From: Pseudomicrostroma phylloplanum
Taxonomy: Eukaryota; Basidiomycota; Exobasidiomycetes; Microstromatales
Direction of reading: 5' to 3'
Assembly: GCA_039545275.1 (NCBI GenBank)
Contig: BCHS01000016.1
Span: forward strand, 1-64,000
Length of the DNA: 64,000 bases
The notes under the pieces were generated by a model. The model did not search any database and was not told the DNA's origin. It saw only the letters and a list, made by a program, of their open reading frames with translations. Each line of letters begins with the position of its first letter. Position 1 is the stretch's first letter. Shown in pieces: positions 1 through 64,000 of this stretch. Position numbers and translations under genes: made by a program.

Positions 1-271
1 CCTCGGTTTGTTTTTGTCTTATGAGGTGGAGGTCTGTGCGCGCAAGATAAGCCCGATTGCACTCTCATTGACGCGACTGACGTAGATTCGATAGCCGAGC
101 CAGTATCGCTGAGCCGATGGACAACGATATGGCGGTGGAGGTTCGCTGCCCTACTGTATCTCAGCTCGAAGCTACCTTTACTTAGGCTCGCATCCTGGCG
201 CCTTTGCAGCTTGACTCGCACCCAGGTCCACACCACCACCACCACCCTATGCAACGTACCCAGCACTCAGC

Positions 272-1246
272 ATGGCCGACATTCCCATTGTCTCCCTCGA
301 GGAGCACTTCCTCGATCCCGTCACCCGCACAGCTGAGACCGGGCCGGATCACTTCGCTCATTTCCCTGCACCCATCTTGGACAAGCTCAGTAGCCTCGGT
401 ACTAGCCGCCTTGCCTCCATGACCGACGCAGGCGTCGCTCTTCAGGTACTGAGCCACGTTCCAAGCGACCCCACGCCTGAAGTGGCCGCGGCCACTAACG
501 ACCGCCTGGCCCAGTCCATCGCCGCTGCCCCCAACCGCCTTGCGGGCTTCGCGACTCTACCACTGTGCGACCCTGATGTCGCCGCCGCTGAATTGGAACG
601 GTGCGTCAAGGGCCTCGGCTTTGCGGGTGCCCTGATCGACGCGCACCACCGCGGCCGTACCTACGACGACAAGGTGTATTGGCCTGTCTTTGAGGCTGCA
701 CAGGCGCTCGGTTGTGTTGTATACATCCATCCCGCCTTTCCGGCCGAAGGAGCTTGGGCGAAACACTACGAGGGGAACTATGGCGAGGACGTGGCGCTCG
801 CCCTGGGCGCTTTTGGCCTGGGCTGGCACTCGGAGACTGCCCTCGCTTTCCTGAAGATGTTTGCAGCAGGACTATTTGAAGAGTTTCCGCGACTCAAAAT
901 CGTGCTAGGGCACATGGGCGAGGGACTGCCCTTCTTCCTGGACCGTATCTACAAGGCCGCAGCCCGGTGGGGGCGGCGCCGGTCGCTGGAGGAGGTGTGG
1001 AACGATAATGTGTGGGTGACCACGTCGGGCATCTTCAGCCTAGCGCCGTTCAGCTGCCTGCTCCAGACGACAAAGATTGAGCGGATCCTCTTCAGTATTG
1101 ACTATCCTTTCTCGGAGAATCAGCTCGGGCGCGACTTCTTGATCAAGATCGGTCAGAGTGGCCTCGTAACCAGGGATCAGCTCGAGGGGATTGCGTACAA
1201 GCATGCTGAAGCGCTGCTGAAGCTGGAGATCACAAAGGTGAAATGA
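272..1246 (+). CDS. amidohydrolase-family decarboxylase (gamma-resorcylate / hydroxybenzoate decarboxylase-like)
   Basis: Uninterrupted 324-residue reading frame. It resembles the amidohydrolase-2 (ACMSD-like) family that includes gamma-resorcylate and 2,3-dihydroxybenzoate decarboxylases, which remove CO2 from aromatic acids using a bound divalent metal. The family metal ligands can be seen: an E-x-H near the N terminus (E10-E11-H12), H153 in a YIHP motif, H214 in a GHMGE motif and D277 in SIDYPF. Length matches the family (about 320-340). No signal peptide or membrane segment is visible, so a cytosolic enzyme is expected. The first ATG at 272 places the metal motif where the family has it. 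No other aromatic-degradation gene is nearby, so the substrate cannot be deduced from context. The family assignment is firm; the exact substrate is not known. Confidence 0.85.
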   Translation: MADIPIVSLEEHFLDPVTRTAETGPDHFAHFPAPILDKLSSLGTSRLASMTDAGVALQVLSHVPSDPTPEVAAATNDRLAQSIAAAPNRLAGFATLPLCDPDVAAAELERCVKGLGFAGALIDAHHRGRTYDDKVYWPVFEAAQALGCVVYIHPAFPAEGAWAKHYEGNYGEDVALALGAFGLGWHSETALAFLKMFAAGLFEEFPRLKIVLGHMGEGLPFFLDRIYKAAARWGRRRSLEEVWNDNVWVTTSGIFSLAPFSCLLQTTKIERILFSIDYPFSENQLGRDFLIKIGQSGLVTRDQLEGIAYKHAEALLKLEITKVK

Positions 1247-1521
1247 GGTGTAGCTCTGTCAGCGGTCGACGATAATGCAGAATAACATCATCGATGTGCC
1301 GGCTGTGGGTCATTGCATCGTACGAGAACGCCAGCTACTTGCACCCAGCAAAGTGACCTGCACATGTTGCTTCACATCGGCCGTCTCATCGCCGCGCACA
1401 TGGAGCCAAAGAGCTAGTCTACATTAAAAGTCACTATATATAGTCCGCTGATTTATGTACATGAAGCGCCGTCTTACAGGCGTGCGAAAGTCTAGCCACC
1501 CTCCGCCAAGCGTCTCGGTCC

Positions 1522-3815
1522 CTAGATGCCCGTCGACTTGTGGAATCTGGAAGAGGTCGCTCTCCGAGAGGACTTCTTAGGAGCCTCGAACGCAGCCTCC
1601 CCGTCGAGCTTCGGACTGAGCAGCTCCTCTTCTTCAAGACCATCCTCCCTCCTCCCGCGTCTGCCAGGGAAATGCTTGTCTGTCCGCGGCCGGGGCATGG
1701 TGGACAACGGTGCAGAGTTGGTTGATTCGTTCGTGTCGATACTTGGGAGGTCCTCCCCGGACCCGAGGGCGCTTTCGACGCGATAGGGGCCTTGCAGACC
1801 TCTGTCTGCCGAAGTGCTGTCGTCGAGCTCGTACTCGAAGGTGCTATCACCACTGCCATCGTAATTGTGGCTGCTTCGTTGCTCTGCAGCGTCTGGCTGC
1901 GGTGTACCGGGAGCGGTCGTGGCAAAGCTTCCAGGCCGGTTGGGCATGGTAGCATAAGCCTCGATGTAGCTGTCCTTCCAGACGCTTCCGCGACCGATAC
2001 TTCGTGCGTTCGCCTCGTCTAGAGCGTCGTCTCGAGGGGACCTGACCTCAACAATGTCTGACAGATACGGAGCATGTAGGCCTGTCGAGAGGATGCCACT
2101 GTGACTGGCAGTCGGTGGATGATGATGCTGGTGCTCGCTATGCTGATGTTGATCATGATGGCCGTGAGGACCGAGGGCGTCTTCTGTAAAGCTAACCATT
2201 GATGCGCCTCTTTTAGGCATTGCGGAGCCCCTGTTCTGAGGGAATGCTGCCGAAATCGGAGAGAGGTACCCGTCCCGGCTAATGGTGCTCGGCTGTCGGG
2301 CGACGGGTCCGTCCTGCAGTTGGAACCTCTCAAGGTCATGGCGATGAGCGGTATTCAGGCTAGCCATACTGTGATGCTCGTTGCGGGAGCCAGCCCCTTC
2401 TAGGTTTGCATAGGAATCCGCACTAGCTCTCACGCGCCGGGAGCTTCTCGCTCGAACAATCGAGCCGATGATACCCCCAGCCCCTCTCATCGTGTCGATG
2501 CCGGGATCTTCAATCGCAGTGGACCCTCTGCCTGCCAGACGAGCGCCGTGGTCTCCGACTGCTGAAGATTGATAGCCCAGCTCTGTGTCTTGCTTTTCGG
2601 AGCGAGTGGAGATCATAGATCTGCTTGCTCTCATGAGGAGTGTTGACCTTCGATCGAGACCGGGGGGTGTCTCCTCCTTTGTGAGTTCCTCAGGATCGAT
2701 CTTGCTCAGTTGCAGTAATACGATGCCGGTGCAAATGACAAAGAAGCCCAAGACTAGCGTCACGATTGACGCCGGGGAAGCTGCCAAGCCCTTGTAGAGG
2801 ATGATAGTGGAAATGATTGAGCAGGAAGTGAAAGTGACAAAGTAGGCTGGTGTGACCATACTCGTGTTGAAAAGCTCTAGAGCCTTGTTGAGGAAGACGA
2901 TCTCCGACAGGAGAGTGACAACGACGAATGCGAGGAGGACGTAGAAGAACCAGTTTTTGAGCTGCATGTCGCCTCTGATGGATAGAAGGATTGCAGAGCC
3001 CAGCCCCGAGGTTGTAGATACGCTGAGTCCTCCGAGGAGCGAGCAAATGATAACGTAGACCATCATATTCTTCTTTCCATAGCGGGGCGCTGCCCAGAAG
3101 ATTAGAACCAGGGAAGCCACGACGCAGATGCCCAACCAGATGAGGAAACCCACCGAGAGGAAGAGCTTGCGGAATTCTACGATGGAGCCACTAGATTCGT
3201 CAGAAGGACCGTTGAGAGCGATGATGACGCTCCCGATCACGCAAAGGAAGCATCCGACTTTGCCGAAGAGAGTCAGCCGTTCCTTGAGGAAGATGGAGCT
3301 CAGAATGGCACAGAGCACCACTGACAAAGCACCAAACGGCGTCACCAGGACTGCCGGGGCGAATGCGTAGGCCACAAAGTTGAAGACCTCGCCGATGATC
3401 ATGATCAACATGCCGGTCCACCAAAGAGGGGACTTCAGATACGAGTAACCTTCTCCAGCTGTTGTCTGATACTTCTTCTGGGCGGAAAGCAGACCCTTCT
3501 TCTTGAAGACGAAAGAGGACCCGATGAGCACACCTAGCGAGGGGGAAGGGAGAGGAGGGGAGGGGGTTTATGTCAGCTGCCGTTGTTGACATAAGCAGGC
3601 TGCCGTGGTCTTTGACAGATTGACGTACCACTTAACACTGCCAAGAGAATACCTATGTACTTGTAGTAGCTGGGTGCAGCCGCCTCGCCGGTCTCGACTG
3701 TACTCTCCGAGGCCATCGCTGCCGAAGCTGAAGCCATGACGGCGCTCAAGGAAGAGATCGCAGCCTTGGCAGATGCGCTCGCCACTGCAGAGTCGGTAGA
3801 GGTTACGGTCGCCAT
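1522..3815 (-). CDS. NIPA-like magnesium transporter, two exons
   Basis: Exon 1 is 3815-3629 and exon 2 is 3533-1522; a GTACGT donor and TAG acceptor keep the frame, giving 732 residues. The first exon encodes a Ser/Ala-rich lead and the start of transmembrane segment 1 (YYKYIGILLAVLSG); exon 2 resumes with VLIGSSFVFKKKGLL, the hallmark start of the NIPA/DUF803 family. About nine hydrophobic segments follow up to roughly residue 340. The C-terminal half (about 390 residues) is a long Ser/His/Arg-rich cytoplasmic tail of low complexity, longer than in animal NIPA proteins. Family members transport Mg2+ at plasma or endosomal membranes. The gene is divergent from the acylphosphatase gene. Substrate specificity is inferred from the family only. 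Confidence 0.88.
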
Positions 3816-4712
3816 GGCGTCTCTAGAGTGAGATTAGCTAAAGCTGGCCTTGTTGGATTCTTTCTCTGAAGCGACACGATACGACTCCCGATCTACGGCA
3901 GCCGCGTTCAAGGCAGTGTAAGATACGCTGTGCTCTGGCGCTTGATTCCTCCTGTGGTCAAGGTAGAGTTTGGCCAATCGACAGCAGCTGCGAGGGTGTC
4001 CGGGTATATGACCACAGATCCTTCTCAATCCACTCCGGCAATGGACGCCTATGGAAGACCCAGTCTGTCCCGTGCCTGTCTGCCGCAGGTGAGCGTCGAT
4101 GAGATAGGCGGGACTGACTGACTGACTGCCCGAGGGAGCGAGTATCAGGAGAAAGGGNGGGGNGAAAGGGGTTCAACAACTGTCAATGGGAGACGTGTGT
4201 GGCCGGGAAGGGAGGCCAGAGGGGAGGGGGAGGGGGTGCGGGGCCACCGATGCAACACTTCGTGCGGCTGCGAAGCAGGGCGGCGGCTGTTTGTTGCACC
4301 GAACACTGCCCCCCATCACGGCAAGCAAATCGCGTGGCGCGCTGCTGCAGGTCCCCGGAGCTCCGAGAGACACGACAGGGACCCCTGCCAAATCGCCGTG
4401 GCAGATGGCAGATACGCAAAGGTGAGCGACTGACTGACCAGGTTTCCGCACTGGATGAGGCTGTTCGAACATGCTCTGATACAATCTGGCAAGCTGAGGC
4501 GCAGTCGACTGGCGGAAGAGTTGGTAAAGGCACAGTAGCGAATAGAGCGTGATCAACGAGGATGAATAGTAAACGTGGCGATCGTGACAGGCCCCCAAAA
4601 CGCGCGGGACGTCCAGGGTCCATCGATCAAGTGGAGGGCATCTTTAAACACCCTCCCACCTATACCGACTCTGCCCAGATTCCCGTTCAGCTCCACAGAC
4701 CCTGACAGCACC
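3816..4712. other. divergent intergenic region, NIPA / acylphosphatase
   Basis: About 0.9 kb between two divergent start codons, so it should hold both promoters. It has an ACTG tandem run near 4112-4127 and two unresolved bases (4158, 4163) inside a G-rich stretch. No convincing coding exon is seen; the small open frames at 4180-4620 on both strands have no recognisable protein character. Confidence 0.5.
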
Positions 4713-5387
4713 ATGATTGCCTTCAGAAGTGAGTTGTGCTAGGCAGACTGTTCCAGATCGTATATGCTGACATATTTATGCTTTCCATCTTGCCTCTCGA
4801 GCAGTCACCGGTGAGTCGTTCAAGCTAACATGTGCAATGAAGACAGACTTCGAGTTCAGGCGAAGCTGCAGGGCGCGACAATGCTGACCAGTCGACTCGG
4901 TAAATCATCTACAGGCCTTGTTCAAGGCGTCAACTTCAGGTGAGGCCTATGGCACGGGACCAGCGACCTCCCTCGGGTGTCTGCTTACCTTTTCCCGACA
5001 ATGTACCCTTGTCTAGATCTTCCACTGCTTCAAAAGCCAAGGAGCTCGTGAGTATCGTTTGAAGCTGTCGATTCTGCGGCTGCGGGACTCACGCACCTTC
5101 CCTGGACCAGTCTTTGCGAGGATGGGTACGGAACACTGCTGATGAAGCTGTGGAAGGCGAGGCCTCCGGAGATACCTCCAATCTACAGAAGTTGTGAGTG
5201 AGCTCCCGCTGCTCTCGAGCTACGGTGCAGGTAGAGCTGAAATACTCCCCTACGACTCGAATACGATGCCCTGCACAGCCAATCTTTCTTGCAGAAAGGG
5301 CCTCCCGGCGCTAAAGTCGACAAGGCTGACATCACAGAAAAGAGCGGAGGAGATGATCTTCCCTCTCCCTTTGCGGTGAGGGATTGA
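4713..5387 (+). CDS. acylphosphatase, six small exons
   Basis: Assembled by eye from exons 4713-4728, 4805-4810, 4915-4939, 5017-5047, 5111-5193 and 5279-5387. Five introns have GTGAG donors and AG acceptors, and the phases close to a 91-residue protein. It starts MIAFRITGLVQGVNFR and continues with GWVRN, VEGEASG and a KGPPGAKVDKAD block, the order seen in acylphosphatases (about 90-100 residues). The catalytic Arg (in GVNFR) and Asn (in GWVRN) are both present. The enzyme hydrolyses acyl phosphates such as acetyl phosphate in the cytosol. Exon 2 is only six bases and exon 1 has only 16 coding bases, so a simple ORF search misses the gene. The match to the family strongly supports the splicing, but the microexon should be confirmed from cDNA. 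Confidence 0.87.
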
Positions 5388-5639
5388 TTAGTGGTCGGAG
5401 GGACACAAAGCTCGTCGTGTCCCTGTTCAGGCATACGAGAAACGCAGACGGGCATAGTCAGGGCAGCCGACAGGCTGAGACTCTCCAATAGAAGCCTAGA
5501 TGCCTCCTCGCCTCTGGGCCGATCAGATAGTGATTCCATAACAGGAGCCAAGTGTGCAGAATGCTCTCGAAGACAAAGGTTTTGATTGATTCATCTGACC
5601 CGATGTGCCCTTGACAATTCTCTGTGCCACTTCTGATAT

Positions 5640-6591
5640 CTACTCGTCGTCCTTAGCATCGAAGTCTCCCTCCTTGTACGCAGCGACTTGCGCGTTGCCC
5701 AGTTCCTCCGCTAGTCCCTCGCGAGGGTATGTCTAGGAAGCGGGCGGTATGGCGGATGTCAGTGAGATGAGCGAGAGCGATGAGACCGAGGGTGTTGTGG
5801 TGGTGTGTGCTACTTCCTCTCCCTCTGTTCAAGGGCAAGGCTCTGTTGCCCATCGCCAAGCAGCCTCTCATTCCCACACACACGCACACATGCCCGCTTA
5901 TCGCTGTTCCTCTGTCGGACTCACCCTTCGCTCGGCCGGGCTGTCGGCCGCAAAGTAGTACACGACGCTGAAGAAGGAACAGAAGCCTAGCGTAGCGATT
6001 CCTAGTTGCCTGAGAGCAAATGAGGGCTTGACACCGGCATGGATATCGGGAGCCCAGACGGACAGGATGTCATCTTGCTCTCCAGGCTGAGAGGTGAGTG
6101 AGGGCGACCGGCAAATATGTGAGCAAAGGTACATCGAGCCATGCTGTCGCCATGGAAGCAAGGAGCGTTCTCTCCATCGCGTATGGTCCCTCTCCCCTCC
6201 AGGTCCTCTTCCGCCGCTATAGTGATGTGAGGCCGACCTCTTTGATCGAAGGAAGGTATGCACCCATTGCCTACTCTGGCTTTCTATGTGCGCCGTGTGA
6301 ATACCCCCGCTCCATGAGCTACCCTAGTGAGGCTGCCTGAGTCATACTCACGATCTCTCCAAAATTCCTCTTTTCCTGTGGGTCCCACCAGCTCTTGTCG
6401 TATCTCCTGCTTTGGTATGACTTTGCTGGTACATCGGGGTAGTCGCCCAATTGTGGGTCCTTCTCTTCTGCGCGAGACGAGGAGGAGGTCGCAAAGGTAC
6501 GAGGGAGAATGGCGGCAGCGCGGCCCGAGGCCGACTGTGATGCCAGCCCACGGGCTGCTCGAAGAGGTGTGAGGGCACGCAGGACAGACAT
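5640..6591 (-). CDS. mitochondrial complex I subunit NDUFB8-like
   Basis: Exons 6591-6352, 6086-5925 and 5732-5640, all phase 0 with GTGAGT donors, give 164 residues. The N terminus (MSVLRALTPLRAARGLASQS) is Arg/Ser-rich and typical of a mitochondrial presequence. The mature part has YDKSWWDPQEKRNFGE, then DDILSVWAPD, one hydrophobic helix (GIATLGFCSFFSVVYYFAA) and a TYPREGLAEELG tail, matching the NDUFB8/ASHI accessory subunit of NADH:ubiquinone oxidoreductase in the inner membrane. The start at 6591 is chosen because it begins the presequence; an upstream in-frame ATG at 6747 would add an unlikely extension. It shares a divergent promoter with the PP2A gene and converges on acylphosphatase. 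Confidence 0.9.
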
Positions 6592-7075
6592 GGTGCTGGT
6601 GGAGACGGCAGGATGAGTATGGGACGGGGCGGATGTGGGGCGATTCAAATGGTGCTCCCAGGGTGAGCGAGGCCCCGCTCGGGCGCGGATTCCGGATCCG
6701 AGGTTGTTTTGGCGGCAGCGCTGGCCATCATCGCACAGACGCCTCACGCTCAGGCTTGGAGCCAGTGCTTCCTCTCTTCTCCACCCTCTGCCTCATCTCA
6801 TCCTCACCTTCCCGTCTACGCAAAGCACGACAGGAGCACTAGGGCTGCTCGTATACTTCTACATCTGACGACAGCTGCGACGCCGCACCCAGCGCTTCAC
6901 GATATCCGCGACCGTAGAGCTTACGCGACCTCATATCTCATTGCAAGTCTTCCCCACACAAAATCGCACCCCACGACACGACTTCACTCGAAAGACTAAG
7001 CAGCGGTAGACTATCTCATCCTCGTCAAGCACTTGAGTATTCCCCTTCACATCCCTCCCTTCTTCCTTTGCTGTC
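6592..7075. other. divergent promoter region, NDUFB8 / PP2A
   Basis: About 480 bases between divergent start codons. C/T-rich leader-like sequence precedes the PP2A ATG. No coding exon, RNA gene or repeat is recognised. Confidence 0.45.
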
Positions 7076-8427
<1,352 letters not shown>

Positions 8428-9020
8428 GGTCTATTAAGACAAGCAGAGGGAGGGATGTATCAGCAGACAGAGTCAGTCGGCACGTTGAGCTTCAGGAGGG
8501 TAGAAAGGCAGATTCGCTGTGCTTGTTCCTTTTGAGTCTCTTTCGCAATACAGTTGGAGAGCATGGCGCTCATTGCGTCCTTCCAGACTCCCTTGAGCGC
8601 GCCATCGATGTAGCTTTCTCGGCCGATCCGGAGAGAACTTGCGCCATAGATGTTCTCACTTCATTGACTGTCATAGGATAGCATTGTCCAATAGGGGTAG
8701 GGACGAACTCGTCCTGAGGTCCGAGCTCCGGTACCAGAGAGCCTTCTTGCCCCTGACGTACCTGTCCCGACGTAGGTGTCGGGCTTTGATCGCCCAAGCG
8801 CAAGGTACGCGAGTCTGCCCCTGAGCAGGATCCGAGCGGGGTCTGCCGATTCGCGATGGTGGACGACCTCGATGGCGGAGACGTGCTTTGACTCGTTGCT
8901 GTGGATCGTGGGGTCTCGGGTCTGGAACAAGCTATTCGGCTCGCTTTTAATGTTGTGATTCCTCTCGCATTACCTTCTCCCACATTCATTTGCACCGAAA
9001 TCACTATCCTCTGCCCGAAT
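8428..9020. other. intergenic region after PP2A
   Basis: About 590 bases that should hold the PP2A 3' UTR and the promoter and leader of the next gene. Short open frames exist on both strands but none has recognisable protein character. The frame of the downstream gene stays open back to 8901, so a longer N terminus for it cannot be excluded. Confidence 0.4.
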
Positions 9021-10589
9021 ATGACTCACTCGCTAGGTAGCCTACCCCAACCGCCAGCATCTCCGACATGGTCAAGTTTGCTAGCTCTGGGGGAGTTGCA
9101 ATGTCGAGCCGCTGCGACATTGCACAAGGACATGGAAAGTTCACCCTGCATGACTGCAAGTTCATTCGCGGCGACAAGATTGCCAGCACGTCGACCTTCC
9201 GTCGCGGAAAGCACATCCTCTTGCCACAGTGATGCCTCGCTGCTCGAGCAGAGGTGGGAACACATTCAACAGGACCTGATCAGGTATCGGAAGCTACGGC
9301 CGCAATGCCCAGAGACAGGTGAGCCAGGCCGGCGCTCACATCGACCTATCATGACGACTGACACGACGACGGCTCCAGCTTCTTCGTCAATGGACGCAGC
9401 GAGTTGGAAGCTCTGGAACACACTGATGGGTTCAGACCCTGTGCACGACATGCCGACTGATGAGAGTCTGGGCACCGCTCTGCCTCACTTTCCCGCCGTC
9501 TGGTCTTCATTTGCAGACTCGGAGGTGACGTCCGATCCTGGCGGCTGGCAGACTGCGGAGGAAACTACGACGTCTTCTGACAGTATTGACCGCACACCTA
9601 CTGCCAGGACTGGCTTTCGTACAATGTCACCAGCCATACCGTTAAGCTTTGCTGTGCCGCGAGGTCGATCTATCTCAGATGTGCGTTCTGAGACGTCCGA
9701 GCAGGTAGATGTCGGCAGGACCAAAAAAGGTGCTGCGATAGGCAAGCCTGCTTTTTCGCGACGACCAGGGTCAAGCAACAGCGAACCGGCCTCGACGAGC
9801 CGAAAGCACTCTTTCACGGCGTCGTCGTTGTACAAGCAGTCAGCTTCTCCCCTTATGAGCGTGGCGGGCCGCGCTTACTCCACCGGTGCTGTATCTCAAG
9901 ATGCTGCCGCCTTCTCACCAACTTCGACGCTCTTCGATGGCGATGCTCCGGTGCTCGCCTCTCCGTCGTTGTGGTCCTCGGCTGGAAAGCCTCCACCATC
10001 ACCAGTACGTCGCAGAGTGTCTCGACCCGGGTCAGCGACTACACTCAGTGAACAGTGCTGGACGCCCGTCGGCCTCCGTCAGGTCGAAATTGACACCCAC
10101 ACCTCTCGGAAAGTGCGCGGCGACAAGGAGGGCCTGTTGACTCTTGTCGACATGCTGTCTGCCACTGAACCCGGGGAGAAGGGCTTGCCGGCCATTCCGT
10201 GCGATCGGGCTCATTCGACCGACGGCGGTATGCCGCATCTCACGAAGCGCACCTCCAGTCTTGCTCTAGCTGGCCGACGTCGAGCGCAATCGAGTGTGAG
10301 CAAGCAGAGCGAAGATACTCTGGATGAGGGGAGAGAGACTCTCGGACATTCACACCCCGAGCCATTGCAAACCTCAAGAGAAAAGGCGGCGCGGTCCATC
10401 AAGACCACCGGTGCTTTGCAAGGTGAGGTGATACCAGCTGCGACTTTGAGAAAGACTCGAGATGCAGCTGTGGAGCGAATCTCTGCTCGTGAAGCTCAGC
10501 GTGAATTACATTCAGGGGGCGGCCGTGTGAGCCGTCAACCTAGTGTCATGGTCTTCCGGCGGCCAGAGAGGCCCGTCAGAACGGTCTGA
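9021..10589 (+). CDS. Ser/Thr-rich protein of unknown function
   Basis: Single open frame. I choose the ATG at 9021 (522 residues, MTHSLGSLPQPP...) over an upstream in-frame ATG at 8901 because the 40 residues in between look like untranslated leader. No domain is recognised. The protein is Ser, Thr, Arg and Pro-rich, probably largely disordered, with several short basic RR/RK patches and SP/TP sites that could be phosphorylated. No signal peptide or transmembrane segment is visible. It lies between PP2A and the convergent p23 gene. The long uninterrupted frame supports a real gene, but function is unknown and a fungal-lineage-restricted protein is likely. Confidence 0.6.
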   Translation: MTHSLGSLPQPPASPTWSSLLALGELQCRAAATLHKDMESSPCMTASSFAATRLPARRPSVAESTSSCHSDASLLEQRWEHIQQDLIRYRKLRPQCPETGEPGRRSHRPIMTTDTTTAPASSSMDAASWKLWNTLMGSDPVHDMPTDESLGTALPHFPAVWSSFADSEVTSDPGGWQTAEETTTSSDSIDRTPTARTGFRTMSPAIPLSFAVPRGRSISDVRSETSEQVDVGRTKKGAAIGKPAFSRRPGSSNSEPASTSRKHSFTASSLYKQSASPLMSVAGRAYSTGAVSQDAAAFSPTSTLFDGDAPVLASPSLWSSAGKPPPSPVRRRVSRPGSATTLSEQCWTPVGLRQVEIDTHTSRKVRGDKEGLLTLVDMLSATEPGEKGLPAIPCDRAHSTDGGMPHLTKRTSSLALAGRRRAQSSVSKQSEDTLDEGRETLGHSHPEPLQTSREKAARSIKTTGALQGEVIPAATLRKTRDAAVERISAREAQRELHSGGGRVSRQPSVMVFRRPERPVRTV

Positions 10590-10713
10590 ACAGCGGCCGT
10601 TTAGGTATGTGAGGCGGTGATCTGTGAACAGTGAATAGGCACACGACATGTACAATACATTTTAAGCTTTTTGATATTGCCCCCTTCGCTCATGGCTAGG
10701 CGAAGGACAGCCT

Positions 10714-11793
10714 TTACGATGTCTCTTCGATCTTGGAGCTTGAGCCAGCGACTTCGACGTCTTCGGCAGCGGCGTTCAGAGCCTCTGCATCCTCGTCTTC
10801 GCCGCCCTCGTCATCGTCGTCTCCTTCCCCACCAAAGGCAGACATGTCTGGCATGCCACCTGCGCCTCCACCGCCCATGCTTGCGAGCATACTCTGGATG
10901 TCCATGCCACCCATGCCGCCAGCACCTCCCATGCCGCCCATGCCGCCCATTCCTCCCATGCCGCCCATGCCAGGCATACCACCGCCTCCGCCCATCATCA
11001 TTGAAGGGTCCATGCCACCCATTCCGCCCATTCCACCCATGCCGGCGTCGAGGTCCTCCAGGTCATCCTGCTCATCCTCATCGCGCCACTGTGAATGTCC
11101 GCAGGGGGAAAGGGCGTCAGCAGGGCCATGCTATGCTATTCGATCTGCGCTACTCACCTTGGCGAAGTCAGTCTTGACGTTGTGCAGGCGGACCTTGTCC
11201 TTGCTGAGCCGTGGCCAGTACTCCTCGCTAGACTCCTTCTTGCGCAGCACAAGGTACAGAGACTTCGATGTCTGCGACACCTTGGACGCCTAGGAGAGTG
11301 GGGTTCACAGGAACATGGGTCACGAAAGGAAGGGTCAGTAGACTGTCGCAGATTCAGCTTCGGTGCTCGTGGTGGCTCACCTCTGGGTCAATCTCTGCGA
11401 AGAAGTCGAGCTTGAAGGACCACTCCTTGTCAGGGATCCCCTTCTCCTTGTCACCAGTCTTTGCGTGGAAGTCGAAGCCGGTGGAGGTCAAGTCGATCTT
11501 TGTTGCAGGCGGTGCGGGGAGGTTGGGCACGTTGATGGTGAGCATGATGACGTTCTGTAGGTGGAAGATAGGCAAGAGGGATCGGAAGAGTAGATTTGAT
11601 CGTCAGTATCGCCGCCTTCATCTATACTCCTTTTTACGGAGGCTTCTCCCTCGCGGCTATGCGTGTGTTCACTAACCTTCTCGGCCTCGTCAGCATTGGC
11701 TCGCTGAGCCCAGAGGATCTCGGGTGCGACGGGTCCTGAGCCGGACACGGCGGTGGACTTGCCAGCAGGAGCAGATGCAGTTGTTCCAGACAT
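10714..11793 (-). CDS. SBA1: Hsp90 co-chaperone p23 / Sba1
   Basis: Exons 11793-11677, 11554-11381, 11289-11158 and 11088-10714, all phase 0, give 265 residues. The CS (p23) domain runs from about residue 23 (PEILWAQR) through NVIMLTINVPNLP, DKEWSFKLDFFAEIDPE and SLYLVLRKK to EEYWPRLSKDK; the WPRL-like segment is the p23 signature. The protein stabilises the ATP-bound closed state of Hsp90 in client maturation. The tail is an unusually long Gly-Met low-complexity region (repeated GGM units, about residues 155-215) followed by an acidic end (GDDDDEGGEDEDAE). Yeast Sba1 also has a Gly/Met/Ala-rich acidic tail, so the architecture fits. It is divergent from the Nop15-like gene. Confidence 0.93.
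10830..11050. repeat. 9-bp-period degenerate repeat encoding Gly-Gly-Met
   Basis: Imperfect short repeats, on the plus strand units like CATGCCGCC/CATTCCTCC, inside the last exon of the p23 gene. They encode the GGM-rich tail. Number and order of units are likely variable between strains. Confidence 0.7.
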
Positions 11794-12154
11794 GATGAGT
11801 ATGTGTGGAGGGGGGTGGGGTGTATCGGGTGGTGAGAAGAGATACGAGTGTAGTCTGGTGGTGTCTGTCGAGTCCGAGGTAGTCTACGACTGAAGACCAG
11901 ATCTTCCTCTGTGCGTTGGGTTGCGTTGCGTTGCTCCACAAAAGGATCCACGATCTTCCATTGGGCGCATCTCGGCAGACACACGTGCACGGAAAGGGCG
12001 ACAGTCGGCCCGGAGGATTAGCCGCCCGCCCAAGGAAATTTGAGAAGCCATGGCCGGGGAAGGAGGGCGTAGGACGAAGCTCGCTCACTAGGCACAACGC
12101 TACCTCATCCCTCACTGCCTCACAACCTCCTCACCCGCTTTCTCCCCCATCAAC
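11794..12154. other. divergent promoter region, p23 / Nop15-like
   Basis: 360 bases between two divergent start codons. It contains a TGCGT-type short repeat (around 11915-11935) and C/T-rich leader sequence before 12155. No coding feature is seen. Confidence 0.45.
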
Positions 12155-13279
12155 ATGGCTCCAAAAGTGACGTCCGCCTCCTCGACCTCTTCTGCAAAGA
12201 GCGCGGGAAAGCGCAAAGCTCCCGCCGTGGACAAGGTCACCGCATCCTCGGCGAGCAAGAAGCAGAAGGATGAGTCGGAAGTAGCACCAAAGAGCACCTC
12301 GAAGAGGGCCGCCGCCCCAGCTGCCAAAGTGTCCAAGGCAGCTTCTGTCGTCAAGGCTACCCAATCGCCCTCTCCTGCTCGCAAGGGCAAGGGCAAGGCC
12401 ACCGCCGTCCCTGCCAAGTCGCCTCTGACATCCAGCAAGCCCGTTCAAGAGGACAGTGAAGAGGACGAGGAGGGAGAGAGCATCGACTCAGAGGAGGAGG
12501 CAGAGATGCTCAAGGGCCTCTCCAGTGACGACGAGGAAGAAGCAGATGGAGCAGACTCGTCAGATGAAGACGACGGCGGCTCGTCCGACGAAGATGACAC
12601 CTCGGCTCTCAAGCGCCACTCCGACATCATCACAAAGAGCCTGCCATCCTCCAAGGATGACGCAGCTGTTCAGAAGCGTCTGGACAAGGTGTCCAAGCAG
12701 CGTCAATCTCAGCCTTCGCAGACCATCAACACCGCCGTGCTCTACGTCGGACATCTCCCCAAGCACTTCACAGAACAGCCGCTGCGCCAGTACTTCTCTC
12801 AGTTCGGTACCATCAGTCGTCTGAGGCTCTCAAGGAACAAGAAGACGGGCGCCTCCAAGCATTATGCATTTGTAGAGTTTGCAGACGAAGAGGTGGGAAG
12901 AATTGTGCAGGAGACCATGGACAACTACCTCATCCTGGGACAGCTCTTGAAGGTCAAGATTTTGGACAAGTCGGAGATTCACCCCAAGCTATGGATCGGC
13001 GCGAACCGGACATTCAGGAAGGTCCCAGGAGACCGGAGAGCACGGGTGCAGCACGATGGAGTGAGTACGCGCTTTATAATATAGGGGTCCACCGAGGAAG
13101 GAACAGCTGACCGCCCACACCTTCACCCCCTCCTCTCCTCCTTTCAGCCAAAGACTGCCGAGCAAAAGGCCAAGGTGGAAGCTCAGCTCCTCTCACGTCA
13201 GGAGAAGAAGCGGAAAGCTCTCAAGGAGGCTGGCATCGACTACGACTTTGAAGGCTACAAGAAGGCAGTGGTTGCATGA
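12155..13279 (+). CDS. nucleolar RNA-binding protein, Nop15 / NIFK-like
   Basis: Two exons, 12155-13060 and 13148-13279, phase 0, 345 residues. The N-terminal 190 residues are Lys/Ala/Ser-rich followed by long acidic Ser/Glu/Asp runs (about 98-150), typical of nucleolar proteins. A single RRM lies at about 194-270 with RNP2 LYVGHL and RNP1 KHYAFVEF. After it come ILDKSEIHPKLWIGANRTFRKVP and a basic C terminus ending ...GIDYDFEGYKKAVVA, the layout of yeast Nop15 and human NIFK, which act in 60S pre-ribosome maturation (ITS2 region). The intron falls just before the basic tail. Assignment to this family is confident; binding site on pre-rRNA is inferred from the family. Confidence 0.88.
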
Positions 13280-13468
13280 AGGGAGAGTCACATTGTAGAT
13301 TAGAAATGGTACATGTGCTGGGACGAGCTGAGTGTGACTCCCCAAGACGCCCGATTCGATGATGTGATGATGCGTAATGTACATTGTTCGTCTGATGAAG
13401 TCTACTGATGTCTGATGGTGCTAGCGCTGACCGTGCTGCGAGTCCGGCATCCGTACTCCTCTTGCTCA

Positions 13469-14878
13469 CTAGAGGCGATGCTGTACCAAGACTCCAGGCC
13501 CGCCCATATCCTTACTTCCCCCCGCCTCGCTGTCCGTCTCCCATCTAATGTTGACTTCCTGACCGTCAGCCACCTTCAAGGTACCTGACGACTGGCCATC
13601 CCAAATGGCCTCGCCGGTGATCGCTCTTCTACTCAGCTCGGAGAAGATGTTGAGACACTTCAACGGCTCGACACTGGACGCAAAGAGGCGAGGGATCAGG
13701 AAGGGGAAGTCCGAAAAGTCCGTGTGCTTGCAGCCAGTGAGCGTCAGAAGGGTGCTGAGAGGCCGACTCATGTTCTGTTTGCTGGCCGACGAGGGCGTCG
13801 AGGAAGAGAGCAGCCTCTTGAGCCTGTCGAAGTGGGGCTTCCAGACTGTGAAGCCCTCAGAGTTGATGGTGAGGAATGGCGTACGAGTGCTCGAGGCGGG
13901 CGTATTGTCCAGAGCGGTGGAGAGGGGCTCGAGCCAAGGATCGAGCAGGATGGCTAGCTTTGCTTTGATCTTCTTGCCAGGGCCATCAGCAGAGCTTTCG
14001 ATCGAGTCCTGCGACAATTGGTCGGTCAAGACTGTGGCACCACCAAAGGAGTGGCCCAGTAGCAAGAGCCCATCATCGACATCTAGCTTGCCCTGCCAAG
14101 CAGACAGATCAGCATTGGCGACCTCCGGCCCGCCTCTGGTTGAAGCAGCAGTAAGAGCCCCGCCATGGCCAGCGTTGAGCTCTTTCACGACGCGCAGCAG
14201 CTCGTGTAGCTCGGCCCTCCTGAACTCGAGCTGCGCCTGTCTGAAGTCCCACTTGCCACCGGGAGCTGACGGAGTCTTGACTTCGTCTTCCTTGAAGTAC
14301 AGGAGGCTGTGTTCATTGACCTTTTTGCCGTCTTCTGCTCGCGTACGAATGGATGTAGCAGGGCAGGTGCCGTCCCTGTGCTCTATGGCTGCCACGACCA
14401 CTCCCTGCGAGGCCAGGGAAGCGAGGTAGGAAGAGTAGGTTACCGCGGTACCGCCCAATCCATGAGAGAAGAGAGCAGTGGGCCACTTACGTGGGCCTTC
14501 GGCCCTGGCAAGGGGCGCGTTTTGGTAGAAGGGGAGTTTCGCAAGGAGGACCTGATAAGCTGGAAGGATCGCTGGCAGAGCAAAGTACTTGGACACGCCA
14601 GCATACTTGAGCAGACCTTCGATGCTCTTCAAGCGGGGCGTGGTGAGCCAAGGCAGTGTACCTTTGGCAAGTCCATAGTGGCCAGCGGGGGTCTTGGGTC
14701 CATCGATGGGGTAGAAGAGGGTGAGGAGGACCGTCTGCAGCCGAAACGCCGGCGTAGAGTGGGACGAGGAGGGATTCGAGCGGTACGAGTCTGCGTGAAA
14801 CTCGCGAGGCGAAGACAGGGGGATCTCTAGGGTAAGTGTAGAAACGTCGTAGGGACCTGTGGTAGGGGACAGCGGCAT
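13469..14878 (-). CDS. platelet-activating-factor acetylhydrolase-like phospholipase A2
   Basis: Single-exon 469-residue protein with the alpha/beta-hydrolase fold of the PAF-AH (isoform II-like) family. Visible motifs: FYPIDG near residue 56, FSHGLGGTAVTYSSYLASLASQGVVVAAIEHRDGT (oxyanion region, about 137-171), the nucleophile elbow GHSFGG with Ser277, the acid in AILLDPWLEPL and the catalytic His in GCKHTDFSDFPF. These are the Ser-Asp-His triad elements in family order. The family hydrolyses short or oxidised sn-2 acyl chains of phospholipids. No N-terminal signal peptide is visible, so an intracellular enzyme is expected, unlike plasma PAF-AH. Divergent from the Zn2Cys6 gene, convergent with the Nop15-like gene. 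Confidence 0.88.
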   Translation of the reverse strand: MPLSPTTGPYDVSTLTLEIPLSSPREFHADSYRSNPSSSHSTPAFRLQTVLLTLFYPIDGPKTPAGHYGLAKGTLPWLTTPRLKSIEGLLKYAGVSKYFALPAILPAYQVLLAKLPFYQNAPLARAEGPRKWPTALFSHGLGGTAVTYSSYLASLASQGVVVAAIEHRDGTCPATSIRTRAEDGKKVNEHSLLYFKEDEVKTPSAPGGKWDFRQAQLEFRRAELHELLRVVKELNAGHGGALTAASTRGGPEVANADLSAWQGKLDVDDGLLLLGHSFGGATVLTDQLSQDSIESSADGPGKKIKAKLAILLDPWLEPLSTALDNTPASSTRTPFLTINSEGFTVWKPHFDRLKRLLSSSTPSSASKQNMSRPLSTLLTLTGCKHTDFSDFPFLIPRLFASSVEPLKCLNIFSELSRRAITGEAIWDGQSSGTLKVADGQEVNIRWETDSEAGGSKDMGGPGVLVQHRL

Positions 14879-15282
14879 GGTAGCGGTCCCACTGACGCTT
14901 TGGTGGCAGAGGGAGGTGGAGAGGTGGCGGCGCCGGCGGGGGGGCTGTGAGGAATAATAGTATAGCTAGTCTAAAGGCGGGACCCTGCATCTTCGGAAGC
15001 GCTGAATCTCTCCTCGGGCCATTTTTCCGCGCGATCGGTGGCCGAGGAAAGCCGAGCCATGTGGGAAGCACGGCGGACGACGGACGACGGACGACGGACG
15101 ACGGACGACGGACGACAGACAGATTGCATTCCGGCTAAGCTCGTTGAACCACGTCCGACGCCGAGCATTGTAGCATCCTCTCTACGCAGCCACTGGCTCA
15201 GCGCATCTTCGATCGATCAGGCACAGGCAGCTACGGCAAAAGGCCGTCCTATCCCCGCGTCGGCGTCATTGCTCGTTGCGCC
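14879..15282. other. divergent promoter region, PAF-AH-like / Zn2Cys6 factor
   Basis: About 400 bases between divergent ATGs. It carries the CGGACGA tandem array at 15074-15115. The rest is unremarkable GC-rich sequence. Confidence 0.5.
15074..15115. repeat. six tandem copies of the 7-mer CGGACGA
   Basis: Perfect 7-bp unit repeated six times, about 170 bp upstream of the Zn2Cys6 gene ATG and about 195 bp upstream of the PAF-AH-like ATG. Each unit starts with CGG, the half-site recognised by most Zn2Cys6 factors, so direct CGG half-sites are spaced every 7 bp. A regulatory role is inference. Confidence 0.9.
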
Positions 15283-18200
15283 ATGGCACCTCCCACGCCT
15301 CCTGCGGCCTCTGGACCTACTCCCGCCCAAGACTACCAGACATCCACAACGTATACTACATCCTCGACTCCCTCTCGCGTTCCTCCACTGGGAGTAGCAT
15401 CGTCGTCTTCCTCTCCCTGGTCCCATTGGTCTAGGCCTCCGCAACAAGCTCCCTATCCTGCGCACCACCACCTGCCTCCCATCAGAGCCTCGCGAGACGC
15501 AGAAGCACACAACAGTTGGGCTGCAGCGTCCCCATCCGCCGCCAGTGTCGTCTCTTCCCGTGGGGAAGACCTTTCTCATGGCGACGCTGCCGCGCAGGAC
15601 GATGATGAGGACACTCACCCCGGATCTGGAAAGCAGTCTCCATCCAAGAGGGCCAGCTCCGCTTCTAACAAGCGTTCTCGAGTCCACTTCTCCTGTACCG
15701 AGTGTCACCGTCGAAAGCAAAAGTGCAATCGTCAAACACCTTGTCAGCATTGCATCGCTCGTAAAGTGCCAGATCGATGCAAGACGTTTCAGCCTGGCCA
15801 GGATGAAGCCATGGACCTCACTGGCAGGGTCAATAAATTGGAGAGGACAGTTGAAGATGGCTTCGACAGGATCATGGCAATGCTGCGTCGTCAGCAGAAC
15901 GATCGGGCTCAGACACTTGAGCCGCAGGGCGGCGGGTCGAGGCTGGCGTCGTCACAGCCTATCCGAACACAGCACCCCACCTCTGGAAACGAGACTGCAG
16001 ACGAGGACGAAGCAAGCCAGGGAGGAGGGCTGAACGCCGCGGGCACTTTTCACGCTAGCGGCGCTACAATGGCAATGAAGATCGACACCATCCTCAGCGA
16101 CGTCGGCGGCAAAGTAGGGGAGAATGCAGTCCTCACTATGCCCATGCGCAGAGTCGAGCCGGGCTGTCTTAACACCAAGATGTGGGAGTATGGAGCAGGA
16201 GACAATGTCAGCGCACCTCTTCTGGCCGCCTTGCCCTCTCCAGATGTCTGTGAAGTCCTTCTAGCCCACTTCTGGAAGGACCTCAACTGGCTACGGCATC
16301 CTCTGCCCGAGGGGCTCGTCCGACCCATGATTGAGGAATTTCTTTCCAGTAAGGGATCGAACGGAGACTTCCCTCCGGTACTGACCACGTCGAGCATCAA
16401 CGTCTACGCATGTCTGGCCCTCATACTTGCCATTGCCTCGCTCAGCATCGAGGACGACCGATTCCCACGTGAAGCGGCGGCAAGACGCTTGGCAGGTAGA
16501 CGATTGGAGCGGGCTGGGCAGCAGGCTCTCATGCTGAGTCAAGTTCTGGGTAGAGACGACGTCGTCCAGATTCTCAGCTTTGGTCTTGCATGGAGATTCC
16601 TTATGATCGACCGGAGGATCAACGAAGCTTGGCGATGCTCGGCTAGTGCGATTCAAAGCGCGTACTCCATCGGTCTGCATCGGGATGGCAGCAAGCTCGG
16701 CCTACCGCAAATGGAGACGGATCTGCGGCGAGGCATCTGGCATTCGGTCCGGTTCGGTGATGTCACCTTGGCAATGAACCTGGGCAGACCCTCCATTTCG
16801 GACCTCGGCAACGTCTTTTCTGACACTCAGCAGCCTACATCTGAAGGCATGGATCATTGGTGGAAATTCGAGCGGCCCACGAGCCATCCCAATGCCAAGC
16901 CGGGAATACCGCTGCCAAGCATCCATCAGTACACAGCGCATCGGAACGATCTTGCTCGTATTGTGGGCAGAATCGTGGAGATTTACCAGAAGATCGAGCC
17001 TCACCACTACTCCGACGTAACGGCGCTGGATGCAGACATAGCCAAGCTGCAGGAAGACCTGCCACACTACTACAGGACGAAAATCTGCCCCTCTGGAAAG
17101 GTCACCTTCGATGCCAGCCTCGATGAAGCATTCGATTTCTTGGTAGAGCATCGCTTCCTGATGCACATGGAGATCAACTACACGAAAATCAATCTACATC
17201 GCTCCTATCTCTTGCGGTCGGGAGTCAAAGGACCAGGCGGTAGGCGTTTTGCACCCTCGCGCCGTGCTTGCGTCGAGAGCGCGATGCAGGACCTGGCGAT
17301 GAGGGACGAATTCGTGGAGAGCCTGAGGAAGAAGTACGGAATGGGAAACATTCCGCTTTCGTACTACGTCCAGATTGGATCCTACTCTTGGTTCAATTCC
17401 TTGCTCATCGCATCCATCGCGGCGCTGCTCGACCCAACAAGTATGCCAGAATTGCCGGCATTGAGAGAGCAAATTAAGCGCTTCCTATCCACGTACGAGA
17501 GGAGACAGACGGACGCGCGAGCTGCGGAGATGAAGGATGATATGAGGGATAGAGAGGCTTCCATCATCAAGATGTTCTCGGACGCCATCGACAAGGTTGA
17601 GCAGCAACGAGGTAGCGGAAAAGAGCCCAGTGCGCCGAAGAAGAGGCGATCCATAGCTCTGGAAGAGAGCCGTGCAACGAAAAGGCGGCTTCAAGCGCAA
17701 GGCAGCGGCGAACACAAGCACGTGGACGCCGACGACGTCAAGAGCTCATCGCCAGCGCCAGCAACGAGGGAAGAAGCAACGGCCGATGTTCTGCTGGACT
17801 TGGGAAAGCCCGCCAGCAGCTCCAAGGGACCATCGGCGTCTTCACCAATCCCTTCTGGGATTCCGTCGCATGTCAGCGCAGACACTCCTCCGCATTCATC
17901 TTCCTCGCAGCAACAGACTGGATTCTCGTCCAACCTCTCCACCATCTCAGGAGACTCTCCTTCGTCTCGAGTGGTTGATGACGCTCAGGCGGACCTCAAT
18001 GCTTGGTTCAAAAGAGAGTTCGCTGGGGGTTCTCTTGTCGACAACAGCCTCACAGACCTTGGCCTTCCTGACGGCTCTCGGCCAGGAGCAGGCGGCGATA
18101 GTAGCCTATTAAACTCCCTTATGGGCACAGGTGTTGGAGGCAGTGGAGGATTCACAGCGACCGGGAACAACCCTCCTTACTCCGACTTCACTGGGGCAGG

Positions 18201-18594
18201 CAATCAGCGCTCGAACTCGAGTCAAGGCAACGTACAGTGGGCAACCCTACCCCAACCTGCTTGGGGCACCAACGTCGGCAATGCTTGGTCATCGAGCATG
18301 CCGGGCCCATCGAGCGCAAGCGTTGGCGCTTTCGGAGGCGTCGGCGGCCCGCCTTCTTACCTCGGTGGTACTGCTGTTCCTCGTCAATCTGGAGACCTCC
18401 AGCCTACCTTTGCTGTCCCCTGCACTCAACCTTCCTTTGCACCTGGTGATACCGGCGATGGGATGAATGGGCCGGGCACGGCGTCAGCACGAAATCCGGC
18501 TGCAAGTGGAGGGCTTCCTGGCGAGATTGTGGGCGGGGAAACGAGCTTTGATCCTGGCTTCTGGGCGGACTTGATCAGCAAAATTTCGAAGTAG
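15283..18594 (+). CDS. Zn2Cys6 fungal-type transcription factor
   Basis: Single-exon 1103-residue protein. The binuclear zinc cluster sits at residues 138-166 with six cysteines C138, C141, C148, C154, C157 and C166 (C-x2-C-x6-C-x5-C-x2-C-x8-C), preceded by a basic KRSRVH segment. A short linker and a possible coiled-coil dimer element follow (LTGRVNKLERTVEDGFDRIMAMLRR). The fungal-specific factor domain spans roughly 300-720 (NVYACLALILAIASLSIEDD, AWRCSASAIQSAYSIGLHRDG, RRGIWHSVRFGD). The last 300 residues are Ser/Gly/Pro-rich and probably an activation region. The alternative in-frame start codons are less likely because 15283 follows the divergent promoter. Target pathway is unknown. Confidence 0.93.
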   Translation: MAPPTPPAASGPTPAQDYQTSTTYTTSSTPSRVPPLGVASSSSSPWSHWSRPPQQAPYPAHHHLPPIRASRDAEAHNSWAAASPSAASVVSSRGEDLSHGDAAAQDDDEDTHPGSGKQSPSKRASSASNKRSRVHFSCTECHRRKQKCNRQTPCQHCIARKVPDRCKTFQPGQDEAMDLTGRVNKLERTVEDGFDRIMAMLRRQQNDRAQTLEPQGGGSRLASSQPIRTQHPTSGNETADEDEASQGGGLNAAGTFHASGATMAMKIDTILSDVGGKVGENAVLTMPMRRVEPGCLNTKMWEYGAGDNVSAPLLAALPSPDVCEVLLAHFWKDLNWLRHPLPEGLVRPMIEEFLSSKGSNGDFPPVLTTSSINVYACLALILAIASLSIEDDRFPREAAARRLAGRRLERAGQQALMLSQVLGRDDVVQILSFGLAWRFLMIDRRINEAWRCSASAIQSAYSIGLHRDGSKLGLPQMETDLRRGIWHSVRFGDVTLAMNLGRPSISDLGNVFSDTQQPTSEGMDHWWKFERPTSHPNAKPGIPLPSIHQYTAHRNDLARIVGRIVEIYQKIEPHHYSDVTALDADIAKLQEDLPHYYRTKICPSGKVTFDASLDEAFDFLVEHRFLMHMEINYTKINLHRSYLLRSGVKGPGGRRFAPSRRACVESAMQDLAMRDEFVESLRKKYGMGNIPLSYYVQIGSYSWFNSLLIASIAALLDPTSMPELPALREQIKRFLSTYERRQTDARAAEMKDDMRDREASIIKMFSDAIDKVEQQRGSGKEPSAPKKRRSIALEESRATKRRLQAQGSGEHKHVDADDVKSSSPAPATREEATADVLLDLGKPASSSKGPSASSPIPSGIPSHVSADTPPHSSSSQQQTGFSSNLSTISGDSPSSRVVDDAQADLNAWFKREFAGGSLVDNSLTDLGLPDGSRPGAGGDSSLLNSLMGTGVGGSGGFTATGNNPPYSDFTGAGNQRSNSSQGNVQWATLPQPAWGTNVGNAWSSSMPGPSSASVGAFGGVGGPPSYLGGTAVPRQSGDLQPTFAVPCTQPSFAPGDTGDGMNGPGTASARNPAASGGLPGEIVGGETSFDPGFWADLISKISK

Positions 18595-19048
18595 AGAAAG
18601 AGAGTCTAAGGACGTCAATGAAAAGCTGGGCTGCGAGAGAGGACGAGATGCTGTGGACGACTGTGGCTGTCATACCCTTCAGCTTGGTCACCTTCCTGCT
18701 GTCATACCCATGCTCCATGCTGTACACCTTGTATCCTTCGCTTGTTGAGCCCTTGAACTGTAGCCCTCGATCTTTCAAAGCTTCCTCGACTGCGCCCAGA
18801 TGAAGTGAAAGTGATGCTGACGAAGCGCTCCCGAGGCGGAGCGACACGGAACGGCGACTGATTGTCAATTGTCAATTTCTGATTCCGGACTGACTCGATG
18901 GCGTACATATTCGCCGGTCAAGGCGTCTTTCCATACCACACTCCTCTTCACCCTTGTTTGCACTTGCCGCGCCTTTGACAGTCTCTCTGTAAGCTCTTCA
19001 GCCCCTCGTTGGCCGCCGCTGCTGACGACGACGACGACTACGAAGATC
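18595..19048. other. intergenic region upstream of COX15
   Basis: About 450 bases: 3' flank of the Zn2Cys6 gene and promoter/leader of COX15. It includes a GACGAC run just before the COX15 start. The COX15 frame stays open back to an ATG at 18869, but the mitochondrial presequence begins at 19049. Confidence 0.4.
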
Positions 19049-22000
19049 ATGGCGCTGAGAGTGGCCACTTGCTCGCTGCTGGGCGGGGCGAGGCTCGGCA
19101 GCTGTGTACAGTCGTCTGCCTTGCGAAGCTCATGGCAGCTGAGCCGAGCTGCTTCGACAAAGGCTGTGCCGACTGCCCTCTTTGGCCCATGTACGGTGAA
19201 GCATTCTTTGCTACTACGCTCGCAGACGCGGCAGCCAATGAGTCTGCCGCGGCCTGGTCTGGCTCTCTCCCTCGTATCCTCGTTCCATTCGTCAGCAAAG
19301 CGAAGCCTGCCAGAAGTGGCCTCTTCAGCGGCAGGCGCTTCGCCCCAGTCCACTACGAGTACCGCCTCTGCCTCTTCTCCCTCCTCCTCTCCCTCCTATG
19401 CTTCCACGGGCCCTCCGCCGTCTGCGCCCACGCCGCGGATAGTAGGCTATCACTCTCTCTTTCTTGCATTCCTCGTATATGCTATCATCCTCGTGGGTGG
19501 GCTCACCCGTCTCACAGAGTCCGGACTGAGCATTACGGAATGGAACCCGGGGCTGAAGGGAATGTGGCTGCCCTCATCCGACGAGGAGTGGGAGGGAGAA
19601 TGGGCAAAGTACAGGGAGACGCCAGAGTTCCAGTTGTGAGTCTTAAATCCAGGTGGGGTTAGAGCGCCTGGCAAGTGCTGAAGAGACCTGCCTCTTTGCT
19701 GCCTTCAGATTGAATGCTCGAATGTCCCTCGACGATTTCAAGACGATCTACATGTGGGAATGGTCTCATCGAATCCTCGGCAGGGTCATCGGGCTGGCTT
19801 ACATTCTGCCTTCTCTCTACTTCATCGCACGAGGTTACGTCAAGCCGCCTTTCCGCTCTAAGCTCCTCTTGATCGGGCTTGGCATTGGAGCGCAGGGCGC
19901 TATGGGCTGGTACATGGTCAAGAGTGGGTTAGCCGCTCCTACGGGAACATTGGAGGTCGCTCAAGACCCTGATGCCCATGCGTCCGGCGCCCTTGCCCCA
20001 CCAGTCACCCCGGCTTCCTGGACGCCTCGAGTGAGCCACTTTCGCCTCGCTGCCCATCTAGGTCTGGCGTTTATCGTCTATGCAGGAATGCTACGCACAG
20101 GCCTTTCGATCCTGCGAGAGTACAATGTAGCCAAGAATGTCGGCACAGCTTCCGGCCTTGCCACGGGTCCGGGTGTCCGCGAACGCCTCATCTCGGTACT
20201 TTCGCGACCTGAAGTGATGAGATACAAGAGATTCGCAGCAGCGGTCACCGCCTTGGTCTTTGTCACTGCGATGTCCGGCGCCTTGGTAGCTGGTCTGGAT
20301 GCGGGACTCGTCTACAATGAGTTCCCCACGATGGGCGATGGAAGAATTGCGCCTCCCCTTGATGAGATGTTCGACGAGCGCTACGGCCGAAGCAATCAGA
20401 GCAATGGCGCCGACGGCGACACTGGTCGGTCATCCTTTGTGATTGGTAATCTCACCCAGAATCCGGTCACGGTACAGTTCATCCATCGATGCCTCGCCGT
20501 CACCACTTTTGCCCACGTCGTAGCTCTTTCCTGGAAGACCAGGACACTCTCTCGTGCACTGGCCAAGTCCGCCATCGTTCTGCCACCAGCCATTCCTCGA
20601 TTGGCAACTGCGTCCCTGGCTATGGCTACTCTGCAAGCATCGCTGGGCATCACAACGCTCATCTACCTGGTGCCCATCCCGCTCGCAAGTGCTCATCAAG
20701 CAGGATCAGTCGTCCTGCTATCGCTGATGCTGGCCCTGTGGGGCACACTGCGAGTGCCGAGCAGCGGAGGTCTGGCGAACAAAGTCCAGCAAGCCTACTC
20801 GGCTGTGCAGGCTGTTCGAGGAGGTTCTCCGATCGCAGTCTCGGCTTCGAGCGCTGGAGCCAGAGGGATGGCCACTCTCGCAAGTTGCAGGACGCAAAGC
20901 AGAGCTGTTGGCTCACGAAGAGCGGCCGTAGTACGCTCGCCACGAGGCCATGACATCAGGGCGTTCTCGTCCACCACTAGCAGGCGAGGAGACCTGGCTT
21001 CTCTGCCGGATAAGGTCAAGATTCGAACAGGACCAGCCGGGAGGTGAGGATGTACAGCAGAGGGGAGGGACTGGGGAAGAGAGAAGAGGAGAATTCATCG
21101 CATTACATGTATTATTGACACTGCTTCTCAATCGCCACCACTATTTCCATCATGCATGCGGCCGCTTCACGACGACGTTTGCCTACAGACTTGCCAAGGT
21201 GCTACCGCCGCGAGAGTCGCAGGACGTGACCACGCGTGTCGGCAGTAGCTACGGAGGCAACCATTCCCTCGAGTGGGTCGAGGCGCCGCGGAACATCTTG
21301 ATCATCACCAAGACGAATGACGACAAGACGCAGCAGGCGATGCAGAGGATCATTGAGTGAGTGGTGATAGCACGGCAGTGATGAGCGCCTACCCCTAGCT
21401 AGCAGACCTGGTAGTTCTCTGATCTCCATACATTTTCCCGCTCTGTTGGTCGCCCTTCCCTTGGATCAGGCACGTCGCGACTACCCAGCCGTCCATGAAT
21501 GTGGTCCTAGAAGAGGCCAACTCGCACATGCTCACATCGACACCCTGGGCAGAAAAGATCTCCCTGGTAACGTCCGCAGACAGGCACCTTCTGTGTCGCA
21601 AGGTGGACATCGTCGTCACCCTCGGCGGCGACGGGACGATCCTGCATGCCTCTTCCCTGTTTGACCACTCGCCCGTTCCCCCCGTCCTCTCCTTCTCCAT
21701 GGGCACCCTCGGCTTCCTCTTGCCCTGGCACATCGACGACTTCAAGACTGCGCTTCGGGACCTCCTTGGAAGTAGAGTGACGCTGCTGTTGAGGATGAGG
21801 CTGCGGCAGAGTATTCACCAGGCAAATGGAGAGGAGGTGGGCGAGGGAGGCGAGATTCACTTGATGAACGAGGTCGCGCTGCATAGAGGTCGCGAACCTC
21901 ACATGACCACCATTGACGCCTTTGTCGATGGAAGACATCTCACCCAGGCCATCGTGAGTGTCATGCCGACGTTTGCATCTGCGAAAGCCAGAGGCGACGC

Positions 22001-22664
22001 GCACTGACAAGTTCCTCCGCTTTCATTGGTGTCCTCAGTCAGACGGCCTGATCATTGCCTCGCCAACGGGCTCGACGGCGTACTCGCTGTCGGCAGGAGG
22101 CCCGATCGTGCATCCTTCAGTCCAGTCCCTACTGTTGACGCCGATCTGTCCGCGATCGCTGAGCTTCAGGCCTGTGTTGCTGCCGAGCGACTCGACTATC
22201 CAGTTGAAGGTGAGCGTCAGGGACGAAGCAAAGTGAGGAGTCTGGAAAGGTGTTGCTCAACTCTCACATCTCCCTCTCGCTCGTCGTCCCGCCAGATTGC
22301 CCGTCACTCGCGCTCTGCAGCAGAGCTGACCATCGACGGTCGGGAGATCCAGACGCTGACGCCAGGCCAGTATCTGCAGATCAGCATGTCTCCCTTCCCG
22401 ATCCCATGCGTGAACCGCGCCTCCTCCTCTGCACAGCCTCATCGTCGAGGTGCGGGTCAGGAGGCGGAGCGCAACGATGAGCCGCGGTTGATCGAGGGCA
22501 ACCGGGCGATTGGAGCCAATCCGGATCGTGGAGAGGACGATTGGGTAAAGGACATCAACACCTTGTTGAGGTTCAATGCATCCTTTGCTGGGCGAGGGCT
22601 GCTGGGGAGCGCTGAGGAAGAGGACCACGGCGATCCCAAGGGTAGAAACAGCGGTACACGCTGA
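19049..22664 (+). CDS. COX15 heme A synthase joined in frame to a mitochondrial NAD kinase (tandem-protein model)
   Basis: Exons 19049-19635, 19709-21043, 21189-21356, 21470-21953, 22039-22209 and 22296-22664 give 1037 residues with all phases closed. Residues 1-140 hold a mitochondrial presequence and Ser-rich spacer. Residues about 145-546 are COX15, which makes heme A from heme O in the inner membrane: [37 protein letters not shown] and SAHQAG, with the heme-ligand His residues. Residues about 583-640 look like a second presequence (MATLASC... [13 protein letters not shown]). From about 660 on is an ATP-NAD kinase ([49 protein letters not shown]), which makes NADP(H). If the 145-nt intron is retained, translation stops at 21045 and gives COX15 alone (641 residues). 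No ATG in the kinase frame lies between that stop and the kinase domain. Confidence 0.72.
20868..22664 (+). CDS. alternative model: stand-alone mitochondrial NAD kinase starting inside the COX15 frame
   Basis: Starting at the in-frame ATG 20868 and using exons 20868-21043, 21189-21356, 21470-21953, 22039-22209 and 22296-22664 gives 455 residues, a usual length for mitochondrial NAD/NADH kinases such as yeast Pos5. The first 45 residues are rich in Arg, Ser and Ala without acidic residues until GDL, and contain RAFSSTT, a good context for presequence cleavage. This start would need its own promoter inside COX15 coding sequence, or internal initiation. The kinase domain motifs are GGDG (nucleotide binding), NE in LMNEVAL and the SPTGSTAY loop. 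This is an alternative to the tandem-protein entry, not a separate locus. Confidence 0.45.
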
Positions 22665-22708
22665 TGCCTCCCTGTAATGTAATATACTTCAATCTGCACT
22701 CTGAGCGT

Positions 22709-24724
22709 TCAAGCGAGGTCCAAGGCCTCGAGGCCTTCGGAAAAGTCGTCTTCCGAGTCTTCATGGTAGTCGTCTTCGTCTTCGTCCTCTTCCTCTTCTT
22801 CCTCCTCCTCCTCTTCCACCGCCACTTCGTCGCGACCGGCCTCGGAGGTGCTGAGCTGTCCGTTGCGCTGATTCTGATCTAGTGGCGCGCCACCTTCCTC
22901 GTCGTCATTCGCAGGTACTAGCATGCGTTGAGAAGCCTCGCCACGACTCGGTCTGCGGTCCACGCTAGCCCGGCTCCTCGAGACGCTCCTGGCCTTTGTA
23001 GGCGTCGATTCTCCTTCGGCGTCTGCCATGAGGGCAGCCTCGCTCAGACGTCGCGGAGCTAGAATGAGATCCTCTGGGGAACGTCGAGCTGGTGAGGAGA
23101 AGGGCGGCTGCTCAGGTGGACGGGAGGGCGTCGTCTCGTTGGCTGGAAGCTCGGAGTCGTCCAATAGATACTGGGTCCGCGTATTCGCCTTTGGCGTGCT
23201 ATTCTCCTCGTCCTCTTCCTCCTCTTCGTCTGCCGAGCTGGTGCGAGCCATGGGCGTGTGCAGCGCTTGCTGACCCGGCTCGTACTCGCCAGGGAAACAC
23301 TCTCGATGTTGCCGTTGACTCGGTTCGTTGCCCCATCGCCAATGGCTTGCACTGGAGCCTTGACCATAATCGCCTTTCAACCACGGTGGAGGCTGAGCTT
23401 CTGCAAATGGCGCGGCTGTTGGTGGAGCACTGCCACTATGCACACCAGCGGGGACATGTCCTGCAATTCCGCTCGATCCGTCGATGTCCAGTGAGGTGGC
23501 ATTGATGGCTGCGGCGGCGGCGGCCTCCATCATGGCGGCGACGGCAGCCGCTGCAGGCCCTCCACCACGTCCCTCGGAGATGGTCAGGCTGCGTTTGCGG
23601 CCCTTGAAGCCTACAGGCATTTTGAGCGCCGTGGCTGGAGTAGAGAGTCCTTCTACCGGCCCTGAAGGCTTGACGAGCGGGACGGCGGTGGAGAAGGGAA
23701 GGGGCGCGGTCCCTGACTGAATTGCAGGAGGATCGAGGGCGAGTGGTATCACCGGCTCGGGAAGGAACTTGATCTTCAAGAAGGGATGGGTGACCTGTGG
23801 TGATGTCAGGAGCAGTGCTGGAGAGTGAGCCGGACCGAAGGTAGCGCTGCGATGGGGGGTAAAAGGAGAGTCGAGGGAGGAAGTGGTACCATTGGCAGCC
23901 GAAATGGAGGGAGAAAAGTAGAAGCTTTCCTTGCCGGCCGAAGGAGAAGCGCCATTGGCCTGCTTCGAGTTGCGGCCATCTGTGATACGCAGCCAGCGGA
24001 GAGTGGTACCCTGGGGCCAGGTCCACTCTTGTACCTGGCTACGATGTACAGCAAGGTTGATCTCCTTGCCTACCCAGCCGGTGATCCACTTTTCGCAGTC
24101 CTGCTTGTCGTCCTCGTCTGCCTCGCCCTCCAGCCCAGCGCGGAGACAGCGGTGAGTTTCTGGATGTATCGAGTCGAGTGGGTAGCCCTGGAGGAGCCGC
24201 AGCAGAGCGAGTATCAGCGCTGTAGGTCCAGGAGTGAGGGAGACGATGAGGAGTGGTGATGCAGAGGAGGATACGATTGTGGAGATTGCCTCCTCTGCGA
24301 CGTCCTTTGTGATGGCGCTAGCTCCGGCATCTTTCCACGCCTCGATCTTGATCCACTTGATCTCCACCGCCTCCTTTTGCGCCCACTGCTCAATGGCAGG
24401 GACCTGCTTTGTTGGATGCTTGGGCGTTAGCGCCAGGAGCGTCTTCAGCTTCAGCCGAGAGAGAAAGGGGAGATGGCGTGGCAGAGGATGCGAGGAAGAG
24501 AAGAGCTGGGCGGTACGAGAGGCCTCGCCGGCGGCCAAAAGTGTGAACCGCAGCGGAGGGATGAGCGGAGGAAGCGGTAGAGATGTGCGGAATATGGCAG
24601 TGGGCGATGGCATGTTCTTCTTGGGGCGAGCCTGGAGGGTCTCCTGCCTCTCCATGCTAGAAGACGAGGAATAGTACGACGAGGCGGAAGCGGAAGCGGA
24701 AGCGTAGAGGGTGGGCGACTCCAT
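22709..24724 (-). CDS. Oca/Siw14-type tyrosine-phosphatase-like protein, probably catalytically dead
   Basis: Single-exon 671-residue protein. The N-terminal third resembles the yeast Oca/Siw14 phosphatase-like family: FRTSLPLP, then LPRHLPFLSRLKLKTLLALTP, EIKWIKIEAW and a helix pattern ending RLLQGYPLDSI. Where active members have the C-x5-R loop (HCxxGKxRTG), this protein reads SLTPGPTALILALLRLLQG, so the catalytic Cys and Arg are absent. That is the state of Oca4/Oca6-like pseudophosphatases, which act in inositol-pyrophosphate and stress signalling complexes. The remaining 400 residues are low-complexity, with a poly-Ala run and an extremely acidic C terminus (EEEEEEEEEDEDEDDYHEDSEDD). 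It overlaps no neighbour, but its stop lies only 44 bases from the NAD kinase stop. Family call is moderately sure. Confidence 0.65.
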   Translation of the reverse strand: MESPTLYASASASASSYYSSSSSMERQETLQARPKKNMPSPTAIFRTSLPLPPLIPPLRFTLLAAGEASRTAQLFSSSHPLPRHLPFLSRLKLKTLLALTPKHPTKQVPAIEQWAQKEAVEIKWIKIEAWKDAGASAITKDVAEEAISTIVSSSASPLLIVSLTPGPTALILALLRLLQGYPLDSIHPETHRCLRAGLEGEADEDDKQDCEKWITGWVGKEINLAVHRSQVQEWTWPQGTTLRWLRITDGRNSKQANGASPSAGKESFYFSPSISAANGTTSSLDSPFTPHRSATFGPAHSPALLLTSPQVTHPFLKIKFLPEPVIPLALDPPAIQSGTAPLPFSTAVPLVKPSGPVEGLSTPATALKMPVGFKGRKRSLTISEGRGGGPAAAAVAAMMEAAAAAAINATSLDIDGSSGIAGHVPAGVHSGSAPPTAAPFAEAQPPPWLKGDYGQGSSASHWRWGNEPSQRQHRECFPGEYEPGQQALHTPMARTSSADEEEEEDEENSTPKANTRTQYLLDDSELPANETTPSRPPEQPPFSSPARRSPEDLILAPRRLSEAALMADAEGESTPTKARSVSRSRASVDRRPSRGEASQRMLVPANDDEEGGAPLDQNQRNGQLSTSEAGRDEVAVEEEEEEEEEEDEDEDDYHEDSEDDFSEGLEALDLA

Positions 24725-25058
24725 CCTGGGCGACGCAGGAGGTGCTGGCTTGGCTTGGCTTGAGCTGCCTTGATGATCCGCAGCTGTGATGGTCTGATCA
24801 GCTTCTCGTCATGTTGATCGTCTGATCATGATCCTTCTCGTCGTCGTCGTCCAGGTGGCAGTGGTGGTAGAGTCGACCTTGGCTGGGCGCCGACGCCGTG
24901 TGCGGTGAGCGTCGGCGTGTCTTTGTTTGGCCTCCGCCTCTTTCCGTCTGCGTCGGCGCGCGGCTCCACAAGGCAGAATTTCCAGGCGATACCAGTGCGG
25001 GGCAAAGGGAACAAGTGACATGGTGACTACTACATCAACTCACGGTACACCAACAGAC
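24725..25058. other. divergent promoter region, pseudophosphatase / GPN1
   Basis: 330 bases between divergent starts, with two further in-frame ATGs for GPN1 at 24927 and 25020. No other feature is recognised. Confidence 0.4.
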
Positions 25059-26580
25059 ATGGCTACGTCGACGTCCTCTTCCTCTGCGGCTGCGGGCCCT
25101 TCATCATCCACGCTGCCTCCTGTGCCGCGTGCCACCTCTGTCCTGGTCATCGGCATGGCTGGCTCGGGCAAGTCGACGTTCGCAGGCGCACTTTCCGACT
25201 ATGTATCCCAGCAGACCCAGCAGCAGCAGCAGACAGCATCACCAGCATCGACTTCCCAACAAGCTGGAGGTGAATCGACGGCAGATGTCTCGCAGCCATC
25301 ACCAGCATACATTGTCAACTTGGATCCCGCAGTCAATTCGCTCAACTACGAGCCATCGGTGGACATCAGGGATACCATCGACTACAAGCGGGTCATGGAG
25401 GAGTACAATCTGGGGCCGAATGGTGGCATCTTGACCAGCCTCAACTTGTTCACAACAAAGTTTGACCAGGTATTGGGCATCTTGGAGAGGAGAGCAGCAG
25501 AGGTGGAGTGAGTGGAGACAACCACCTGCTACAGTTCCGCGTAAGAGATACTCATCATCACCGCCGCTCCTCCCTCTTCCCCCCACGCACACAGTCAGAT
25601 CATCTTGGACACGCCCGGCCAGATCGAGATCTTCACATGGTCTGCATCAGGTACCATCATCACAGACTCACTCGCATCGGTCATGCCCACCTGCGTAGCC
25701 TACGTAGTGGACACACCAAAGACGACGGCTCCAGCTACCTTTATGAGCAACATGCTCTACGCCTGCTCAATCATGTACAAGACCAAACTTCCCCTCATCC
25801 TCGTCTTCAACAAGATCGACATGCAGACGCACGACTTTGCCCTCGAGTGGATGTCAGACTTCGAGACGTTCCAGGCTGCACTTCAAAAGGGAAACGCAAC
25901 CGACAATGTCGACGTAGGAGGTAACCTCGCCGGAGCGAGGAAGAGTACAGGAGACGGTAGCGGTAGTGGGAGTTACATGAACAGCCTTATGAACTCCATG
26001 GCATTGGTCCTGGACGAGTTCTACAACAACATCAGGGTGAGCTAGATACGTTCGGATCGTTGTTCGAAGCTCCTGCAGTCCCTCGCTGACCAGGCTCACT
26101 GCCTCCTCCTTTCCTCTCCCCCCTCAGGCCGTGGGCGTGTCCTCTACGACGCACGAAGGCATGTCCGACGTCCTCTCGACCATTTCCGCCGCCCGCCAAG
26201 AGTACCTCACCGAGTACCGTCCGGAGCTGGAGCGTCTTCGTCAGTCGCGCGTGGAGAAGGAGAATGCCCGGAAAAAGGAAGAGGTGCGGCGGATGATGAA
26301 GGACCTGCGGGTGGGCGGGACCGGGAAAACCGCTAGCGGCAGTGGCGGTGGGGGGTCAAAGGCGGAGGAAGAGGACAAGGAGGATCCAAGGGTGACGGCC
26401 ATGATGCGCGGCGAGGAGGACTACGATGGCAACGGCACCCTGCTGGACCCGGACGAGGAGGAGTACATGGGCCAAGGCGCTGCGCAGGGGCAGGCTGGAC
26501 AGCCTGTACGGAGAGGCCCCGCCGGCGCGAGCGGCGGGATCGGCGCTGATGACGGTACGCAGTGGCCTCCTGCGGCGTAA
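25059..26580 (+). CDS. GPN-loop GTPase 1 (Npa3/XAB1-like)
   Basis: Exons 25059-25507, 25595-26036 and 26128-26580 give 447 residues. Motifs in order: P-loop GMAGSGKST, a poly-Gln/Ser insertion, [42 protein letters not shown] with the diagnostic Gly-Pro-Asn, [15 protein letters not shown] (G3), [11 protein letters not shown] and FNKID (G4). GPN1 escorts RNA polymerase II into the nucleus together with other GPN proteins. The C-terminal 100 residues are basic then acidic and Gly-rich ([18 protein letters not shown]), longer than in yeast. I chose the ATG at 25059 because MATSTSSS begins the disordered lead; in-frame ATGs at 25020 and 24927 are possible. The P-loop-proximal Gln run is an insertion relative to most members. 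Confidence 0.93.
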
Positions 26581-26592
26581 GTGTAGGCTCAG

Positions 26593-26595
<3 letters not shown>

Positions 26596-26677
<82 letters not shown>
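26596..26677. repeat. 82-base uninterrupted poly-G tract
   Basis: An unbroken run of G from 26596 to 26677, between the stop codons of the convergent GPN1 and acyl-CoA synthetase genes. Length may be inexact because homopolymers this long are hard to sequence. If real it could form G-quadruplexes on the plus strand. Confidence 0.85.
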
Positions 26678-26827
26678 CTGCTACGGCTCTTCGTATATCT
26701 TCATACGTAATTGAGGGCTACAAAACATTTACAAGGCGTGTATAGACAGAGTCGAGCGAGCTGCACATCTCCTCCAAGCTTCTCCTCTCTACTCTCTGTG
26801 GGCGACTGGGGGACCTACCACGCACTA

Positions 26828-29235
26828 CTACAGCTTGCTCTCCCTCTGTCCCTCTCGCACCTCAGCACCACCACCACCCTCAGCACCACCAGAAGTAGCA
26901 GCATAATCCCCCCATCCCTTCTGCCTCGCAATCTCCAGCACCCTCTCCCTCAGCATCTTCTTGTCCACTTTTCCCGCCGGGTTGCGCTCCAGTGGCTCGC
27001 GCTGCACATGGATGAACTCGGGCCACTCCTGCCTGTTGGAGAGGGTCCGGCGCGCGGTTGCTTTGAGCTCGTCTTCGCTTGGTAATGCCGAGGAGGAAGA
27101 GCTGGAGGAGGAGGGGGACACGCAACAGAGGACGGCGATTCGCTCCCCCCACTTCTTGTCCGGCAGGGCAACGGCGGCCGCTTCCGAAATGGCTGGGTGC
27201 GCATACACGCCCTTTTCGACGACGGTGCAGGAGATGTTCTCCCCTCCGCGGATGATCAGGTCTGCGAGCGAAGGTGGACGGGAGCAGAAGTGGAAGATGA
27301 AGGGTCTCGTCAGCAACAGCGCAGAGGCAGGAGGTCAGATGGCAAGACGGCAGTATGGCACTCACCCTTGATTCGATCACGGATGAACAGCGCTCCGTCT
27401 TCATTCATCATGCCCACATCGCCAGTGCGGTACGTGCCGTCGGGGAGGAAAGCCTCCCTGGTCGCCTCTGGCCGCCTGTAGTACCCCTCTGCTATCCCCG
27501 CTCCATGGATCCAGACTTCACCCAGCTCACCCCTCTTGACCTCCTTCTTTGTCTCTGGGTCCACGATGCGAATCGTCGTAGTCGGGGGAGCCCAGCCGAC
27601 CGAATCGGGCCAGTTGAGATAGTCGTCGCTGTAGCATCCCGTCGCCATCGAGTTTGTCTCGGTCGCGCCGTACCCCGTGCCGGTGAGGCCGCCCTGCGTC
27701 TTGGACAGGAGTTCCGCGGAGAGCTCTGAGGGGGACGAGGAGCCTCCGTGTGTTACGGCGGAGAGGGNGGGGAGGTCGGTGGCTGCCGTTGCCATTTGAC
27801 GGACCATATGCGCCGTCGCTGGTAGGGACGTAAGGAAGGAAGAGCATCAAGGCAAGCGGAAGGTCAGCTCAGCTCACCATATTGACGAGACGACCAGTCC
27901 TTCGTATCGCATCGCACCGTATACTCACCCGCGACTCGTGAGACTTCCCTCTCTCCAACGATCCTAATCGCCTCGTCCAGGTCCCAAGAGTACATCGAGA
28001 TCATCTCCTCTCCCTTTGCAATCCCAGTGGCCATTGTGCTCAGCAGTCCTGCAGCATGGAAGAGTGGGTAGCCGATGAGCGTCTTGACCTGGGGCTGCTT
28101 GGCTGCTTCTACTGCGTCGGGGAGGGGCCGATTGCGACGCAGGTAGCAGCGTGGGAGGACGTAAAGGGTGGCTCCGAGGTTGTGTAGCGATTGACGGTGC
28201 GTTGCCAGGACACCTTTTGGTCGACCAGTGGTACCTGAGAGCGAGGAGGGAAGGTGTGAGCGTGCTGACGCATTAGGAGGGTAGCTCACGCTACGGCCAT
28301 CATATCTCTCCACGGTGCCGCAGACACTCACCCGAGGTGAAGATGATCGTAGCATAGTCTTCCGGCTGCAAGTCGATCGAAGGCAGCGGCACCTCTCTTC
28401 CTCCCACGCTCTCCTTGGCCTGCTTGACCACATCATCAAAATCGTGAACCCTCCCTCTCTCCGAAAGGTATTCCGCCCTCTCTTGCCTGGACAATCTTCC
28501 CTTTCCCTTTCCTTTCCCATACGGCACCACGATCAAATCGCGCAATCCCGGTTCTCCCTCTTTCCCCTCCTGTCCAACCAGGCCAGCCAGCGCGCCCACC
28601 CTCTCGGCATCAGTGAGAACAAGCGAGCATCCCACGTCGTTTGTGCAGAAGCGCAACGTGTCCTCGTCGGCAAAGGCATTGAGGGAGACGGCTACAGCGC
28701 CGCACAGATGGATGGACCACCAGGAGATGGTGTGCTCGGTTGTATTTCTCATTGCGACTCCTACGCGGTCTCCCTTTTTGATGGAGAAGCGTGTGGAGAG
28801 GGAGTGGGCTAGAAGAGCGGAGAGGTCGAAGGCTTGTGAGTAGGTTAGGCTGTAGACCTGTTGTGGGCCATTGGTGTAGGTGAGGCAGGGCAGGGCGGCG
28901 AATGTCTGTGGGGCGCAGAGCAGAGCAGAGCAGAGGGGGGAGGTAGCAATGGTGTTCAGCTCGACCTATTCAAGACCTTGAGCCTTCCTTCTTAGTGAGC
29001 GTGCCCCACTCACCTTGCACCTCTCAACCCAATAAGCCCGGTAGGTCGGCCACGGCATACCACTCCAAACCTTCATCTTCCTCCCCTTGATCGTCTTCTC
29101 CTCTACCTGGAAGAACCCTCCAGCGACATCAGGGGAGGTGAGGTATCGGTCGATTTCCTCCTTGGACACGAGAGAGGAGGGGGGGAGAGCGGTAGAGGGG
29201 CCATAGGTGGAGCGGAAGAAGGGAGAGGGAGCCAT
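26828..29235 (-). CDS. peroxisomal acyl-CoA synthetase / AMP-dependent ligase with PTS1
   Basis: Exons 29235-29014, 28905-28332, 28234-27929, 27818-27366 and 27261-26828 with GTGAGT donors give 662 residues. The ANL-superfamily motifs appear in order: the A3 loop [11 protein letters not shown] (about 263-273, split by intron 2), [35 protein letters not shown] and NPAGKVDKK with the catalytic Lys. Such enzymes activate fatty or aromatic acids to acyl-CoA via acyl-AMP. The protein ends in SKL, the canonical type 1 peroxisomal signal, so it should act in the peroxisome matrix, probably feeding beta-oxidation. One unresolved base (27768) lies in exon 4, so one residue is unknown. Chain-length preference cannot be read from sequence. 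Confidence 0.9.
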
Positions 29236-30497
29236 GATGCGGGAGGCGAGTGGATGGAAGGGTGGAAGAGACGTATCAGGGGCCGATGTAAGAGGAACAG
29301 AGTAGGCCAGAGGAAGAGGATGAGATGGGATGGAAAGATATGGCAACGCAAGAGTTATCCAGTGTGTCCTTTGCGGGAGGGACAGGCAGCCAGCCAGCTC
29401 CTCTGGCCATTCCCGTCCGGCTGTCTCTGTTACCCCGCATCCCCGGTCTCGGTGTCCGGCAAAAGGAGCTGCGTCTATCGCCCCCTCTCCGGCATCCTAT
29501 CCCATCTGATTTCTACCCGGCACCGGCGGACAGACGGACGGACCTTTGCTTCACTCCGGCTCTCCGTGCGACAGACTCTTCTGGCCCCCCCAAGAACAGG
29601 GAATCCGGGGTCGAGTGAAGCTCCGACGACTTTTCCCCAGTGCAAGCTGCAGCCGAACAAGAGGAACGGCACACGGCTGTCGTCCCCTGCCGAGCCGAGC
29701 GGAGGAAGGCCGGGGCTGACGCTGCGTGCGCGTGCCACTGCCTCTGCCTCTGTCTGCCTCGCCCCGCTCTACGCTGATGCTGATGCTCACTTGACCCTGA
29801 CCCTGCCTGCTTCTTCTGTTTAACCGCACGGGGCGCATCACACGCATCCCACCTCGGGGGTCGGAGGGCGGGAGCGGTCGCGGTCGCGGGTCCGGACTCC
29901 GCGCTGCGTTGCGTTGCGTTGCCCCTCCTCGCTCGCTCGCTAGATGGCAAAGCTTCAGGTCAGGCCAGGTCACCGGAGGTCCACCGGAGATCAGGTCAGG
30001 CGAGTGGCCCAGATCCAATTCTTACAAAGACGCTCGCGGCACGCACTCCCTCGTTTCCCACGCACATGCATACACACACACACACACACACACACAGGCG
30101 CAGAAATGTACAGGCACGATGGATGTCTTCCACTTGCACGGCAGGCAATCAACGACGAAGCAACACACACACGGGGGATGGGGCGTGCGAGCGAGCGAGC
30201 GAATGGAAGCAAATGAGTGCATGTTGCAGGTCGAAGAGGTACAGGAGGGGTGCATGGCAGAGCAGAGCCAAAACGTTGCTGCAATCGCAGGGGTGGAGGG
30301 AGTGATACATGGCAAGAAGTGTCCTTTGGATCCAAGAGATGTGTGTGGAGAAAAAGAGAGGCAGAGGCTGAAAGAGAGAGAGGGTACGAAAAAAAAGGGA
30401 TAGATGGACGGCAGTAGTACAGAGAGGGAACAAGCCCAAGATCGGTCATTGCTGGGCTGCTGGGCGGTGCCTCGGTGCTGGAACGCGTAGAGCTTCC
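29236..30497. other. intergenic region, acyl-CoA synthetase promoter / glucanase 3' flank
   Basis: About 1.26 kb between two minus-strand genes: the 3' flank of the glucanase (right) and the promoter of the acyl-CoA synthetase (left). It holds the (AC)n microsatellite at 30072-30096 and short GCGTT and GCTC runs near 29905-29940. Long open frames occur on both strands, but they are GC-rich shadows without protein character. Confidence 0.45.
30072..30096. repeat. (AC)n microsatellite
   Basis: About 12.5 perfect AC dinucleotides in the intergenic region upstream of the acyl-CoA synthetase gene. Confidence 0.95.
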
Positions 30498-33185
30498 TCA
30501 CCTCCGGTACAGACGTGGAGCGGACGTGGCCCTTGCCGCAACGACTTCCACGTCTCTCCTCGAGGGCGCGCTGCCCGCTCCCGGAGGGCATGGGAATCCA
30601 CTAGGCAGCGTGCCATTGTAGTAAGGACTGGGCATAGCGCATCCAGCAATAGCAACCCACATGGGACTCGTATCACTGCTGTTGTACCAGTTGCCAATCG
30701 TTGGTGTAGCCTCGCTCTTCTGCGAGACGGTATAAGTAGGCGCTGGGAGCGAGTATACGGTTCCAGTCTTCGTGTATGCTGGCAGCGAAGAGGCGGGAAT
30801 CGTCTGGTTCTGCGTCGTCGTCGTCTGCAACGTGGCTGGTGGCCAGGCATTCGAAGCAGCCACCGTGACTGGGTAAGACGAAGCCGCACCCGTCTGCCAG
30901 GCCGACAGAGTTCCAGACCAAGTCGTAGCCGAGGCAGGGTTGATCGAAGACGTCGTAATCGACGAGGCCAAGTTGAGGCAGACTGGTTCCGACAAGGCGG
31001 CATTGAGATCACTAGGGATCCAGCCCTGTTGCAGGCCTAGTTTGTAGTTCCACGACGGGTTCACAGTCGCATTGGTAACGATCGAATCGCCAATGGTCCA
31101 GGTCCAGAAGAAAAAGTTTCTCAAAGAGCTCATCTGAGCAATGGCGAAGTTGTGAATGCTTTGAATATGAGAGGCATTGTAAGACGTCCAGTCATCAAAG
31201 TCGCTACAGGACCCATACACCGTGGTCAGACCGGGATAGTCTCCCTCGTATCGGGCTCCCTGACCGACGTTGTTGAGGTACAGACCGCAATCGTTGATGG
31301 CAAGAGAGAATTCACCAGCAATGTACAGGCCATGCTGCTTGAGAGCGTTGCTGGTAGTCTGGGAGAAGGTGTTGCAGACGTAGGCGATTTGTGTATCGTA
31401 CGAATTGGTGAAAGTTGGTCCAAAGGCGACGTAAGGGTGAGTGTCGTACGCAACACGATCAGAGTTGGTGAGGAAGCCATTGAAGTTGTCCAGCCCAGCG
31501 AAGCCATCGTGGAAGGCGATCATCGGGCCATTGTCGGATCCGTAGCCAGTGATGTTCCGCACAGTGTAGTACGATTCGGCATAGTAGGACTTGAGCTGCT
31601 CAGTGCCGATACCGAAGTACAAGTTCGGCTCATTGAGGAGGCTGAACATGGGTATCACTTTGCGAATCTCGGGTTGTGAGATGAATTCGGTGAGGATTCG
31701 AACGTAGTTCAAGGCCCTCTGAGCATTGGCAAGTCCCATGACACCATTCAGGAAGGACATGTAGCCCAATCGTCCAGAATGATTGTACGTGTTTTGCCCT
31801 CCAGGCATGGCGTGGAAGTCGAGGTTGATTCTGATTCCGTACTTGCGAGCCCACTCGATGGCCTTGAGAACGTACTCCCAGGACACTCCTTCTAGGAATG
31901 TCTCCCCCTCGACGGTCTCAATGGCCCAGAATCCAATGGGCAGTCGGACCCAGTTGAGACCTGCGGCTGCAATCTCCATAAAGTCGGCCTCGGTGATGAA
32001 AGTGTCGTAATGTGATCTCATGCGCGCCTCTAGATTGGCCTGACCACCTTCAGCAAGGTACTTGGCAGATAGAGTGTACTCATCGACGGCTGGCGAAGAG
32101 GTGTTCGCATAGGGCTCGTACAGAGCAGGGGCAATGAATGGCTCAGTGACAAGCCAGCCTCCTAGGTTGACACCGAAGATCTTGTCGTTTGCCCAGTCCC
32201 ATTCCTCCGACAATGGCTTGGTATAGTTCTGAGCCCGAGCCGAGTCGTCGGAGAGACCCGATGCCCATCTTCCACCAAAGGCATTTCGGTAGACGACGGA
32301 TGTACCATTGGCGAGGACGATTGTTGAGCCATCGGTTCCAGATGTGGCGTAGTTGTTGTAGCTAGTACCACTCGAACCCGAGCCCGAGCCCGAGCTACTC
32401 GATCCGCCCTTGCCAAAGATGAGCCCAACTGGTACAGCGACGGCAACGACGATGACGAAGACGATCACAATGATGATCGCCGCAATGATACACCTCCTCT
32501 TCCTGGAAGCTCCCTTTGAAACACCGTACTTGTCCAGAACCTTCTCTCTCGAGTATGCTCCGTCCGGAACACCGCCGCCCGGGGTAGGCGACCTTCCCCA
32601 TTCGCCGTCTTCGTACTTGTTCATGGGCACGTTGAGACCAGCGACCGAGTCGGTGTCCTTGCCGAGCATCTGAGAGGACCCATATGAGTTGATGCGAGAC
32701 CGTCGGTCATTGAAGGCTGCGTAGCTATCTGCGGTCGAGAAGCGGTTCGCAGAGAGCCACGCAGGAGTTGATCTGCCAGAGGGCAAGAGACCTTCGTCGC
32801 CTTCTGTGCTGGGCACAAAGGAATATCTGGATCCGCCGCCAAAGGATGCCAAGGGCGGAGTGGACAGCATCCCATGAGACTCAAAGCCACTGTTGAATGC
32901 GGGAGAACCGAGTGGGGAGTGTTCCGAGGTGGAAGGAGGCATGCTGTCTCGCCGGTACTGAGACAAATCGCCGCTTGGCATCTGCGACATGCCAGTCAGA
33001 CCACGCGCATCCCGATACGAGCGTCGCCTCGGAGATAGTGGCTCCGGAACGGGATCGTAGGGCTCGTTTGCTGGTGTCCGGCTGCGTCCTGTGGCGAACG
33101 AGTTCCGATGCGGGGACGAAGAGTGGTCATCTGTGTAGTCTTGGCTGGCATCGCCGTGGCCTGAGGAAGACTTGCGGTATGCCAT
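30498..33185 (-). CDS. exo-beta-1,3-glucanase, GH5 family, membrane-anchored
   Basis: Single-exon protein, 895 residues from the ATG at 33185 (an in-frame ATG at 33200 would add five). A 230-residue Ser/Pro-rich cytoplasmic lead is followed by one strongly hydrophobic segment (CIIAAIIIVIVFVIVVAVAV, about 232-255) preceded by KRR, so it is a type II membrane protein. The GH5 domain follows: NLGGWLVTEPFIAP, GLNWVRLPIGFWA, NLDFHAMPGGQN, the acid/base Glu in SLLNEPN (about 519) and the nucleophile Glu in IAGEFSLAINDCG (about 626). This matches fungal Exg/ExgD glucan 1,3-beta-glucosidases that trim cell-wall beta-glucan. The last 150 residues are Ser/Thr/Pro-rich and may be glycosylated. Assignment is firm. 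Confidence 0.94.
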   Translation of the reverse strand: MAYRKSSSGHGDASQDYTDDHSSSPHRNSFATGRSRTPANEPYDPVPEPLSPRRRSYRDARGLTGMSQMPSGDLSQYRRDSMPPSTSEHSPLGSPAFNSGFESHGMLSTPPLASFGGGSRYSFVPSTEGDEGLLPSGRSTPAWLSANRFSTADSYAAFNDRRSRINSYGSSQMLGKDTDSVAGLNVPMNKYEDGEWGRSPTPGGGVPDGAYSREKVLDKYGVSKGASRKRRCIIAAIIIVIVFVIVVAVAVPVGLIFGKGGSSSSGSGSGSSGTSYNNYATSGTDGSTIVLANGTSVVYRNAFGGRWASGLSDDSARAQNYTKPLSEEWDWANDKIFGVNLGGWLVTEPFIAPALYEPYANTSSPAVDEYTLSAKYLAEGGQANLEARMRSHYDTFITEADFMEIAAAGLNWVRLPIGFWAIETVEGETFLEGVSWEYVLKAIEWARKYGIRINLDFHAMPGGQNTYNHSGRLGYMSFLNGVMGLANAQRALNYVRILTEFISQPEIRKVIPMFSLLNEPNLYFGIGTEQLKSYYAESYYTVRNITGYGSDNGPMIAFHDGFAGLDNFNGFLTNSDRVAYDTHPYVAFGPTFTNSYDTQIAYVCNTFSQTTSNALKQHGLYIAGEFSLAINDCGLYLNNVGQGARYEGDYPGLTTVYGSCSDFDDWTSYNASHIQSIHNFAIAQMSSLRNFFFWTWTIGDSIVTNATVNPSWNYKLGLQQGWIPSDLNAALSEPVCLNLASSITTSSINPASATTWSGTLSAWQTGAASSYPVTVAASNAWPPATLQTTTTQNQTIPASSLPAYTKTGTVYSLPAPTYTVSQKSEATPTIGNWYNSSDTSPMWVAIAGCAMPSPYYNGTLPSGFPCPPGAGSAPSRRDVEVVAARATSAPRLYRR

Positions 33186-35355
33186 TTTCGAAGGGAACAA
33201 GGCGGCAAAGGGGGAGAGAAGCTGCAGAAGATGGGCGAGCGAGGCGGTTGATGACGAAGGGCGAAGAATCAGGAGGGGAGGGGCAGTTGAGGGGCGTCAG
33301 TATCCTGTGCAATCGCTCTTGCTGGCCGTGCGGTAGTGCATATATTCAACAAAGGCCCAAGCCCTGCCTCTGCCCACGACCCAGATGCGCGGTAGTGAGT
33401 GGGCTTGTGAAATCTTTGGTGAAGGCAATGAAGCGAGCTGGACGAGACCTTGTCTGTTGGCCAGTCGCCCAATAGACGTCGACCGTCCAGACGGAGGGGC
33501 TGTCCTGCGAGTGCATGCCGTGTCCAGCTGCCACGCAGAAGAATTTGCTGAAGAGCTGGGGCACAGGTCTACTCACTGTATGGGCCAATCAGTAGCGACT
33601 GATTTCCAGCTGCCTGATCCAGGAAAGGAAAAGTCCAGAGGAGGAAGTGTTCCTTGTAGCAAGCGCAGAGGAGAGGAGGGCGTGCGTGCAGTCCGAGCAG
33701 AGCCGGAGCGATGTGCGTAGGGAGTACAGTGGTCGAGGCAAGGCGAGTCGAGGCGAGGCTGGGGCTACGATGAGAAGGAGGCGGCAGCAAGGCAGTGGAG
33801 GCACTTGAGGCGGGGGGGAGCACGGACGCAAGTCAAGCACGGAAGAGAGAGTTCCAGTGTAGATGGGGAGTGCAACGGTGGAGGAAAGGGAGGGTGAGAG
33901 GGAGTGGACAGATGGAGAGGGAGTATCAGAAGAGAAGGGCGAGGTGGGAATGTGACCGATATGGATGATGGGCCTTGGTGTGTGCCTGCGTGTGTGACTG
34001 ACTCTGCTTCGTCGTTCGTTGGGCCTTGCAAGGCCAGACGCCGCCTCCCCTTGGGTTGCTTCCAGGGTTTCAAGGGCGCGAGTGAGGGGCAACTGCAGGC
34101 AGAGGCGCATCATCGGGTGGCCGACCCTCGCCCCCGCCAAGCACTGCGCTCAGCCGTGGTGCCCTGCGCCCCTTGCCTCTTTTTTCCCTTGAAGCCGTCG
34201 CCCCGCTTCTCCGACGCACAGGTCAGTGGAGCACGGCACGGAAGCAGAGCCACATGGCAAAGCAATCCACAAACAGAAGGGCACACACGCGCGCGCGCCT
34301 GGGGCAAACGTCTGCACCTGCACCAGCACTGGCTGACGAAAGAGCAAACAAGGCAAAGTCATTCCGCCACCCTTTCGGCTATCCAGCCCGACGGGCCCGC
34401 CGGCGCCCGATGGGTGGTCTCGCGCTTCCTGCCCTCCTGCATACCCTACATGGTCTGCCTCAATTCCGCCGGCTGCCAAGCCAAGACCGATAGCGAGCTG
34501 GCAAATCAGTGTCCAGAGGGAGCGCAGCGCAGCGCGGGGCTATCCAATCTGTCTAGTTCATGCAACTCCATCGCAGTCACGCAAGATTCGCTTACATGTG
34601 AAGGGCCTAGGAGCACCATGGGAATTCGCACGCATCCCACCCCCCCCGATTGATTGATGAGGTAACGCGTCTTCGCCCACACACCCACCAGGTAGGCGCG
34701 AGGGAAAACAACAGCCCCTTGACTCCCATGGTAAGGGCTTCGGAGACAAAGCAGTCCTTGCAACCGTGGGAAAGTGGCATGAATCAGAAGACCACTCTCA
34801 CTACGTCCCGAACCCCAACCCCGACCCCCGGCACCCCGCGCCTTGCCCGACAGCGCCTATGCATCTCGAAGCATCAATCATGGGGTACGCTTGATAGAGT
34901 GCGAGTATTGACAGTCACTTCCGAATAGTGGCAGTGGCAGCAGCGGAGATACCCTCGGCTAACAGGGGCAGCAGCGAGGAAGTCACACAGAACTCTCTAC
35001 CACACTGGCGAGGCCGGACAGTGATGGCAGAGGCAGAGCAAAGCTCACTTGCAAGGTCAAGTTGACCTCTCACCAAGCGAGCATACACAGCCCCTCACTT
35101 CTCATCTCATGCACCGAACATAGACGCAAAACAGGCGAGGGGGCGTATTCCTCGATCAGGGTTCCAATGCGACCTGGTAGATCTTGCACGCGTCGGGACG
35201 GTACCAGAGTCGAGCCTCCTCATTCTGATCCATCAATCTTAACGGCATTCACTGATCGAAAGGCTAATCAATTGAAGGTCAAACGAAGACAACATGCAAT
35301 GATGGATGCACTATTGGCCTCGCGAGCTCCAGAGTTCACCGCTCTGACTAGCACT
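33186..35355. other. 2.2-kb intergenic region upstream of the glucanase
   Basis: Lies between the glucanase start and the QCR8 stop, both on the minus strand. It should hold the glucanase promoter and the QCR8 3' UTR. It contains G/A-rich stretches near 33760-33920 and a CGCG run near 34290. No conserved protein, tRNA or repeat is recognised. Unusually long for this window, so extensive regulation or an unrecognised non-coding transcript is possible. Confidence 0.4.
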
Positions 35356-36360
35356 TTACTCGTCGTGCTCGGCAAACTCCAGATGACCGGCCTTCGAGTT
35401 GAGGTAGTGGTTGCGGTGCGATCCCCATGCAATGACTCCGTATGCTGAGGCGCCGAAGGAGGAAGGGTCGGGGCACGAGGGGCACGAGGGAGGAAGTGTC
35501 AGTATCGTAAAGAGCAGCCCGGCTAGGGCACAAATCCGTTATTTGGCACTCACTGGCGGCAAGGATGGGTCCCCAGTAAGGAAGCTTGGTCATCAGCCTC
35601 TTGTAACCGTAGAAGACGTACTGACGCAGAGCTCCGTGCATAGGTGCTTGCTGGTTCGACGAGATACCTGCCAGCAGGAGAAAGTAGGAAGTGATATGTT
35701 CGTGGGTGAGCACGCTGCTCTTACAGCAGTTGAACTTCACGATCCAAGTGCAGGAGAGCGGTTCGCCGTTTCGACCCTTGTACAATGGATGGCCGTCCGA
35801 TTTTGACTGGAGAGCACTTTGACCGAGGGCGAGCTCATGTGTCGGCCAATGGGTCCACCTGGGCGGAGTACAGCTCGCCAAAGCGCTCGTAGAACAAGTG
35901 CTACAGCACCTACTCTTCGAGGTGAGACCCGGCATCGCCCTTCACCTCATAGCATCTTATCAGGTCCCGCTCAGCCCGAACTAGCAACTCATTACCCGGC
36001 ATGACCTCCTGCGCCCAACTTGTGCTTCTGTTCTATCCCACCCAGGACTCACCGTACTGAACAATTCCCCTCTGCTTTGGTCCTCCCATGTCTCCCCACC
36101 ATCCCATCTACCATCGTCAAGACCATTCAGCGAAGCCAACGAGAGTGATTCCGTGTGTAGATAGGAGACCAGAAGAGTGACAGCATTGAAGGCGGCGAGG
36201 CATGGGCAAGATTGAGCGGGGGGCCGAGGCAAGAAGCGGGAGCAAGAAGAAACAACAGTATACGAGATCAGCAAGCCGACTCTGTGCGACCACAAACGTC
36301 TATGCCGATGCCTCGGCAGCTATGCAAGCCAGTACTCACGTACTTCTTGCCCGTAGGCAT
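35356..36360 (-). CDS. QCR8: ubiquinol-cytochrome c reductase subunit 8 (complex III)
   Basis: Assembled from four exons: 36360-36340, 36107-36053, 35667-35554 and 35444-35356, with GTGAGT donors and closed phases, giving 92 residues. The start reads MPTGKKY/MGWWGDMGGPKQRGIVQYG, matching the yeast Qcr8 N terminus. The middle (APMHGALRQYVFYGYKRLM) and a single transmembrane helix (LPYWGPILAATYGVIAWGS) follow, ending NHYLNSKAGHLEFAEHDE. Qcr8 is a small inner-membrane subunit needed for bc1 complex assembly next to cytochrome b. The first exon holds only seven codons, so ORF searches miss the true start. Two longer introns (232 and 386 nt) exceed the local norm. Confidence 0.93.
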
Positions 36361-36826
36361 CCCACTGTTCAGAGGCTGCGATGGGATCATGATTCTAGCG
36401 AGGCGGGGAGGGGTGATGTGCGTGCGTGCGTTAGAGGTGAGACGAGGTGGAATGCTTCGAAATCCCTCCCGGCTCGTAGTCTGTCCATCCATCCGACCGT
36501 CGGGTGCCCTCGGCCGCGCAACGCGACACGGCCATCGGAACGGAACGACTGGAAGGCCTCTCGATCCCTGATTCCTGAAGGCTTTGGTCACCCACCCACC
36601 GCCCTTCTTTGGTAGTCAGGCGTCAAGAGAATGTCATTTGTGCTAATAAAAGAGATACACAGTACTGCTCATCGAGGTCGCATCAGAGGGCAGACGGTCA
36701 ATGGACAAAGGTGTGAGAAACGGGTATGTTCAAAGTCACAGAGCGAGGGAACCAGCGAGCAAGCAAGCGAAGGGGGGACGTGGACACGTGTATTCATTGT
36801 GCCAGCCAGCCAGCCCATCCTCCAAT
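36361..36826. other. intergenic region between QCR8 and the Sec14-like gene
   Basis: About 470 bases containing the QCR8 promoter and the 3' flank of the Sec14-like gene. No coding or RNA feature is recognised. Confidence 0.4.
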
Positions 36827-38896
36827 TTACTTGACCTTGCCCATCAGTCCCTTGAACTTGGACCCCAGCTTGTCCATCTTCTCCTTGGGCGCATCGACCG
36901 TCTTCTGCTTGAGCGTGTCCTTTGTGCTCTTGCCACTTCCATTCTCAGAGGCCGAAGTGGTATCGTTGGCGTTGCCGTTGGTCGACTCAGAGGCAGCAGG
37001 TTCTTGCGCCGGGGTGGCCTTCTCGTCCTGAGGCATGGCGATGTGGTCTCGAGAAACGGCCTTTTCGATCGTCTGCTTCTCGGCGACGGGAGCGTCGTGG
37101 AAGTCTTCGCCTCCGCTCTTGGCTGCGCCGCCGGTAGCGGCAGCGGCGGCAGGAGCGGCCTCGGCGCCATCACCGCCTTCTTGCCTGTCTTCTCCCTGGG
37201 ACTCTGCTACGTCGCCTCCGCTGGCGCCGCCCTTGGGGGGACCTTGGACCGAACCCGCGGGCGCATTGGCTACCTCGACCGCCTTTGAGTTGTCCTCTGG
37301 CACGTCGGGAGTGTTGCCTTCCACCCTAGATCCTTCGAGCTTCTGTGCCAGCTCCTCCGAGCCGTACAGGGCGACCCAGTCCGACTTGTTGAGGGCTTCG
37401 GAACTCTTCTTCTCAACTTCTTCCGAAGACTTGTTGTCCTCTTCCATCTCATTGATCTCGCGCTTCATCACCGCACAGCAGTGCTGTCGGCCGACGACGT
37501 GACGGATCTGCTCTCCGGACTTGAGCTTGTAGATCCAGGTGACCTTACCCTGTCCGTCCAGAGTGGCGTCGCGGTGAAGCTGGGTACGACCTCGCGAGTA
37601 GAGGTCGGACTCGTATTGGGCTACACGCAGCTTCTTGACCAACAGTCGACGCTTCTCGAGTACTTCCTTGTCGCTGGATCCATCGGCCCACTTCTTGGTC
37701 ACCTCTTCATACTCGGTAGCATGCTTCATAAAGGTGTCGAAGCGCTTCTTCTTCTCTTCAGTGTCGTCTTGGAAGCTGTTCTCACCCTCCTTTGGGTCGA
37801 TCCATCGCTTTTCCCAGTCGAATTCAACGTCACCGCCGAGCTCCTCCACAAGACGGTCCGCAGGCAGAAGATGCTCGCACTCCGAGGGCTTGCTCATGAA
37901 GACGACCTTGGATCGCACCACGGGGTCCAGCATGGGACTGAGAATCTTCCAGATCCCGCTAAAGACCCAGGGAGCCTTGTAGATGATGAGGGTGTGCAGC
38001 GACTCGGGGAAATAGGCTTCAAGGCACTTGACAATGTACAGAATGGCTGACCAGTCCATGTTCTTGAGACCAAAGTTGTTCAAGTCAAAGAAGAGGACGA
38101 CCTTGTCATTGGGTGGGACGAGGAGCAGCCTGAAGGTCTCCATCTGGTAGGCAATGAACTTCTGCATCGTCTCGGGCGGCTGTCCCTTTGTAAAGTGCTT
38201 CCTGACGTGGATATAGCAGACGGGGTGTTCCTCGACGGAGGAGCCAAAGGCGTACGTCTTGCCCGATGTGTGTTGCTCGATGAACTTCTCGATGTTCTTG
38301 TCGTTACCAATGTCACCTTGCTCCACAAGGCCCTCGATGTCATTGTCCAGTCGCCACTTCATGCAGCCAGCCAACATGGCAATGGCTCGGTCCGTGTCCC
38401 ACTTTCGAGCTCGCATGAAGCGGAGCACGCAAGTGTCTGGGTCGTCGAGCTTGCAAAACTTCCAAAAGGCGTCCCTCAGAGCCTCGGTGCCGTACTGCTG
38501 GGTGAGCTCATTGAGGGCCTTTTGCTCCTCCTGCTTCTTGGCCTCCTCCTTGGCATTGTCGTCGTTGGAGATGTCGGCCTTCTTGGGGTCGTCTACGACT
38601 TCGTCTCCACCATCATCGCCTCCACCTCCGCCGCCCTTTTTGTTGTCTCCCTTTGCCTTGTCGAGGATCTCAAAGTACTGCTTCCAGGCAGCGCGGAGCT
38701 TCTTGTCTTGTTCGTCGGTAAGGTTGCCTGGAGGGCGAGAAGACAAGGGGGGAGAGGAGTGTGTGCAACAGAGTCAGCACTGTATCAAGAGCTGGCTGGA
38801 GGGTGCAGCCCAGATGGTATCAAGCCTTCCGATGCGTTACTCACCTACGTATCCATCTGGGTTCTTGACGGCGGCTTGGCCGATTTCCTTGACCAT
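36827..38896 (-). CDS. CRAL-TRIO (Sec14-like) lipid-transfer protein
   Basis: Two exons, 38896-38845 and 38727-36827, phase 1, 650 residues beginning MVKEIGQAAVKNPDGYVG. A CRAL-TRIO N-terminal helix region (LRFMRARKWDTDRAIAMLAGCMKWR, about 125-150) is followed by the lipid-binding CRAL-TRIO domain (HPVCYIHVRKHFTKGQ, KVVLFFDLNNFGLKNMDW, YFPESLHTLIIYKAPWVFSGIWKILSPMLDP, KVVFMSK; about 185-320). Such proteins bind and exchange phosphatidylinositol and other lipids. The N-terminal part has a Gly run and Asp/Glu/Lys-rich linker; the C-terminal 200 residues are acidic and Ala/Gly-rich and probably disordered, ending in a Lys-rich segment. The layout resembles fungal Sec14 homologues with long tails; the exact member cannot be named. 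Confidence 0.88.
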
Positions 38897-40669
38897 GATG
38901 AGTCTGAAGGGTGGAGGTTGCTGAGACGCTGTTTATTGCTTACTGCGATACGGTGCTCTCTTGGGCTTTGCGATGTTGTCAATCTCGTTGGGCTATGCTA
39001 TATACTACTACCACTGATCGAAGAAGATTGGGTGGTGCGTTGGTGAGAGAAAGGATGAGAGAGAGAAGGGGTGGAAAGAGGAGGGGACGGATTAGAATCA
39101 GCTGGACAGTGTGTGGGGGAGATAGTGCTCGGGCCTGACTGAGTTCGAGTGGTGATGGTGCTATGACGTTGGGCCTCCCTCTCCCGCCGATCTGCCGTCT
39201 GTACGAGGGAGGAGCATGTGGGGAAAGGGCTCGGGGTGAGGGGGGGCAGCCATCGTGAATCCCAAGCGAGGCAGGCAGGCAGACAGACAGTCAGACAGTC
39301 ACGTTCTTCTGATTGTCTGCCGCTCCGCTCTGTGCAAGCAAGCAAGCAAGCACCTCCTGACCGATGGACTGACGGAATGCTTGTCGGCTGCCCAGCCTGA
39401 TACCGAGTGTAGCTCCTTGGGCCCCCGCTTCGGCTCCCGCATCGAAGCCAAGGCACAGAAGCCGCCACTGCTCGTCGTCGTCGTCGTCGTCCACTGGAGG
39501 CAGCGAGCGATGGAGCAGTGACGCCGCACTCTCGCTCTTGTCCGTTCTCCACTTTCCGCGTCTGGCTTCCCCGCATCAGCCTGCCTTCCTCGGCCCCCCG
39601 CCCGCACTCTTGCCTGGGGGTGACACAGGCAGATGCAAGGCCGCGTCTGTTTCGCTGTCCGACCTCGGCTGTTGGCAAAGCGTGAAAGCTGGAGGCGAGG
39701 CAAGGCCACAGGGCAAGATGGTCTGGCACGGCAGAGCCAGGCTGCCTGCCTCGTCGCTTCGGTGCTTCGCGAGGTTGCGACCGATCCCCAGAGCCAAAGC
39801 CGATCTGAACTCACCAATTGCCCAGAGGATCACAGACGGTAATGGAAAGCGGGGAGAGAGAGAGGTAGGAAGGGAGAGTCTGCGCTGGTCTGGGTGTTGG
39901 ACTGGATTGCAAAGATCCTCAAAAAGCTCAGAGAAGAGTACGTAGCGGTAGAGTGAGCTTGACCGACCGGAAGCAAAGAGCAGCAGAGCATCCGCCGCCG
40001 CCCCTAAGGAGCCGACAGTGGTCAATGCCATGCATGCCTCACCTGGGCCCCATTCGTGCTTCCAAGGACCAAACCCGGTACAATCTTTACCCTTATTAGA
40101 AGCCCTCTCGTGTATAGTCTAAGTACACTTCGACAAACAGATTTTAAAGCTCTAGTAGCTTAATATAGCCAGCCCGTCTCATCCCGAGCCGCCCGCCGCC
40201 CGCCGCCCTTTACTTTGCGCATATTCGGTAGACCAAACAGAAAAACCCTTTACCGCCGTCGCCGTCGTCGCTTCTATGCGCATTTCTCGGGCTCCGGATG
40301 AAGAGCGAGAGCAATAGCGGCGACGGGCAAGAGGAGCACACAGGGCACTCGTGTCGTGTCACTTCGGGATTCTCCACCAGGGTAGGGCGAAAGACGATGG
40401 TGATGAGTGCTATTTCTTTCCTGCCGAGCGGGCGGGAAGTGGGAGGAAGCAGGAGAGAGAGGGAGAGAAAGGAGGTACATCAGGGGTGAAGAGTGAACGC
40501 ATGGCTGCAGATCATCGGGGTAAAGCGAAAAAGACAGAAGGGGGGTGGGAGGAAAGTGAAACGGCAATGGAAAGGCGTGAGCAACGAGTCGTTGCTGGTA
40601 GTATGCAGCAGAGGCGGTTGAAGCCAATGCCATGGGTGAGGTGCGATCGGAGGCCGTCGTCGATCAGCC
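38897..40669. other. 1.8-kb intergenic region, Sec14-like promoter / transporter 3' flank
   Basis: Lies between two minus-strand genes. It includes AGGC/GACA short repeats near 39270-39300, AAGC repeats near 39337-39352, a GTC run near 39475-39492 and an AT-richer island at about 40078-40180. Open frames on both strands are GC-biased shadows. No gene is supported. Confidence 0.4.
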
Positions 40670-43450
40670 TCATCGCGCTACGCCCACATTGTCCTGCGGA
40701 TTGTGGGTTGCAGTCAGAGCGGGTGCTGCCTCCACCCTTTGATCAGCAAGCTGATCACCGTGGAGGTGAGCAGGCTGCTGCTGCTGCTGCGAGTGGGGCT
40801 CAGAGTACGAAGGGTAGGCCTTCTGCTCCTCCACCTCGTCCTTGTCATCCGTACTGTCCAGCTGACCAACGGAGGAGAGGTCGTCCCTCCCATCCAGTCG
40901 ATGCCCGTCGTCGGGGTTTCCAGACCCCTTGAAGAAGGCGTGGAACCTGCTGATGGGCCTGTCTGGGTCCAGGGCAAAGGTGGAGGTGTCGAAGGTCCTG
41001 AAACGCAGAGGGTTGTGGTAGTACCAGTCTCCCGGTCCCACTTTGCAATACAGTAGAGTTGCGACGTAGCGAGCGCCAAAGGCAGCGAATGTCCAGCCGA
41101 GTGATCCCAAGGGGGCAGCAAAGAAGGCTCCTAGAGTGCTGTAGTCGGTGGTGTAGAGTCCTTCGGGCAAGACAATGAGCGAGATGCCCTGGTAGGCATT
41201 ACCGTAGAAGATTGTACCGAAGATGAAGACGGTGAGGAAACCACCCACGCCTCCACAGAAGACGTCGAAGCCGTTCAAAAAGTACAGCTTTGGGCTCAAG
41301 CCAAGCAGAGCTCCAGGCAGGATGGCAGCAGCGCCGATGTCCGCGATAAGGAACACTGTAAGAATGTCGATGTTCTTCACAGCAAGGATGACCGAGGGGA
41401 CATTGATGCCGACGAGAATAGCTCGGCAAATCCAGATGTTGAGACGACCAAGGAAGACGTCATTGTAGATCGTTGAGATCTGTGCAGACTGGAAAGTGTC
41501 GTATGCCGAGCTGGTCAAGGCCGAGGACAGTACCAGGACGAAGCCCTGCACCCAGTTGGGCAGCGTAGCCAGGATGTAAAAGAAGTTGAGGGATCCATCA
41601 TCCTCGTCAGTCACACCGTTGAAGAGCCCAGCCCACCAGGCAAGCGCGCCTGCCATGCCGACCAGAAAACAGACTGCAAAGAGCGGCACAGTGGCAATAC
41701 CAATGGACCAGTAAAGGGCTTTGTCGTCTTTGGAGGCAAAGGCTCGCTGCCAGAAGCCCTGGTTGAAGAACTGTGAGAAGATCAATGAGACTGGTAGGAT
41801 GAACCAAAGCTGGCCACCGATTGAGTTTGCCTCCAGTACCTGCGAGCTTTGGACGATGGCTGGGTCAATGTCGATGTTGACACCAACGGCAATTGCAGCA
41901 ACCGTGATCTCAATGAGGATGATCACAGCATTCACATTGTCCGTCCAAAGGGAAGCCTTGAATCCACCGTAGGCCGTGTAGATTGTAGTACTGATCGCGA
42001 CAATGAGCGCAGCAATGGTGGCATCGACGCCTCCGATGAGAGAGACCACCGATCCGTAGGTGTTGAGCTCCACGAGCATGAAGCAGAACATGAAAGCCAC
42101 GAAGATGACGGCCGTCAGTACACCGACGGGCCATCCATATCGCCGGCGGATGAACTCGGCCAGGGTGAAACCATCGGGACAGAGTCGTCGGATGAGGGGA
42201 CCGAACCATGCGAAGCCCCAAAGAGGGACGACAGTGGCAAAGCAGTAAGCCGCCAGGCCGAGGATACCGGCACCTGGAATAACCGTCAGCTGCGGGTATG
42301 AGAATAGGAGCGAGGAGCTCATGTCTATTGTCCGGAGTCAAGAGGGAGAGATGAGTGTCAGTCTTACCGCCACGAGGCAGTGGCATATACGCAACCGCGA
42401 AGGGAGGGGGAAGAAGACAGCCAAGACGTCCACCATGCTCCTCAAGAGGCAAACATGGAGAGCTATCTGCGACCGAGACTTGATGCCCCTCCCTCCTCAT
42501 CCACCAACTGCGACAACACAAAGTGCAAACCCTTCCTCCGCCCTTGAAGTGGGCAAGAGGAGAGAGCAGCAGCAGAGCAGCTTCCCTTCGCACGCATGAT
42601 CGTGTTCAGGTTTAGTCGTCTCCAAGGATGTCGAAAAGTAGATACTCGAGTCATTCTCCGGAGAGAAGCAAGAATGCCTACTCAATCTTCACCGATTGGA
42701 GAAAGACTGACGGTATGTATCTCAGCCCTGCGAGCGAAAGGAGGGAACGTGCTGTGCACATCACATTTCCTCACGCTCGCGGACACCCGTAGCTTAGCTC
42801 TTTTGTTTCGATGCTCCAACAGGGACACTCCTCCTCCCGCTCTCCGCAAGATTTGACCCAATTCCCATCCAGCAAGTACCACTTGCACCCTCGAGTGCGA
42901 CGCAGCAGACATTGTGTGTGCATCTGCGGCGCATCGCGATCTGCACAGGCTGTAGATGGGTGGGGACAGAAGTAACGTCTGAGGGGAGGAAGGTGAGGCC
43001 CTTGGAAGGCAAGGGAAATAAAAGACGACTAGCGAACGAAGATGGGAGAGGGTACCTTACCGACGATGTTTGTACTGAAGAAGCTTCTGCTACTACTGCT
43101 CCGAGGATGACTTGGACTTATAGGTTGTTGTACATCGAGTTGAGGCGGATGAGGTCATCACCGGACGTGGCTCGAGATGTATGGTGCGAATGCGATCCTC
43201 AACTGACTTGCAGCAAACCAATTAAGGGCGAGTGGGAAAGCTACGAGAGGTGAAATAGCTGGAGAGTCAGTGCCTGTCCATGGCATACGATACCTGTCTA
43301 CCTGGAGAGAGATAACTCACCGGACTGGGTGCGGATGCCGGAGAGGAAGTCCTGCTTGTTCTTTGTGCGCCATCCTGCGTATAGACCGACGAGGAAGAAG
43401 GCCGACAGGGCGCAGTAGACGAGCGCATTGGACTGACTGACTGTCAGCAT
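40670..43450 (-). CDS. sodium:solute symporter family transporter, DUR3 (urea)-like
   Basis: Exons 43450-43321, 43240-43208 and 42324-40670, phase 1 at both junctions, give 605 residues. It starts MLTVSQSNALVYCALSAFFLVGLYAGW (TM1), then RTKNKQDFLSGIRTQS, exon 2 FPLALNWFAA and exon 3 MSSSLLFSYPQL, the continuous SSS-family pattern seen in fungal urea/solute symporters. About 13 to 15 hydrophobic segments follow (for example VYAYGGFKASLWTDN-type loop IYTAYGGFKASLWTDN and SALTSSAYDTFQSAQIS). The last 120 residues are a hydrophilic Gln/Asp-rich cytoplasmic tail. DUR3 members couple substrate uptake to H+ or Na+ at the plasma membrane. Urea is the best guess from the family. The second intron (883 nt) is far longer than others here. 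Confidence 0.82.
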
Positions 43451-43871
43451 GATGTGCAAGTGTTGAGAGGGGATGGAACTGGTGAAGATGGAGAAGAGGA
43501 TAGAATGGGGCGAAGCGATAGGCGCGGGCAGGGCGAAACAAGAGGAAGATTGGCCTGCCCGCCCACCCGCCCCGATCATTTTCAATCGGCGGAGTCATGC
43601 GAGATTGCGCGATCGGGTTCCCGCACCCGCCCGACACACTCCCAGGCTCTGGGGCTTCAAGCACCCTACGACAGGCATCTCTGCGTGTGTCAGACACGTT
43701 TGATTGTTGTACTCGTACAAGTGGGGGTGCAATTCCATGGGAAAGGTAGAAATAGTACAGGGGTACCATGGGTATCAACGACTGCCACACAATGCCGTCT
43801 AGCAAGCCCGCCTGCAGCATGACGCGGTCCCTCAAAGGGACGCAGCTATCACTGTGGCAGGCTCATTCGAC
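43451..43871. other. intergenic region upstream of the DUR3-like gene
   Basis: About 420 bases between the transporter start and the stop of the giant AhpC/TSA-like gene, both on the minus strand. It should hold the transporter promoter. No GATA-type nitrogen-control cluster stands out by eye. Confidence 0.4.
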
Positions 43872-46800
43872 TCATGCCTCCTCTTCACCTTCCACAAGAG
43901 CGGTCAACTGACCGTTGCGATGAGGCGTAGACGGCCTCGACCGGTTGCCGCTTGGTGCAAGCACTCGACCAAGACGATCACTTTCATCCACAGCAGAATC
44001 GTACTCCGCATCATCCTCATCGCCACTCTGCTGCACGGAACGGCCCATTGACGTAGTGCGGAAGGACTGCTCTGCTTGGTCTTCTCCTTGGTCATCACAG
44101 GAGAAGTCGGTGTCCTCTGATAGCCTCGAGCTCTGGAAGGAGGGTCGAGTGGGCGTCAGAGCGCCTAGGCCACGTTGTCTCGGAGCCAAAGGCGATTCGT
44201 CGAAAGAGTTGAGTGACCCGCTTCCTCGAGATAGGTTCGACTCCTCTGAGGCTCGGACACCAGCGCTTCGGCCATTGGCTTGGCCATACGCGCTGCGATG
44301 GGAGGACGAGATGGAACGAGACGATCGTGGGCGGACCCAACCTGACTCGTGCTCCATGTCACTGTCTGAATCTGCCGGCTCCGTCTCTTCTTCCTCGCCC
44401 AGGGAAGACTCGAATGAGTAGCGGGGCATGTCGTCAGCAGATTCTCGGTCATGCGGGCCTCTTGCATGGCGAACGAAGCCGTCGATCATGTCCAGCTCGT
44501 CGAGGAATGAAGCGCCCCCACCGTTACCATTGGTTGCAGTCGACGTCCCAAAGCTCGTATCAGGCATGATCGTCTTCGAGGAAGTCATGCCTGCATATGG
44601 TCCTGTCTCAGACTGACCGTGTAGAGCTGGCGCTCCCTTGCGAGGCGAAGACAATCGGCTGCTCGAAAGTGATCCCATCGAGGCCTGATGACGGATCGCC
44701 TTCTCATGCTGTGCAAGCTCGTCAGCAATAGAGGTGTCGCCGCTTTCCTCTTCGTCACTCCAAGAGTCTACGTGGGCAGTCTCGCCTTGAGCAATGACTG
44801 GCGTGATAGCAGCCGCGGCAGCATGCTCCGCCTCACGCAGGCGCGGTGTCGAGTAGAGCGAATCGCGGGAGCCTTCGGGCAAGGCAGCGCTCTTCTTGGT
44901 CGGAGAATTGAAGAGGCCAGGCAAAGCGGCTTGCGAATCCCTCATCAGTTTCAATGAAGCTGACTTGGGCGTAGCAGGTGGACTACCAACGGAGCGAACA
45001 CTCGGCGCGCCGCCTTCTAGCCGAAGTTGTCGATGGGAGATTTTGCGAGGAATTCCCTCCTGACGCGGCGTGCTGGTGCCGATGTCATGTGTCATGGAGA
45101 GGGAAGAACCATTTCGCAATTGCTCTGTAGGAGTGGGCGAGCGTTCAACGTCCATGTCCTTCCCGTCGGTGACAACCGTCTCGGCCTCGATGATCTGTGT
45201 CGGGGTGACAACTTCAGGTCGTCGGGACTGTGTGACCTGTCTGACGAGCTTTGCACCATTGCCATGAGAACCATCATCGGATAGATCCGAAGTTCGCTCG
45301 TGACGCGAGAGACTTCTGCGCAGCTCTTGCACCAGAGGAGAATCGCTGTTGATGGCGAAAGCCGAAGCGGGGGTGCCGTACAACGAGTCCTTGTCTGCTC
45401 TACTTGGCGTCAAGAATTGTGTACGCCGAGTATCCGGCGACTGTTTGCTGAGCGAAGGCGTCCTGTTCAGCGCAGAGTCAACAGTGTGAGGTGTCTGCTG
45501 ACGGCGCGACTGAGAGGGCGTTCTGCCAACTGCCGATCGCGATAGACTAGCTGACCTCTCAAAGCTGCGACGTGGCTGTCCGTCACTTGCCTTGCGTAGC
45601 ACATCACCATTCGGACCAACAGGGCTATTCGAGGGTCCTGCAGCAAAGGCTTTCCTTTGACGCTCACGAATCTCCTCCTGCGTCGGATCGGCCTTGCCAG
45701 CGCCAGACTGGGTGCCTGTGCCAGCGCCTTCTACGACATCAGGTGCTGTGCTCGGTCTTCTGCGTCCATTTGTAGGGCTGAGTTGCGCCTCTGACGTGGA
45801 CTGGGTTCGCGGTTGCTCGACACTCGACGAAGGTTGACGTCGACCGGCTTCTAGTGCGCTGTCGCCCGAAACGTTACGCTTAGCAGGCGATCCATCGAGT
45901 CCAGTGGCGAAGAGGGCAGAAAGAGGAATCCTTGGAACCGCAGGCACATCTCCTGACGATTTCCTCTTCATGACTGAGCCGTCCTTCCTCTTCCCTACAG
46001 GAGTAGTGACGCTTCGGTTACGCTCACTTCCGTCGTAGCGCTTCGAACCCCTTCTGACGTTGTGAGACGCCCTCCGTCGGGCAGCCGATCGACTGACCGA
46101 GCGGCCCCCCTTGGATGGCGAGCTTTCCTGGTCGATAGCTTTGGGCGTCTTGAGAGACATGTCGCAACCTGCCTGAACTAGGATCCGCGGAACGTCAAGG
46201 TGACCACGCGTTGTGACCATTCGGTGGGTGAAGGAAGTCTGAAGTCCGGGTCCGAAGATGAACTCGCCACCTAGCAGCTTTGTGTCTCCAGGCAAACGAA
46301 CAGGCATCTGGAAGAGTCCCTTCTTGACAGCCTGCATGGATCCCTTCATGATGCTCATCGTAATATAATCCGGCTTCGCGCACGCCGGTCCCGGATCGTT
46401 GGTCCGCTTTGTCATTCCCAAGGCGTGATAGATCTTCCTGCTGGGATCAGCATACATCTGGATCCAGTCTGGAACTCCCATGACCCTTTTGTAGGCTGCA
46501 AGGACATGAGGATGACCTTGCCCAACAACGATCATCCCGAGGTTGGCTCGCTGCAATGGAAGCGGGTCCAAGTTGGCCATGGACATTGCGTATTCTTGAC
46601 ACATTGGACAGAACCAATGCCGGAGGAAGCAGACCAGAGTGCGTTGCTTTGCAAAGATCTCACCAAAGTTTTGCAGATCTCCAGTCTCCGTGAACATCGT
46701 CAAAGAAGCGGCCTGCGCCAACGCTTCCTCGGTAGGTGGATCAATTGCGTACGAACCGGATGCTGCCTCCTCTTCGGCTTCAGTCATCTCGCCCAAACCG

Positions 46801-48881
46801 CTGTCCTCGGTTGTCTCTGCAGCAGGGCCTGAGGCGGCAGATGGGTCTCGTGTACCCTGTGTGGCAGCCGAGGCATCGCGCTTACTCAGAGAGGGGCTGA
46901 TAGCGGCATTGCCACCACTGCCTGGTCTCCTCGCGAAGCCGCGCCCATCTCCGAGGCCTTTGGCTCTTCCTGAGGAGCTCCTCTGAAGGCTGCTGCTCGG
47001 TTCAGCACTCGAGGTGGCCGCCGGTGCTCGATCGCGTCCCAGCGAAGCCGATCTGGCCATTGACACGGCAATTGCCTGTTGCCTTGCTGCTGTGCCCCTT
47101 GACGGAGCAGCAACCTTGCTTCCCGCAAGAGGGGAGCGCTGCGCCAGAGCTGAGTCGTGCGAGGAGCTCACAGCTCGTGGCGCTTGTGGAGAGGCCTTCG
47201 CAGGCGAGTTATCGCCAAGGACAAAGGCCTGACCATCCACCATCACCGTCGAGATAGGGGCAGCCGTACTTGAGTCTAAAGCAGCAGGTGCATCGGGAGC
47301 GAAATCCATGTTAGCATCATAGATGCCGGGTGTTTGGCCTTCAGCGAGAGGTTGCAGATGGCGTGACAGCGGCATTGCAGATTGGGGAACACTTTGTCTG
47401 GAATCACGGGAGCCAGTCGAACCTCTCCTGAGCTCCGAGATGGGGACGCTATCGTCTCCTGTCAACGAAGGTGACCTCGGGCTCGTGGGCACCTCGTCTC
47501 CGTACTCGCTTGGCGTAGGCTTACGACGAACGCGAAAGGTAGAGGAAGAAGAAACACTGGCCATGCTGCCCCTCCTTTGCTCCGCTAGTCTCGAATTTGA
47601 GTTTGATTGAGTCATAGGAGGTGCCATTAGCAAAGAAGAGGCACTGCCTCTTCGAGCGTCAGAAGCAGCGGGTGACCCGCTCAAGCGCCGATCGAGACTA
47701 CCCGACGAAGGGGGAGGGCCGAGCGCCGAGGAGGCTCGAGGATCGCTACCCCTCCGAGCTGCCGCCATGACCGGTCTAGGAGGTGGCTCTAGGCGCGGTG
47801 CGAAAAGGCCGGCTGAGCTCGAGGAACCGGCCTGAGAGTCGCTAAAGAGTAGCGGTTTTGGGGATGGCAAGGGCGATCCGCCCACCTTCGTTGGAGATGC
47901 GCCAATGATTCTGACCGAAGCGAGGGGATCTACACCTTCGTCGTCCTCTCTGGAGGTGGTCATGGCCAATTCAGAGAGATTACTGCTCTTCATGCTGCGA
48001 GGAGAAGGAGGAGCAGTCATCCGGCGAGGGGAGTTGGGCTGTGTCCTAGATGGGGCTCGGTCGGGGGTGGGAGGAATGGGCGACATAGGTGGCTCGCTCT
48101 GAGGCGGAAGACTGCGTGGTGAGCCCAAAGAGCGAATAGACAGATTGGGACTCGACTGTGTAGACTCGAGGGGAGGCCTTTGAGGAAAGTCGGAGCCTGA
48201 TGCCTGTTTGGTGGGCGATCTATTCTGACCAAGAGAAGCAGAAAAGTGGCTCCGGTCTATGGTAAGAGATGTTGAACTCCTGACAGCAGCCAAGCGGCGG
48301 TTCGTGGGTGGCGTGGAAGGCAACGCTAGGGGGTCCCTCTGTGGTGTCGAGGGCGTTGAGGTCTGTAAAGGTCCAGAGAGCGACAATGCTGCTGCCGCTC
48401 TTGGTGAAGCCTCTGTTGGGTCGCCACCATTCTCGTGAGTGGTACCTTTGATAGTGGTCGAGGCTGAGGCTGAGGGCGCTGTAGGGGCGGATGTATCCAT
48501 CACACCAGTCTGTGAAGGCGTACGGAGAACAGACTTGCTGTACAGTGGCGGAGGGGACGCATTGCGATCCATACTCGACGTAGCCATCAAGGAAGAGGTT
48601 GCCAGAGAACTGGAAGCCGGTCCAGGAGGCTTCGAGGTGGCCTGAAGACCGGTGCCGTACATGCTTGACGACCGTCTTTGAGGAATCACGATCCGCTGCG
48701 CCATGGTCCCTTGCGACATGTCTGGTGAAATTGTCTGAGTCGGGCTGTGTTTGAGAGAGGACGCTGATGGGTCCAAGCCCAGCAGAGAAGGATTGGCAGA
48801 TGGCGGTGCTGCAGCTCTGAGGAATGTTCCGGCGGTTAGGATCCTTGTTGTGACACTATAAGAAGGAAGGGTTGTATACAA
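43872..48881 (-). CDS. giant low-complexity protein with an AhpC/TSA_2 (peroxiredoxin-like) domain
   Basis: One 1669-codon open frame. About residues 725-925 form a thioredoxin-fold domain of the AhpC/TSA_2 (PRXL2/FAM213-like) type: LTMFTETGDLQNFGEIF, TLVCFLRHWFCPMCQEYAMSM (CxxC near 757-760), MIVVGQGHP, MYADPSRKIYHALGM and GGEFIFGPG. Such domains are linked to redox or prostamide-type reductase activity, but no reaction is proven here. The flanking 700 residues on each side are Ser/Pro/Arg-rich with many SP/TP sites and no domain. The first residues may be intron sequence: the ATG at 48719 (MSQGTMAQRIVIPQRR) is a likely alternative start, with a 5' exon not excluded. Family members are usually about 200-250 residues, so the size is exceptional. 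Confidence 0.75.
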   Translation of the reverse strand: MYTTLPSYSVTTRILTAGTFLRAAAPPSANPSLLGLDPSASSLKHSPTQTISPDMSQGTMAQRIVIPQRRSSSMYGTGLQATSKPPGPASSSLATSSLMATSSMDRNASPPPLYSKSVLRTPSQTGVMDTSAPTAPSASASTTIKGTTHENGGDPTEASPRAAAALSLSGPLQTSTPSTPQRDPLALPSTPPTNRRLAAVRSSTSLTIDRSHFSASLGQNRSPTKQASGSDFPQRPPLESTQSSPNLSIRSLGSPRSLPPQSEPPMSPIPPTPDRAPSRTQPNSPRRMTAPPSPRSMKSSNLSELAMTTSREDDEGVDPLASVRIIGASPTKVGGSPLPSPKPLLFSDSQAGSSSSAGLFAPRLEPPPRPVMAAARRGSDPRASSALGPPPSSGSLDRRLSGSPAASDARRGSASSLLMAPPMTQSNSNSRLAEQRRGSMASVSSSSTFRVRRKPTPSEYGDEVPTSPRSPSLTGDDSVPISELRRGSTGSRDSRQSVPQSAMPLSRHLQPLAEGQTPGIYDANMDFAPDAPAALDSSTAAPISTVMVDGQAFVLGDNSPAKASPQAPRAVSSSHDSALAQRSPLAGSKVAAPSRGTAARQQAIAVSMARSASLGRDRAPAATSSAEPSSSLQRSSSGRAKGLGDGRGFARRPGSGGNAAISPSLSKRDASAATQGTRDPSAASGPAAETTEDSGLGEMTEAEEEAASGSYAIDPPTEEALAQAASLTMFTETGDLQNFGEIFAKQRTLVCFLRHWFCPMCQEYAMSMANLDPLPLQRANLGMIVVGQGHPHVLAAYKRVMGVPDWIQMYADPSRKIYHALGMTKRTNDPGPACAKPDYITMSIMKGSMQAVKKGLFQMPVRLPGDTKLLGGEFIFGPGLQTSFTHRMVTTRGHLDVPRILVQAGCDMSLKTPKAIDQESSPSKGGRSVSRSAARRRASHNVRRGSKRYDGSERNRSVTTPVGKRKDGSVMKRKSSGDVPAVPRIPLSALFATGLDGSPAKRNVSGDSALEAGRRQPSSSVEQPRTQSTSEAQLSPTNGRRRPSTAPDVVEGAGTGTQSGAGKADPTQEEIRERQRKAFAAGPSNSPVGPNGDVLRKASDGQPRRSFERSASLSRSAVGRTPSQSRRQQTPHTVDSALNRTPSLSKQSPDTRRTQFLTPSRADKDSLYGTPASAFAINSDSPLVQELRRSLSRHERTSDLSDDGSHGNGAKLVRQVTQSRRPEVVTPTQIIEAETVVTDGKDMDVERSPTPTEQLRNGSSLSMTHDIGTSTPRQEGIPRKISHRQLRLEGGAPSVRSVGSPPATPKSASLKLMRDSQAALPGLFNSPTKKSAALPEGSRDSLYSTPRLREAEHAAAAAITPVIAQGETAHVDSWSDEEESGDTSIADELAQHEKAIRHQASMGSLSSSRLSSPRKGAPALHGQSETGPYAGMTSSKTIMPDTSFGTSTATNGNGGGASFLDELDMIDGFVRHARGPHDRESADDMPRYSFESSLGEEEETEPADSDSDMEHESGWVRPRSSRSISSSHRSAYGQANGRSAGVRASEESNLSRGSGSLNSFDESPLAPRQRGLGALTPTRPSFQSSRLSEDTDFSCDDQGEDQAEQSFRTTSMGRSVQQSGDEDDAEYDSAVDESDRLGRVLAPSGNRSRPSTPHRNGQLTALVEGEEEA

Positions 48882-49894
48882 GAGAGGTCTGCACTGGTAG
48901 ATGCAGGCTGCGCTGCTGAGTGATGCTGAGAGGAGGAGAAAGAGATGATACGATTATGACGACGACGACGGGAGGAGGATAAGAGAGGTGAGGTGTAAAG
49001 GTGCGGAGTGGATGGCGACCAAACAGCATCACCGGAAGGGCGGAACTGCGCTTGGCGTGCGGAATTGGCGCCCCCGATCTCGATGTGGGCGTGCAGCGCG
49101 CAGTGGCCGGAAAGAGCCAGGTGGGGCCGCCTGCCGTGGGGATCAGAGGGCGGGGAAAGGGAGCGGCCTTTGGGGAAGCCTAATTCCTCTTCCGGCGATA
49201 GCGATCGGACAGCATGGCGATGAATGACTGCGACGATGTTCAGACGATAACAGCGATGAGCTCTCGCTCGAGTGCATATGCTTGTTCGACTCTCGCTTGT
49301 CTATCAGCAACGGGACCCTGCAGCAGTCGCTTAGCCCCAGCGCAGCAATCGGCCCACAGCCGCTCGCCCGCATCCTCCCGTCATGCATTCGTGTGGGAGA
49401 CTGGGAAACGTTTGATGGTGCCCCCACCGCGGACACTGGGCGCCGATTGCGCATCAGACCCTGTTAAAATGTCGAAGGACATGATCTGTAGCTTACGCGA
49501 GTATGGCGGACTCATCTCTCCTGCTGCTAGAGGAGAAGACGGCGCTTGACTAGCAGAACAAGCCCCATAATATCACGCTCCGAAAATGTGTACCTGTCTT
49601 GTATTGTTACATGTCTGACCGCGTCGACTCGACCCTGGTGTAGTGTTCGAGGTACCAGGACCTACGCATGTGCTCTCCCAACTTGTCTCTAGGCTTCCTG
49701 ACCCCTCCTGCCCTGCGAAGATTGGGCGGTTTTCTGGTAGAGACAGCGAGGGCAGCAACAGTGTCAGTAAGAGTACCTCTTTGCTGACAGGAGGAGACTT
49801 TCGTCCGTACAGCCTGTACAGAGCCTTCTGCACTCCCCCTGCTGAACAGGGCTCTGCGCTTCGGCTGGACCGAACGTGGTGACCTCTTTTCCAT
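48882..49894. other. intergenic region upstream of the giant AhpC/TSA-like gene
   Basis: About 1 kb. It includes a GAC run near 48957-48972 and the 3' flank of the prefoldin gene. The long minus-strand open frame extending prefoldin sequence to 49573 is most likely readthrough past its last intron. Confidence 0.4.
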
Positions 49895-50530
49895 CTCAGT
49901 CGTTCTCTGTCTTCCACTGCTTCAACCCCGCTCCTGCTGTCATGTACTTCAAAGTCACTCACCATCTGTAAAACATCTCCCACCACTCTCAGGTTGTCCT
50001 GCTTCTTCTCTATTGTTCCCTGAAGCTTCTCCAGATTTTCTCCAACGTACTTGATCTTCTCCTCGTACATCTTCCTAGCATCCGCCGTGCTCTTCTCAAC
50101 GTAGTACCCAGTTCCCACATCGACTATGACATTCTCTATGTTCTTGAGTTTGCCGGGTACGTAGAGGGAGGCTGTGAGTGGGATGAGGGTGGGGTTGGAG
50201 GCTCGAGAAGGGGTAAAGGACTTGAGGGCTTCGACGCAGGCCTTGAAGCGCGACTGGACCGAGCGTAGCTGGCCGTAGGAAGCCGTCAGGTGTTCTAGCT
50301 CCTGGTTGAGCTGTTGCCGCACCTCCAGGAGCTGATCAAGGCAAAGAGGAGCAAAGCAGTCGTGTGAGTGGGCAAGTGCAGTGACTAAGGGATAAGCAGA
50401 GGTGTTGGGTCTCCCTCCGCGGCCCCATGGGCTGCTTCTGTGCAACCATGCTCACCTCTGTAGGCGACAGGGATGTGACATCGACCTGTTGGCCCTGCTG
50501 CTGCTGCTGTTGTTGTTGCTGAGCACTCAT
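49895..50530 (-). CDS. GIM5: prefoldin subunit 5
   Basis: Exons 50530-50456 and 50331-49963, phase 0, encode a poly-Gln lead, VDVTSLSPTE and then LLEVRQQLNQELEHLTASYGQLRSVQSRFKACVEALKS, followed by the beta-hairpin region PLTASLYVPGKL, NVIVDVGTGYYVEKS and a second helix AEDA-like KMYEEKIKYVGENLEKLQGTIEKKQDNL. This is the alpha-type prefoldin subunit 5 (Gim5/PFDN5) of the hexameric chaperone that hands actin and tubulin to CCT. The C-terminal exon is uncertain. The best fit uses a 47-nt intron (49962-49916) and a tiny last exon 49915-49895 ending WKTEND, giving 154 residues. Splicing to later AGs would give a longer tail of no clear homology. Confidence 0.85.
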
Positions 50531-50885
50531 GGCGAGTGGAAGCGTTGGAGGTGAGGAAGCGTGCCGGTGACTTGTCTCAAAGGGAAGATGTGGCTCACTT
50601 TCTCTCTGCTTCCGGTCCGGTTGCCTCTTTCCGGCGCCCGTGCGAGCCAGGACTGAGCCGGCGTAGATGACGAGGGACGCCCATTGCCACTAGTCCCTCC
50701 CCGCACCCCTTCTTCGGGTAGATCAGCCGGACCATACAAGTAGATCGCCTTCATACATTCTGCCCTAGTATCCTCTTCTCTATTCCCACCATACCCCTAC
50801 CACTCTCATACCCTAACACTCCCTCGATTTCGACAACAGCGATACCTGCCATACCTCGTTGCTCTGCTCCATCCGCACCGCTCTC
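50531..50885. other. divergent promoter region, prefoldin 5 / S1P lyase
   Basis: 355 bases between divergent start codons; the right part is C/T-rich leader. No other feature is recognised. Confidence 0.45.
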
Positions 50886-52898
50886 ATGGCGGCTCAATCC
50901 AAGCCATCGGCGAGGAGCCCCTCGGCATCATCTCAGAGTGGAATGCTACAGCTTGTACTTTCCCAAGCCGCGACTCTAGACAATGGTGAGATCTTTGCGG
51001 CTTGAGGGACGTCATACCGCGCCGAAGCTGACCCCGAGGGTACTNCCCCTTGCCCTGCCGCTACGTAGCCAAGACCGTCGTCTTCTGGTACCTCGTCTAC
51101 CGGATTGTTCTACGGTCATGGAGACATCTCAGGATCTACGGCGTCACCCCCACCCTATACCAAGGCTACACCGAACTGACAAGGGTAAGTGAAGGGCCTC
51201 AGGATGGCCTCACACCGAGCACTAGAGGGTCCCGTACTGACTTTCTCTCCTCCCGCCGGCGATTTAACAGAGAATCCTCACACTGTTGCTCAAGATACCA
51301 GCTGCCAAAAGGAAGGTAGACAAAGAGCTCGAGACGGCTACCAAGGACATCGAAGCTAAGCTTATCCCAAGACCCACCAACATCAGCATCAACGAGCGCC
51401 TGCCGCCGTACGGCAAGGACAAGCAATGGCTACGAGAGGAGCTGGTCCGACTGCAACGTTTGAGCCCTACCAGTAGCTCTTCAGCACCAAGCAAAGAAGG
51501 CATCGCCAATGCCATCGTCACAGAACAGGCCGGCGATGAGGACGAGGACGGCCAACGAGCATGGCAGGGCGGCAAGGTATCGGGAGCAGTCTATCACGGA
51601 GGACAGGAGCTTAGCGATATCATAGCAGACGCCATCAAGATGTTCCTCGTCAGTAACCCGCTCCACCCGGACCTCTTCTCTGGCGTTCGTAGAATGGAGG
51701 CCGAGATCATCTCCATGTGTCTCAGGATGTACAATGCTCCCCCACAAGCTTGCGGAACGACGACCTCTGGCGGCACAGAAAGCATCCTGATGGCCTGCAA
51801 GGCCTACCGAGACTGGGGCAGGAAAGTCAAGGGCATCACCCAGCCAGAGCTCATCATACCCGAATCGGCACACGCGGCGTTCCACAAGGCAGGGCAGTAC
51901 TTCGGTATCAAGGTTCATCAAGTCCCCGTGGACCGCCACTCTCGCAAAGTCATCATCTCGTACGTAGCCCGCGCCATCAATAGCAACACCATTGCCCTCG
52001 TCGGCTCAGCACCAAACTTCCCAGATGGAACCATCGATGACATCCCCAGTCTTGCTTCTCTTGCGAAGAAGCACAAGATCGGCATGCACGTAGACGCCTG
52101 CTTGGGGTCCTTCCTCGTTCCCTTTTTGGAGCGGGCAGGTTTGCCTTCTGAGCCCTTCGACTTCCGAGTGGCAGGCGTCACCAGCATCTCCTGTGATACG
52201 CACAAGTACGGCTTCGCCTGCAAGGGCTCCTCGGTGGTCATGTACTCTTCTCCCGACCTTCGAAAGCATCAGTACTACATCCAGCCAGACTGGTCTGGTG
52301 GAGTCTACGCCTCGCCGACGATTGCCGGAAGCCGACCCGGAGCGCTGATCGCTGGTACCTGGACCGCTATGATGTCTATGGGAGAGAATGGATACACCGA
52401 CAGTTGCAGAGAGATTGTAGGCGCTGCCAGGAGCATTGAGCAGGCTATCAGGGACGATATTCCCGACCTGATGATCCTCGGTAAGCCCCTCGTCAGCGTC
52501 ATTGCCTTTGCCAGTAGCGGAAGAGTCAACGTGTATGAGATTGGTGATCTGGTAAGTAGCGTGACCCTGTCTCACCCGGGCACAGCAGGCGAGCTCAGAC
52601 ACTAACGACTACCTGCTCTCGCCCCTCCCTCCCTCAGATGTCCAAGAAGGGGTACCACCTCAACGGCCTAGCCACCGACCCACCCGCCGTTCACATCGCC
52701 TGCACTCGCCTCACCATACCCATCATCAACGAGTTCATCAGCGATCTCAAAGAATGCGTCTCCGTCGCCGGCAAGGACAAGAAGGGTCCCAAGGGCTCGA
52801 TGGCTCAGCTCTACGGCCTGGGATCTAGCTCGGCTGTTGGACCAGCTCTGGTCGGGGAGATGGCGAGCCGATTCATTGATACGCTGACGAAGATGTAA
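50886..52898 (+). CDS. DPL1: sphingosine-1-phosphate lyase (dihydrosphingosine phosphate lyase)
   Basis: Exons 50886-50985, 51069-51184, 51271-52551 and 52638-52898 give 585 residues. An N-terminal membrane anchor lies in exon 2 (KTVVFWYLVYRIVLRSW), followed by the PLP-dependent group II decarboxylase-like domain: GKVSGAVYHG, HPDLFSGVRRMEAEI, CGTTTSGGTESILMACKAYRDW, ESAHAAFHKAGQYFG, HVDACLGSF and the cofactor lysine K384 in SCDTHKYGF. A C-terminal ADPPAVHIACT-like block (TDPPAVHIACTRLT) closes the fold. The enzyme cleaves long-chain base phosphates to a fatty aldehyde and phosphoethanolamine in the ER, the exit step of sphingolipid breakdown. One unresolved base (51045) falls in intron 1. Length and motif order match Dpl1. 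Confidence 0.95.
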
Positions 52899-55800
52899 GG
52901 TGCTGGCACGACCGGCCACCCGAGGACGAGGCGAGATGTGCAACAAGGATCTCTGCAGAGCGCAACAGCGCAAGGAAAAAAGGGGGATGTCATGGTCGAG
53001 AGGATCACATTTGGATTTCGGTTCGCATCGCATCAACACATTACAGACGGACGTGCTCTTTGTTCTATTCTCTATTCAATCTATGGTACGACTTATTCAG
53101 CACATCACACCTTGCCTGACACACCACTTCCACACTTGGCACTTCCGGTTCCATTCGGCTTCGCAACTACAGTGCGTCCCTCTAGTCCCTTCTCCGTGCA
53201 AGGAAGGGAGCAGGGGAAGGCAGGTCAGCATCACCCTCACACACCATGCGTCTCCGTTAGCATCACTCCCCCACCCGCTCCGCCTCTCTGGAAGGTCATC
53301 GAAGCCGGCATCAGGATTGCTCCTCTTCGGGCTCCGGGCCGTGGGCGAAGGGGTTGCGGAACGTAAGTGGTACAGTCAGCACGACGGCGGGGAGCCCCAG
53401 GAGCCCGACACAGCGGTTCGCTCGTTCGTGAGGACCTTACATTCTGCAGCGTGCGTGCAGAGCGTTGGGTATACAGCTTACCTTCCATCCGAAAGGACAG
53501 GTGTTCTTTGGGGTTCCCTCAGCACAGCAGGGAGACGAGCAGGTCCTTGCGGACCGAACTTGCTGGGATTTGCCGCTGCCCCGGGCCGCAAGTAGGTCCC
53601 TTTGCCTTGAGGACGCTTTGCTTTGCTCTCGAGACGAGCCGAGACCAAGAATCGAAGACCGAAGATCGAAGAGAAGAAGGAAGAAGGAAGAAGGGAGAGT
53701 TGCCGAACAGAGGCCGACCGGGCAAGGCAGAAGGGAAGCGGTGCCCTGTTTGCTCTCTTTCTGTGTCGGTCCTGCGGGTATTTTTCTTCAGGGCAACGAG
53801 CATCGAGGGGGTTTTAGTTGGGGCCGGTAAACCAGCCTGGTGCGGGCCGGAGCGGGGATACGGAGGCAAACAGGTACGGGTGGATCTTGGATTGAGGCGG
53901 CCGACAGGTACGTAAGGGGGGGAGCTCAAGTCTGGGCTTACCTCACTCTGTAGATGCTTCCTTGCTTGGGGTCACGGGGTGCAGCCAGCATCAAGGGAGA
54001 GTGCTTGCGAAGTGGGGGCGTACCAAGCCCCTGGTGATGCACTGAACCATTTGGTTCCGCAGAGGGAGAGCGGTCACTGTCACGAGGTCAGGTCAGATCT
54101 GTCAGGTTCTACGTGCGCTGCGCTGCTGGGGCAACGGCAGTGCTGCCTCTACTGCCGCGCACTTCGATGTAGCATGGATGACTCTCCCGGGCGAGCGGTT
54201 CATTGTGTGAGAGAAGATCGGCGGAACTGGGGCCGAAATGACAAGGACGTCTTTCACCCGTGACCGTAGAGTGTGCGAGGAAGAGGGCCGGTAGTGGTCA
54301 CGGCGGAGGAGTAGTGGGTGGAGTGGGCGGGACTATATTGCTCATCTCGCGGGCGGTAATCGACGGCGCATCGTGTCCCGAGGATTTGTCCGAAGTTGAG
54401 GAGCAGAGGAAGGGCAGAGAGCAATCACCCACACAGGAGCCACTTTACGCAAGGCACCTCCGATGCAATTGCCATGGAGATGTGGTGACGATGTGATCCG
54501 ACGCACTGCACCAGCCTAGTCGCCTCACGCGTATCCCGAGCCAGGTGAAGAAGACGAGGCAAAGCACAAGGCAACTCCAGCCCGGCATTCGTTCGTCGAT
54601 TCGTTTTAATGACGCTCTGTGCTCGTCGCAGGTGTCCTTCTTCACCTAAAGTAGCAGCAGAGATTCATCAACTCTCCCTTCTCTCCACGTTCACTCAAAA
54701 GACTCTGTCTCTGCTGCCGTCCATACTATAGGACCCCCCCATATCTCACAGACTACGATCATCTATCTATATCTGTACCAATTCCCCCCACCACTCGCAC
54801 ACCGCCAGCACTTCTTTCCCACCGCATTCACACCCGCACGAAGCGATTCACGCTCCCCACAACTATCGGCGATTGGATCGGAGACATCAACAGACGCCTT
54901 GGTCATCGAGACTGCTACTCTCCAACGCGCCCAGAGGCCATTCCAGACGCGCAGCCCAGTCCAGCCCAATCCTATACCCTTGCCCACGCCCGCGCCCAGT
55001 GCAACGATCCCAAGGCGGCCCATCATCCGCATCCTCTGCCGCGGCGCCACCTGTTCTGCGCTGGTTCACAAGGCAGTTGCTGCTCTTGCCATTTTCAACC
55101 CCCGGACAGGAAGCGTGAGTACTTTTGGGTCTCCGTGGTCCCTCCTTGCAGGGTTGCAGGGCGATAAGCGAGTCCGGATAGCGGTTTCCGAATTGAACAC
55201 CGATAGAAGCTCACCTCTCTTGCTATCTGGGCCCACTCTCCCGATCTAGCAAACAAAAAGAAGCCTGTCTCTTACGCGAGGCGCGCCACCGGGACTCGCT
55301 GTCTACCACCCAGCGCTAGACGACATTCTCACAAGCTGCAGGCGTCTGCAAGCTTCTGCACAGAGCCTTCGTCACAAGTCAACAAACCATTCTCTCGGTC
55401 TTGCACGGGGCTATTCGAAGCCCGTGTTTACGTCGCCCTACCTCGATTCCCCGTGGGCCAACGGAACAGTCGCCGACTCACCTCAGCTGAGACCAGACAA
55501 ACGCGGAAGCAGCCTTGCATCTCCCTGGTATCTCGTTATCGCTCCCCATCTGCAGTAAAGGCTTCCAGGAGATTCGAATATAAGCATCCAGTGCATTAAT
55601 CTCCTGCAGCTTCCGAAACGAGTCTGGCCCCTACAGGAAACTTGGGGCTTACCTTACCCCTTGCTGGGGCGACGCGCACACTGAGGCTGAGCCCGTCTGC
55701 CTGACTTCGCCTACCTTCCCCAATTGATCCGCTGCCGTGGGAAAGCAGCCCCCAGCCCTCAGGCCTCAGGCACTTGACAACTGGGCCGCACACGACAATC

Positions 55801-56561
55801 TCCCGCTGTCGGACCTCGCTTCCAGGCCATCCCCCTCACCCAGCTCTTTGACGGCCCGACGGCTCAAGCGAGTCACCTCTGCGGCGCCAGACCACTCTCG
55901 ACGCCACGCTCGCACGGACAGCTGTCATTAGTTTCAGCGAAGCTCCGCTGCTGCTGCTGCACACTGTCCTCAGGAGGAAGAGCCGCCAGTGACGGACCGA
56001 TCCACCCACGGCAGGCACGGCACCCGTCTTCTAGAAGGAGCGGCTTCCCACTCCGACTTATCGCATTGGGGCTCAGCACCGTGGAACCGCCGAAAAGTCT
56101 CAAACCTCCGGCGCAGCGTCTCAGACATCGAGTTACCACACCACGGCTTGTCTCGGAGGCAAGATTCATTGGCATCCCGTCCGATCATTCGTTCGCCGCC
56201 TTCCCGTTGGAAGTCGACTACGACCTCCGCCGCGTGTGCCGGACGCTCCGCTCATAGAGTGTGAAGGTACCGACGATCACCTCTAGCCGGGCCGCTACAG
56301 ACGCTGGAAAAGAAGACTGCTTCACGCTATCACTTGCTAGGCCGCCCTTCTTTCCGACGCTTCGGTCCCCGTTGCCCTGCTCACCCGCTTCACCCCGCCC
56401 ATAGATATCACCAAGTTTGGCCTACCCTCCCCCTTGCTCACCCCCTCTCAAAAGCACCCAGTGACTCGCTCATCAACATCCCCTCCTCCTCCACAGTTAC
56501 TCCCCCTCACTTTCGCACAAGCCGACATCTTGCTCCTGGCTGCCAACTCTGACAAGACTTC
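52899..56561. other. 3.7-kb non-coding region upstream of the homeodomain gene
   Basis: The longest gene-free stretch in the window. It has purine-rich blocks (around 53640-53700), G-rich stretches and, from about 56330 to 56560, a pyrimidine-rich leader-like segment before the homeodomain ATG. Open frames of up to 180 codons exist but are Arg/Pro/Gly-biased shadows with no domain. A long regulatory region or 5' leader for the homeodomain gene is the simplest reading. An undetected non-coding transcript is possible. Confidence 0.4.
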
Positions 56562-58367
56562 ATGGCGCTGCTACTGACACAATCTCCACGGACGACTCAC
56601 AGCAGTCATCACCAACACAGCAAGTCCTTTCAATTCCCTACCCCGCCTCTCCAGCGCTTCCAGATGGCCCCACCAGGCTCGAGCTCGGGCAGCTCAAGTG
56701 TCGGGCGCACGCCGGGCCCTTCGGTCCTCATGCCCTCGCAGGCTTCGCAGGCTTCGCAGCATTCTGCCCATTCCTCGTACAGCGGCACTCCAACACTGTC
56801 AAGCACGACCGTGCCCACCTCAGCGACATCATCGACCGCCTCGATCTCCAATCTTGGTCAAGTCCCTCGACAGGTTGCATCCGAGAGTGTTAACCGACAG
56901 CCCGAGGCTCACCCTTCGACGGACTCAGGACACGTCTGGAATTATACCAGCACCCCTACCGCTCAGAGATTAGACAATGCCGCAACACCCCGACCATCCT
57001 CTTCCGACGGTGTGTCGTCATACTCTGGAAATGCTACACCTGTCAACAGACATGCGATGGGTGGACCTCCCGTCCGTCCAGCCTTGACTTCCTTCAACTC
57101 TATGCCCAACCACGTCAGCATCGGCAGCGGTCTGCAGCATCATTACTCTTCGTATCAGCAGCAGCTGCCGCCTCTGCCACAACAGCATGAGCAAAACCTG
57201 CGGGGCACAGTCAGCCAGTACGACACGTCACCTCATTCTCATCCCCAGGCAGAGCTCAGTGCATCAGGACTGATGATCGGAAGTCAGTATGCCTCGGGTG
57301 TCAACGATGGGTACCATCCCGGGAGCATGCCTCCCACTGCAGCTCTTGGACCACCCACAGATGGCGTACGAGTGCCCTTCATTGGTGACGGCGCTTCGCA
57401 CTACCCTTATCAGTACCAGTCGCACTCCCAGCCCCACGACCACTTTGTCGGCGCGGGAGGAGACGAGGGCAACATGGCCGACTACGAGAGCAATGATCTC
57501 AGGCGTGAAGGTGGTTGGAACCCCTTCGAAGTCAAGCATCGAAGGAGGACTACCAAGGGCCAGTTCAGGGTCCTCGAGGACACTTTCCAGAAGACTCCCA
57601 AGCCTTCGAATGAGGTGCGCAAAGCCATCAGCGAGCAGCTGGACATGCCTCCTCGTGCTGTGCAGATCTGGTTCCAGAACCGCAGGGCAAAGGCAAAGAC
57701 TGCCATGAGGAAAGCAGCAGCAGCCGCGGCGGCAGCAGGTCGCCCTCACCATCACGCAGCACTCATGGCCAAGCAAGACGAGGACGACATGAACGCACTC
57801 GCTGGTCCTTCGTCTTCTGACGCTCCTCCTTTCAATCGAAGAATCAGCGGGAACAGTGGCAACAGCACTGGCACTTCCTTCTCTGACCCCTCGGACCCCG
57901 GCTGGAAGGGCCACTCTGCTGTCCTTGGAAACAGGCCGCTGCAGGCAAAGTATCCCTACCAGCAGGGCCTAGGAGGCCCCATGGACGGTCGACGACTGTC
58001 GTCGTCTGCCATCGACGCTCATGGGTACATCTCTCCCCCTGGAATGGGACAGCAGTATGGTCAGCAGATGCAAGCTGCTTGGCGCTCGCAGCAAGGTCCC
58101 GGATCTGTCCCCATGTCGGGTCCCAGTCAGTCATACCCCTCCTACAGGCCCGGGATGTCAGGTCACACCAGCCAGGACCTCTACAGCTCTCCTAACCACA
58201 TCACCTTTGGCTCGGGAGCAAGCTATGAGATCTCTCGAGATGCGTCTCAGCATTCAGTCCAGCAAGCAGCCGCGTACCATCAACAGCCTGGCTCTTACTA
58301 CACTACTGCGCCTGCGCCTGCGCCTTACGACCTCTCTGAGCGATCTTGGAGGCACGAAAGGGAGTGA
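56562..58367 (+). CDS. homeodomain transcription factor
   Basis: Single-exon 601-residue protein. A homeodomain lies at about 326-382: HRRRTTKGQFRVLEDTF (helix 1), KPSNEVRKAISEQLDM (helix 2) and PRAVQIWFQNRRAKAKT (recognition helix with the invariant WFQNRR). It has a classical 60-residue spacing, so it is a typical (non-TALE) homeodomain like fungal Yox1/Phx1-type regulators rather than a mating-type factor. The N-terminal 320 residues are Ser/Thr/Pro/Gln-rich and the C-terminal 200 are Gln/Ser/Gly/Tyr-rich, with a poly-Ala run directly after the homeodomain. The protein is expected to be nuclear. An upstream long leader is likely. No target is predictable. Confidence 0.92.
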   Translation: MALLLTQSPRTTHSSHHQHSKSFQFPTPPLQRFQMAPPGSSSGSSSVGRTPGPSVLMPSQASQASQHSAHSSYSGTPTLSSTTVPTSATSSTASISNLGQVPRQVASESVNRQPEAHPSTDSGHVWNYTSTPTAQRLDNAATPRPSSSDGVSSYSGNATPVNRHAMGGPPVRPALTSFNSMPNHVSIGSGLQHHYSSYQQQLPPLPQQHEQNLRGTVSQYDTSPHSHPQAELSASGLMIGSQYASGVNDGYHPGSMPPTAALGPPTDGVRVPFIGDGASHYPYQYQSHSQPHDHFVGAGGDEGNMADYESNDLRREGGWNPFEVKHRRRTTKGQFRVLEDTFQKTPKPSNEVRKAISEQLDMPPRAVQIWFQNRRAKAKTAMRKAAAAAAAAGRPHHHAALMAKQDEDDMNALAGPSSSDAPPFNRRISGNSGNSTGTSFSDPSDPGWKGHSAVLGNRPLQAKYPYQQGLGGPMDGRRLSSSAIDAHGYISPPGMGQQYGQQMQAAWRSQQGPGSVPMSGPSQSYPSYRPGMSGHTSQDLYSSPNHITFGSGASYEISRDASQHSVQQAAAYHQQPGSYYTTAPAPAPYDLSERSWRHERE

Positions 58368-59308
58368 GGGCTGCAAGACTGGTGTACGAGTCCCTCCTCT
58401 TCCTACGACCACGACGACCTCGACGGTAGACAGAGCGACTGCTCTCGTCCTTCAACGCCGCCATGCGAACCCTTCCCCATGATACCTTAGACCACCATCC
58501 CCTCGATCACCATCATCACTACCACCGACTAGACCACCATTTGCTTCTTCATCCTCATCGCCAATTGCGTTGCTCATTTGTGCTGTTACTGCTCATCGTC
58601 TTCTTTCCTCAGTCACCGTCCCTTGTCATTCTTAATCTCGCCCCTCATATCCGCTTCCTGCTCTGTTCTCCGCTTGAGTCATACCCCCTTTGAGACTTCA
58701 TTTCTTCCAGATTTTTCCCCTCTAGTCTTTCTTTTCACTAGATGTGCTTCTATCTCTGATGCACCTGACGACCATTAATCTGACACTTCTGTCTATGAGA
58801 TCTCATTCCTTGTGGGTGTGAGTGCAATGGACACTCTGATGTGATCGACGATAGAGGCGAGTGGCCGGCCCCCCCCCATCACCCACCATCTCGGCCCGGG
58901 TGAACCAACCCCGCGGTGTCCCGGCGCAGAGCAACACCTGGCCTGCATGGGCGCGCCCAGTGCACCCACAGCCAAGACGGACAGGCGGAGGGAGATGCAC
59001 TTTACGGCCTGGCGCCCTTTCTTGTGACGCGCCCATCCTTGCCTGCCTCTTCCTCTGCCTCTGCCGCCTGCTTCAGTCCTTCTTGTCCACCTTTAGTGCC
59101 GTCTAGGAAGCCACTCCTTGCTTCCTTCCGTGCCGGTGGTGCCCCTCGAGGCGTGCTCCTAATCTCCTCTCATCACACCTTGAGCACCCGCTCCGATCAG
59201 TATACCCCTTAAACCCCTGATCCTTTCCATTGCCTCGTCCTACTTGCCGCACATCATACCCGCCTTCGAACCAAGATACCATCCTCCACTCAGCAGTTCT
59301 TCAGCGCA
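58368..59308. other. intergenic region, homeodomain 3' flank / coiled-coil promoter
   Basis: About 940 bases. The first part (58380-58760) is C/T-rich with CAC/ACC runs and looks like 3' UTR; the second part is the promoter and leader of the coiled-coil gene. No gene is supported. Confidence 0.4.
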
Positions 59309-62300
59309 ATGGCAGGATCAGCAGAAGAAGTGGTAGAGCGTACAGGCGCTTCTGCCACCTCTCCTCCTCCGCCAGCCCCTTCTTCTGACAATGGACCATC
59401 CTCGTCCCAGACCTCCATCAAGCACTTGGCCAGTAGCGAGAGCGGAGAGACCAAGCCCGTAGTCTCGCCGCCCAGCGCAAGTGCCGGGGAAGCCAAGGTG
59501 AGCAGATGAGCTGATGGTGGGCAAATCCTAGGTCTGGTCAAGCTACTGATCCTTAAGTCACTTCACCTGCCTCGCTTTAGAAACCGCTCACCACCACCAG
59601 CACGACCAATGCCACTACTGCCACTACCAAGCCACCAGCTGTCGTTCGCCGGATCAGTACCGTCGGCTCTGCCACAGGAGGCCCGGCCAAGGTTGCACCC
59701 CGCGCCTCGGTAGCCCCTGGCGCTACTCGAGCCACGGGCCCTACGGCAGCGGCAGCGGCAGCGGCTCGCGCTGGAGGTACCACCACTGCCGGCCGCTCGT
59801 CCGTTGCGCCTTCGTCTTCCAGCTCAAAACCACCAATGTCCTCCGTCACCGCTGCCAGGAGGCCATCTGCTGCTGCCACTACTAGCGCTGTGGCCACCAC
59901 CACGGCCACTGCTCGACCTACTGGGACAGGGGCTACTCCTGTCAAGAAGCCAATTGGCACCACCACGACCACCCGACCTCCTCTTACCGGGCCGAGGAGC
60001 TCCGGTGCGGCTTCTACTGCTCCTGTCCCAGCCTCAGCCGCAGGTCGAGCAGGAAGCGTCGCCAGTAGTCGAGCCGGGGGGACGGCTGCTTCCACTACTG
60101 CTCGCCCTGCTATATCCAGTCGCCCATCGCTGGCTTCGGCAAGCTCTTCTGGAACCTCTGCGACTGGAGCCAAGAAAATGGTCACTGCAGCCGAGCTCAA
60201 GGAGCGTCTTACCAAGACTGAGGCTGATCTGGCGGAAAGCCAAGAACAGCTTGTTCGGCTTCGTGAAGAGCTCGAGGCCAAGGAGGAGGAGCTCTTGAAG
60301 AAGACGCATGCTCTGGATGTAGCTGAAGCCAAGGCCGCCAACGGTGAAGCAACAGGAGGAGCCGATGAGAAAGAGGCTGACGAAGGCGCAGCTGCAAGCG
60401 CGGCGAAGCAAGTGGAAGAGCTCTCGGCCAAGCTAGCCGAAAGGGAAGCGCAGATCGAGACGCTTGAAAGCGACCTCAGAGCTATCAAAGACGCTAAGGA
60501 TGGCGAGAAGGACGCAGAGCTTAAAGTCGCTGAAGGGAAGGCCAAGAGTCTCGCCGAGGAGCTCGAGGGCACCCGCAAGTCACTCGAGGCAGCAGAGAAG
60601 AAAGTGCAAGAGGCATCTGCTGCCCCCAAGGAAGACCCTGAGGCTGTCAAGGAGCTTCAGAACGCTCGCGAGGCAGTCAAGGCACTTGAGTCGGAAGTGT
60701 CATCACTGAAGGAGCAGAAGGCAGACCAGGAGAAGACTTCAAAGAATCATTCCGATGAAGTCACTGACCTCAAGAATAAGCTCAAGGCAGTCGAAGACGC
60801 ACTGGCGGTTGCTCAGAAAGCTTCAGAGGGTGACCAGAGCAAGGCCGCTGCGGACGCTCAGAGTAAAGAAGAAGAGATTGCAAGGCTTCGAAAGGAGACT
60901 TCTCAGCTTCAAGAGGCCGCCGAGAGCTCCAAAGATCAGCATCAGAAGGAGATCGCAGAAGCTACAGCCGCAGCAGAAGAGGCCGCTCGAAAGAAGTCGG
61001 ACGAGGCTCATGCTGATGAGTACGAGAAGCTCAAGGTAGAGCTGGGACGCGCTCTCTCCTCTGCCACCTCTCATCAATCCAGAGCTGTCGACGAAGCCCT
61101 GCAGAGGCAAGCCCACGAGCATCAGGTGGCCCTGACCAAGGCGGTTCAAGAGGCCCAGAGTAGGCTGAAGAGCAGTCTGGCTGATGAGCATCAGGCTGCC
61201 GTCACTGATATGCAAGCAGCGCACGGCACCGCGCTGAGCAAGCTCAGGGACGAGCTCGAAACGAAGAGGAAGGCCGACGAAGACGATGCGAAGAAGGCGG
61301 GTGATCTGAGCAGCGCTGCCGAGGCGGCTTTGCAGAAGAAGCTGGTTGAGCTGGAGAACGAGCACGAGGCCAAGAGCAAGGCTGCAGAAGAAGCATTTGA
61401 GCAGCGACTGTCTCAGAGGATCGCCGAAGCCAGGGCGGAGACTGAGAAGGCTCATGCTGAGAAGCTGCGCGAGATCGAGAAGAAGAGCAATGCTCAGCTG
61501 GGAGACTTCAAGAGCCAGCACGCCGCTCAGATCGAGTCACTCAAGACTGAGCATGACAAGAAGAACAAGTCTCTCGCGACCGAACATGATAACAGCATGA
61601 AGTCTCTGACTGCTGAACATGACGGCCAGATCAAGTCCCTGAAGGCGGAACACGACAAGAAGCTTAGCGAGGCTGCCACTGCTGGTGATTCTTCGAGCGC
61701 TGCAGTCAAAGCCGAGGCTGAGGCTGCAAAGCAAGAGCTCCAGAAGGCGACTGCTGAACTGAAGAAGCTCTCGGATCAGAAGACCGAGGCCGAGAAGCGG
61801 GTCGCATCATTGGAGAAGTCTCTCTCCGAGGCCAACAAGTCGATTGCCGAAGCGAAGAGGACAGCTGTAGACGCTGAGGAGGTGAAGAAGCTCCGCCAGC
61901 AACTTCAGGACAGTCAACGCGAGGCTCAAGATCACCAGAATGCTCTGCAACAGGTGAACCAGATGTTTGCCGAGCAGATGCAGATGCAAGACAAGGAGAA
62001 TAGTACCCGTGCTGAGAAGATGGACAAGGAGAGGGGCGAGCAGACTAGAGCTCTTGCTGAGAAGCGAGCACAGGAGATTGGAGAGATGAGAAAGTCTCAC
62101 GAGGCTGAGATTGCCAAGATCCACAAGAAGCACGACGAGGCTGTACAGCTCCTCAGTAAGAAGCAGACGGAAGCGACAAAGCAGCTCTCCTCGCTGCAGG
62201 ACAAGTTCCGGGGAGTAGAGCGGGACAGGGACGAGGCGCGTCGTCGCGCCGCCGAGGTAGCCGAGGAGCTCAAGAATCTCGCAGCTGCCTCGGCCAATGG

Positions 62301-62697
62301 CAGCAACGGCGCTTCTGGCCCTCAGCCGCCCGATGCGAGCGAGCTAGAGGTGCTGCACAGCAAGCACAATGCCCGTATGCAGACACTGGCCAAGACGCAC
62401 TCGGAGCGAGTGGCTGTCCTCGAGGGCCAATTGAAGACTTCGCAGGAGAGGGTGTACAGCCTCGAGAAGGATCTCGAGGGGAAGAAAATGGAGCTGCAGT
62501 TCCTCTTGCAGGAGAGTGGAGCAGGAGCGGGAGCAGCGGGAAGAAAGAGCAACGATGGCAATGGCAATGGCAATGGTACTCCGCAGATGGAGGCTGCGGC
62601 CCGTGCGGACAAGTTGAGGGAGGAAATTGGAGGAATCGAGGGGAAATTGAGGGAGAGGGGCGTGCCAGTGGGGCCTGAGGCAGCTGGGAGGCAGTGA
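59309..62697 (+). CDS. long coiled-coil protein of unknown function
   Basis: Two exons, 59309-59497 and 59581-62697, phase 0, 1101 residues. The first 260 residues are Ala/Thr/Ser/Pro-rich with many Arg and look disordered. From about 265 to 1020 the sequence is almost continuous heptad-type coiled coil rich in Glu, Lys, Ala, Gln and Leu, with a hendecad-like 11-residue repeat in SL..EHD units (four copies). A short Gly/Asn-rich break near 1030-1060 precedes a final short helix. No motor, CAP-Gly or other catalytic domain is visible. The basic Ser/Pro-rich head plus rod resembles microtubule- or Golgi-associated tethers, but that is inference. Specific family not recognised. Confidence 0.8.
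61537..61668. repeat. four tandem 33-bp (11-residue) coiled-coil repeats
   Basis: Four diverged 33-bp units inside the coiled-coil gene encode SLKTEHDKKNK, SLATEHDNSMK, SLTAEHDGQIK and SLKAEHDKKLS. An 11-residue period is a hendecad, which changes supercoil handedness locally. Confidence 0.85.
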
Positions 62698-63401
62698 GCG
62701 GAGGAGCGAGTCCGTAGACGCACTTCGGACGACCTGATCTGGTATGATCTTTCAGCCAGTCACTCCTGATACAAAGACACACGAAACTTGTTCATATTCC
62801 ACCGCCTTTCGTCTTGTTACCCCCATGAGCTCAAATCAACTGGGGATCCGACTTTCAACAATCATCCTATCAATCTCTCACTGCCTGCTGCGAACCCCTG
62901 CGAGACTTTGCTCTGCCAAGACATTCGACAAGCCTGTTGAGCCTTGAACCTTTTGCCTTTTGCGGCTCGAAGGGACGTCTGGTAGCCGCGGAGATACAGG
63001 GGCAGGGGATGAGGGGTTTGCCTCAGCAGCGGAGAGCAGAGAGGGGATCGCCCGCTTCGCTTGCTCGGTCTCGAGCAGCATGTTTACCCCCTGCGGAAGA
63101 GTCGACTGGCGTAGGCCGTAGCTCGTAGCTCGTAGCTTGTGGCTGGTGTGTTCTGGCTCTCAAGTGAGCAAGATCTCATCGATTGCGGCGGGCAGCGTCT
63201 GCAACTGCGCCGATCAAGTTGAACCTAGGCAAGGCAGTGTACACAACACCGTCTCCTTTCGCTTTTGCGGAGCAGTGCCTGTAATTGGGAGCGCTCAGTC
63301 GTCCTGGACGTATCGCCGCCGTAGTGTACGGTACTTCTTCAGGGAGTAGAGCGTTTCCGTTTCTGTAGGCGCGAGGTACAGGGGATGTAAAAACGTAAGC
63401 A
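62698..63401. other. convergent 3' region, coiled-coil / LYR protein
   Basis: 700 bases between two convergent stop codons. It includes a short CGTAGCT triplication near 63112-63138. Both 3' UTRs should lie here. No gene is supported. Confidence 0.4.
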
Positions 63402-63680
63402 TCACCTTGCCTTGCTCCCACCTGCTCTTTCCACCCTCCGACGCTCCCTCTCCTCCCACTCTTCCACCCTTCGCATAAACTCACCTTTATAAATCCACTC
63501 TCCCAACTTCAACCACTTCCTAACCTCTTCCTCCTCCGTAGCAGCAGCATTCCTTCTACTCGCAGCGCGTAGCTTTCCGAGAAAGTCGTACGAGGGTTCT
63601 GGGTAGTCGCGACCGAGTCTGTGGAGGCGCTTGTAGAGGTTGATGGCTGCGGGCCGGAGAGGGTGGCCGAGGGGGGGCAT
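63402..63680 (-). CDS. LYR-motif protein (LYRM5/ETFRF1-like)
   Basis: 92-residue frame beginning MPPLGHPLRPAAINLYKRLHRLGRDYPEPSYDFLGKLR. The LYK at the start of helix 1 plus a trailing Phe (YDFLGKLR) is the LYR/complex-1-LYR signature; GRDYP is characteristic of the ETFRF1 (LYRM5) branch, which in mitochondria binds the electron-transfer flavoprotein or acts in Fe-S and respiratory assembly. The second helix (EEVRKWLKLGEWIYKGEFMRRVEEW) and a basic tail complete the small three-helix fold. It has no classical presequence, as is usual for LYR proteins. An upstream 5' exon is not excluded because an AG lies just before the ATG. Branch assignment is tentative. Confidence 0.78.
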   Translation of the reverse strand: MPPLGHPLRPAAINLYKRLHRLGRDYPEPSYDFLGKLRAASRRNAAATEEEEVRKWLKLGEWIYKGEFMRRVEEWEERERRRVERAGGSKAR

Positions 63681-64000
63681 GCTGAGGTGGAGTGAGGGGA
63701 GGAGGGGAGGGATGGAGGGGAGGGGGAAAAAGGAACCTGTGAAGGGAGTGAGTGGAGGGTGAAGCTATCCTAATGTACACGAGCCGGGAAGCAGCAGTCA
63801 GGCCCGGAACAGGGACCGGGACCGGGACCGGAAGCGGTGGACGGCTCCGATGAACGCGACGGTGACCTTTACCTTGTTTGTTTGTTAACAACTTCTTTCC
63901 CACCCTTGGTCAACTATATAAGCAGTGGTAGTTGGCAGTCGCATTCCTCAACGACGCTCACTTCTTCCCCAACATTGCGATCCTCTGCTGAACGCTCTTG
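63681..64000. other. terminal intergenic region with a plus-strand promoter
   Basis: 320 bases at the window edge upstream of the LYR gene. A TATA element at 63915-63921 faces right, suggesting a divergent gene beginning past the window end. A GGGACC/GGGACCG run sits near 63812-63835. Confidence 0.45.
63915..63921 (+). promoter_or_regulatory. putative TATA box
   Basis: TATATAA followed by G in an otherwise GC-rich region, about 85 bases before the window end. C/T-rich leader-like sequence follows from about 63945. No start codon is in view, so the gene it would serve is outside this window. Confidence 0.5.

Follow-up and report, generated by a model that had tools for sequence, protein, structure and literature searches.

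A COX15-POS5-type NAD kinase tandem frame in Pseudomicrostroma phylloplanum and its putative mitochondrial precursor

Etp1 of Schizosaccharomyces pombe is a tandem of Cox15 and a ferredoxin, and Arg5,6 of Saccharomyces cerevisiae combines two soluble halves that act in one pathway. According to work cited in PMC8847149, the tandem precursor Arg5,6 is cut internally by the matrix processing peptidase (MPP); the same text ascribes similar internal targeting-like and MPP signals to Etp1 and Rsm22-Cox11. Rsm22-Cox11 of S. pombe is reported to be cut after import (PMC12375894). Further sources describe the electron supply of Cox15. Electrons arrive via Yah1 and Arh1, with NADH as the source for Arh1 (PMC7140478), and S. 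pombe Arh1 takes both NADPH and NADH (PMC13046142). Etp1 is named as the ferredoxin (PMC10279924), while another source describes instead an S. pombe tandem of Yah1 plus Arh1 (PMC7140478).

Here, we analyse a frame within a 64,000-nucleotide stretch of Pseudomicrostroma phylloplanum DNA (the window), in which COX15 is continued by a POS5-type NAD kinase. Judged by sequence, one frame spans two enzymes that occur in relatives as distinct proteins, as is characteristic of tandem precursors. As in Etp1, COX15 forms one half of a predicted mitochondrial composite precursor, and the partner in Etp1 likewise belongs to the electron-supply route to Cox15. In contrast, the C-terminal half is a ferredoxin in Etp1 and a POS5-type NAD kinase here; because of this C-terminal half, the window protein is no member of the Etp1 type, although it is closest to it in the COX15 half. 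Like Arg5,6, it would be one precursor for two enzymes, whereas its first half is an inner-membrane protein. With Rsm22-Cox11 it shares the pairing of a cytochrome oxidase assembly protein with an unrelated matrix protein, but the proteins differ and, judging by the name, the membrane half comes second there.

Full-text literature searches, with most subscription journals outside their range, found no paper that, judged by title and the beginning of the abstract, describes a COX15-NAD kinase fusion. Within that range, the COX15-POS5 fusion appears to be a mitochondrial tandem precursor not previously described. An earlier note on this DNA knew of no such case, and this holds for the papers searched; a database protein from Parajaminaea phylloscopi (P0001), however, has the same architecture and had gone unremarked. 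Its record, "unnamed protein product", is without stated function or processing, and the literature search found no paper on P. phylloscopi.

One open frame for COX15 and a POS5-type kinase

The spliced six-exon model comprises 3114 nt, that is 1037 codons plus the stop, and contains no internal stop (Table 1). All five introns are GT...AG. Intron 2 begins with GTGAGG, ends with CTACAG, and lies in phase 2. The model and the in-phase joining of the COX15 and kinase frames by this 145-nt intron had been put forward in the earlier note, and both are reproduced here. If the eighth transmembrane helix, positioned manually, ends at residue 546, the roughly 95 stop-free codons claimed beyond the last helix come to exactly 95, and from the COX15 stop to exon 3 the exon-3 frame indeed lacks an ATG, as the note had it. 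An ATG at 20950, absent from that note, lies in the exon-3 frame rather than the COX15 frame; with the intron retained, this frame would run on into the kinase without a stop. Codon-position GC separated linker and intron poorly and was of no use for judging coding status.

Table 1. Features of the COX15-POS5 locus in the window.
Feature	Coordinates	Strand	Basis
Complete COX15-POS5 tandem CDS, six exons, 1037 aa	19049..22664	+	Open spliced frame; P0001 has the same architecture
Presequence-like N-terminal mitochondrial region, residues 1-88, zero acidic residues	19049..19312	+	Composition
COX15/CtaA heme A synthase domain (putative), residues 137-536; contains intron 19636-19708	19457..20729	+	Pfam PF02628, hydropathy, hand-placed helices and loop charges
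Linker, residues 547-627, holding the suggested fusion point: COX15 tail, then basic POS5-presequence-like segment	20760..21002	+	Comparison of 10 homologous linkers
Upstream cleavage-like motif R-G-M-A-T, from residue 581; Met583 (ATG 20868) inside	20862..20876	+	Linker comparison
Downstream cleavage-like motif R-A-F-S-S, from residue 613	20958..20972	+	Linker comparison
Kinase exon-1 block ending (R), in a frame contiguous with COX15	21003..21043	+	Block present in 22 kinases and in 9 proteins of the COX15 side
Intron 2, 145 nt, phase 2, probable ancestral POS5 intron	21044..21188	+	Start of the P0127 frame immediately ahead of the same residue
N and C domains of the NAD kinase, residues 677-954; introns 21357-21469, 21954-22038 and 22210-22295 within	21295..22412	+	Pfam PF01513 and PF20143; yeast POS5 3afo is the best solved match

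The first half belongs to the COX15/CtaA family and is a putative heme A synthase. The Pfam domain COX15-CtaA (PF02628) is matched at E 1.3e-90, with 304 bits against a cut-off of 29.9, and hydropathy together with placement by hand predicts eight transmembrane helices in or just past the domain. The expected conserved glutamate and four histidines are present (E213/H216, H312, H455, and H525), and we take them to be the functional residues of heme A synthase. Neither the COX15 half nor a COX15 profile found a COX15 match among solved structures. The charges of the loops between the hand-placed helices obey the positive-inside rule if the COX15 C-terminus lies in the matrix, where a POS5 kinase would also belong.

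The second half is assigned to the POS5 type and is a putative mitochondrial NAD(H) kinase. Both NAD_kinase (PF01513, residues 677-796, E 3.3e-16) and NAD_kinase_C (PF20143, residues 829-954, E 3.5e-34) exceed the cut-off, and a GGDG sequence at residues 749-752 is presumably the NAD kinase motif. The closest solved structure is yeast POS5 (3afo, E 5.4e-63), and the kinase half groups with Ustilaginomycotina kinases, several of which are named POS5. The genome searched comprises 17.08 Mb on 20 contigs, with the window on contig C16. The only COX15 gene found in it is the fused one; of the two NAD kinase genes found, one is the fused gene, also the only POS5-type gene found, while the other lies on contig C4 and matches at 43% identity. 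A search of the genome for the Fer2 family gave no match. On C4, an adrenodoxin-type ferredoxin-like match was seen on the minus strand at 369417-369548 (73% identity to positions 2-45 of a 65-residue query), with one TGA inside; introns may be the reason why the family search missed it.

Relatives and the junction of the two genes

A protein search with the whole fusion scored 7993 candidates and gave 810 matches, of which the best 120 were listed. Among those listed, all three domains occur in the same order in one other protein, P0001 (1052 aa), which is 67% identical over 88% of the window protein. The fused type is represented by ten database COX15s (P0001-P0007, P0240, P0241, and P0242), all relatives being compared as protein records. 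Eight of them (P0002-P0007, P0240, and P0242) end exactly at the arginine of the block LPDKV..GPxGR. P0001 runs past this block into the kinase, and P0241, a partial protein of Jaminaea rosea grouped by similarity only, stops in the last helix. The eight block-ending records carry the tag lgn and look unspliced. If so, their frames would end where the intron donor creates a stop. The contig sizes of 5-67 kb and the unspliced appearance argue for genomic DNA, without proving it; were the records transcripts, the eight frames would also fit a COX15-only product. The unspliced look shows in P0149, a record with the same tag that has a read-through intron, and in P0240, which opens with unrelated letters at the expected end of intron 1.

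The fused-type COX15s stand out by their tails. Past a strict HQAG-type anchor, 61 other COX15s extend by a median of 48 and at most 67 residues, compared to 85-112 in the eight block-ending proteins and 113 in the window; this anchor left out 50 of the 120 loosely defined COX15-like proteins. A looser anchor covered 44 of these 50, with tails of 35-71 residues except for P0032 at 119. LPDKV-like letters occur in only nine of the 120, all of the fused type. P0032, from Exophiala, has its unusually long tail past the HQAG-type motif without an LPDKV block. In P0034 (Gonapodya), COX15 lies inside a 1745-aa protein together with PF23394, possibly a further fusion with COX15 or else a merged gene model.

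A tree built from 34 chosen COX15s places all 11 rows of the fused type, the window protein among them, in one clade (100/100). A tree of 25 chosen kinases unites the window, Parajaminaea, J. rosea, and P0149 (99/98, with a long-branch warning concerning outgroup rows). Parajaminaea and Jaminaea belong to the Microstromatales. An additional alignment of 44 rows combined P0001 with proteins that have only COX15 or only the kinase; it was discarded, as its kinases were only 13-17% identical to P0001 and had apparently been aligned with COX15. The COX15 and kinase fragments of J. rosea sit on contigs of equal size (754703), as do P0007 and P0149 (48671), which supports physical linkage of the two parts; the J. 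rosea annotation consists of two partial models and not one fusion. COX15 and kinase of Exobasidium rhododendri are on contigs of differing size. In Meira, both carry the contig size 3264745, yet COX15 has no extension, and the separate COX15 and POS5 proteins compared from other Ustilaginomycotina have none either. The tandem reading, which the earlier note had proposed to check in related basidiomycetes, is strongly supported by the Parajaminaea protein and by the eight COX15 frames, all of which stop at one shared arginine inside kinase exon 1. An open frame with a usable intron would by itself be weak evidence; the architecture common to relatives confirms, on comparative grounds, that the COX15-POS5-type tandem frame is real, well beyond chance. 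The gene probably arose once, in an ancestor of the sampled Microstromatales clade, by an in-frame union of COX15 with POS5 exon 1.

The junction itself has to be moved. The earlier note had placed it at intron 2, but the COX15 frame holds the kinase exon-1 block already upstream of this intron: its last 14 residues correspond to a block that POS5-type kinases conserve close to their beginning. The LPDKV-block pattern matched 31 of 333 proteins, namely 22 kinases without a COX15 domain and 9 COX15-side proteins; kinases with a diverged block, such as P0143 of Tilletia, fall outside it. Nineteen of the 22 kinases start with Met and have at least 30 residues ahead of the block. The remaining three are P0125 (J. 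rosea) and P0128 (Meira), both partial and without a Met start, and P0159, with only four residues ahead. Moreover, the kinase frame P0127 starts in non-conserved letters directly ahead of the same Arg-Leu, which fits an intron ending at this point. Intron 2 is therefore probably the kinase's own, an ancestral POS5 intron, and this suggests that the genes were joined earlier in the frame, inside exon 2 at about 20760-21002, between the COX15 tail and the LPDKV block.

A basic linker with cleavage-like motifs

The linkers of the window protein and nine relatives were compared. All ten are basic, counting 6-12 Arg/Lys against 0-2 acidic residues, and all contain the motif R-x-[FLIMY]-[SAH]-[ST], with the upstream copy at linker positions 35-44. 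We assume from the consensus that motifs of this kind resemble presequence processing sites. Shuffled linkers gave a summed expectation of 0.76 linkers with the motif, compared to ten seen; as the linkers are related by descent, this excess is no test of significance. A second copy nearer to the kinase is found in four linkers (window, P0001, P0002, and P0005) and, under the strict pattern, is missing from the other six (P0240, P0003, P0004, P0006, P0007, and P0242). Acid-free basic windows of 30 residues occur in all ten linkers, but also in COX15 membrane regions.

Standalone kinases carry comparable segments. The motif is present ahead of the block in 13 of the 22 kinases, and the distance between the downstream motif of the window protein and the LPDKV block is similar to that in several standalone POS5-type kinases. 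Some linkers closely resemble the end of a standalone presequence, such as RGFATSSVCSDRR in P0005 beside RTFATSSLCQRR in the Tilletia kinase P0143. The best reading of these likenesses is that the linker derives in part from the ancestral POS5 presequence. Met583 is the sole Met of the window linker and is replaced by Leu in P0240, the COX15 of which matches 85% of the query at 96% identity; three of the ten linkers (P0240, P0005, and P0007) have no Met at all.

Proposed processing of the predicted precursor

We propose that one nuclear gene, presumably read as a single transcript, encodes a tandem precursor that would be imported via its N-terminal presequence. The COX15 half would insert into the inner membrane by eight helices, leaving its C-terminus on the matrix side, followed by the basic linker and, in the matrix, the POS5-type NAD(H) kinase. 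By analogy with Arg5,6, Etp1, and Rsm22-Cox11, MPP would most likely cut the linker and thereby free the kinase, yielding heme A synthase and a soluble kinase in equal amounts. This course of events is, in our judgement, probable. A possible benefit is reducing power for Cox15 via ferredoxin reductase and ferredoxin; such a gain through NADPH supply is plausible, and mere co-expression would explain the fusion too.

Left uncut, the protein would act as a bifunctional enzyme, with heme A synthase tethering the POS5 kinase at the matrix face of the inner membrane and NADPH made locally for the ferredoxin route to Cox15. The matrix-facing COX15 C-terminus indicated by the loop charges would suit this arrangement, as would the fused-type rows on either side of the first split in the COX15 clade. 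The strict-pattern downstream motif, absent from six of the ten linkers, also speaks for an uncut chain and against cleavage. Against the proposed tandem precursor as a whole it also counts that the cleavage motifs are consensus resemblances within linkers of common descent, that acid-free basic stretches are shared with COX15 membrane regions, and that the annotation of J. rosea gives two partial models. One review has Arh1 using NADH (PMC7140478), which weakens the rationale of NADPH supply. We nevertheless consider an uncut enzyme unlikely, since each of the ten linkers retains a basic stretch that resembles a presequence and carries one or more cleavage-like motifs, and since Arg5,6 (PMC8847149) and Rsm22-Cox11 (PMC12375894) are reported to be cut. 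Slightly more doubtful still is that an uncut, membrane-anchored kinase feeds NADPH to the ferredoxin reductase-ferredoxin pair and is, beside Etp1, the second case in which Cox15 was independently fused to its own electron supply; if true, the uncut tandem and Etp1 would point to a physical redox complex around Cox15.

The remaining explanations dispense with an obligatory tandem product. If intron 2 is retained, TGA at 21045-21047 terminates a COX15-only product, so that two overlapping genes could be envisaged: COX15 would end at this stop, and a kinase transcript would begin in exon 2, at Met583, or from another first exon. The complete COX15 frame, the presequence-like segment after Met583, and the two J. 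rosea models, both partial, would agree with this. However, Met583 is Leu in the closely related P0240, three linkers lack any Met, and P0001 is recorded as one protein, which makes two genes improbable and the fused reading much the more likely. Nor does the stop carry weight, as an AG|GTRAG donor in phase 2 always creates one, and we rejected a special regulatory meaning for it on these grounds. For the same reason, it is very improbable that a single gene makes two isoforms, the tandem from spliced and COX15 alone from retained intron 2, with splicing setting the enzyme ratio, even though stop and donor overlap and retention would yield a complete COX15-only product; mRNAs with retained introns are, besides, usually degraded. 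That neighbouring genes merely look joined through an artefact of gene model or assembly, as the two partial models in J. rosea might suggest, is largely refuted by distinct relatives in which the same frame ends in kinase exon 1, and is hardly credible.

If the tandem precursor is read correctly, fungi have on at least two occasions fused Cox15 with a component connected to its electron supply, a ferredoxin in Etp1 and an NADPH-making kinase here, and such repeated fusions hint at functional coupling. The dependence of heme A synthesis on POS5-made NADPH thereby becomes a testable question. A former presequence could, moreover, persist within a protein as a processing signal, and the fusion is a candidate gene-structure marker for Microstromatales.

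The window holds further frames around this locus. Directly upstream of COX15, a large open frame on the plus strand (15148-18591) has Zn(2)-Cys(6) cluster and Fungal_trans domains. A convergent open frame downstream (22712-24808, minus strand) has a domain of the tyrosine phosphatase family (Y_phosphatase2) and a long acidic run near its C-terminus. Farther along, a 1693-codon open frame at 43875-48953 on the minus strand carries an AhpC/TSA antioxidant-enzyme-like domain in the middle of the protein, and a homeodomain protein is encoded on the plus strand at 56553-58364.
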